Shown here piece after piece: positions 1 through 36,105 of a stretch of 36,105 bases of DNA (position 1 is its first letter; every line of letters starts with the position of its first letter). The notes beneath the pieces are model-generated. The model saw nothing but the letters and a program-made list of their open reading frames with translations. It did no database searches and was not told the origin of the DNA. Origin of the DNA: Methanothrix sp. (lineage in GTDB: Archaea; Halobacteriota; Methanosarcinia; Methanotrichales; Methanotrichaceae); the NCBI GenBank assembly GCA_025361645.1, contig JANYKI010000124.1, positions 1 to 36,105 of the forward strand. Direction: 5' to 3'. Position numbers and translations under genes: made by a program.

Positions 1-225
1 AAAAAATGAAATATAAGCTTTCTTGCGTTCCTCTCTTTGTGTCCTCCGTGCTTCTTCTGCGCGGTTTTTCTCTTCTCGTTCTGCATCGTGTTTTTGGGTA
101 ATAAAAACCCCTAATAGTGTTAGCCCACCTGTTACAAGACCACCTATTGCACCGGCGCTCACAATTGTTATAGGATTCTGTATCATGTTTACGGCGATCT
201 GACCCGTCAAATTAACATCTATCAT
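1..225 (-). CDS. small membrane-anchored protein, N-terminal part (runs off the window)
   Basis: An open frame starts at ATG 225 and stays open to base 1, giving 75 residues with no stop, so the gene continues to the left. An AG-rich ribosome-site-like stretch (agagaagagaa) precedes the ATG. Residues 1-20 are mixed, residues 20-40 are a hydrophobic Gly-rich segment (AGAIGGLVTGGLTLLGVFIT) that should cross the membrane, and the rest is highly charged (KHDAEREEKNRAEEARRTQR), probably helical or coiled coil in the cytoplasm. It follows the next gene by 25 bp in the same direction, so the two are probably cotranscribed. The DNA behind the charged tail resembles a dispersed repeat also present near 15940. 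I do not recognise a family. Confidence 0.6.
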   Translation of the reverse strand, partial: MIDVNLTGQIAVNMIQNPITIVSAGAIGGLVTGGLTLLGVFITQKHDAEREEKNRAEEARRTQREERKKAYISFF

Positions 226-250
226 CTTATTCTCTTCTCTAGAATTGCCA

Positions 251-838
251 TCAAACCTTTTTCTTAGCGTCTTCTTGTGATGGCGGTAACTCAGGTTGAA
301 GTTCCCGATTAATCTCATCCGCAAGCAAGTAAATTTTTCTACTAAGAATCATGGTAAGATCTAAATGAAAATTACCTAATCCAACTATATTAGAAAATGC
401 CAAATTATCGATTTGGTGTTTTAATCTTTCTGATGTTATGTTAATATTTTCATAAGTTTCATTCATTACATTGTTTGTGCTGCTACCAAGAGCATCTAGA
501 TACTGAATGTTTTTATTAATATCACGAATACAAATATAGATATCTATAATCTTATTTTTATCTTTTTCTATCCAATTATTAGGAAATCCGTTTTTTAATA
601 GATTTTCCAGGAATAAGTTTTGAAGTTTGCTCAAAGGAAGACTATTATTGCAATTCTTGATGAGTTCTGTATTATTTTTTATATCTATATATAAATTAAT
701 TAATTCTAGCTTCAAATTGGCCATTAATTCTCTATTTCTTTGTTTATCTTGCTGCCACATACTGAAATAATGCAGACAAAATGATCCTGTTATCGCTACA
801 AACGCGCCGATTATTGCTGAATATAGTTGGATATCCAT
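251..838 (-). CDS. membrane-anchored helical protein of unknown function
   Basis: 195 residues from ATG 838, with a good ribosome site (gaggagga) 8-9 bases upstream. Residues 5-26 form one hydrophobic segment (AIIGAFVAITGSFCLHYF); the remainder is long, polar and Asn/Lys/Ile-rich, with predicted helices and many possible coiled-coil stretches. A short N-terminus, one membrane span and a long cytoplasmic domain suggest a signalling or scaffold protein, but no family is recognised. Base composition is much more AT-rich than the housekeeping genes beyond 2700, which suggests recent acquisition. It shares a transcription unit with the partial gene at 1-225, which has the same general plan, so they may work together. 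Confidence 0.7.
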   Translation of the reverse strand: MDIQLYSAIIGAFVAITGSFCLHYFSMWQQDKQRNRELMANLKLELINLYIDIKNNTELIKNCNNSLPLSKLQNLFLENLLKNGFPNNWIEKDKNKIIDIYICIRDINKNIQYLDALGSSTNNVMNETYENINITSERLKHQIDNLAFSNIVGLGNFHLDLTMILSRKIYLLADEINRELQPELPPSQEDAKKKV

Positions 839-1522
839 TATCTAAATCCTCCTCATGAATTTCCACCTTCCATTTTCTTTGCTTCCTATTGAATTGGTAG
901 TTAGGCCAATTCGGCTAATTGATTGGGCGAGTTGAGCTACTTGCCCGCGAAGCAAAATCTTCTCCTTCAGCAATTATATGCCGCATGGTTTTTGGATTGG
1001 TTATGCTACTTATTAAATGTTTCCCGCCGAATAATTTGAAATTACGCTATATTTTTCAATTCAATTATTACAAATTTTTATATAATATCATGGAACTTTT
1101 TCTGGTTTGGCCTAAAGCTGAAGTCTACTAATTTTTGCTACACTTTTTTAAAAACAACATCAATCAATGTTATACTAAACTATAATATCAAAATTTCTTC
1201 AAATTCAGGACTTATGCACTTTTATTGAAATTTTTGAGTTTTATATATTCATAAAGTATAGATTATTATATCCTCTGGGAAGAATTTTATCTACTAATTG
1301 ATGATATAAATTGCATTGGGATCAAATCCGCTAAGATCGAATACATCATTGACTTTGATAGAATAGATATGCTGCGAGCTTGCATTTAATCTATATATTA
1401 TTATCAATATAAACTTAGCTCGCAAAGTAGGGTATGTTACGCAATGGAAAAATCACAATGATTACTGATATTTAATCAAAAATAGAATATAAATTTGATT
1501 CTAACGCTTAAATCTTTAAAAA
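839..1522. other. AT-rich intergenic region
   Basis: Nearly 700 bases without a supported gene. The minus-strand stretch 1294-1390 has a protein-like tail (HIYSIKVNDVFDLSGFDPNA) ending in TAG 1294-1296, probably a relic. An 8-bp inverted repeat tgcgagct/agctcgca lies at 1373-1380 and 1417-1424. The sequence aggacttatgcac at about 1208 resembles an IS terminal repeat only loosely. Confidence 0.4.
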
Positions 1523-2128
1523 TTATTTTGTTCCATTTGTCGGCTTTTCGCGCAGATTAACGCTTTCCCAAATATCACGCCAATTTTCACGATTTTTCAG
1601 ATGACCTTGAATTACGATTTCAGTCTTGTCAGAGGGCCAATTTATTATTATTCCTTGATATCCATGATATTGTGGTGAATCGTAGTTTACTACCCATAAA
1701 CCACCTCCACCATAATACCCGTCTCTTTCGGTGCGGAAAGTGAATTGCGAATAGGCTTCAATAGTATCTGATTCCAGATTCTTGGCGTTCTTCGACACCG
1801 GATATTTAAATTCTCTAACTTCAAAATATATAATTGATCCGTTATCATCCATTAACGATGTTATATAATGAGTATAATCGTCCCCAGGTAGAAGATTATG
1901 GCCATAGGTTGTTCTATATCCGCTTTCAAAAAAGCCTGATGATGCTATGTTAAAGCCTACTTCATATTGACCAACTGCGATCAGATAATTAGTTGAAATT
2001 GCCTCAGGTGGTTTTATTGGAATTGGATTTGGATCAGGGGTATCATTTATCGCAGCAGTAACTTCTGAAGCTGCCGTGGTAAACTGCATTAATGTTAATG
2101 CCAATAGCACTAAAAATATCTTTTGCAT
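1523..2128 (-). CDS. secreted protein of unknown function
   Basis: 201 residues. The first 20 residues form a classical signal peptide (MQKIFLVLLALTLMQFTTAA) with likely cleavage after AA. The mature part is rich in Tyr, Gly, Asn and aromatic residues (for example YYGGGGLWVVNY near residue 140), typical of a beta-rich extracellular protein, and no anchor is visible. ATG 2128 is preceded by AGGTGA about 8 bases upstream and by a TATA-like box (plus strand 2149-2160), supporting start and strand. No family recognised. A possible decayed fragment of another protein lies downstream at about 1294-1390. Confidence 0.7.
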   Translation of the reverse strand: MQKIFLVLLALTLMQFTTAASEVTAAINDTPDPNPIPIKPPEAISTNYLIAVGQYEVGFNIASSGFFESGYRTTYGHNLLPGDDYTHYITSLMDDNGSIIYFEVREFKYPVSKNAKNLESDTIEAYSQFTFRTERDGYYGGGGLWVVNYDSPQYHGYQGIIINWPSDKTEIVIQGHLKNRENWRDIWESVNLREKPTNGTK

Positions 2129-2633
2129 TTTTCATTCACCTATATTTAGTATCAATCTCACTTAATTGTAATGTTATGTCTTCTTGCTATAAAAGGATCA
2201 AGGAACCATATTCTTTTTTGCATCAACCTAGGCTTTGGGTTTCTACTTCTAGAGTGCTTCTGGTTCGTTTAAGCATGGAGCATAATGAAAGGGCCGATTT
2301 GCCGCGAAAATTGGAGCGACTCATTATGCGATAGCATGTTTTAAAAGAATACAATATTAATAATAAAAATTTGATTAAATAATATATTATATAGATAGGA
2401 CGGGCGAGAGAAGTGAAACGGCGGCGGCGCACCCCGATGCAAGCATCTGGGTATTGCGATAGAAATAAAGGCTACCATATTCAATTTTTAAGTACAATAT
2501 GACACAGCTTTTAAATCTAGTAGCTAAAACATTTAAATACGAGAAGCGGTATCGCCTAAAATGGCAGCGAATCAGGAAAAAGCTAGAATCACTATCCACT
2601 GCTAAAGGCACATCAAAATATCAACGTCATAGA
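2129..2633. other. intergenic stretch with hairpin and GC-rich repeat copy
   Basis: About 500 bases without a convincing gene. It contains a perfect 9-bp inverted repeat (gcataatga 2280-2288, tcattatgc 2321-2329), which can be extended by CATG on both arms, and a GC-rich block at 2401-2440 that matches part of the GC-rich element at 18527-18555. A TATA-like TTTAAATA lies at 2532-2539, about 100 bp before the tRNA gene. Short open frames here look random. Confidence 0.4.
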
Positions 2634-2705
2634 GCGGCTGTGGTCCAGCGGTTATGACATAGGCTTCCCAAGCCTGTAACCCGGGTTCGAATCCCGGCAG
2701 CCGCA
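2634..2705 (+). tRNA. tRNA-Gly (anticodon CCC)
   Basis: A full cloverleaf can be drawn. Acceptor stem GCGGCTG (2634-2640) pairs with CAGCCGC (2698-2704), with discriminator A at 2705. The D stem is GTC/GAC with GG in the loop. The anticodon stem TAGGC/GCCTG encloses the loop TTCCCAA, so anticodon CCC is at 2667-2669. The T arm is CCGGG-TTCGAAT-CCCGG. No CCA is encoded and there is no intron. It reads GGG glycine codons. Confidence 0.96.
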
Positions 2706-2766
2706 AGTTTTCTTATCCGTAGAGATTCGAAAAGAAGAACTACTTTGAGCGCGTAATATCCAATAC

Positions 2767-3066
2767 ATGAGCGGCGACGACGATGATCTATTAGCATTCT
2801 TGAAGGGCTTTGGTTTCGATGAGGAAGAACTGAATGCGGTTTCAGACGAACTCGATTCCTTCAGGACGAATCCCGGCACCACCATTGAGCGGTACATGAA
2901 CGGTGTCATCAACACCATCGAAGAAGAAAATCGACACGCTTTTCTGAAAGGCATATTGGTGGGCGTGGCCATCCGTAAGGCAGTAGAAGCCCTGGAACAG
3001 CCGGATCTAACCGAGGAAGAGATGCGAATCAACCTGGAAATCGAGAAGCTTGGGTTTCGCGGATAG
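2767..3066 (+). CDS. small acidic protein of unknown function
   Basis: 99 residues from ATG 2767, 61 bp downstream of the tRNA-Gly gene. The sequence is strongly acidic and helical: it opens with SGDDDDLLAFLKGFGFDEEE, has a hydrophobic helix around residues 60-76 (FLKGILVGVAIRKAVEAL) and ends in a charged helix. The central helix is not long or continuous enough to be a confident membrane span. Codon use matches the housekeeping genes nearby. It looks like a conserved small protein of methanogens, but I cannot name a family or function. Confidence 0.7.
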   Translation: MSGDDDDLLAFLKGFGFDEEELNAVSDELDSFRTNPGTTIERYMNGVINTIEEENRHAFLKGILVGVAIRKAVEALEQPDLTEEEMRINLEIEKLGFRG

Positions 3067-3094
3067 ATTGTGGGTCGGAATCTCAAGTCCCGAA

Positions 3095-3217
3095 CTAAAG
3101 CTGCTCTTTTTTCAGCAGCATAACGCTGCTCTCAAACAACTCCTTGCCGCGGCTCGTATTCCACCAGGCGTATTTATCTATGCCGCCCGTATTGTGGCAG
3201 AGCTCATTGATATCACC
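3095..3217 (-). pseudogene. C-terminal fragment of an unidentified protein
   Basis: An open frame of 40 codons ends at TAG 3095-3097 and is preceded in frame by TGA (3218-3220), with no start codon in a sensible place. The translation is protein-like (INELCHNTGGIDKYAWWN, then SRGKELFESSVMLLKKEQL) and reads like the C-terminal end of a real enzyme rather than random sequence. It sits immediately downstream of the metallo-hydrolase gene on the same strand. I interpret it as a relic of a truncated gene; family unknown. Confidence 0.4.
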
Positions 3218-3225
3218 TCAACAGT

Positions 3226-3909
3226 CTAGACCTCGTATCTCAACAAAAACGACTCGATGTACTTGCCTACCTTCTCGCCCCGGTAAATGCCCGCATGCCC
3301 CTCACAGAGCACATCCGCCCGCAGAGCCAGCAGCTTTTGCATGGAAAGGCGCCACTTCTTTAGATCCGATCCCCAGGCAGACGAGAACGGCCCGTGAATG
3401 TCCTGTCCGAATAAGACCCGCCCGTCCTTAGTATCGATGTAAACCGATATGCTGCCGGGCGTGTGCCCAGGCGTGTGCAGGAAATTAAACTCCAAATCAC
3501 CGTAGGTATGCTTTTCCGCCTCGCCCTTGAGGTGCGTGTCAACATAGATCGGTTTGTAATCCACACCGTACATGCCGGCCGCAGTAAGCTCATTATTCTC
3601 GCCCTCAATTCCCGCCCGGTCCAGTTCGTGGGCAATTATCTTAGAACCGTAGCGCTCCTTCCAGGCGAAAAGGCCGCCGATATGATCGATATGGCAGTGA
3701 GTGGCAATTATGTTCCAGACGCCAGCTGGCTCAAAGCCCAGCGACCGGATATTGTCCTCGATTCTTCTCATCCCTTGGCCTACTCCGCAGTCGATGAGCA
3801 CCAGCTCTGGCCCAGCATCCACCAGATAAACGAACGCGTCTTCGGGCGCAGAGAGGTCCGATCCTCCTACGACATAGACGCGATCACAAACGGCCTTTGC
3901 TTTGCTCAT
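3226..3909 (-). CDS. metallo-beta-lactamase-fold hydrolase
   Basis: 227 residues from ATG 3909 (MSKAKAV...). The signature HCHIDHIGG lies near residue 74, followed by the later metal ligands in HTPGHTPGS (near 147), GQDIHGP (near 168) and EGHAG (near 205), so the dinuclear metal site of the MBL superfamily is complete. The size fits a single-domain glyoxalase II-like or quorum-lactonase-like hydrolase; the substrate cannot be read from sequence. No signal peptide, so cytoplasmic. The gene overlaps the HPt gene upstream by 26 bp, implying translational coupling. It is last in a leftward unit DUF998-Fpg-HPt-MBL. A start five codons upstream (3924) is possible but gives MKRRSMSK without a better ribosome site. 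Confidence 0.85.
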   Translation of the reverse strand: MSKAKAVCDRVYVVGGSDLSAPEDAFVYLVDAGPELVLIDCGVGQGMRRIEDNIRSLGFEPAGVWNIIATHCHIDHIGGLFAWKERYGSKIIAHELDRAGIEGENNELTAAGMYGVDYKPIYVDTHLKGEAEKHTYGDLEFNFLHTPGHTPGSISVYIDTKDGRVLFGQDIHGPFSSAWGSDLKKWRLSMQKLLALRADVLCEGHAGIYRGEKVGKYIESFLLRYEV

Positions 3910-4276
3910 TGATCTCCGCTTCAAGAACGGTCATGACCTGCAAAAACTCCGTTTTCAGACTTTGCGCCAACTCTCTTGCCCCTTCCAATGAATTGGACCG
4001 CCCCATCAGCTCCAGTTCTTTGGCCAGGGCGGAAAGACGCATCGCACCTACGTAAGCGCTGCTCGACTTCAGACTGTGGGCAGCCATGTGCAGCCCCTTG
4101 GCGTCCCCGTTTTCTACAGATTGCATAATGGCATTTACCTTATCCGGCGAATGCTTGATGAAAAGACCACCCACCTCGGCGACTATATCGGGATCTCCCT
4201 CATCTTGCAGTTCTCGGAGGCTGGCCAGCACCGACCGATCGATCACATCACAGAAAACGTCTCCCTCTTCTTTCAT
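3884..4276 (-). CDS. HPt-domain (histidine phosphotransfer) protein
   Basis: 130 residues from ATG 4276, preceded by TAGGAGA. Nearly the whole protein is one HPt domain: helix with FIKHSPDKVNAI, then the phosphorylatable His in AAHSLKSSSAYVGA, then RLSALAKELELMGR, matching the HPt pattern HxLKGSS. It would accept and pass a phosphoryl group between response-regulator domains in a phosphorelay. No kinase or receiver gene lies nearby, so it is an orphan here. It overlaps the MBL gene by 26 bp and follows fpg by 85 bp; a TATA-like AATAAATAC on the minus strand in that gap may give it its own promoter. The ATG is close to the ribosome site, so a downstream GTG remains possible. Confidence 0.8.
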   Translation of the reverse strand: MKEEGDVFCDVIDRSVLASLRELQDEGDPDIVAEVGGLFIKHSPDKVNAIMQSVENGDAKGLHMAAHSLKSSSAYVGAMRLSALAKELELMGRSNSLEGARELAQSLKTEFLQVMTVLEAEINEQSKGRL

Positions 4277-4361
4277 TCTCCTACCCACCCCGCCCGCAGC
4301 CGTGATTTTACAGAGCTGCTGGACAGCTCTCTTACATGTTTCGTAGTATTTATTCTTAACA

Positions 4362-5144
4362 TTATTCTTTTTTTTGATGCTCCGGGCAAAAGTAGCTGGT
4401 CCTCCCGACGATCTTTTCGTGCCGTAGAAGGGCACCGTCCCGAGGGCACGTGTCCCCTGGATGGCGGTGGGGCAGGAGATAGGAATCGGGCAGCTTTGAT
4501 AGATCGGCATCTGTGGAAAGGGCCGTCTTCAACACCTCCTGAATGGATGAATAGAGGGCTATAAGCTGCTCAATTGTCAGGCCGCGAGTTTTCGGACAGA
4601 TGCCTGCCTGGAAAAGAGCCTCATCCGCATAAAGATTACCGAGACCCGCGATAAGATTCTGATTGAGTAAAGCCGGTTTGATCAGGCCATTTCTGCCGCT
4701 CATGATCGTTAAAAAGCCCTCTTGGTCTTGCAGCAGGGCATCCGGCCCGATCTTTCGCTCCACTAAAAATGCTGCGGGGCTTTTCGCGAGGCCTACCTCG
4801 CCGAAGATCCTGGGATCATCGAAGGCCAGTCGGTGGCCGTTTTCGAACCAGACCAGCAGGCGGGTGTGACGGGGCTCCTCTGCCTCGCTTTCCTGGTAGA
4901 TCAGGCTTCCCGTGAGGCCCAGATGAAGCGTCAACCAGAGCGAATCGTGCAGCTTCAAAAAGAGCCTTTTGCCGTGCCTCGAAGCAGAGTGAAACTCTTT
5001 CCCGGCCAGGGCCTCCTCTAACACTGTCGCCGATACCTTGGCCAGGATGCGTCCATCCTTGACCTCGGCCGCTTGAATGGTCTGGTGCAGAGCTGTGGCT
5101 TCCAAGTACCTTCGGGCCATCTCTACCTCAGGAAGTTCGGGCAT
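4362..5144 (-). CDS. mutM: formamidopyrimidine-DNA glycosylase (Fpg/Nei family)
   Basis: 260 residues, close to the usual 270. It starts MPELPEVE, so Pro1 (the Schiff-base nucleophile after Met removal) and Glu2 are present. The conserved lysine region (HGKRLFLKL, near residue 60), DDPRIFG, and the helix-two-turn-helix LLNQNLIAGLGNLYADEAL are intact. It removes oxidised purines such as 8-oxoguanine and nicks the abasic site. The C-terminal zinc finger is unusual: spacing is preserved as C-X2-D-X16-C-X2-H instead of four cysteines. The gene starts 2 bp after the DUF998 stop, so they are cotranscribed. Identification is firm; whether zinc binding remains is open. Confidence 0.94.
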   Translation of the reverse strand: MPELPEVEMARRYLEATALHQTIQAAEVKDGRILAKVSATVLEEALAGKEFHSASRHGKRLFLKLHDSLWLTLHLGLTGSLIYQESEAEEPRHTRLLVWFENGHRLAFDDPRIFGEVGLAKSPAAFLVERKIGPDALLQDQEGFLTIMSGRNGLIKPALLNQNLIAGLGNLYADEALFQAGICPKTRGLTIEQLIALYSSIQEVLKTALSTDADLSKLPDSYLLPHRHPGDTCPRDGALLRHEKIVGRTSYFCPEHQKKE

Positions 5145-5146
5145 TC

Positions 5147-5704
5147 TTATCTTCTTTCCGAGGCCATCAGATACCCTCCAAAGCTCGCTCCCCAGAGGAT
5201 CACCGGATAAACGATCATCCTTTCCATGCCGCCCGGCCCCAGTCCCAGGTGGATTCCAAGCACAAACAATGCCAGGGAGCCTAAAGTCAATCCACCCAGG
5301 AAGATAACCGCGATGGACATGGGAAATCTTAGCAGGGCAAAGGATAAGATTTCAGATAATCCGCCAAATACAAAGGTAATGCCGGCAAAGATCTCGTGGT
5401 AAGGTCTCATATTTTCAGGGAAAAGGCCGACGCCCATCGCTCCCATGCCGGTCAAGATCAAAAGAATAGTGAATATTTTATTTCTATGAAAAGAATGAAA
5501 TGTAATTGCCGAGAGAGTGATCAGCAGACCCAGGACGATGATGGAGCTGTTGAAGAACCCAGCCGTGGAGCCGATACCAAGATCGCTTATCATATTATTG
5601 GACATGCTGTAGCCGGGATAAAGTGCCTCACAGATGAGCATAAAGATGAGAAATTGAGAGGCTCCCACGAAGGAAAGCAATCCTGCAAAACGTTTCGAAT
5701 ACAT
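5147..5704 (-). CDS. DUF998-type integral membrane protein
   Basis: 185 residues with about six hydrophobic helices: roughly 7-28, 48-68, 78-98, 104-124, 130-150 and 160-178. The motif YPGYSMSNNMISDLG after the first helix and the FHEIFAG-like segment (YHEIFAGITFVFGG) are typical of the DUF998 family, whose function is not established. It is first in the leftward unit with fpg, HPt and MBL. A TATA-like box (plus strand aatatataaag, about 5729-5739) lies about 30 bp upstream of ATG 5704, which implies a nearly leaderless transcript. Confidence 0.82.
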   Translation of the reverse strand: MYSKRFAGLLSFVGASQFLIFMLICEALYPGYSMSNNMISDLGIGSTAGFFNSSIIVLGLLITLSAITFHSFHRNKIFTILLILTGMGAMGVGLFPENMRPYHEIFAGITFVFGGLSEILSFALLRFPMSIAVIFLGGLTLGSLALFVLGIHLGLGPGGMERMIVYPVILWGASFGGYLMASERR

Positions 5705-5782
5705 AGATTATGGCTAACTGCATAAATTAATATATAAAGCTATTGATGATGATGACACCTCTTTTAGACAATCATCAATCTC

Positions 5783-6547
5783 CTAAAGCGCCGCATTTTC
5801 GAGGGCATCCTGGCAACCGCATGACCTCTGATCTGGAATTTTTTGCGCGGCCAGATAGATTATCTCCCCAACAGTTTCCTCCGACTTTTTCATAATATCG
5901 GCGATCTCTGAGATGGCCAGGACGCTTGCGCCCGCCATTCCCGCGGCGGGATTGGTGACGATGCAAAGCGACGCATAACAGAGGGCAGCCTCTCTGGCCA
6001 GAACTACCTCTGGATAGCCGGTCATGCCCACCACATCCCCGAACTGGCGCATCATCCTGATCTGGGCAGGCGACTCCAGGTGCGGGCCCTCGGCGCAGAC
6101 GTAGACGCCTTTCGCGACCTGCTGGCCAATCGATCGGGCCGCCTCGGCCAGAGAAGCGCGAAGCCTTGGGCAATAGGGCCGGCTCATATCCACGTGAATG
6201 GCTTTATCTTCAAAGAAGGTATTGGGCCGACATTTGGTGAACTCCACAAAGTCGCTCGGCAAAAAGATGCTGCCCATGGGGTGCCCGGCCATGCTGCCTA
6301 CGGTGTTGGTGGAGATGACCATACTTGCGCCCGATATCCTGGCAGCGGAGATGATGGCCCGGTAGTTGACTTTGTGGGGAGGGAGGTGGCCGTCCCGGCC
6401 ATCTCCATGCCGGGAGATGAAGACAATCTTTTGTCCCCTCATCCGGCTGCGGACAATGGGCACTTTGCCATAGGGCGTTTCCACCTCGTCCGCCAGCCCT
6501 TCCAGGGCATAGCCCACACCACCGATGACGGCCAGATCATGATTCAT
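5783..6547 (-). CDS. S-methyl-5'-thioadenosine / thioinosine phosphorylase
   Basis: 254 residues of the PNP/MTAP nucleoside phosphorylase family. Visible motifs are the N-terminal AVIGGVGYALEG, FISRHGDGRDGHLPPHKVNY (phosphate and ribose site), ISTNTVGSM, the GVYVCAEGPHLESPAQIRM loop, and VVGMTGYPEVVLAREAALCY at the base and ribose pocket. It cleaves the glycosidic bond with phosphate, giving 5-methylthioribose-1-phosphate, the substrate of MtnA encoded 34 bp upstream. In methanogens homologues act on methylthioinosine after deamination; I cannot decide adenosine versus inosine here. An AGGAGG site lies 14 bases before ATG 6547, rather far. The C-terminus (QRSCGCQDALENAAL) has a CGC cluster. 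Confidence 0.88.
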   Translation of the reverse strand: MNHDLAVIGGVGYALEGLADEVETPYGKVPIVRSRMRGQKIVFISRHGDGRDGHLPPHKVNYRAIISAARISGASMVISTNTVGSMAGHPMGSIFLPSDFVEFTKCRPNTFFEDKAIHVDMSRPYCPRLRASLAEAARSIGQQVAKGVYVCAEGPHLESPAQIRMMRQFGDVVGMTGYPEVVLAREAALCYASLCIVTNPAAGMAGASVLAISEIADIMKKSEETVGEIIYLAAQKIPDQRSCGCQDALENAAL

Positions 6548-6581
6548 AAGAGCACTTTTATCCTCCTTCTTAAAATGCTTT

Positions 6582-7592
6582 TCAGATCGGCGGCATAAGC
6601 GGTGGCCGGAAGACGCCCTTCTCTGTGATCAGGCCGGATACCATTTCCAGGGGCGTGGCATCGAAGGCCGGATTGTAGACTTCGATGCCCTGGGGCGCGA
6701 GGCGCGTGCCCGCCAGGGAGCAGATCTCCTCCGCATCGCGCTCTTCCACCACAATGTCCTCTTCTTGGTGCAGGCAATCGAAGGTGGAGAGCGGCGCTGC
6801 CACGTAGAAGGGGATTTTATGATACCTGGCCAAAACAGCGTGACTGTAGGTGCCGATCTTGTTGAAGACGACGTCCCTGGTGATGCGGTCGGCACCCACT
6901 ATGACCTTATCGATTTTGCCCTTCCTCATCAGGCTGCCGGACATGCCCTCGCAGATGAGCGTGACCGGTATTTCGTCCTCTGTCAGCTCCCAGGCGGTCA
7001 GACGCGAGCCCTGATGCAAAGGCCGGGTCTCGCAGGCGTAGACATGGATATGCTTGCCTGCGGCAACTGCGGATCGGATGACGCCCAAAGCCGTTCCCCA
7101 GCCCACGCAGGCCAGCCTTCCGGCATTGCAGTGAGTGAGGACATGGTCTCCGTCATCCAATAGCCGGGCCCCGTTCTTGCCCAGGAGCTTGTTGATGCGC
7201 ACATCTTCCCGGGCGATCTCCTCCGCTTCACGAAGAGCTGCCATACGAATATCTTCCGCCGTCTCCTGAAGGGCCGCCGCCCGCATGACTCTATCCACGC
7301 CCCAGGAGAGGTTGATGGCAGTAGGGCGCGAGCCCTTGATCATATCGGCGGCATTCTCCAGCTCATCCATCAACTCCAACGCATTGGAAGCCCGGGAGAG
7401 TTCTGCGGCCAGCGCTATCCCATAGCCTCCCGCGGCACCCAGAGCCGGCGCACCGCGCACGCGCAGGGTCTTGATCGCTTCGATGAGCTGCCGGACGCTT
7501 TTTATGCAAAGGGTCAAAAGCTCGCCAGGCAGACGGGTCTGATCGATCAGCCACAGGCCGCCGTCCCACCAGATGGTTTTCGATTCACACAT
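6582..7592 (-). CDS. mtnA: S-methyl-5-thioribose-1-phosphate isomerase
   Basis: 336 residues of the eIF2B-like aldose-ketose isomerase family. Family motifs include IDQTRLPGE near the N-terminus, VRGAPALGAAGGYG, TAINLSWGVDRVM, LTHCNAGRLACVGWGTALGV with the catalytic Cys, ETRPLHQGSRLTAWEL, and VIVGADRITRDVVFNKIGTY with the catalytic Asp. It converts methylthioribose-1-phosphate to methylthioribulose-1-phosphate. ATG 7592 lies one base after the dph2 stop; ATG 7607, inside dph2, is an alternative with GGGAGGA 11 bases upstream. It acts with the downstream phosphorylase on methylthioadenosine, which Dph2 releases. Confidence 0.92.
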   Translation of the reverse strand: MCESKTIWWDGGLWLIDQTRLPGELLTLCIKSVRQLIEAIKTLRVRGAPALGAAGGYGIALAAELSRASNALELMDELENAADMIKGSRPTAINLSWGVDRVMRAAALQETAEDIRMAALREAEEIAREDVRINKLLGKNGARLLDDGDHVLTHCNAGRLACVGWGTALGVIRSAVAAGKHIHVYACETRPLHQGSRLTAWELTEDEIPVTLICEGMSGSLMRKGKIDKVIVGADRITRDVVFNKIGTYSHAVLARYHKIPFYVAAPLSTFDCLHQEEDIVVEERDAEEICSLAGTRLAPQGIEVYNPAFDATPLEMVSGLITEKGVFRPPLMPPI

Positions 7593-7593
7593 G

Positions 7594-8607
7594 TCATTCA
7601 ATCTCATCAAACTCATATTCCTCCCACCCCCTCTCCCCCAGCAGCACCTCGAATTCGGGCGGCGTGAGAATGGGTATTCTATATTTAGCTGCATCATCGA
7701 GCGCCACCCTGGGGCAGGCCGTGGACACCGCCGCCTCCGCTCCCAGATTGAGCAGCCGGTCCGACTCGATGTTGTCCAGATAAACCAGGAACATCTCCCG
7801 TCCCCTGGACTCTCCCAAGGCCTTCAGCCTTGTTGCCAGCTCCATCCGTTTCTGTCCGGGCTTCTTGGATACCAGGATAGCGAAGCGCTTCGCCTCTCCG
7901 GCCCGGGTTATGGCCCCAAAGCGCCGTCGCAGCATGGGGTCGGTATCAATCTCCGATATCTCGCCGGTAGCCGGATCTGCGATTACTACTCTCTTTCCTG
8001 TGGCCAGGGCGATGCCCAGAGGATGAAACTGTCCTGTGCCGATGAAGAGATACTCCTCCACATCCAGGGCCCGGGCCGTGCTGTAGCTGCAGCCCAAAAC
8101 CTGGCCCGCTTGCCTTACCCGGCCCCCTGCCGGCCCCAGCAGGCCTTCGATGCCATGCTTCTTGAGGACCTCTAATGCCTGATCGAGCTTGTGCACATGC
8201 TGGATAGTAGTAGTAACGCCCACCTTCCTCGCCTTGAGGACCATGGCCGCCTTCTCCACCACGTCTCTCAGGTCTTCTGTCATCCTGGCCTCCAGAAAGA
8301 TGACATTGTCCGGCCCTTCCACAAGCTGGGCATGGCCCAGATGGAGCATCAGGTCCACCTCCCGGGCCAGCTGCATATCCACGTCGCAAGCCCCAAAGCA
8401 GGGGTCCCCCGAGATAATGACCTCGGCTCCTGTCTTCTCCTCAATATGTCGAGCCAGTGCGGGCGTAGCTCTCTTCAGCCCCTCCGGAGCCTGAACGCCC
8501 ACAAGGCGCGCCCCGCTCTTTTGGATAAGATCTATAGCTTTATCCAGATCAAGGTCGTAGCCGGAGAAGCCAGAGTTAGAACCAGCGGTCGAGTGTGCTC
8601 TGGCCAC
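7594..8607 (-). CDS. dph2: diphthamide biosynthesis enzyme Dph2 (3-amino-3-carboxypropyl transferase)
   Basis: 337 residues from GTG 8607, chosen because GGAGGA lies 8 bases upstream and conserved sequence begins just after; longer starts would run deep into fen. Three cysteines that bind the 4Fe-4S cluster are visible: GDPCFGACD (near residue 78), LGCSYSTA (near 180) and STACPRVALDD (near 287). The archaeal homodimer cleaves S-adenosylmethionine to a 3-amino-3-carboxypropyl radical that modifies a histidine of elongation factor 2, releasing methylthioadenosine. It overlaps fen by 32 bp and is followed after one base by mtnA, so producer and salvage enzymes of methylthioadenosine share a transcript. 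Confidence 0.93.
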   Translation of the reverse strand: MARAHSTAGSNSGFSGYDLDLDKAIDLIQKSGARLVGVQAPEGLKRATPALARHIEEKTGAEVIISGDPCFGACDVDMQLAREVDLMLHLGHAQLVEGPDNVIFLEARMTEDLRDVVEKAAMVLKARKVGVTTTIQHVHKLDQALEVLKKHGIEGLLGPAGGRVRQAGQVLGCSYSTARALDVEEYLFIGTGQFHPLGIALATGKRVVIADPATGEISEIDTDPMLRRRFGAITRAGEAKRFAILVSKKPGQKRMELATRLKALGESRGREMFLVYLDNIESDRLLNLGAEAAVSTACPRVALDDAAKYRIPILTPPEFEVLLGERGWEEYEFDEIE

Positions 8608-9586
8608 GTTTGTATTCCTCCTCCAGCCTTCCCGCCGTCTTTTCCACTCTCTCCCGATCAAAGTCCCGCTCTTCTACCAGGAAAGAGACTATCTCATCCA
8701 CGCGGGGCTTTTTCATCCTGACCTCATAATCGTCCGTAACATTGGGATGAAGGAAGAATTCCCGGATCTGTGCGAAGCTGTCGATCTTCTCCTCCTGCTC
8801 GGCTAGAATGGATTCCAGATCTCCTTTCTCTCGGATCAGCTTTAAAGCCGTCTTTGGGCCGACCCGGGTTAAGCCGCTGTTGTAGTCGGTGCCGCACATG
8901 ATGCCGATCTCCACGAGCTGCTTTCGACTGATGCCCAGGCGGGCCAGACCTTCCTCCAGATCGATTATCTCCGGCTCTACATCCACGTAAATGTTCTTTT
9001 TGGGAAGCTTCCGCTTGCCGGTGATGGCCAGGTTCCTCACTACCAAGGGAGCGCCAAAGAGAAGCGAATCATAGTCCTGGCTGCCCACCAGTTCGACGTC
9101 GCCCCTAGCTGCCATACGAGCTGCCTGCGCTTCGCCTTCCGATGGGGCCTGAATGACGGGAAGCCCCATGGCTAAAATAAGCCTTCTTCCGTCTTCCAGG
9201 ATCTCGGAATTGATGCGGGAGGCCGCCTGGGCATACTTGAATCCATCCTGGCCGGCGGCCTTTGCTTCTTCCCAGGCGGCTGCCGCCTTATCCCTTGTCT
9301 CTGACCTCTGGGCAAGCGTTTCTGCCTTAAAGGAGGGCGGCTCTCCGTCGAAGATAAAGGCCACTTTGACCCCGGCCTCAATGAGATTGGTAGTGCGGTA
9401 CAATAAACCGGATAGATGCGAGGTCACCCTTCCCTGGCTGTCCATGAGCGGCGTGCCGTCCTTTTGCCGGATTATGCTCAGGAACTGGTAGAGGGTGTTG
9501 AAGGCATCGATCGCCACCCATCTTCCGGAGAGATCCTTTATCTCGATCTTCTTTCTGTGCAGCAGGTCTCCCAAATCAACGCCCAT
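8576..9586 (-). CDS. fen: flap endonuclease 1
   Basis: 336 residues starting MGVDLGDLL, the invariant FEN1 N-terminus; the start at 9586 is preferred over an upstream ATG for this reason. The N and I nuclease regions are present (VAIDAFNTLYQFL, FIFDGEPP, APSEGEAQAA, GSQDYDSLLFGAP, GIMCGTDYNSG and a helix-hairpin-helix VGPKTALKLI). The C-terminus QSTLDRWF is a PCNA-interacting PIP box. The enzyme removes 5' flaps during Okazaki fragment maturation and repair. It opens the leftward fen-dph2-mtnA-phosphorylase unit. A TATA box at 9653-9662 is shared with the divergent iscA-like gene. Confidence 0.95.
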   Translation of the reverse strand: MGVDLGDLLHRKKIEIKDLSGRWVAIDAFNTLYQFLSIIRQKDGTPLMDSQGRVTSHLSGLLYRTTNLIEAGVKVAFIFDGEPPSFKAETLAQRSETRDKAAAAWEEAKAAGQDGFKYAQAASRINSEILEDGRRLILAMGLPVIQAPSEGEAQAARMAARGDVELVGSQDYDSLLFGAPLVVRNLAITGKRKLPKKNIYVDVEPEIIDLEEGLARLGISRKQLVEIGIMCGTDYNSGLTRVGPKTALKLIREKGDLESILAEQEEKIDSFAQIREFFLHPNVTDDYEVRMKKPRVDEIVSFLVEERDFDRERVEKTAGRLEEEYKRGQSTLDRWF

Positions 9587-9652
9587 GGTTAATCCCTTGT
9601 TGCTCCTCCATGATAAATCCTCCATTCTTGCCTGAAGATCCTGATAATAGTG

Positions 9653-9662
9653 CTTTAAATAC
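9653..9662 (+). promoter_or_regulatory. TATA box between divergent fen and iscA-like genes
   Basis: The sequence ctttaaatac resembles an archaeal TATA box. It lies about 40 bp before ATG 9698 on the plus strand and about 70 bp before ATG 9586 on the minus strand. Being near-symmetric (TTTAAA core), it could serve either gene. Confidence 0.5.
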
Positions 9663-9697
9663 GAGTTTCGCGAAGCTATACATTTGGAGTGTTATTC

Positions 9698-10090
9698 ATG
9701 ATCGAGATTACAGAGGCGGCAGCCAATATGATAAAGCATAGCCTGGTGGAAGGCAAAGTGATCAGGATGTTCCTGGCGGCTATTGATGCTACCGGCGCGA
9801 ATTATGGTCTGGCTTTGGGTGACGAGGAAGTAGGTGACAAGATCTTTGAGAGCCGGGGCATGAAGGTCTACATGAGCCCAGAAGATACTGAAATGCTCAG
9901 CGAGACTATAATTGATTATGTGGACGACGATCGAGGAACCGGTTTCATCATTCGGGGTCCAGAAGATGAAGTATCAAGTTGTGGTTCTTGTGCCAATGTC
10001 GATAGCTGCGAACATGATCACAGCAGTTGCGACCACGACCATGACCACAGCGGCTGCGGGCACGATCACGGCGACTGCGGTTGCAGCTAG
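9698..10090 (+). CDS. IscA/HesB-like protein with His/Cys-rich metal-binding tail
   Basis: 130 residues from ATG 9698 with TGGAG about 9 bases upstream. Residues 1-92 follow the A-type Fe-S carrier fold (IEITEAAANMI, YGLALGDEEVGDKIFES, VYMSPEDTEML, IIDYVDD, GTGFIIRGPE). The middle cysteine of A-type carriers is absent (DATGANYGL), while CGSC remains where the C-terminal pair should be. Residues 95-130 form a tail dense in His, Cys and Asp (SCEHDHSSCDHDHDHSGCG), typical of nickel-, zinc- or copper-binding tails. It probably handles or stores metal rather than acting as a normal Fe-S scaffold. It precedes the ADTH synthase gene by 68 bp, but that gene has its own TATA-like box. Confidence 0.8.
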   Translation: MIEITEAAANMIKHSLVEGKVIRMFLAAIDATGANYGLALGDEEVGDKIFESRGMKVYMSPEDTEMLSETIIDYVDDDRGTGFIIRGPEDEVSSCGSCANVDSCEHDHSSCDHDHDHSGCGHDHGDCGCS

Positions 10091-10102
10091 CTAATCGTAA
10101 CC

Positions 10103-10110
10103 CTTAAATA
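10103..10110 (+). promoter_or_regulatory. TATA box of the ADTH synthase gene
   Basis: cttaaata at 10103-10110 predicts transcription from about 10130, giving a leader of about 30 bases before TTG 10159. The leader contains a tiny frame beginning ATG 10132 and ending TGA in the same frame as the gene, which excludes that ATG as start. Confidence 0.5.
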
Positions 10111-10158
10111 TGATACGTGTTAGCATGGAGCATGTTAGCATTCACGAGATGATTCGAT

Positions 10159-10956
10159 TTGGGTGAGATTGGCAAGAGAGTAAGAATTGAAAGGATAATG
10201 GACAGAGACAGCGGGAACACAGTCATAATTCCACTGGACCACGGCATATCCGTCGGCCCCATCAAGGGATTGGTCGACCTGCCGGAAATGGTAAACAAGG
10301 TGGCCAAGGGTGGGGCCAATGCCGTTCTCCAGCAGAAGGGAATGGTCCGGCATGGACATCGCGGCTACGGTCGAGATGTCGGCCTGATTGTGCACATGAG
10401 TGCCTCCACATCCCTCGGCCCCGATCCCAACAACAAGGTGCAGGTCTGCCTGGTGGAGGAGTGCTTGAAGATGGGTGCAGATGCCGTATCCGTTCACATC
10501 AACATCGGCTCTGAGACTGAGTCAGATCAGCTCAGCATACTTGGTTGTGTCAGTGAACGCTGTGACTTCTGGGGCATGCCGCTCATAGCCATGATGTACC
10601 CGCGCGGCAAAGCCATCTTGAATCCCAATGATGTGGAGGTCGTGGCCCATGCCGCCCGGGCCGGAGCAGAACTTGGCGCTGATATCATCAAGACTAACTA
10701 CACCGGCGATATCGATTCCTTCCGGCAAGTGGTGGAGGGCTGCCCGGTGCCTGTGGTCATCGCCGGCGGGCCCAAGACCGAGACGGATATGGAGTTCCTG
10801 CAAATGATCGAGGGAGCCCTGCAGGCGGGCGCGCGCGGCGTGGCCATCGGCAGAAATGTCTTCCAGGCCGGCGACCCAGTGAAGATGACCATGGCCATAG
10901 CCGCCATTGTCAACAAGGGCAAGACGGCAGAAGAGGCCATCAAGATACTGGATTGA
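10159..10956 (+). CDS. 2-amino-3,7-dideoxy-D-threo-hept-6-ulosonate synthase (aldolase family)
   Basis: 265 residues from TTG 10159 ([13 protein letters not shown]). It is a DhnA-type class I aldolase TIM barrel: [17 protein letters not shown] at the N-terminus, the region with [12 protein letters not shown], the Schiff-base lysine in [20 protein letters not shown] and [11 protein letters not shown] phosphate-binding loops. The opening [19 protein letters not shown] matches the archaeal enzyme making the C7 precursor of dehydroquinate (MJ0400 type) better than the fructose-bisphosphate aldolase, but the two are close and only experiment would separate them. The usual partner, the archaeal dehydroquinate synthase, is not adjacent. 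Confidence 0.86.
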
Positions 10957-10994
10957 TGCAAAGGCGGTAGAATCCCGAAAAGGCCGGAAAAATG

Positions 10995-11025
10995 AGATCA
11001 TTTCATTTTTTTATTCTAATGATCT
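10995..11025 (+). terminator. T-run with hairpin after the ADTH synthase gene
   Basis: An 8-bp inverted repeat, agatcatt (10995-11002) and aatgatct (11018-11025), encloses a run of seven T (11006-11012). The T-run lies about 50 bases after the ADTH synthase stop, and archaeal termination mostly relies on such runs. Ends of convergent ftsY and this gene meet here. Confidence 0.55.
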
Positions 11026-11100
11026 TCGGGCCTCCTGCGGTAAGGCAGCCCATAAAACGCAGGTTTTCGAGCGAGAGTGACTTTTGTCCAAAAAAGAAGT

Positions 11101-12279
11101 TTACGCTTCCGCCTCTCCCATCAGCCTGTCCACCAGCCACTCTGGCTCGAACTTCACCAGGTCGGGATAGGTCTGGCCCACGCCCAAAAAGAGCACGGGC
11201 TTGCCGGTGATGTAGGCAATGGAGATCGCGGAGCCGCCCTTGGCGTCGGCGTCCGTCTTGGTAAGAATGGAGCCGTCGATGGGCACCGACTCGTTGAAGA
11301 GGCGCGCCCTCTCCACGGCATCGTTTCCGGCTATTGCTTCATCCACGAAGATGAGCAGATCGGGCTTGGTCACGCGCACAATCTTTCTCATCTGATCCAT
11401 GAGATTGATATTGGTGTGCAGCCTTCCCGCCGTATCCGCCAGCACCACATCCTTATTGTGTGCCTTGGCATACTCGATGGCGTCAAAGATCACTGCCGCC
11501 GGATCGCCGCCGGTCTTGTGCTTGACAACTTTAAGGCCCAGGCTATTGCCGTGCACTTCCAGCTGCTCAATGGCACCGGCTCGGAAGGTATCGCCTGCTG
11601 CCAGGACTACGGAGTAGCTCTGGTTCATCAGATACCTGGCCACCTTGGCGATGCTGGTTGTCTTTCCCGTGCCGTTCACACCTACGAAAAGAATCTTGAT
11701 GGGCTTTTCTTTGGTCTTGATGTACTCGTCAAAGTCCAGATAATTCCTGGAAAGAATCGTTAAAAGAGCATTTCGCAGCGACTGCTCGGCGATGGCTCCT
11801 GTGTTTGCGCCGATTTTTCTCTTCTTTCCCACCAGATCGCTCTTAACCTCTCTGATGATCTCTTCCGCCACGGGCAGGGCCACGTCGCTCTCCATAAGGG
11901 CCATCTCCAGGGCCCACATGGGCTCCTCAAGATCCTTTTCTTCCAGGATTATTTCCTGCTCAAATATCAGGCTCTTGGCCTTTTCCAGGAAGGAGAATCG
12001 GTTCTTGGGCTTGTTGTCGGTAGCGGCCTTTTCTGGAAACAGAGGTGGCTTGGCGGGGGATGCACTGGAGAGAGTTGTACTGGAGAGATTTGCATTGGAA
12101 GCAGAAGACGTCTCCAGGGCAGCATTTTTGTCTGCCGCAGGGAGTGCTTCGGTCGGGCTGCCTATCTCTTTATCATCTTTCTTTCCAGCTATCTTCTCGG
12201 CTAGGGAGACCTTCTCGGCAATTTTGGAGGACAGAGCCTCTTTGAAGCCGGAGAGCTTCTCCTTGAAGCGACTAAACAA
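11101..12279 (-). CDS. ftsY: signal recognition particle receptor FtsY
   Basis: 392 residues. TTG 12279 is chosen because MFSRFKEKLSGFKEAL is the conserved FtsY beginning; it overlaps the pfdA stop by 8 bp. An acidic/Ser-rich linker (residues about 40-95) leads to the N domain and the G domain: G1 GVNGTGKTTS, G2-like DTFRAGAIEQL, G3 DTAGRLH, G4 TKTDADAKGG and the closing FLGVGQTYPDL. FtsY docks SRP-ribosome complexes at the membrane and delivers nascent proteins to SecYEG. It is the last gene of the leftward translation cluster, the usual archaeal place after prefoldin alpha. Confidence 0.95.
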   Translation of the reverse strand: MFSRFKEKLSGFKEALSSKIAEKVSLAEKIAGKKDDKEIGSPTEALPAADKNAALETSSASNANLSSTTLSSASPAKPPLFPEKAATDNKPKNRFSFLEKAKSLIFEQEIILEEKDLEEPMWALEMALMESDVALPVAEEIIREVKSDLVGKKRKIGANTGAIAEQSLRNALLTILSRNYLDFDEYIKTKEKPIKILFVGVNGTGKTTSIAKVARYLMNQSYSVVLAAGDTFRAGAIEQLEVHGNSLGLKVVKHKTGGDPAAVIFDAIEYAKAHNKDVVLADTAGRLHTNINLMDQMRKIVRVTKPDLLIFVDEAIAGNDAVERARLFNESVPIDGSILTKTDADAKGGSAISIAYITGKPVLFLGVGQTYPDLVKFEPEWLVDRLMGEAEA

Positions 12280-12736
12280 TCCCTTCGCACCCCGGTCCGT
12301 GCTGATGCGAATTAGCGCTCTCTTCAAATTGCTGCATTACGGCCTGGATCTTCTGCATCTCTTGATCTATCTTGGCAAGCACAACATTTAGCTTTTTAGA
12401 TCCCTCAAGAACTTCTGCCTTCCTAACAGTCAGAATATCCTTAGCCTCGGCGGCGGTCTTTTCAATGCTAACGCCCGCGCCCACATTCAAGACTACTTTC
12501 TCCTTAGAGGCGAGATTTCCGTGGATAAAAGACCCAGATCCGATGGGAACGAGAATCTCCTGTCCGACTTGTGCCTCGGCCAGGGCCTCTACTGCAAGCA
12601 GTGCCCTCTCCAAGCCCTCAGCCGTCATCTGTGTCAGACTGAGCTGTTGCATGATGCCGTCCGCTTGAGCCTGATACTGCTGATATGCGGCCAGGAGCCT
12701 TCTGACTTCCTCCTCGCCTCCAGGAGCGCTACTCAA
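12272..12736 (-). CDS. pfdA: prefoldin alpha subunit
   Basis: 154 residues from TTG 12736, overlapping the L18a stop by 8 bp. Two long coiled-coil helices (residues about 5-50 and 95-140) flank a short beta hairpin with ILVPIGSGSFIHGNL and VVLNVGAGVSIEKT, the signature of alpha prefoldin. The protein forms an alpha2-beta4 jellyfish-shaped chaperone that passes unfolded proteins to the thermosome. The tail ends SANSHQHGPGCEG. Position between L18a and ftsY is the conserved archaeal order. Confidence 0.94.
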   Translation of the reverse strand: MSSAPGGEEEVRRLLAAYQQYQAQADGIMQQLSLTQMTAEGLERALLAVEALAEAQVGQEILVPIGSGSFIHGNLASKEKVVLNVGAGVSIEKTAAEAKDILTVRKAEVLEGSKKLNVVLAKIDQEMQKIQAVMQQFEESANSHQHGPGCEGIV

Positions 12737-12917
12737 CAGCCTTCACCTCGTCTATCGTGATGAGGTTCCTCTTCAGGCCGTGTTCGCTTCCCATGAGGGA
12801 ATAGACTTTATTTACGGCATTTTTCTCGTTCTGGCTCTCAACAACCTTGCTAAAGGGCAGCCAGGTCTTGCCGACAAGTCCTCCCTTGTACTTTCCTTTG
12901 ATATCGAATTTGCTCAC
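12729..12917 (-). CDS. rpl18a: large-subunit ribosomal protein L18Ae (LX / L20A)
   Basis: 62 residues, starting MSKFDIKGKYKGG and containing WLPFSKVVESQNEKNAVNKV, the diagnostic pattern of the small archaeal L18a/LX protein. Start and stop fit the gap exactly, and it overlaps pfdA by 8 bp. The family in archaea carries one domain of the eukaryotic L18a. The identification is firm despite the short length because of motif and gene order. Confidence 0.93.
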   Translation of the reverse strand: MSKFDIKGKYKGGLVGKTWLPFSKVVESQNEKNAVNKVYSLMGSEHGLKRNLITIDEVKAVE

Positions 12918-12946
12918 TATTCCACCCCTACTCTATTCATCAATCA

Positions 12947-13612
12947 CTAAATCAGGAAACCTAGTGCGTCCTCGATGCGCCCCAGCTCTGGGCCAGAAGT
13001 CCCTGTACCTGCGAAGTAACCATGGCTGTTGGCCAGCACTCCCGAGCCCACCAGCGGCGAGCCGAGGTTCACTGTGCCCACGTCCACAGGCAGCCCGAAG
13101 AGCCCCTCTAAGACGGCGATCTCCTCTTCGGAGATGCGTGGGTGCACAAGAAGCCCTTTGTTTGTTGCCACTCCCGCCATTCCCACGGTCTTCAGGCCAC
13201 CGATAGTGCCTTTCTCCAACTTCACGCCTAAAGTTTGCTCTATCGTTTCGCATGCCTTGCTAGACAGCTCCGGATGGACCAAAGCAGCGCTGTCGTTGAC
13301 CAAAATCACATTGCCCGCGGCATTGATCCTGGCCGGCAGTCTTGCGACCTGGCCGTGTTCGCGAAGAACCTTGAGCTCCTCACTGCCGGCGTGATGGGTT
13401 ACCACGAAGCCATTGCTATTGGCCGCGACCAGGGACCCCAAGACGGAGCCTACACCGGCCAGTACCCGCACGGACGGCACTTTCAGCCCGGCCTCGAGTA
13501 ATTGCCGATCGGCTTCGCCCACTTCCTGCGGCACGAGTAGAACCTTATCCGTGCATTTGGCAAATACACCGAGAAGGCTGCTTCCTGCTATCTTTAATCG
13601 TTTATCTGTCAC
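12947..13612 (-). CDS. eif6: translation initiation factor 6 (aIF6)
   Basis: 221 residues from GTG 13612, overlapping the rpl31e stop by 11 bp; the family length is about 220-228. Repeated pentein-fold segments are visible: LGVFAKCTDKVLLVP, GSVLGSLVAANSNGFVV, LPARINAAGNVILVNDSAAL, TIGGLKTVGMAGVATNKGLL and GTVNLGSPLVGSGVLANSHG. It binds the 50S subunit and prevents premature joining with 30S. The N-terminus (MTDKRLKIAGSSLL) is less typical than the rest, so the start is the least certain part. Confidence 0.93.
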   Translation of the reverse strand: MTDKRLKIAGSSLLGVFAKCTDKVLLVPQEVGEADRQLLEAGLKVPSVRVLAGVGSVLGSLVAANSNGFVVTHHAGSEELKVLREHGQVARLPARINAAGNVILVNDSAALVHPELSSKACETIEQTLGVKLEKGTIGGLKTVGMAGVATNKGLLVHPRISEEEIAVLEGLFGLPVDVGTVNLGSPLVGSGVLANSHGYFAGTGTSGPELGRIEDALGFLI

Positions 13613-13868
13613 CAGCAAACTCCGCCTCAACCCCGCCGTCTTCGAACTTGACCGCGCGTACCCTTACGCGCCGGGGAGGCTTCATATCGCCTCTGGCCCA
13701 GATGACTTCGCTCAGGCCGGGGTCGATCTTTATATTTTTCTTTTCCACCTTCATATGCCGGGCGAGGTAGGTCCTAATCTCGGTTATGGCCCGGTTGGAC
13801 CTTCTGTAAATGGGAGCGCACTTGACTATACCCAGGGGTATGGTGTAAACTCTTTCTGTGTCCGCCAT
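13602..13868 (-). CDS. rpl31e: large-subunit ribosomal protein L31e
   Basis: 88 residues from ATG 13868 (MADTERVYTIPLG), with AGAGAG just upstream. The pattern TIPLGIVKCAPIYRRSNRAI and the basic stretch RHMKVEKKNIKIDPGLSE are those of L31e, which sits near the exit tunnel. It begins 2 bp after the rpl39e stop and overlaps eif6 by 11 bp. Confidence 0.95.
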   Translation of the reverse strand: MADTERVYTIPLGIVKCAPIYRRSNRAITEIRTYLARHMKVEKKNIKIDPGLSEVIWARGDMKPPRRVRVRAVKFEDGGVEAEFAGDR

Positions 13869-13870
13869 GT

Positions 13871-14023
13871 CTATCTCTCTAAGCTGCTTCTTCTCCAATG
13901 TCGTCTCTTGGGATGAGTGACTACTTTCCTCATGGTCTTGACAATGACCCAGGAGGGAACCCTACGATTCTGATTGAACGCCTTGGCAAGCCTGATCTTC
14001 TTGCCCTTTAATTTCTTGGACAA
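13871..14023 (-). CDS. rpl39e: large-subunit ribosomal protein L39e
   Basis: 50 residues from TTG 14023, with GGAGGA 6 bases upstream. The protein is very basic ([20 protein letters not shown]... then [13 protein letters not shown]), full length for L39e, which lines the exit tunnel. Its 5' third lies inside the 3' end of the PP-loop gene in a different frame (62-bp overlap), an unusually long overlap. Confidence 0.94.
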
Positions 14024-14618
14024 ATCTCTTCCTCCGGATAACTCTGGTGTGCGTATGATTGGAGGGGAAGATCTCATCGACCTTAGCCTGGCCGCACCTC
14101 TCTTTTAGCGCATATCTCAGGCCCACCTCGAAGTCTGAGGCGGGATACCTCTCGGATAGCTCTTCCTCGAAGTCCAAATAGCGCGAGGCCATGGCCCGGA
14201 TCGTCTTTTGACCCAGGCCCGCCAGGGGTCTTAAGTATTGCATATGCAACCGGTCTTCCAGGCTTCGGATAGCGCTAAAGCCCATTTTGGGTGCGCGATC
14301 ATCCCGCCTCGTCCCGTCCGCCACAAATTCGCACTCTTTCGCTACAGTTTCTACTGCAATAGGATGAACATAATTGAGAGCATCATTGGGATAGCCCGTG
14401 CAAAGCAGTATCTCCAGGGCCCGCTCCAGGACGCTATCTTCAAAGACCATCCTCCTATGGGGATGGTCAAGCTCTCGTGCTGCATCAGCCGCTCTCGTCC
14501 AGGTATCATCATGGCTGAAGCTGAAGGTGACAAGCTCTATCTCGTCAAAGAACGGTTCGAGAAGAAGAGCCGCCAAGCTGCTATCTTTTCCGCCGGAAAA
14601 TAAGACTGCAACCTTCAT
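13962..14618 (-). CDS. PP-loop ATPase (alpha-hydrolase/ThiI-like superfamily)
   Basis: 218 residues from ATG 14618. The N-terminus [20 protein letters not shown] contains the PP-loop SGGKDS that binds ATP for adenylation, as in tRNA-thiolation and amidating enzymes. Further conserved-looking parts are [24 protein letters not shown] and [20 protein letters not shown]. No zinc-ribbon or thiouridine-specific domain is present. Archaeal genomes carry this gene beside L39e/L31e, which suggests a role in tRNA or ribosome modification; substrate unknown. Its last 20 codons overlap rpl39e, and the tail ([18 protein letters not shown]) may be a local extension. Confidence 0.85.
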
Positions 14619-14643
14619 GAACTGCCTACAGCTTACAGCCGCT

Positions 14644-14985
14644 TTATCTCCTGGTTATGGTGATGTCTCTCTTCGTGGGCTGAGCCTGCTTGAGGATCGC
14701 CTTGAGTTGCTCGTCGGTGATTGCGCCCCTCAGCCTGCCGCTTTGAGCAAGCATGATGAGCTGGCCTTCAATCTGAGTGACGAACTCCGGCTTGGTCATG
14801 CGTATCGCATTGAGCCGTTCCCGTGCTTCGGGAGTGAGGATGGTCCTCATCAAGGATGCCTTTTTGGCCTCCATCTCCTGCTGGGCCTGCTCTTGCGAAG
14901 CCGCAGCCATCTGCGAATCCACCTGCTGTTTTTGGATCTGGTCCATCCTCTTTCGTCTTAAATCTGCAAGCTCATCATCAGCCAT
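14644..14985 (-). CDS. DNA-binding protein of the PDCD5/TFAR19 family
   Basis: 113 residues, full length. It begins [20 protein letters not shown], has a Gln/Ala-rich helix, then the family core [20 protein letters not shown] and [19 protein letters not shown], and ends [10 protein letters not shown]. Archaeal homologues are small helical nucleic-acid-binding proteins related to human PDCD5. It lies between S19e and the PP-loop gene, the conserved order. Confidence 0.94.
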
Positions 14986-15009
14986 ATTTTTTCAGTCCTC
15001 GCCTAAGCT

Positions 15010-15474
15010 TTATGCCGAATCGGCAGCAGGTTCTGCTGCAGGTGTCGCCGAGCCTTGCATCTGGCTTCTCACCTTATGGGCTACCCCATCAAGGTATGCC
15101 TGACCCGCGGGGGTCATTTGGCGCCCTTTCTTTAGCTTCTTCACGTAGCCGGCCTTCTCCAGCTGCTGCAGGGACTCTCTTGCCACTGAACCGCTGCCCT
15201 TGGCAAAGAATCCTGTAGCTACACCCTTGCGATGCTTTCCGCCGTAGAAGCTTCTAAGGCGGGAAACGCCCACCGGGCCGTCGATATATATTCTGCGCAG
15301 TACTGATGCGCACCGCACAAACCACCAGTCGGGGTTTGTGGGCGGCATCTCCCTATTTACCCCAGTCTTAGCAAACTCAGCCCATTCCGGGGGCTGAACC
15401 TTGCCCGCCGCCTTTAGCTCCAGGGCCACGGCAGCTATTAAGTCATGGGGAGGTACGTCGTAAACAGTTGTCAA
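15010..15474 (-). CDS. rps19e: small-subunit ribosomal protein S19e
   Basis: 154 residues from TTG 15474, chosen because MTTVYDVPPHDLI is the S19e start and GGAGG lies about 8-9 bases upstream. Motifs include PEWAEFAKTGVNREMPP, NPDWWFVRCASVLRRIYIDG, GVSRLRSFYGGKHRKGV and a winged-helix core ending RQMTPAGQAYLDGVA. The Ala/Pro-rich tail is non-conserved. It is the promoter-proximal gene of the leftward cluster. Confidence 0.94.
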   Translation of the reverse strand: MTTVYDVPPHDLIAAVALELKAAGKVQPPEWAEFAKTGVNREMPPTNPDWWFVRCASVLRRIYIDGPVGVSRLRSFYGGKHRKGVATGFFAKGSGSVARESLQQLEKAGYVKKLKKGRQMTPAGQAYLDGVAHKVRSQMQGSATPAAEPAADSA

Positions 15475-15524
15475 ATCCTTCAATCCTCCAAATGATAAGG
15501 AACAAACCAGAACCCTTACGCAGA

Positions 15525-15545
15525 AACAAGTATAAATGCTTTTTC
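15525..15545 (-). promoter_or_regulatory. promoter of the S19e-FtsY cluster
   Basis: On the minus strand, gaaaaagcatttatacttg has a purine-rich BRE-like stretch followed by a TATA-like box (plus strand 15531-15537). Transcription would begin about 15510, giving a leader of about 35 bases that includes the GGAGG of S19e. Confidence 0.55.
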
Positions 15546-15607
15546 TGCCCTTTTGGCCTGGCGGCAATTATTTGGGGGGATTTTCATCCTGACGGGCAGA
15601 TTAGATT

Positions 15608-15736
15608 GTGCGACATATTCAGGCGATTCTGTCGCACAGACTAACCATCCACGAGACACAAATCAAATCCTACATCGGTGCCGAATTAATCATTCTGCCG
15701 CCAGATCCACCTCAAGCCATAGCAAAAAACATCTAG
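15608..15736 (+). CDS. possible 42-residue protein or gene remnant
   Basis: A short frame from GTG 15608 to TAG 15734-15736 translates into a protein-like sequence (RHIQAILSHRLTIHETQIKS then YIGAELIILPPDPPQAIAKN). An 8-bp perfect inverted repeat TGTGCGAC/GTCGCACA (15607-15614, 15631-15638) spans its start. No ribosome site or promoter is clear. It lies in a stretch of gene remnants, so a relic is as likely as a small gene. Function unknown. Confidence 0.25.
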   Translation: MRHIQAILSHRLTIHETQIKSYIGAELIILPPDPPQAIAKNI

Positions 15737-15935
15737 ATGCCCTTCTTGAGTTTTCCCGGACCCTCCGGCATGCCCGCGTGCGTGGGCTGCCGCCTGGAAG
15801 ACCGGTCGGGCCAGTGGTCAGGAGGCGCATGCCTGATGGATGGGCAACTTTTCGGGGCGCTGTATTTTGAGAAAGCAATGCCTTCGGTTTACTATTAATA
15901 TTAGCTGATAATTATAACCAGACAACTAACGATCT

Positions 15936-15966
15936 CACCACAGAGGCACAGAGGACGCACAGAGAC
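15936..15966 (+). repeat. dispersed 'caccacagaggcacagagg' type repeat copy
   Basis: The stretch beginning caccacagaggcacagagg continues with a further acagag-like unit. Similar sequences (cacagagg-acacagag) are scattered in many prokaryotic genomes. A diverged match occurs on the minus strand at about 30-65, inside the partial gene at the left edge. Confidence 0.5.
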
Positions 15967-15986
15967 TTTTTAGCGGAGGTTTCGTT

Positions 15987-16207
15987 GCCGTCTTCGGCTT
16001 GCAGATCCTTGCGGGCCGCAGGGAGCCGCGCCCGGCAGCCCGTCGGGCATGTTGTCTCCTTTGCCGGGGTCCGCGGCTCTCGCTCCTGGGTCGCCGCCGT
16101 GGGCCGGGCCGTCCGGAGTTGCGGCGCTGTCGTCAGGGCGGGCCGGATTGCCGGACAAGCGATCGTGCCAAGGAAGGCAGGAGGCTTAAAGACGGCGGGA
16201 TTTTTTT
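15987..16207 (+). ncRNA. candidate structured non-coding RNA with terminal helix and T-run
   Basis: This GC-rich block lacks a convincing protein but has nested, compatible complementary segments. The closing helix is GCCGTCTT (15987-15994) with AAGACGGC (16189-16196). Inside are hairpin 16007-16022; arm GAGCCGCG (16023-16030) with CGCGGCTC (16072-16079), itself holding CCCGGCA/TGCCGGG and a GCCC-GTC-GGGC loop; and arm CTCCTG (16083-16088) with CAGGAG (16178-16183), holding CGCCGC/GCGGCG and CCGG-attg-CCGG. Seven T follow at 16201-16207, as at an archaeal terminator. I do not see the conserved motifs of RNase P, SRP or 5S RNA. Identity unknown; being a relic of something else is possible. Confidence 0.5.
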
Positions 16208-16279
16208 AAAAAGAGATATCGCCGCTATGCAACCAACTGGATCGAAGCTTTGATCTCCTTGAACGACGGATAATAATTT

Positions 16280-16384
16280 ATGCTTATCGAAGATCTCCGG
16301 AATAAAAAGAGAGAATAGATTCTGAAGATTGCGGCAAAGCACGGCGCTCGTAATGTCGGGATCTTCGGCTCCGTTGCCAGAGGT
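16280..16384 (+). pseudogene. broken MNT-type nucleotidyltransferase (N-terminal piece)
   Basis: From ATG 16280 the frame reads MLIEDLRNKKRE, then TAG (16316-16318), then continues ILKIAAKHGARNVGIFGSVA-RG. This is the N-terminus of a MNT (minimal nucleotidyltransferase) antitoxin-type protein, whose GSxxRG motif is intact, but the gene stops there: the catalytic Asp pair that should follow is missing and sequence switches into a PHP gene. Such genes usually pair with a HEPN toxin, and no HEPN gene is present here. Confidence 0.6.
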
Positions 16385-16673
16385 CTACAACTCCAAGCAT
16401 CTCTTCGGCATAGCCAACGCAAGGGCCCGCATGGGCGCCAAGAAGCGCCATCTTCCAATGGTGGCAGGAAGCGACTCGCACTTCGCCGCCACGGTGGGGC
16501 TGGGTGTGACGGAGATCGAGGCGGCAAACGCAGAGGAGGCAGTGGCGGCCATCCGGGCCGGGCAGACACGGGTGGTGGGCAAGCGGACGCCGCCGCGGTT
16601 CTTTATTGGGAATACCGTGCAGTCCATTTACACGATTGTGAGGAAGGGTGTGCGGAGAGGGCGGAAGGTGTAG
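16374..16673 (+). pseudogene. C-terminal half of a PHP-domain phosphoesterase
   Basis: The frame from 16374 reads LPEVYNSKHLFGIANARARM, then LPMVAGSDSHFAATVGLGVT, then AVAAIRAGQTRVVGKRTPPR. This is the last part of an archaeal PHP metal-dependent phosphoesterase with the AGSDSH metal motif; about half of the usual 210-220 residues is missing. The sequence is joined at 16374-16383 to a truncated nucleotidyltransferase in another frame. A short open reading frame begins at TTG 16329, but that part is the nucleotidyltransferase DNA in the wrong frame. The stop (TAG 16671-16673) is probably original. Confidence 0.65.
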
Positions 16674-16764
16674 CTCTTGGATATTTGTAAAATCCGGATG
16701 CCAATTGGCGAAGTTGACAGAAAGATGAGCGCAGTCAGCTTGAAGGTTCTTGGCAGAGGGATTC

Positions 16765-17949
16765 ATGCATTATGGTAGATTTATTCAAGGAAAAGATGAC
16801 TTAAAAGATGTCAATGCTAGCGAAATCGTTGCTAAAATTGGGAAGGGCGAAACCGTCGATTTAGATCATGCCAGAATCTTAGGGGATCTGAACATTGGCA
16901 AGCTAAATTTACCAAATAGATCAATCCGGAGAACAGATCTCGAAACAAAATCATTAGGATTAGAAGATAGCATATCTATCATAGCTTCCATTATAAAAAT
17001 TACAAACTCGGAAATCCAAGGCGTCACCAACTTTGGTGAGGCGGCATTTTCTCAAGAGTTTGATTTTTCTGGATCTAGGTTCAAAGATATTGCCGATTTC
17101 AGAGGATCTAAGTTCGACGGACCTACAGACTTCACTGGGACTCAGTTCAGCGAAGAAGCCCTTTTCAGTGGAACCCAGTTCACTGGAGGGGCTCTATTTG
17201 AAGGATGCCTGTTCGACGGATGGGCGGATTTTTTGGGATTTCGTGTGATAGGACATGCACAATTTCGCAGATGCCAGTTTAATAAGAGAGCCGATTTCTT
17301 AAGATCACGATTCAGTGGATATACGGTTGATTTCAGCGAATCCGAGTTCCGTGGACAAACAATTTTTAGAAGAAGTATGTTCTGTGAAGATACCTACTTC
17401 TGTAGATGTGTTTTCATTGGAGATCTAGACTTTAGCGGATCGCAATTCAAAGGCGATGTTTTAACATTTAAACACTCTGAATTCTCTAAACCAAAATCTC
17501 AAGAAGATGCGTGCAGAAGGGCCAAGAACATATCGGAAAAGAATGGCGATAGAGAGGAAGCTGGATACCACTTCGATCGAGAGATGGATGCCAGGCGAAG
17601 GCAAAGGCCATGGTATTTACGCTATCCCGAATTAGTATTTATTCAGATGATATTCGGGTATGGTGTTCACCCATGGAGGCTCATGACTTGGTGGGGTATA
17701 ATCGTTACTTCATTTGCCTTTTTATTTTGGGTTGCGAAAGGAATTGAGGGGGCCACAATCTTCGATTGCATTAAGTTCAGTTTTGCCACTGCTATCGCTC
17801 CTGGATACATTGCCTCAGTCATTAATCCTGGAAATTCTGGATATAGACTTGTTTCTGAATATCATGCTCTTGCAATGGCAGAGACGATAATTGGAACATT
17901 TTTATGGGCAGGCTTCATCGCAACTTTTGCCAGGAAGTATATGAAGTAG
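16765..17949 (+). CDS. pentapeptide-repeat protein with C-terminal channel-like membrane domain
   Basis: 394 residues from ATG 16765, preceded by GAGGGA. Residues about 85-245 are pentapeptide repeats of A(D/N)LXX/F type (ADFRGSKFDG, TDFTGTQFSE, ALFSGTQFTG and so on), forming a right-handed quadrilateral beta helix. A charged linker (EDACRRAKNISEKNGDREEA) follows. The C-terminal 100 residues have a helix (WWGIIVTSFAFLFWVA), a re-entrant-like segment (CIKFSFATAIAPGYIASV) and a second helix (ETIIGTFLWAGFIATFA), the layout of a two-helix ion channel, though TAIAPGY replaces the TxGYG selectivity filter. Possibly an ion-conducting or stress-sensing protein. More AT-rich than neighbours, hence possibly acquired. 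Confidence 0.78.
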   Translation: MHYGRFIQGKDDLKDVNASEIVAKIGKGETVDLDHARILGDLNIGKLNLPNRSIRRTDLETKSLGLEDSISIIASIIKITNSEIQGVTNFGEAAFSQEFDFSGSRFKDIADFRGSKFDGPTDFTGTQFSEEALFSGTQFTGGALFEGCLFDGWADFLGFRVIGHAQFRRCQFNKRADFLRSRFSGYTVDFSESEFRGQTIFRRSMFCEDTYFCRCVFIGDLDFSGSQFKGDVLTFKHSEFSKPKSQEDACRRAKNISEKNGDREEAGYHFDREMDARRRQRPWYLRYPELVFIQMIFGYGVHPWRLMTWWGIIVTSFAFLFWVAKGIEGATIFDCIKFSFATAIAPGYIASVINPGNSGYRLVSEYHALAMAETIIGTFLWAGFIATFARKYMK

Positions 17950-18047
17950 CGATTAGATGAAAAATATTAGTTGGAGCGTTCTCCTTTGAGTCATTATACG
18001 GTTCGATCTAGATGTTTTATGATTATGAGAGCGAGCAGGTAGAATTC

Positions 18048-18407
18048 ATGCGCGGAAAAATTGCGTCAGGTCTCGGTCAGGGTCAGTACTTCATCTCCCG
18101 GGAGGGCTACAGCCGCCAGTTCGTGCAGAAACTGGGCTTCGTCCCCTTCCCCGGCACCCTGAACGTGCGCCTGGAGGAGCCCTTTCCGGCGGAGCAGCCA
18201 GCGATCCGGATCGAGGGCTTCGTTGAGGAGGGCAAGAGCTTTGGCGAATGCAAGTGCTACCGCATCAAGCTGAACGGCATCGAGGCCGCTGTGGTCCGGC
18301 CCGAGAAAAGCCACTATCCTCTGGAATTGATCGAGATTATTGCACCCGTGAAGCTGCGGGCTTTGGGGCTGGAAGACGGCGATCCTGTTGAGGTAATATT
18401 ATTATGA
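18048..18407 (+). CDS. ribK: CTP-dependent riboflavin kinase
   Basis: 119 residues from ATG 18048; an in-frame ATG at 18012 would add 12 residues that do not resemble the family. Archaeal RibK motifs are clear: GKIASGLGQGQYFIS, LGFVPFPGTLNVRLEEP (binding loop), VVRPEKSHYP and LELIEIIAPVKLRALGLED near the end. The enzyme makes FMN from riboflavin using CTP. It stands alone between the pentapeptide gene and a GC-rich element; no promoter stands out. Confidence 0.92.
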   Translation: MRGKIASGLGQGQYFISREGYSRQFVQKLGFVPFPGTLNVRLEEPFPAEQPAIRIEGFVEEGKSFGECKCYRIKLNGIEAAVVRPEKSHYPLELIEIIAPVKLRALGLEDGDPVEVILL

Positions 18408-18428
18408 TAGTATGCAGTTAAATATGCC

Positions 18429-18590
18429 AAAAAAAAACTGAGATGTCGGGCCCCCTTCCAGACGGGCGTGCTCCCGCGTCTCGCGGTCCCGCGCGCGTGG
18501 CCCCGGATTCTCGATGCACATGGGTTCGGGAGAGAAACGACGACGGCGCACCCGCGGCGGAAAATGCGGGCATGCAAGGCGCCGCCGCAA
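18429..18590 (-). ncRNA. second GC-rich candidate structured RNA, T-run terminated on minus strand
   Basis: On the minus strand this GC-rich block ends in nine T (plus-strand A-run 18429-18437). Complementary arms include, in plus coordinates, CGACGGCGC (18541-18549) with GCGCCGCCG (18579-18587, one G-U), the inner CCCGC (18551-18555) with GCGGG (18566-18570), CTCCCG (18471-18476) with CGGGAG (18527-18532), and GGGCC (18448-18452) with GGCCC (18499-18503). A 22-base segment (18532-18553) matches 2413-2434 at 19 positions. No known RNA family is recognised and no credible protein is encoded. A repeat element is the alternative. Confidence 0.4.
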
Positions 18591-18775
18591 TTTGACTCCA
18601 GATTCGCTTCAGTTACCGGTCTTTCTTGCCCTGGCTCAGGTCGTGCCCTTCATCACTCCATACTCCTCTCCCATAAGAATGTGAATACCCGGCGTCGCCG
18701 TCATTTCAAAACCGGCACATTTTGAATGAACTCTGAGTGTTTGATATTCATCCAAGAGCACCGCTAAAGGCGCTG

Positions 18776-18784
18776 GTAATATAT
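18776..18784 (+). promoter_or_regulatory. TATA box of the large TPR gene
   Basis: taatatatc at 18776-18784 predicts a transcript start at about 18804, only a few bases before GTG 18810, consistent with a leaderless or nearly leaderless mRNA. Confidence 0.5.
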
Positions 18785-18809
18785 CCCATATGCGATTCTC
18801 TCTAGAACA

Positions 18810-21800
18810 GTGATTGCTTTGCAAAAGTCCTCTTCCCTCCCGTTGTTGATGCGTTCTTCTGCTATGCTAGCCTGTATGCTGCTGCTCTTCCTTCCCGCAT
18901 CCGCCGAAACTCAAGATAGTGCTGCCTACTGGCTGGAAAATGGCCAGGCATCTCTTTTAAACGGCAGCTTTCCGCGAGCCATCGAAAGCTTTGACCGGGT
19001 CATAAAGATCGATCCGAAGAATGCATCGGCCTGGGGCGGCAAAGGCATTGCCCTCTCCCGGCTGGGCCGTTACAAGATGGCCGAGTTGTGCTTCAATTAT
19101 GCCCTGGGAAAAGATGGCAAAAATGCCCAGCTCTGGCTGGAGGACGGCAGGGCCAAAGAGCTGGCCGGTAAGTGGAGCGAAGCCCGGCAGAGCTACGAGC
19201 GGGCCCTGGCTTTGCAGGCAAACCTTGTCGAGGCATGGCTGGGCAAGGCCAATGCATCTCTTGCCCTGGAAAGCTATGATGATGCTTTGCAAAGCTTCAA
19301 GAACGCCTCTCTTTACGGCCGGAGCGATGCCGGCAAGGCGGGCCAGGTTAGAGTGCTGCTAGCTCACAGTTCGGCTCTTTTGAAGGAAGGCAAATTTGAG
19401 GCGGCTTATAATAGTAGCAATGCGGCTCTTGCCATTGATCCGCAAAATATCCGGACGCTGATGCTAAAGGGAGACGCTTTGAACAGGCTGGGTAGATTTG
19501 AGTTTGCCCTGGCCTGCTATGACGAGATCCTGGCCGGCAATTCGTCTGATGAGATTGGAAAGAATGGCAAGGCCCTGGCTCTGATAGGCCTGGGCGAAAA
19601 AGCGCTGGCCGCGGGAAACGTCTCCCAGGCACTTGAAAATTTCAGGGAAGCCTCCCGCCTTGCACCGCAAAATGAAGTGGCAGTGTCCGGTTTGGTCAGG
19701 GCTCTGACCGTCAAAGGTGATCAGCTTTTGCGCGACGGTCTCTTCAGAGAGGCCATCCAGAGTTACGAAACAGCGCTTGTCCTTTTACCTTTGGACCCGG
19801 GCGCACTGGCCGGAAAAGAGAGGGCATCGGCGGAACGTACCGTCAGGATGAAGGAGGCCGAATCTGGGAACGCTTCCCTGCAAAAAGTTAGGGTGATCTC
19901 AGAATATGCCCATTATTTTGAGCTGGCGAAAAACCAGAACAGGAACGGCTCGTATTCTCTGGCTTTAGAGAGCCTCAACAAATCCCTTGAGCTTGATGCC
20001 AGCCAGTTTGAAGCCTGGCTGCTCAAAGGACAGATGCTCTCTCGCCTGGGAAGGCAATCCGAGGCCCTCGATTCACTGGATCAGGCAATAGAAATCAATC
20101 AGTCCAGCCTCCCCGCCCTGGCATTAAAGGGGCAGATCCTGGCCATGACAGGGAAATATAGAATGGCCGGGCTATTTTTCGACTCTGCCCTGCGTCTGGA
20201 CCCGGAGAATATCGCCCTGTGGAATGATATGGCACAGGTTCAGGAGAAGCTGCAAAACTATAAAGGCGCCCTGCAAAGCTACAACAAGGCATTAAAGCTG
20301 GATGATAATAATACAGAGACTCTGCTTGGCAAAGGCCGTCTCTTGCTGGAAAACGCAAAGTACCAGGAGGCAGTGCAATGTTTTTCCCTGGTATTAGAGA
20401 AGGAAAAAGGAAATGTAGCCGCCTTGCGAGGCATGGGCGACGCAAAGCTTGCTCTCCAGGAATACGATACCGCGTTAGAGTCCTACGAGGCGGCACTTGT
20501 GCACAACTCCAGCGATCTGGCATCAATGCTGGGAAAGGCTGAGGCCCTTTATGCCCGGCAGGACTACAACTCCTCTCGCCTGGCATTTTCTCAGGCTCTG
20601 AAAATTGATCCCCATGATCTTCGGGCATTACTGGGCAATGGATACAGCTTCCTTCTGCTGCATGATTATCCCTTTGCCCTGCAAAGCTTTACCAGTGCTC
20701 TGTCCCAGGATTCGAAAAGCGTCCCTGCCCTGCTGGGAAAAGGAGAGGCACTCCATCAGCTGGGTGAGAAAGTAGAGGCCCTGCAGTGCTATGATCAGGC
20801 TCTTTTACTGGAGCCAGATAATACGGTAGCATTGCTTGATAAGGGAGATGTGCTCTTGGAGCAAAACGATCTGACCGGCGCAATGCTTGCCTATGGCCGC
20901 GTCCTCGCTCTGCAGCCCGGCAACGTGCGGGCAATGCTGGGCAGGGGAGATGCTTTCCTGCAAAATGGCCTCCCTGATAAGGCATTGCCACTGTATGAAA
21001 AAGTTATTGAAATTGACCGGCAAAATATTCGGGCATTATTGGGAGAAGCCGGGATTCAATATTCAATGGCGGACTGCAAATCAGCTCTGCATTCGTATGA
21101 CCAGATCCTCTCACTGGATGAAAATAACGCCGCAGCCTTGGCAGGGCGCGGCAATGCACAGCTCTGCGGCAAGGATGTTGATCTCGCCCGGCAAAGCTAC
21201 CAGCGGGCTCTTGCCATCCAGCCGAAAAGCGTGGCTGCTCTCCTGGGCATGGGTGACGTGCTTTACGAAAGGGGCAACTACAGTGATGCCCTTCACTATT
21301 ACGAGCAGGCTACAGCATTTGATCCCAGCGCCCGCGGCTACCGGGGACAGGGCAATGCATTCGCTGCCAATGGAGAGTACAACAGATCTCTTACTCTTTT
21401 TGATAGATCCCTGAGCCTGAACCCATCTGATGTCGATGCATTGCTAGGCAAGGGCCTGGCGCTGGCAGCTCTGGGCAACAGCTCTATTGCCCTAAAATGT
21501 TTCCAAGAGATCGTATCCGTAAATCCAGGAAACTATGCCGCCTGGTCCAATCTGGGAAGCATGCAGGCCTCTATTGGCCGGTACGATGAGGCTGCCAGGA
21601 GCCTGGAAAAGGCATGCAGGGCAGATTCATCTCATGAGGACGTCTGGTATAATCTGGGCCAGGTGTACTACTCTTTGGGCCGCTACAGCCAATCGGCAGA
21701 TGCTTTCCGGAATGCGACCCGGTTAAATTCGCAGGATGCTGCCGCCTGGATGGAACTGGGACTGGCGCAAAATCAGAGTGGAAAGCTTGATGAGGCTTTG

Positions 21801-22013
21801 CAGAGTTTTGAGAACGCAGCCTTGTTGCAGCCGCAAAATATTGATGCCCAATATTACAGGGGCCTGACATTGGTGGCCCAAAACCGATACCGAGAAGCTC
21901 TTCGTGCCTTTGAAAGAGTTTTAGTGATGGATGCAAAGAATTCAAACGCCTGGTATGCCATCAATCTAACAAAGGCACGTCTCAACGAAACCAGTCTAAA
22001 TAGGGGTATATAA
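18810..22013 (+). CDS. giant secreted TPR-repeat protein
   Basis: 1067 residues from GTG 18810 (ATG 18849 is an alternative). Residues about 14-32 are a signal peptide (AMLACMLLLFLPASA) with cleavage after ASA, so the protein acts outside the membrane. By eye I count about 28 tetratricopeptide repeats of 34 residues, for example LLGKGEALHQLGEKVEALQC followed by YDQALLLEPDN, which occupy nearly everything from residue 38 to 1045. A less regular linker lies near residues 335-370. No transmembrane or sorting anchor follows. So many TPRs form a long superhelical scaffold for protein-protein contacts, perhaps with surface or sheath proteins. T-rich ggctatttttt (22130-22139) could terminate it. Confidence 0.9.
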   Translation: MIALQKSSSLPLLMRSSAMLACMLLLFLPASAETQDSAAYWLENGQASLLNGSFPRAIESFDRVIKIDPKNASAWGGKGIALSRLGRYKMAELCFNYALGKDGKNAQLWLEDGRAKELAGKWSEARQSYERALALQANLVEAWLGKANASLALESYDDALQSFKNASLYGRSDAGKAGQVRVLLAHSSALLKEGKFEAAYNSSNAALAIDPQNIRTLMLKGDALNRLGRFEFALACYDEILAGNSSDEIGKNGKALALIGLGEKALAAGNVSQALENFREASRLAPQNEVAVSGLVRALTVKGDQLLRDGLFREAIQSYETALVLLPLDPGALAGKERASAERTVRMKEAESGNASLQKVRVISEYAHYFELAKNQNRNGSYSLALESLNKSLELDASQFEAWLLKGQMLSRLGRQSEALDSLDQAIEINQSSLPALALKGQILAMTGKYRMAGLFFDSALRLDPENIALWNDMAQVQEKLQNYKGALQSYNKALKLDDNNTETLLGKGRLLLENAKYQEAVQCFSLVLEKEKGNVAALRGMGDAKLALQEYDTALESYEAALVHNSSDLASMLGKAEALYARQDYNSSRLAFSQALKIDPHDLRALLGNGYSFLLLHDYPFALQSFTSALSQDSKSVPALLGKGEALHQLGEKVEALQCYDQALLLEPDNTVALLDKGDVLLEQNDLTGAMLAYGRVLALQPGNVRAMLGRGDAFLQNGLPDKALPLYEKVIEIDRQNIRALLGEAGIQYSMADCKSALHSYDQILSLDENNAAALAGRGNAQLCGKDVDLARQSYQRALAIQPKSVAALLGMGDVLYERGNYSDALHYYEQATAFDPSARGYRGQGNAFAANGEYNRSLTLFDRSLSLNPSDVDALLGKGLALAALGNSSIALKCFQEIVSVNPGNYAAWSNLGSMQASIGRYDEAARSLEKACRADSSHEDVWYNLGQVYYSLGRYSQSADAFRNATRLNSQDAAAWMELGLAQNQSGKLDEALQSFENAALLQPQNIDAQYYRGLTLVAQNRYREALRAFERVLVMDAKNSNAWYAINLTKARLNETSLNRGI

Positions 22014-22140
22014 AAATCTGCATAAAATGCTGCAAAAGACTGCTGTTCTGGAGCAGAGGAGCCGGACCGGAAATCTATGGCAAAGAATGTCTATGGTGGT
22101 GGGAAAGATCCATTAGATATTTTCCGATCTGGCTATTTTT

Positions 22141-22599
22141 TCATCTGCTTTCTACTCTCTTTTTCTCATAGCTTTGATAATTATGCTGCGATACCGTCTC
22201 CTGCTCGAGGATCTCCATCAATCTGTACTGCCGGTTATTTCTATTCCCTCTCTTATCCAGCAGACCGTCGTGATTCATGCGAGATAGATAGGTGGAGACT
22301 GTGGAGAGCTTTATATCATCGGCTACGGTCTCATATTTCTCTCTTAATTCCTGGGTTGTGAACCAGGCATTGGTAAACTCATGTCGGATGAAGCTTTCCA
22401 GTCGGTCCATGAGCGTTCCGCTGCTATAATCACGAGCAGTTGTGGCTGATGCAATGCTATCCCCTCTGCCCTCAAAGACACCGGAAGCTGACAGAAAACC
22501 AATGATCCTGTCTCTTAAAGCCTCTCCATCCATGTTTTGCGACTCAAACTCATGGGAGGATTTAAGGCTCTTGTCTTCTATCTCTATCCGGATCCTCAT
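22141..22599 (-). CDS. winged-helix-like DNA-binding protein, unknown family
   Basis: 152 residues from ATG 22599. The N-terminal 45 residues (MRIRIEIEDKSLKSSHEFES) look like a small alpha/beta or dimerisation region. Residues 65-130 look like a winged helix: a helix with RLESFIRHEF, WFTTQELREKYETVADDIKL (turn and helix), a recognition-type helix STVSTYLSRMNHDGLLDKRG and a wing NRNNRQYRLMEIL. I infer a transcription regulator. It is preceded by a small gene 16 bp upstream on the same strand, and the DNA upstream of both contains repeated TGTGAAA motifs that it might bind. Family not recognised. Confidence 0.68.
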   Translation of the reverse strand: MRIRIEIEDKSLKSSHEFESQNMDGEALRDRIIGFLSASGVFEGRGDSIASATTARDYSSGTLMDRLESFIRHEFTNAWFTTQELREKYETVADDIKLSTVSTYLSRMNHDGLLDKRGNRNNRQYRLMEILEQETVSQHNYQSYEKKRVESR

Positions 22600-22615
22600 T
22601 TTAAATCCCCTTCAA

Positions 22616-22849
22616 TCATCTTATCTTTAAAGAAGGAAGGAATATGCGTTGCATAGAGGAAGCTGCATCCCGGCTGGAGACAAAGCAGACATTTTCTGTC
22701 ATTGCTGCATTTTTAGGCAGCCTGGACCTCTCTAGGTTCATCTGCAACATAAATAATTTGATGTGCCCTCTCATAATTTCCCCCTCTTCATAGCCAACTA
22801 CTTTTATTCTCGTACCATCCCCAATTTTCGATAGGACTGTGAAAGACAT
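22616..22849 (-). CDS. small protein upstream of the winged-helix gene
   Basis: 77 residues from ATG 22849; GTG 22858 would add three. Sequence begins MSFTVLSKIGDGTRIKVVGY and continues EEGEIMRGHIKLFMLQMNLE, then a more polar tail. The start codon lies inside a perfect palindrome, CTGTGAAA (22837-22844) and TTTCACAG (22853-22860), which would suit autoregulation. It lies 16 bp before the winged-helix gene, so the two are likely cotranscribed. No family recognised; a small regulator or partner is a guess. Confidence 0.45.
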   Translation of the reverse strand: MSFTVLSKIGDGTRIKVVGYEEGEIMRGHIKLFMLQMNLERSRLPKNAAMTENVCFVSSRDAASSMQRIFLPSLKIR

Positions 22850-22860
22850 TGCTTTCACAG
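22837..22860. promoter_or_regulatory. palindrome ctgtgaaa-N8-tttcacag
   Basis: A perfect 8-bp inverted repeat with an 8-base spacer, covering the start codon of the small gene at 22849. It shares TGTGAAA with four other places between 23197 and 23675. Such symmetry fits a dimeric helix-turn-helix regulator. Confidence 0.5.
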
Positions 22861-22911
22861 CCTATTCAACTATTCATATCAGATCCCGTCTCAGCCGTTC
22901 CCTTTTGATCC

Positions 22912-23109
22912 TCACGGTCGTCCCTTCCCGACAACGAGGATTTCACCGGCCAAGTAATTCATCATCTGCATCAGGCCTGAGCTATTTTGTCGTCCCTTTC
23001 CGACAGTGAACAGTCTGTAGACAGATGCATTGTATACAGATCCGATATGATACTCCCTTTCGCTACCCCTTGTGCCATCTATGCGAGAAAGTGTATTGCT
23101 GTGAAGCAT
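22912..23109 (-). CDS. doubtful 65-residue protein
   Basis: An open frame from ATG 23109 to a stop at 22912. The translation is partly protein-like (SVYNASVYRLFTVGKGRQNS, later MMNYLAGEILVVGKGRP). It contains the VGKGR sequence twice because the DNA has a duplicated 17-mer (22917-22933, 22989-23005). No ribosome site. It might be a small gene of the same leftward unit, a decayed gene, or an artefact of repeated DNA. Other frames in 23109-23240 also contain short protein-like stretches, which suggests decay or frameshifts. Confidence 0.25.
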   Translation of the reverse strand: MLHSNTLSRIDGTRGSEREYHIGSVYNASVYRLFTVGKGRQNSSGLMQMMNYLAGEILVVGKGRP

Positions 23110-23198
23110 TTCGCCGGATACCGAAAATGCCTTTTAAGGCTTCGATTTCCCCCTTCATTGCTACCCCTCGTGCCATCCCTTACAGTGACGCTATGCTT

Positions 23199-23405
23199 TC
23201 ACAAAGGCGAACATTTTCCAGACGATGCAGCTCTTCCACAATTTTGTGGAATAAATAGAGCCGATACATCAGAGTTATCCACCCGATACGCTCCCCTTAC
23301 TGCGCTGATATATTGCCAAGGTCCATCCATCCCCTCAGACGAATAAGCCCTCTTTAGCCATCCTATCTCGATGTATTCAGACAGGTTGTCTGGCCATTCT
23401 GGCAC
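23199..23405 (-). CDS. small protein with leaderless promoter
   Basis: 68 residues from GTG 23405 (MPEWPDNLSEYIEIGWLKRA, then YSSEGMDGPWQYISAVRGAY, then a Cys-containing tail). The strongest support is its promoter: on the minus strand ggaaaggtttatatatc gives an excellent BRE plus TATA (plus 23428-23435) about 26 bp before the GTG, so the transcript should be leaderless. The sequence looks like a real folded domain but I recognise no family. In an overlapping frame near its end a helical stretch (YRLYLFHKIVEELHRLENVR) also looks coding, hinting at a frameshift or a nested gene. Confidence 0.5.
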   Translation of the reverse strand: MPEWPDNLSEYIEIGWLKRAYSSEGMDGPWQYISAVRGAYRVDNSDVSALFIPQNCGRAASSGKCSPL

Positions 23406-23425
23406 ACTATTAACCTATGTTTTGA

Positions 23426-23442
23426 GATATATAAACCTTTCC
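23426..23442 (-). promoter_or_regulatory. BRE/TATA promoter for the minus-strand small-gene unit
   Basis: Minus-strand ggaaaggtttatatatc combines a purine-rich BRE and a strong TATA box. The distance to GTG 23405 fits leaderless transcription. Two TTGTGAAA sites (23529-23536, 23573-23580) lie 95-170 bp upstream of the start. Confidence 0.65.
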
Positions 23443-23808
23443 AATAGTTGGTAGTTGTGGTCAATAGCTTAAAACTCATATTTAAAGTTATTTTTTGAAA
23501 TAAATCCCTAATAGTATTCAGAATAGTATTTCACAAGGTATGCTTAAGACAGGGAAAATGCATTATAATGTGTTGTGAAAAGAATTTTCGGGCGAATACT
23601 ATCATAATAATAGCTATCAGTAGGTCCTATGTTTGTGCGCGGAGGACCTAATGCCCTTGTGAAACCATTTCACAACGACCAACCGATGCGGAAATTATGG
23701 GAAAATTGCCCGAAAATCCGCCCTATTCTCAAAAAACATTGTGAATTAATGCGCGCGAAGTTGCCGCACCACATGCCCAGAAATTTAAATAAAGGAAAAT
23801 CAAATGAT
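23443..23808. other. AT-rich regulatory-looking intergenic region
   Basis: No credible gene in about 365 bases. It holds the direct repeat aatagtatt at about 23512 and 23522, TTTCACAA at 23529-23536, TTGTGAAA at 23573-23580, an 8-bp inverted repeat TAGGTCCT/AGGACCTA (23621-23628, 23643-23650) and the tight palindrome TTGTGAAA-cca-TTTCACAA (23657-23675). A plus-strand frame at 23629-23901 is not protein-like. Confidence 0.5.
23657..23675. promoter_or_regulatory. perfect palindrome ttgtgaaa-cca-tttcacaa
   Basis: Two 8-base arms with a 3-base spacer, the most symmetric of the repeated TGTGAAA sites. It lies between the divergent-looking 23405 promoter and the 40-residue gene at 23809-23931 and is a good operator candidate. 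Confidence 0.55.
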
Positions 23809-23931
23809 TCAAGACGCTTGACGAAGTTCGAAATATTCTTCTACAAGCCAGTCGCCGACCTCCTTAAGATACCTGCGCTTGCGTTCATCTTCGGCAATTA
23901 ATTGAAAAACCTCAGAAAGATCTTCATCCAT
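23809..23931 (-). CDS. 40-residue acidic helical protein
   Basis: ATG 23931 to TGA 23809-23811. The sequence MDEDLSEVFQLIAEDERKRR followed by YLKEVGDWLVEEYFELRQAS is a strongly amphipathic helix pair with good codon use. A TATA-like box on the minus strand (gtttaaatg, plus 23956-23964) lies about 29 bp upstream, so the mRNA would be nearly leaderless. It is the length of many small methanogen proteins that are overlooked in annotation. Function unknown; it might bind a partner protein through the helices. Confidence 0.6.
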   Translation of the reverse strand: MDEDLSEVFQLIAEDERKRRYLKEVGDWLVEEYFELRQAS

Positions 23932-23986
23932 TGAACACGTGTTATCCACTTACGGCATTTAAACTTATCGAAAGGCCGTTAGAACC

Positions 23987-24763
23987 TCATTTTTGCGCGT
24001 TTCCTCTTGCCAGGATCATCGCCACGTGGTAAGGCTCTCTGGTTCTTTTTAGAGGCCCGGCGTGTATAGGATGGTCTCCGCAGATGATGAATAATGTCTC
24101 GTCATTTGCCGTTCCTACAGTCTCACCTATGCAGCGATCAATAAGCAAAGCCGCCTCTCTTATGCCTTCCCAGCCCAGGCCCAGATGAATGCTCTTATCA
24201 ATTCCTATGAAGTAGGAGACAAGAAGCCTAGGCCTCTCTAAAAGTGCCTGGCAGGTCATGCGGCAAGCCTCCCTGTCGAAGTCCCGCGAAGGGATGCTGT
24301 CCGGTATGCCGTGCACTATCTCAATCAGCCCCTGGTAAACGTCGGCTCCATTTTGCTCCATTATCACCGCGCACTTTTGGCCTGACGCGGCTGCTATCTC
24401 CGGCAAGCTCTTGATGCGGGACTCTTTAGCGCCAGCCTTATCGAAAATTCCGTGGTGCTCCGGCAACAGTCCGCATAGGATGCTGGCGATGGCCGGAGTG
24501 GTGTGATTGGAGACAGCGGTTATGGACAAGAGCTGCCCCGCAATACTCAGAGCTCTCATGTTCTCCAGAGTGGGCAAGAGCCACATCAATAAATCATAGC
24601 CCAGGCTGTCGATAATGATGAGCGCGACATTTTTGCAGCCCCAGGCCACGGCAAAATCAATTGGACGGCCGTCTTGTTCAGGAAGCTGCAGCCCCAGGAT
24701 AAGAGCTGCCGTGGGTGCGATGTCGAGCTGGCTAAATGGCGGCATGGTCTCTTGAGCTGTCAT
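23987..24763 (-). CDS. alkaline-phosphatase-superfamily hydrolase
   Basis: 258 residues from ATG 24763; TTG 24772 is an alternative. Metal and nucleophile motifs of the superfamily are visible: ALIIIDSLGYD (first Asp), VSNHTTPAIASILCG (Thr nucleophile after His), YFIGIDKSIHLG (Asp and His), and FIICGDHPIHAGP (Asp-His and later His). Related families are nucleotide pyrophosphatases, phosphonoacetate hydrolases and phosphoglycerate mutases, so the substrate is probably a phosphate ester but cannot be named. No signal peptide, so cytoplasmic. A TATA-like attattatatgg (plus 24789-24800) lies upstream, again giving a near-leaderless transcript. Confidence 0.75.
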   Translation of the reverse strand: MTAQETMPPFSQLDIAPTAALILGLQLPEQDGRPIDFAVAWGCKNVALIIIDSLGYDLLMWLLPTLENMRALSIAGQLLSITAVSNHTTPAIASILCGLLPEHHGIFDKAGAKESRIKSLPEIAAASGQKCAVIMEQNGADVYQGLIEIVHGIPDSIPSRDFDREACRMTCQALLERPRLLVSYFIGIDKSIHLGLGWEGIREAALLIDRCIGETVGTANDETLFIICGDHPIHAGPLKRTREPYHVAMILARGNAQK

Positions 24764-24844
24764 TATGATCAATGCAGTCTTTCTCAGCCATATAATAATG
24801 CCCTGCCCGAAGACGGCTCGAGGACGGGCAGCAATATTCCGCAG

Positions 24845-24856
24845 GCTTAAATAAGG
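24845..24856 (+). promoter_or_regulatory. TATA box of the small secreted protein gene
   Basis: gcttaaataagg predicts transcription from about 24875, shortly before ATG 24889. An ATG at 24881 opens only a three-codon frame. Confidence 0.5.
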
Positions 24857-24888
24857 ATTAAGATAAACGAGATCCAGGCAATGAAAAC

Positions 24889-25314
24889 ATGAAAAAAAGG
24901 AATGCTCTTTCGCTAGATCTTAACTGTGCCCCGTTCCCTCTAGCCCTGCTGATTTTGGCTCTGACGATGGTGATGGCCGAGGCATATGCCGCCTCTACAA
25001 ATATGGATATTGATTACAGCCATAACGTTGTAGGTACTGGGACGGTAATGACCGATTTTAAGATGGGTTCCGACGAGAGCACGCTGGCCACCGGAAGGGT
25101 GCGGGGAAGCGGCGAGGTTATGAACAAATATGTCTTTGTCAGCAACAACTCCGAGAACGTCTCCATCCTAGACCAGTTCCTTTTTACAAAGGTACCGACC
25201 ACCCACGATATTACTATTCGCGACTATCCTCAGATGACCAAAAGAAAAGGAAGCTTCCGTCTGCTGGGAACGGCCTGGGCCGGCAAAATAAACCTCACCC
25301 CGAAGAATGATTAG
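24889..25314 (+). CDS. small secreted protein of unknown function
   Basis: 141 residues. After a positively charged start (MKKRNALS) comes a hydrophobic segment at residues about 17-34 (PLALLILALTMVMAEAYA) with probable cleavage after AYA. The mature part is small and polar, with Thr/Gly/Val-rich beta-like stretches (HNVVGTGTVMTDFKMGSDES) and no anchor. Such short exported proteins are common in Methanosarcinales; function is not known. The next gene begins 54 bp downstream on the same strand, but without clear functional link. Confidence 0.72.
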   Translation: MKKRNALSLDLNCAPFPLALLILALTMVMAEAYAASTNMDIDYSHNVVGTGTVMTDFKMGSDESTLATGRVRGSGEVMNKYVFVSNNSENVSILDQFLFTKVPTTHDITIRDYPQMTKRKGSFRLLGTAWAGKINLTPKND

Positions 25315-25368
25315 TTTCGCTGTGCACGCCAAAGACCTATCATACATACCATCAAAGATACGATAGAT

Positions 25369-26793
25369 ATGCAAGACACCCAAGAGATCGCCGGGAAGTT
25401 TCGCGAGCTATGCGAGCTATGCAAGAGCCCTGCTGATGTGATCAAGACGAAAAAGAATCTTCTCGTCGTCTCTCACGTGGATGCAGATGGGCTCACGGCA
25501 GCGGCTATAGTCTGCACCGCCCTGGAGAGGCGCGGCCTGGACTTCCAGCCCAAATTTTTCCGCCAGCTTGATGAGGCTGCTTTAGAAGAGGTTGCAGATC
25601 ATGGCGCCGATCTGGTCATTTTTACGGATCTTGGCAGCGCCATGATTCAGCAGATATGCGACCATCGCCTTCTGGCCGTTGTTGCCGATCATCACAGGCC
25701 CGTTGTCTGTGAGGCCCGTCCCATAGCCCACATCAATCCCCATCTGGTAGGCGCGGATGGGGCAACACAGCTCTCCGGCAGCGGAACCGCTTTCCTATTG
25801 GCAAGGGCGCTGGCGTCCACCCCGGGAGGCAATGATGATCTGGCAGCTTTAGCGGTGGTGGGGGCAGTGGGGGATTTGCAGGACATGGCACACGGCCAGA
25901 TGGTAGGCATCAACCGTCATATCCTGGAGATCGGATCCAATGCTGGGGCCTTATCCTTCTCCCGCGACATCAAATTCTTCGGCAGACAGACCCGTCCCGT
26001 CTACAAGATGCTGGAGTACTCTTCGGACCCCTACCTGCCCGGCCTTTCTGGCAATGAGGACGCTTGCATCGCCTTTCTCAAAGAGATCGGCATACGACTG
26101 GGTGGAGAGAAGTGGCGGCGCTGGATCGATTTATCTCAAGAGGAGAAGGCCGGCTTTGTCACCGCGGTTCTTAGGAAGGGTCTACGAAGCGGCATCTCCA
26201 ATGTCAAGCTGGAGCGCTTGATCGGCGAGGTCTACATCCTTTTAGGCGAGCAGGAGGGAACGGAGCTTCGGGACGCCAGCGAGTATTCGACTCTTCTCAA
26301 TGCTACCGCCCGTTACGGTCATGCCGGCGTGGGCCTCTCGGTCTGCATGGGTGACAGGGACAAAGCCTTTAGCGAGGCGCAGAGGTTGCTGGGCCAACAC
26401 CGTCAGAACCTGGTAAACGGCCTGAAGCTGGTCCGCGAGAAAGGCATCACTACCCTGAAAAGCATCCAGTACTTTGATGCAGGAAATGCCATTTTGGATA
26501 CCATCGTGGGCATCGTGGCCGGCATGAGCTTTCAGATGGGAGATCGCTCTAGGCCCATCCTGGCCTTTGCCCTGACCGCGAAAGGGGAGCTAAAAGTCTC
26601 GGCGCGAGGCACACAGGACCTGGTCCGGTCGGGCCTGGATCTGGCTGATGCCCTGTCACGCTGTGCAGGCGCCGTGGGAGGCGTGGGCGGGGGGCACAAC
26701 GTCGCCGCCGGGGCGACTATTCCGCCCCAGGCTAAAGAGGAATTTCTGGTGCTCATGGATGCAACTGTAGGCCGGCAACTTATCAGAGAATAA
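25369..26793 (+). CDS. RecJ-like DHH-family nuclease/phosphoesterase
   Basis: 474 residues from ATG 25369. DHH motifs in order: VVSHVDADGLTAAA (I), VIFTDLGSAM (II), AVVADHHRPV (III, the DHH), NPHLVGADGATQLSGSGTAF (IV region). The C-terminal DHHA1 domain ends with VGGVGGGHNVAAGA, the GGGH substrate motif. The arrangement is that of archaeal single-strand nucleases of the RecJ/GAN group, which work with the GINS/CMG replication complex or in RNA/DNA turnover; which paralogue this is cannot be told from sequence alone. No membrane segment; cytoplasmic. Confidence 0.88.
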   Translation: MQDTQEIAGKFRELCELCKSPADVIKTKKNLLVVSHVDADGLTAAAIVCTALERRGLDFQPKFFRQLDEAALEEVADHGADLVIFTDLGSAMIQQICDHRLLAVVADHHRPVVCEARPIAHINPHLVGADGATQLSGSGTAFLLARALASTPGGNDDLAALAVVGAVGDLQDMAHGQMVGINRHILEIGSNAGALSFSRDIKFFGRQTRPVYKMLEYSSDPYLPGLSGNEDACIAFLKEIGIRLGGEKWRRWIDLSQEEKAGFVTAVLRKGLRSGISNVKLERLIGEVYILLGEQEGTELRDASEYSTLLNATARYGHAGVGLSVCMGDRDKAFSEAQRLLGQHRQNLVNGLKLVREKGITTLKSIQYFDAGNAILDTIVGIVAGMSFQMGDRSRPILAFALTAKGELKVSARGTQDLVRSGLDLADALSRCAGAVGGVGGGHNVAAGATIPPQAKEEFLVLMDATVGRQLIRE

Positions 26794-26821
26794 TAAAAAA
26801 AATAAGGGGTAAGCCCCCCTT
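26793..26821 (-). terminator. terminator of the minus-strand surface-protein gene
   Basis: On the minus strand aagggg-ggctta-cccctt (plus 26804-26821) is followed by a run of T (plus-strand A-run 26795-26802). The hairpin stands 26 bases after the stop of the leftward gene at 26847, so it looks like a hairpin-plus-T terminator lying between two convergent genes. Confidence 0.6.
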
Positions 26822-26846
26822 CACCGTAGCCTTTTTCGCAATTGCA

Positions 26847-28748
26847 CTACACCGGACAGCCTCCCGTGGCGCAGCTCGCCCCCTCCCCGGCGATCTCATC
26901 GTCACATATCATCTCCGATCGGTCCAGCCCCCACTCGGGAGGCCGCCAGCCGTCCTCGGCGTAGGATGTCGCCTCGCCCACCGTCACCGTGGCACTGGCC
27001 TCTGTCGATGATCCGCCCGAGCCATCCCGGGCATGAGCCTCTATTCTGGCCGTGTTCACGAACTTGCCGTTACTCGTGGCCTGGGCCAGATATTCGATGA
27101 ACCGGCTTTCACCGGCTGGGATAGCCGCCGTCACCCAGACCAGATTCTGCCCTTGCACCTGGGGCTCTGCCGAGGCATTCAAGAGCTTCAGGCCAACAGG
27201 CAGGCGGTCAGTGACCTGCGCTACCAGGCTCACATTGGCCTGATTTTTGAGAAGGATGCGATACCAGATCAGACTGTTATCGACTGCGTCGATCCTGGCC
27301 TGCTTTTCCACGAGCATCTCTGGCTGGCAGCAGGAGAGCCAGCCGAACTGCATGACACTCATGTTGCCGGCGCTGACCCACTCGCCGTTATGGCCGCCCG
27401 AGGCGTAGACCACATTGACCAGTTCGTCCTGCTGGTCAGTTACATTCAGCCGCAGGTTGATGTTAACGGACTGGCCTATGCTCAGATAGAGCAACGACCA
27501 GTTGGCATAGCCCGGCTGCAGCCGGTCGGGCTTCTGCGAGGAGCCCAGGTAATCGGTTCCCGCCGGGAAGATGTCCCAGACGTAAACCGGCCCGAGAGCA
27601 GCGTTGCCATCGTTGAGAACGGTGATGGAATAATCGGCAGCGGCGGTACCTGGCACCAGTCTTCCGGTCTTGTTCAGAGTAATATGAGGCCGGTCGAAGC
27701 GGGAGACGCCGCCCAGGTGAACCGTGCGCTGCAAGGTGTACTGGCCCACGTACTCTTCATCCAGATCCACTTCGCTGGGGGCGCTCTGGGAAACGGCCCG
27801 CAGTCTGGCTTTTCCCTGGAAGCTGAGGTTGGTGGACATGTCGCTTAACCCAGCGGCTTTCGTCTCCTCCTGGATGTAGTCTGCTCCGGTGATCTCCTGG
27901 CCCAGGTAGCTCTGGCCGAGGCTCTTGGACCAGATGCCGGCCTTCCATTTGCCGTAGCCGTACGCCGGATCATAGCTGACGGCCAGATCTCTAGCCATGT
28001 AGCTTTCTGCAGTGCTGACCAGCTCCTCGCTTTGGTAGGAGCCAAAGCCATGCTCATAGCTTCGCTGGCTCTTTTTCAGGCGCTGGTCGCTGGCCGCCTG
28101 GCCCTGGCCGGTGAAGCTGTAACTGCCGTCGCTTGCGGTCGCGGTCTCCTCTGATACAGTTCCGCCCTCCAGAGTGGTTCCAGTCAGGGTGATCTTCCAG
28201 CCCGATTTGGCAGTGCCTGTTTCGTTGTTCTTCTTTCCCGAGATGGAGAGGCCTGAAACAACTCGGTTGACGAAATTCACATCGTTTCGAGAGGTGACGA
28301 GATCAAAGGTCTGACCGGCTGCTCCCACGGGCTCCCAGCCTGGTTTGGATTCCTCAGTGACGTTGTAGCTGCCCGCCAAAAGGCCCGTGAAACTGTAGCT
28401 GCCGTCGCTTGCGGTCGTGGTCTCCTGCGATACGGCTCCGCCTTCCAGTGTGGCTCCTGTCAGGGTGATCTTCCAGCCCGCTTTGGCTGTGCCGGTCTCA
28501 TTGGTCTTCTTTCCGGAGATGGTCAGGTCGGAGAGGACGCGGTTGACGAAGTTCACATCCTGGCGGGAGGCGACGAGGTCGAAGCTCTGGCTGGCCTGGC
28601 CGGCGGGTTCCCACCCTGATTTGGACTGTTCGCTCACGGTGTAGCTGCCCGGTTGGAGATCGGTGAAATTATAGCTACCGTCGCTTCCTGTAGTCGTATT
28701 ATTTAAGACCGCACTGCCTCCGGTGGCAGTTCTGGTCAGGTTGATCTT
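26847..28748 (-). CDS. C-terminal half of a large surface protein (Cna-B-like repeats, DUF11)
   Basis: This frame continues directly from the amber codon at 28749-28751, without frameshift, giving 633 further residues. It begins KINLTRTATGGSAVLNNTTT and contains three copies of a Cna-B/SD-like repeat of about 90 residues (ISGKKTNETGTAKAGWKITL is the second copy's start; the third is truncated). Two DUF11-like beta domains follow (ITLNKTGRLVPGTAAADYSI, and LVEKQARIDAVDNSLIWYRI), and the end is Cys-containing (CDDEIAGEGASCATGGCPV). Translated alone it could start at an ORF-internal GTG, but no signal peptide exists, so export needs readthrough. No membrane or sorting anchor is seen. It probably belongs to the cell envelope. 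Confidence 0.75.
   Translation of the reverse strand, partial: KINLTRTATGGSAVLNNTTTGSDGSYNFTDLQPGSYTVSEQSKSGWEPAGQASQSFDLVASRQDVNFVNRVLSDLTISGKKTNETGTAKAGWKITLTGATLEGGAVSQETTTASDGSYSFTGLLAGSYNVTEESKPGWEPVGAAGQTFDLVTSRNDVNFVNRVVSGLSISGKKNNETGTAKSGWKITLTGTTLEGGTVSEETATASDGSYSFTGQGQAASDQRLKKSQRSYEHGFGSYQSEELVSTAESYMARDLAVSYDPAYGYGKWKAGIWSKSLGQSYLGQEITGADYIQEETKAAGLSDMSTNLSFQGKARLRAVSQSAPSEVDLDEEYVGQYTLQRTVHLGGVSRFDRPHITLNKTGRLVPGTAAADYSITVLNDGNAALGPVYVWDIFPAGTDYLGSSQKPDRLQPGYANWSLLYLSIGQSVNINLRLNVTDQQDELVNVVYASGGHNGEWVSAGNMSVMQFGWLSCCQPEMLVEKQARIDAVDNSLIWYRILLKNQANVSLVAQVTDRLPVGLKLLNASAEPQVQGQNLVWVTAAIPAGESRFIEYLAQATSNGKFVNTARIEAHARDGSGGSSTEASATVTVGEATSYAEDGWRPPEWGLDRSEMICDDEIAGEGASCATGGCPV
28117..28680 (-). 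repeat. direct repeats of about 270 bp encoding Cna-B-like modules
   Basis: Near-identical DNA occurs around 28117-28360 and 28395-28635 (for example ctgtaactgccgtcgcttg versus ctgtagctgccgtcgcttg, and ggtgatcttccagcccg in both). A third, more diverged and amber-interrupted copy lies at 28660-28790. Confidence 0.7.
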
Positions 28749-30191
28749 CTAGCCCGAAACGGCTGCACCCTTGTCTGTGGTCTTATTGCCGGAGATGGAA
28801 AGATGGGGTTGGAACAGACCTGCGTCCCAGTGCAGAGAGTTTTGCCCAGCCGCCACGGTGATGACATCGGTCTGGCCGGTGGTCTGATTGACATCGCTGT
28901 CCAGGCTGTCGTCAGCGCCCTGGTCTTTGGGGCTAAAGACCTTTCCTGAGGGCAGAGTGAATTTAACCCTGAAGCTGCCTGGCAAAGTGCTGAATCTGTA
29001 GTTGCCGTTCCCATCGGTCGAGGCCGCCGCCGGTGGTGTTAGGCTGTTTCCGCTTGCGTCCTGCAGTTCCACAGGAACGCCCGCCAGGCCGCTCTCGCCC
29101 GCGTCCTGCAGTCCATCTTCGTTCAGGTCTTTCCATGCCCTACCTTGCAGAGTTGCTCCTTCCGCCAGGATCTGCAGGCCCGAATAGCCGTCGGCCACAT
29201 AGGCGTAGCTTCCGTCCAGGGCCACGCCCCTGGCATAGCCTGGTGTGTCGTATGCGCCGATCCAGGTGGGGCTGGCAGGGTTGCTGACATCGATGATCTG
29301 CAGGCCCGAATAGCCGTCGGCCACATAGGCGTGGCTACCGGAGAGAGCCACGCCAATGGCATAGTCTGGTGTGTCGTATGAGCCTTTCAGTAAGGGGCTG
29401 GCAGGGTTGCTGACATCGATGATCTGCAGGCCAGAATTGTCGTCGGCCACATAGGCGTAGCTGCCGGACAGGGCCACGCCATAGGCAGTGCCTGGTGTGT
29501 CGTATGAGCCTTTCAGGAAGGGGCTGGCGGGGTTGCTGACGTCAATGATTTGCAGGCCCGAATAACCGTAGGCCACATAGGCGTAGCTGCCGGACAGGGC
29601 CACTCCATAGGCAAAATCTGATGTGTAGTATGAGCCTTTCCGGAAGGGGCTTGCGGGGTTGCTGACGTCAATGATTAGCAGACCCGAACTACCGTCGGCC
29701 ACATAGGCGTAGCTTCCGTCCAGGGCCACGCCCATGGCATAGCCTGGTGTGTCGTATGCGCCTATCCAAGTGGGGCTGGCAGGGTTGCTGACATCGATGA
29801 TCTGCAGGCCCGAAGAGCCGTCGGCCACATAGGCGCGGCTGCCGGAGAGGGCCACGCTCCGGGCAAAGTCTGGTGTGTCGTATGCGCCTTTCAGGAAGGG
29901 GCTGACGGGGTTGCTGACGTCGATGATCTGCAGGCCCGAACCGCCGTCGGCCACATAGGCGTAGCTGCCGGACAGGGCCACGCCCTGGGCAAAGCCTGGC
30001 GTGTCGTATGCGCCCACTTTAACCAAGGCCCCCTGGCCGGTGGCGAGCAGCAGCATGGCCAGCAGCGCCAGTTGCAGCAGCCGTCTGCTGAATCCTATCC
30101 AAGGCTTAATCCTCATGAGATCATGCTGCCAAGGCCTGCGGCTCATTGCCGCCTGCGCGCGCCCTACCGAGCGGGCCAAATCCTTTGCCAT
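28749..30191 (-). CDS. N-terminal half of a large surface protein: LVIVD propeller plus SdrD-type domain
   Basis: 480 residues from ATG 30191 (after agggagca); ATG 30116 gives a cleaner signal peptide (RLLQLALLAMLLLATGQG) and may be the true start. Next come seven repeats of 42 residues, LVIVD type (GLQIIDVSNPASPFLKGSYD), enough for a seven-bladed propeller. An SdrD B-like domain follows (WKDLNEDGLQDAGESGLAGV). Translation ends at TAG 28749-28751 in AVSG*KINL, exactly where the parallel repeats read GWKITL. The second half continues in frame, so the original protein was about 1110 residues. Promoter: minus-strand ttttatactt (plus about 30280-30289). Likely a secreted envelope or adhesion protein. 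Confidence 0.8.
   Translation of the reverse strand: MAKDLARSVGRAQAAMSRRPWQHDLMRIKPWIGFSRRLLQLALLAMLLLATGQGALVKVGAYDTPGFAQGVALSGSYAYVADGGSGLQIIDVSNPVSPFLKGAYDTPDFARSVALSGSRAYVADGSSGLQIIDVSNPASPTWIGAYDTPGYAMGVALDGSYAYVADGSSGLLIIDVSNPASPFRKGSYYTSDFAYGVALSGSYAYVAYGYSGLQIIDVSNPASPFLKGSYDTPGTAYGVALSGSYAYVADDNSGLQIIDVSNPASPLLKGSYDTPDYAIGVALSGSHAYVADGYSGLQIIDVSNPASPTWIGAYDTPGYARGVALDGSYAYVADGYSGLQILAEGATLQGRAWKDLNEDGLQDAGESGLAGVPVELQDASGNSLTPPAAASTDGNGNYRFSTLPGSFRVKFTLPSGKVFSPKDQGADDSLDSDVNQTTGQTDVITVAAGQNSLHWDAGLFQPHLSISGNKTTDKGAAVSG
29170..30015 (-). repeat. seven tandem 126-bp repeats coding LVIVD blades
   Basis: The unit of 126 bp (42 codons) repeats about seven times with high identity, for example ggccacataggcgtagct and gacatcgatgatctgcagg recurring at constant spacing. 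Units three and seven are particularly alike (PTWIGAYDTPGYA in both), pointing to recent duplication or gene conversion. Confidence 0.85.
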
Positions 30192-30421
30192 TGCTCCCTT
30201 TCCCTCCGCTAAAAACCCCCTGGAGTTTGGGAACAGCCGCCCATCTCCCGGAGATGTCCGCCCGGTCAACACATGCGAAGTATAAAATCCTTGCTATTTC
30301 TATTATATCATAAAGAGATTTTTTAAAAAAAACACATTTTAAATCCAACATTCAGGGCTGATTTCACCCCGGATGCTGTTTTACACAATTAGGAAAATAT
30401 CATAAAAATTTGGCGAACGTA

Positions 30422-30889
30422 TCATGCGCAGGGCAGATATCCGCATTCGCTCATGTGATCCTTGGCCACAATGATCTTCTCTTCAATGGAAAAGTTGCCC
30501 ACGAACATGTGATTGATGCGCGAGACCTCGTCCTTTATGTCCCCTGTCTCCGGGTCCAGCACCAGATAGCCGATGCGGCCAATGCCGATGAAGTCCGCGT
30601 CTATGGTCATCTCCGTGAGATTGGGCAAAGCCTTCAATTCCATCTTAGTGGAGAGACGGGTGGCATCGGTAAACTCCTTGGATGCGCTCATCTTCATGGG
30701 ATAGTTATGCAGATTGGTGCTCTCCCGAAACTTCTGGTCGTAAGAGAAAAGATGGGCATTGGGATTGCTCTTGCTGCCTATCTCCATCACATAATGCTCG
30801 GACGAGGTCGGGCTCATGACAATGCATAGGACAAAAATGAGAGAAATGATGAGTTTTATCAGTCCCGGAAATGTCGCTTTTGTCTTCAT
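30422..30889 (-). CDS. secreted protein of unknown function
   Basis: 155 residues from ATG 30889 with GAGGC just upstream. Residues 9-30 are a signal peptide (GLIKLIISLIFVLCIVMSPTSS). The mature part mixes Lys/Ser/Met with short beta-like stretches (FIGIGRIGYLVLDPETGDIK) and ends MSECGYLPCA with two cysteines. No family recognised. It begins 19 bp after the dapF stop on the same strand, so it may be cotranscribed with dapF, but a functional tie is not evident. Confidence 0.7.
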   Translation of the reverse strand: MKTKATFPGLIKLIISLIFVLCIVMSPTSSEHYVMEIGSKSNPNAHLFSYDQKFRESTNLHNYPMKMSASKEFTDATRLSTKMELKALPNLTEMTIDADFIGIGRIGYLVLDPETGDIKDEVSRINHMFVGNFSIEEKIIVAKDHMSECGYLPCA

Positions 30890-30908
30890 TTTTGCCTCAA
30901 TAATTCTC

Positions 30909-31820
30909 TCACGGCTGCATGGAGAGATTCCACAGGTATTCTTCCGAAAGCTCGCCCGAGCAGACCGTTACCGCCGGCCCTTCCATGAAGGCTTTGCCCT
31001 CTTCAAAGGTTATTAGCAAAGGTCCGCCTCTGGTCTGCACCTGGACTTCATCATCTACCAGTCCCAGGCGGCGGGCCACACAAGCGGCAGCCACCGACCC
31101 TGTGCCGCAGGAGAGGGTTTCCCCTTCCACACCCCGCTCGAAAGTTCTGATCTCCAATGGCGGGCCGATCTTGACAAAATTCACATTGGCTCCTTCCGGA
31201 AAGAGGCTATTGTGCCTTATTAGTGGGGCCGCCTCCAGTATGTCAAAATCCATATCCTCGACGAAAACAACGGCATGGGGTACACCAGTGTTGACCGCCG
31301 ATACCTTGCAGCCTTCCATCTCTTCTGAGATAAGCTCGCCAGAGCCGCAGGCTGGTATGGAAGGCCGGTCGAACCTGGGCACACCCATATCCACCTTGGC
31401 CCAAAAAGAGCCATCCATCTCTCGAACCTGCACAGGTATTATGCCGGCCAGGGTTTCCACATCGAAGAACTCGCCCACATATCCCGTGTCCCAGGCATAT
31501 TTGGCCAGGCAGCGTATGCCGTTGCCGCACATCTCTGCCTCTGAGCCGTCCGGCTGAATGAGCCTCATGCTCGTGGCCGCTCGCGAGCTGTTGGTCAGGA
31601 ACAAAACCCCATCTGCACCGATGCCATAGTGGCGGTGGCAGAGGGCAATGGCAAACCTTCTCTTCTCACTCTCTGCTACCTGGCTTTGCCCCATCTCATC
31701 TACCAGGATGAAGTCGTTGCCGTTTCCATGCAGCTTGGTGAAGGTCAGGCTGTGAGGCCGAAAAGGATCGTCATCAAGCTCTATCTCAGAAATATCTGCC
31801 AGCTTCATTTTATATACCAT
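30909..31820 (-). CDS. dapF: diaminopimelate epimerase
   Basis: 303 residues from ATG 31820. The two catalytic cysteines sit in EMCGNGIRCLAKYAW (near residue 99) and ETLSCGTGSVAAACVA (near 235); other family signatures are FTKLHGNGNDFILVDE at the N-terminus and VNTGVPHAVVFVED. It converts LL- to meso-diaminopimelate in lysine synthesis. The N-terminus carries about 26 residues before the usual start of the fold (MKLADISEIELDD), so ATG 31808 is another possibility. A palindromic GTATAC (31848-31853) about 30 bp upstream could be its TATA element, shared with the divergent hps gene. Confidence 0.94.
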   Translation of the reverse strand: MVYKMKLADISEIELDDDPFRPHSLTFTKLHGNGNDFILVDEMGQSQVAESEKRRFAIALCHRHYGIGADGVLFLTNSSRAATSMRLIQPDGSEAEMCGNGIRCLAKYAWDTGYVGEFFDVETLAGIIPVQVREMDGSFWAKVDMGVPRFDRPSIPACGSGELISEEMEGCKVSAVNTGVPHAVVFVEDMDFDILEAAPLIRHNSLFPEGANVNFVKIGPPLEIRTFERGVEGETLSCGTGSVAAACVARRLGLVDDEVQVQTRGGPLLITFEEGKAFMEGPAVTVCSGELSEEYLWNLSMQP

Positions 31821-31840
31821 GCACCTTTTTACTTAGATTG

Positions 31841-31880
31841 TGCTGATGTATACTAATGTGTGCTGATGTGTGGTGATGTC
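31841..31880. promoter_or_regulatory. four 10-bp phased repeats (consensus tgctgatgtg) between dapF and hps-rraA
   Basis: tgctgatgta, tactaatgtg, tgctgatgtg and tggtgatgtc follow each other without gap. Spacing of one helical turn places each copy on the same DNA face, as in arrays that bind a cooperative regulator. The array overlaps the likely TATA of dapF and lies directly before the hps start. Confidence 0.55.
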
Positions 31881-31900
31881 ATATTAAACCCATTCTACAG

Positions 31901-33163
31901 GTGGCACTGGATCTTCTGGAGCTGGACAGATCAATTCAGATAGCCAAAGAGGCAGTCTCGGGCGGCGCAGACTGGATTGAGGCAGGAACACCTCTCATCA
32001 AGAGCGAGGGCATGGACGCTGTGCGCGAGATGAAGAAGGCCCTGCCCGGCACCAAAATCGTAGCCGATATGAAGACCGTGGACACCGGGGCCATGGAGGT
32101 GGAGATGGCAGCCAAAGCCGGAGCAGATATTGTGGCATTGCTTGCCGTCTCCGACAACTCCACCATCGAGGATGCCCTAAGAGCGGCCCGAAAATACGGC
32201 GTGCAGATCATGATGGATCTTCTCACCGTTCCTGATCCGGTTAAGCGCTCCCGCGAGCTGGATGCCCTCGGTGTGGACTACATCTGCGTTCACGTAGGCA
32301 TCGACCAGCAGATGACCGGTCGCGACACAGTCGATTTCCTGAAAGAGATCGTAAGAGAGGTCAAGACTCCCGTGGCGGCAGCGGGCGGCATAGATGCCCT
32401 CACAGGAGCCGAGGCTATCGCCAGCGGTGCTGCTATCGTCATTGTGGGCGGAAGCATTGTGAGAAGCGCCGATGTGACCGCATCCGCCCGCAAGATTCGC
32501 GAAGCAATAGACCATGCAAAGATCAACGTCGCTCCAAAAATGAGCCGGGAGGAGGAGATGGTCACCATTTTGCGAAAGGTATCGGCACCCAACATCTCCG
32601 ATGCCATGCATCGCAAAGGAGCCATGCGCGGCATCCTTCCCATTAATCAAGGCAGCAAGATCGTAGGCAGGGCAATAACCGTGCAGACCTTTGCCGGGGA
32701 CTGGGCCAAGCCCGTGGAGGCCATCGACCTGGGCGGTCCGGGGGATGTGCTGGTGATCTACAACGGCAGCAACTTTATCGCGCCCTGGGGCGGTCTCGCC
32801 ACTTTGAGCAGCAAGAATAAGGGAATTGAAGGCGTGGTAATAGATGGAGCCGTGCGGGATGTGGATGAGATCAGAGCTCTTAACTACCCCATATTCTCCT
32901 CAGGGATCACGCCGAATGCCGGCGACCCCAAGGGCATGGGCGAGATCAACTCCGAGATCACCTGTGGCGGCCAGACGGTGCGCCCCGGAGACTACATTGT
33001 GGGAGACGATAGCGGAGTCGTGGTCATACCCAAAGAGAGGGCCTACGAGATCGCCCGGAGAGCCAACGAAGTGGAGAAGATGGAAAGCAGGCTCTATGAG
33101 GAGATCCGGCGCGGCAAGACCCTTTCCCAGGTGGCGAACCTTAAGAAATGGGAAAAGGTTTGA
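31901..33163 (+). CDS. fused 3-hexulose-6-phosphate synthase / RraA-like protein
   Basis: 420 residues from GTG 31901. Residues 1-210 are an Hps TIM barrel of the OMP-decarboxylase superfamily: [51 protein letters not shown] (catalytic DxK), [33 protein letters not shown]. Residues 225-420 are an RraA-like domain ([40 protein letters not shown]). Hps interconverts ribulose-5-phosphate plus formaldehyde with hexulose-6-phosphate, a route to pentoses in methanogens. The codons just upstream of the GTG (31883-31900) encode IKPILQ, which matches the family's N-terminus, so translation may really begin at ATT 31883. The role of the RraA domain is not known here. Confidence 0.9.
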
Positions 33164-33297
33164 TGGACCGTCGGGCTTTGACGGCGAGCTATGAAAGGCA
33201 ACTTTGACGACAAGCCGTAAATAGATTGAAATATTCATATTCGCAAAGCAATATTATGTGGTGGGTTTAAATATAGAGGAAGTTCGAGGAGAATAAC

Positions 33298-34188
33298 ATG
33301 GAATTGGAGGACATAGTTTCTAAGTACCCACCCAAGCAGATAATGCTGGTTCCTATCGCCATCATAATATTAGCACTTATCAGCTTGGGCGCGACCTATC
33401 TTGCCACAGGCTCACCTGTGAAGCTGGGGATAGAGTTTACAGGAGGCACTCTTGTCACAGTGCCTTCGATGGATTCAGAAGAAAAAGTGGCGGCAGAGTT
33501 TGCTTCTTATCCTCTGGTGGATATAAGAAACATCGGCAGCAGATATATGCTCCAGTTCGGCCCCATGAGCGAATCGCAGTATGCCGAAATTGTCAAGCTG
33601 GCCAACGCAAATTTCGATAGTCCGGAGATCAGGCACATTGGACCGATTTACAGCAAGGAGCTTCAGGCGCAGGTCATCAGGTACCTTCCTCTCTCGTTCC
33701 TATTGATGGCCATAGTGGTCTTCCTGGTGTTCAGGGAACCTATCGTTTCTCTGCTGATTGTGATCAGTGCGCTGGCCGACATTTTAACGGCAGCGGCTTC
33801 CATGAACTTGACGGGCGTACAGCTCTCACTGGGAACGGTGGCTGCTCTTCTCATGCTCATCGGTTATTCTGTTGATACCGATATCCTGCTATCCATGAGG
33901 GTGTTGAAGCGTAAGGGCAGCGTGGAGGAAAAGATCTTAGGAGCGATGGGAACGGGCCTGACTATGGCCGGGACCACCATTGGTGCGGTAATTTCCCTGA
34001 TAATAGTCTCAAACTTCCTATACCTCATAATACCGTCATTTACCAGAATGGACATCATTGCCGATATGTCTGCAGTTCTCATATTCGGCCTGGCTGCGGA
34101 TATCTTCAACACCTGGGTCACCAACGCTCAGGGACTGAGATGGTACCTGAATAAGCCAAAGAAGGCGGTAAGGGGGCAGAAAAGATGA
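33298..34188 (+). CDS. secF: preprotein translocase accessory subunit SecF
   Basis: 296 residues with six membrane helices: one near residue 20-37, then a periplasm-like exterior domain (VKLGIEFTGGTLVTVPSMDS, the conserved FTGG motif), then five helices between 125 and 280. GYSVDTDILLSMRVLKRKGS is the SecF/RND signature. ATG 33298 has gaggag 5-6 bases upstream. It overlaps secD by 4 bp (ATGA), so the two subunits are translated together; in archaea SecF before SecD is normal. A TATA-like tttaaata lies at 33266-33273. Confidence 0.95.
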   Translation: MELEDIVSKYPPKQIMLVPIAIIILALISLGATYLATGSPVKLGIEFTGGTLVTVPSMDSEEKVAAEFASYPLVDIRNIGSRYMLQFGPMSESQYAEIVKLANANFDSPEIRHIGPIYSKELQAQVIRYLPLSFLLMAIVVFLVFREPIVSLLIVISALADILTAAASMNLTGVQLSLGTVAALLMLIGYSVDTDILLSMRVLKRKGSVEEKILGAMGTGLTMAGTTIGAVISLIIVSNFLYLIIPSFTRMDIIADMSAVLIFGLAADIFNTWVTNAQGLRWYLNKPKKAVRGQKR

Positions 34189-35864
34189 GCCTTTTTGAGG
34201 AATTATCCAAGGATCGAAGGGTCGTATTGTATGCGGCGTTCGTGGCTTTGGCCATCATCTCCATAGGCTTTTTCGGTCTGAAGTTCGGTCTGGATCTGGA
34301 GGGCGGCTCATATCTGCAACTGCAATTACAGGGAGCAGAGGCGCAAATCGATGTCTCGCCGGAAAAGATTCTGGAAATGCAGTTTAATGCCTCATCCGTA
34401 GAGAAGCACGGACAGAGCTATGTGGTGACGGTGCCGGGTACTCTAGAGTCTACGCTTACCGATGATCTCGGCTACGTAGGGGCGAAAATTGCAAAAGGAG
34501 ACAACAGCACCAAGATCACGATAATCGAATCTCCTGAGACGATAGTTATCAATTACCTCAAGAAAAATCTGGATGCAGATGTCCAGCTCAATGTTGCAGT
34601 TGCACCCATCCGCTATGAGATACGGACTAATGTTACCCGGGAATCGCTCAATGCTCTCTTAGCTCCGGTGGGTGGCAAAGTGCCCCCCGGCGAAGACGCA
34701 TTTGTAATGGGCGTGTCCAAGGAGACCGTGGACGAGACCAAGAAGGTTTTGGACTCCAAGCTCAACCGCCTGGGACTGCAGGACATAAAGGTAAGAGTTG
34801 TAGATAATAAGTACATCCTCATCGATCTGGCAGGAATGGATGTAGTCGCTGCCCAGGAGGTAGTGGGCAAGCCCGGCAAGTTCGAGATAAGAATCCAGAC
34901 CGAGAACAACCAGAGCATGCATGTGCTCTACGGAGATGCCGTGGAGTCGGTGGAGATTCCCGACCCAAGAAATGGTGGATGGGGAGTTCCCTTTGTTCTC
35001 TCGGAAGAAGGAGCGATGGTCTTCCAGAAGGCAGCGATCGATTCGGGTGCTACCAAGAGACCCGAGGACCATTACATATCCATGTACCTGGATAAGGATG
35101 AGATCTTTTCCGCTCCTCTCGCCCCCGAGCTGGCAAGCAGTCTGCAGAAGGCTCCCTCCCGAAGCATGCAGGCTACGGTAGGTGGAGGCGATGCAGGCTC
35201 AGTTAAGGCTAAAGAGCTTTACATCCACCTGCGAGAAGGCGCCCTGCCGGTAAATGTCGAGGTTGTCGGCTCCGGTCAGGTATCGGCAGCTTTGGGCAGG
35301 CAGTTTAAGATTCAAATGGTCATAGCCGGGCTGATTGCTCTCATGGCCGTAGCTGGCATGATTTACTACCGCTACCGGGAGAGAAGGATTGTCCTGCCTA
35401 TGGTGACAACCTCCTTTTTCGAGGTCGTAATGATGCTGGGCGTCTGGGCAGTAGCCGGCTGGCAGCTAGATCTGGCAAGCCTGGCCGGCATCATCATGGT
35501 GATAGGCACAGGCGTGGATCAGCTGGTCATCATCACCGATGAGCTGATGAAAGGCGGCGAGGCGGCGGTATCAACTGTCGGGCGCAGCATCAAGGAGAGG
35601 GCAGCTGATGCGGCTGAGAAAGCAGGGGTAGGCAATGTTGTCGCCACAACCAACAAGGTCTATTTGGCCCGGCTCTCCAAGGCTTTCATGATCATAATGG
35701 GAGCTGCCGCTACAACGGTTGTGGCTATGCTGCCATTGCTTGTCATGGGCTTTGGCTCGCTCACCGGATTTGCACTCATCATCATCCTGGGTGTGATACT
35801 GGGCACATTCATAGCGAGGCCAGCTTACGGCAGGATCATCGGGCACATTCTGGCCACGGATTAG
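34185..35864 (+). CDS. secD: preprotein translocase accessory subunit SecD
   Basis: 559 residues. The first helix (residues about 13-30, VVLYAAFVALAIISIGFFGL) leads to FGLDLEGGSYLQLQL, the LxLGLDLxGG motif. A long exterior domain follows, with NRLGLQDIKVRVVDNKYILI and FEIRIQTENN, and then five membrane helices from about residue 375, containing GIIMVIGTGVDQLVIITDEL and KVYLARLSKAFMIIMGAAAT. SecDF uses the ion gradient to help pull exported proteins through SecYEG. The stop (35862-35864) is followed at once by a strong terminator. Confidence 0.95.
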   Translation: MSLFEELSKDRRVVLYAAFVALAIISIGFFGLKFGLDLEGGSYLQLQLQGAEAQIDVSPEKILEMQFNASSVEKHGQSYVVTVPGTLESTLTDDLGYVGAKIAKGDNSTKITIIESPETIVINYLKKNLDADVQLNVAVAPIRYEIRTNVTRESLNALLAPVGGKVPPGEDAFVMGVSKETVDETKKVLDSKLNRLGLQDIKVRVVDNKYILIDLAGMDVVAAQEVVGKPGKFEIRIQTENNQSMHVLYGDAVESVEIPDPRNGGWGVPFVLSEEGAMVFQKAAIDSGATKRPEDHYISMYLDKDEIFSAPLAPELASSLQKAPSRSMQATVGGGDAGSVKAKELYIHLREGALPVNVEVVGSGQVSAALGRQFKIQMVIAGLIALMAVAGMIYYRYRERRIVLPMVTTSFFEVVMMLGVWAVAGWQLDLASLAGIIMVIGTGVDQLVIITDELMKGGEAAVSTVGRSIKERAADAAEKAGVGNVVATTNKVYLARLSKAFMIIMGAAATTVVAMLPLLVMGFGSLTGFALIIILGVILGTFIARPAYGRIIGHILATD

Positions 35865-35875
35865 GAGAAAGAAGA

Positions 35876-35915
35876 GATCCTGCCGGGTCGAAAGCCCGGC
35901 AGGATCATATTTTTT
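35876..35915 (+). terminator. terminator after secFD
   Basis: A perfect 12-bp stem, gatcctgccggg (35876-35887) with cccggcaggatc (35895-35906), loop tcgaaag, is followed by atatttttt and a second T-run. It looks like an intrinsic terminator 11 bases after the secD stop. Confidence 0.85.
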
Positions 35916-36105
35916 CGAAATTTTTTCAGAAACCAGAGCAGTTTATGGATGGATGTTGAAAAATAGTAACTATTCAGCCACCCAGTCAAAACCCGATTTT
36001 TCGTCCGATACTCCATGAATCATAATGTGCGATATTTGACCAAAAATTTAAAATATTAATAATAATCATATACGCGTTATAATGGAGGGGCGCAAATCTC
36101 ATCAA

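Follow-up and report, generated by a model that had tools for sequence, protein, structure and literature searches.

Conserved promoter-distal boxes and a predicted leader RNA hairpin upstream of a winged-helix gene of Methanothrix

FL11 of Pyrococcus horikoshii, a protein of the Lrp/FFRP type, has been crystallised with a 13-bp palindrome as its DNA (PMC2995911). Like the operators of FL11, the Methanothrix locus that we describe here has a 13-bp palindrome, and its control region holds repeated sites, but it differs in having no regulon in the genome, in the distal position of its sites and in the lack of an adjoining Lrp gene. The locus also shares TGTGA/TCACA arms with the sites of CRP/FNR (TGTGA-N6-TCACA), although its spacers are of 7 and 12 bases rather than 6, and its host is an archaeon. 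L7Ae-bound k-turn leaders are found in archaeal mRNAs (PMC5539422), and our locus resembles them in that its leader hairpin, a possible k-loop, has CUGA opposite a GAUGR strand; the controlled gene, however, is not that of L7Ae. Moreover, CUGA (box D) is present in the hairpin, but the opposite strand, GGGAUGR, matches box C (RUGAUGA) only in part, so L7Ae is a lead and not a finding. As in riboswitches and other cis-regulatory leader RNAs, the leader of the locus is structured, conserved and associated with a single gene family; the difference is that the hairpin described here has no match in Rfam. Archaeal oriC with Orc1/Cdc6 likewise combines repeats with a winged-helix protein, but our locus does not lie beside orc1/cdc6 and its winged-helix protein is not Orc1/Cdc6. 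To our knowledge, very little is known about gene control in Methanothrix, a main acetate-using methane producer, and structured leader RNAs have rarely been documented in archaea.

The window (the whole stretch of DNA analysed, 36,105 bases) contains TGTGAAA or TTTCACA seven times, all within 837 bp. These 7-mers begin at 22838, 22853, 23197, 23529, 23574, 23658 and 23668, exactly as given in a preliminary description of this DNA, and there are no others in the window. As was also reported there, five of the seven extend to TTGTGAAA/TTTCACAA, and both CTGTGAAA-N8-TTTCACAG (22837-22860) and TTGTGAAA-N3-TTTCACAA (23657-23675) are exact inverted repeats. About 0.013 copies of TTGTGAAA are expected in 479 bp and five are observed, so the cluster is not a product of chance. 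Genome-wide, TTGTGAAA has 65 copies in 2.43 Mb, against 45 for the reversed control. TGTGAAA-N0-12-TTTCACA occurs in two places in the 2.43-Mb genome, both at the locus, while the reversed control gives 0. In the near-complete sister genome G004, the 1.2 Mb sampled (40%) held 87 TGTGAAA, with a maximum of 3 per 840 bp. Counted across the genome, the palindromic pairs to which attention had been drawn are thus found only at the locus, and the clustering of the boxes is far beyond chance.

Conservation of the sites was judged against 60 relatives. Syntenic DNA matches to the region were found in most Methanotrichaceae genomes searched (relatives including Methanothrix/Methanosaeta). The expectation that the sites would be conserved at orthologous loci held for those at 23529, 23574, 23658 and 23668; those at 22838, 22853 and 23197 are present in close relatives only. 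In oriented loci and alignments, the four core boxes keep their sequence, orientation and spacing across Methanotrichaceae, in most species, and on this comparison we regard them as old sites. The distal palindrome, TTGTGAAA-CCA-TTTCACAA (23657-23675, unstranded), is unique in the genome, and its paired columns show almost no variation among 21 aligned sequences. The middle half-site TTGTGAAA (23573-23580, plus strand; TTTTCACAA on the minus strand) has TTTTCA invariant in 21 sequences and stands 44-46 bp, in 18 loci, from the proximal half-site TTGTGAAA (23529-23536, minus strand; TTTCACAA on the other strand). Repeats AATAGTATT/GAATACTAT flank the half-sites and make a larger dyad with them (23508-23600, unstranded) that is conserved in most of 21 aligned rows.

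The remaining sites are of a different kind. The second palindrome, CTGTGAAA-N8-TTTCACAG (22837-22860, unstranded), is real and is common only to the nearest genome, G021. It had been proposed to be an operator over a start codon; the palindrome, however, lacks conservation, and the start codon beneath it is that of an N-terminal extension in which 20 of 21 relatives carry a frameshift; the ORF that is conserved begins at 22774. The isolated TTGTGAAA inside the leader (23197-23204, minus strand) is also limited to close relatives. Three of the seven sites, therefore, lack wide conservation, as might be expected if the boxes were a chance cluster or a decayed repeat. We find such an explanation barely credible in view of the density of the boxes, their genome-wide uniqueness and the four sites kept in many species; for those four, a chance origin is ruled out by the genome-wide counts and the conservation.

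We found TGTGAA-N5-TTCACA in 22 Methanotrichaceae genomes, in every case at the orthologous locus. There is one extra copy, in G006, and in G016 the motif lies on a second contig, which continues the locus. Since the palindrome is essentially absent outside the locus, the boxes are best read as a dedicated, single-locus control region and not as part of a regulon, which the locus-specificity of the motif rules out. The same counts bear on the resemblance to FL11. The 13-bp palindrome TGAAANNNTTTCA at 23660-23672 is of the FL11 type and contains TGAAA-N3-TTTCA, which we take to be the FL11 site consensus. The boxes could, on these grounds, be sites of a global, FL11-like Lrp/FFRP regulator, with the locus being only its strongest target. 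A global regulator should, however, have many sites, and the genome has 3 copies of TGAAA-N3-TTTCA and 4 of its reversed control. The longer palindrome, furthermore, is locus-specific in 22 genomes, and a Pfam search found no Lrp domain in the neighbouring winged-helix protein. We therefore hold a global Lrp/FFRP regulator to be unlikely. A literature search for the FL11 consensus string gave no match.

Alignment folding of 23480-23720 beats column shuffles on both strands (z -6.8 for the minus strand and -4.8 for the plus strand), which raises the idea that the boxes form stems in a longer structured RNA whose transcription begins further upstream. The fold signal, however, comes from near-invariant inverted repeats: compensatory changes over the boxes were found in 0 of 17 predicted pairs (21 sequences), most pairs being invariant. 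A conserved promoter also lies downstream of the boxes, and we consider it very unlikely that they are RNA stems. Arms without covariation are what is expected of DNA sites, and the boxes would accord with DNA sites of dyad symmetry rather than with stems of an RNA.

The promoter in question (23428-23442, minus strand) consists of a BRE-like GGAAAGG and a TATA box, TTTATATA, the latter kept in all genera aligned. The distal palindrome had been described as lying between promoters; only one conserved promoter was found, and it is on the minus strand. Upstream of the TATA box, the boxes stand at a distance of about 100-240 bp; most described archaeal operators are closer to it than that, which counts against a role in the control of this promoter. 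From the proximal TTCACA to the TATA box (counted, in the window, from TATATAAA at 23428) the distance is 100-102 bp in 7 of 8 genera sampled and 110 bp in G029. Comparison of the aligned sequences shows the boxes, their spacing from one another and from the TATA box, and the promoter to be under selection across Methanotrichaceae.

Transcription from this promoter would start near 23403, giving a long non-coding leader of about 630 nt (22775-23405, minus strand) within which ORFs are not conserved. The region had been taken for a stretch of small genes, which is wrong for most of it, as frameshifts and stops in relatives show. The ORF at 22912-23109 is frameshifted in 19 of 20 relatives and that at 23199-23405 in 19 of 21; the ORF at 23629-23901 and the N-terminal part of 22616-22858 have frameshifts or early stops in relatives. 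Being broken in this way, they are not genes. The 52-aa ORF at 22616-22774 (minus strand; MRGHIKLFMLQMN...), 16 bp before the winged-helix gene, stays open over 90% or more of its length in 20 of the 21 relatives, and its N-terminus is conserved. The simplest reading is, then, that one minus-strand transcript would comprise the leader from about 23403, the 52-aa ORF and the winged-helix gene. We also noted a 46-aa ORF at 23809-23949 of the window (minus strand), whose DNA is about 80% conserved. It is on other contigs in the Methanothrix genomes G012, G014, G015, G017 and G025, and so may move separately from the control region.

The most noteworthy result is an RNA hairpin in the leader (23310-23352, minus strand; core UCUGAGGGGAUGGAUGG at 23323-23339), which is conserved upstream of winged-helix orthologues and is absent from Rfam. 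It is the most conserved feature of the region, and was missing from the features listed in the preliminary description. The minus strand of 23280-23425 folds better than column-shuffled alignments (z -5.5), and the hairpin has an invariant purine loop and the core UCUGAGGGGAUGRAUGG. We searched for the core as UCUGAGGGGRURRAURR in 61 and 192 genomes and compared the positions of the 112 copies with those of winged-helix genes. Within the class, 105 of the 112 copies are at most 1 kb upstream of winged-helix orthologues, in 63 genomes of three families: Methanotrichaceae, f3 (probably Methanosarcinaceae, a name that we infer) and a third family, f6. Methanosarcinaceae usually have two tandem copies, and in f3 and f6 the hairpin is close to the start codon. 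The genera with the largest genomes, g18 and g19, have neither the winged-helix protein nor the hairpin motif, and so provide a natural control. Comparison shows the predicted leader to be non-coding and to contain a class-wide hairpin at one gene family; the locus pairs a conserved promoter array with this hairpin, which marks the winged-helix gene in three families. In f3 (L113-L119, L207-L217) a TTCACA preceding the first hairpin is able to pair with a TGTGAA that follows it, and in that family these letters may therefore form an RNA stem.

Covariation in the hairpin is modest. In its outer stem, one position has A-U, U-A or G-U pairs and the adjoining one C-G or A-U pairs; pairing is better between native flanks than between shuffled ones (p 0.0095, from a shuffle that ignores relatedness). 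The invariant core suggests a specific binding partner. No Rfam family scored above its gathering threshold for the hairpin or the region, the sole weak match being CRISPR-DR50 at 23492-23537 (21.3 bits against a cut-off of 47). A literature search for the RNA core gave no match in the relevant papers, and the main text of a Methanolobus start-site paper has no passage on a winged-helix gene.

That gene (22141-22599, minus strand) encodes a protein of 152 aa, single-copy in most Methanosarcinia genomes. It had been called winged-helix-like from the DNA letters, and an AlphaFold model and its Foldseek neighbours agree. In the model, a short beta-beta-alpha domain at the N-terminus precedes a winged helix (HTH plus wing), with a mean pLDDT of 72 overall and block means of 84-92 in the winged-helix part; the Foldseek neighbours are ZitR and Fur-type proteins, marginal at E about 5e-3. 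The protein has no match among solved-structure sequences and none in NCBIfam, and its Pfam match to Cdc6_C is below threshold (E 6e-4; 20.2 bits against a cut-off of 25.1). In f6 (L198, L202, L204) the N-terminal MRSRLEITT domain of the protein appears duplicated.

The weak Cdc6_C match of the neighbouring protein, together with the single-copy, AT-rich character of the region and its repeated dyads, is what one might see at a replication origin or another chromosome-maintenance site. In G004, however, the orc1/cdc6 genes are at 1.31 and 1.44 Mb, about 0.9-1.05 Mb from the locus (0.38 Mb), and the core of the region keeps a fixed distance from the TATA box. GC skew in G004 (40% sampled; weak and irregular) has no extreme near 382 kb. 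An origin or maintenance site is, in our view, highly improbable.

We think it probable that, instead, the distal promoter array and the leader hairpin govern one minus-strand unit ending in the winged-helix gene. The four conserved TTGTGAAA boxes would be DNA binding sites in the distal promoter region, where a dedicated protein may bind the half-sites cooperatively and shape transcription from a distance. Of the original proposal of a regulator plus its operators, this retains sites that are non-random, conserved and in the promoter region of the winged-helix unit, and gives up the operator at 22838. Because the motif is confined to the winged-helix locus, autoregulation is the most economical candidate: the winged-helix product would bind the boxes of its own gene. 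We advance this tentatively, at somewhat less than even confidence; otherwise another DNA-binding protein would do so. Methanotrichaceae and Methanosarcinaceae share an invariant recognition segment, STVSTYLSRM, and the f3 (Methanosarcinaceae) orthologues with the same segment are without the box array, which makes the case for winged-helix binding weaker.

The leader hairpin, for its part, is more likely a site of post-initiation control. It would control the mRNA after initiation, and is probably a site, near the ribosome entry region, to which a protein or an RNA binds. In a bolder form, the two parts would exert two-level control: an undescribed array would work at a distance of 100-240 bp from the TATA box, hairpins of a new family, UCUGAGGGG, would be bound either by the regulator itself or by a general RNA-binding protein, and stand-alone copies of the hairpin would act in trans. 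We regard this as speculative and rather unlikely; if true, it would place a class-wide archaeal regulator under two undescribed control parts.

The leader also contains conserved repeats, all on the minus strand: GATGGCACGAGGGGTAGC (copy 1, 23160-23177) and GATGGCACAAGGGGTAGC (copy 2, 23062-23079), and TGTCGGAAAGGGACGAC (copy 1, 22989-23005; copy 2, 22917-22933). These two pairs, GATGGCACRAGGGGTAGC and TGTCGGRAAGGGACGAC, occupy 22917-23177 of the window and have purine-rich centres, like the hairpin loop. A decayed CRISPR array (two repeats 72 bp apart) was considered and set aside, as there are only two copies. Stand-alone UCUGAGGGGAUGRAUG cores were seen in L227 at about 1925-2010 (G041), in L228 (G130) and in L229 at 2045-2190 (G013), shortly 3' of the stop codons of unrelated genes. 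Each is set in a strong outer stem (AAGGUUGG...CCAACCUU in G041/G130), and these copies may be 3' UTR elements or small RNAs. Finally, G027 (C59, C154) has the whole unit in two divergent copies, both with the winged-helix gene and the palindrome; its two copies of TGTGAA-N5-TTCACA lie beside the two winged-helix genes.
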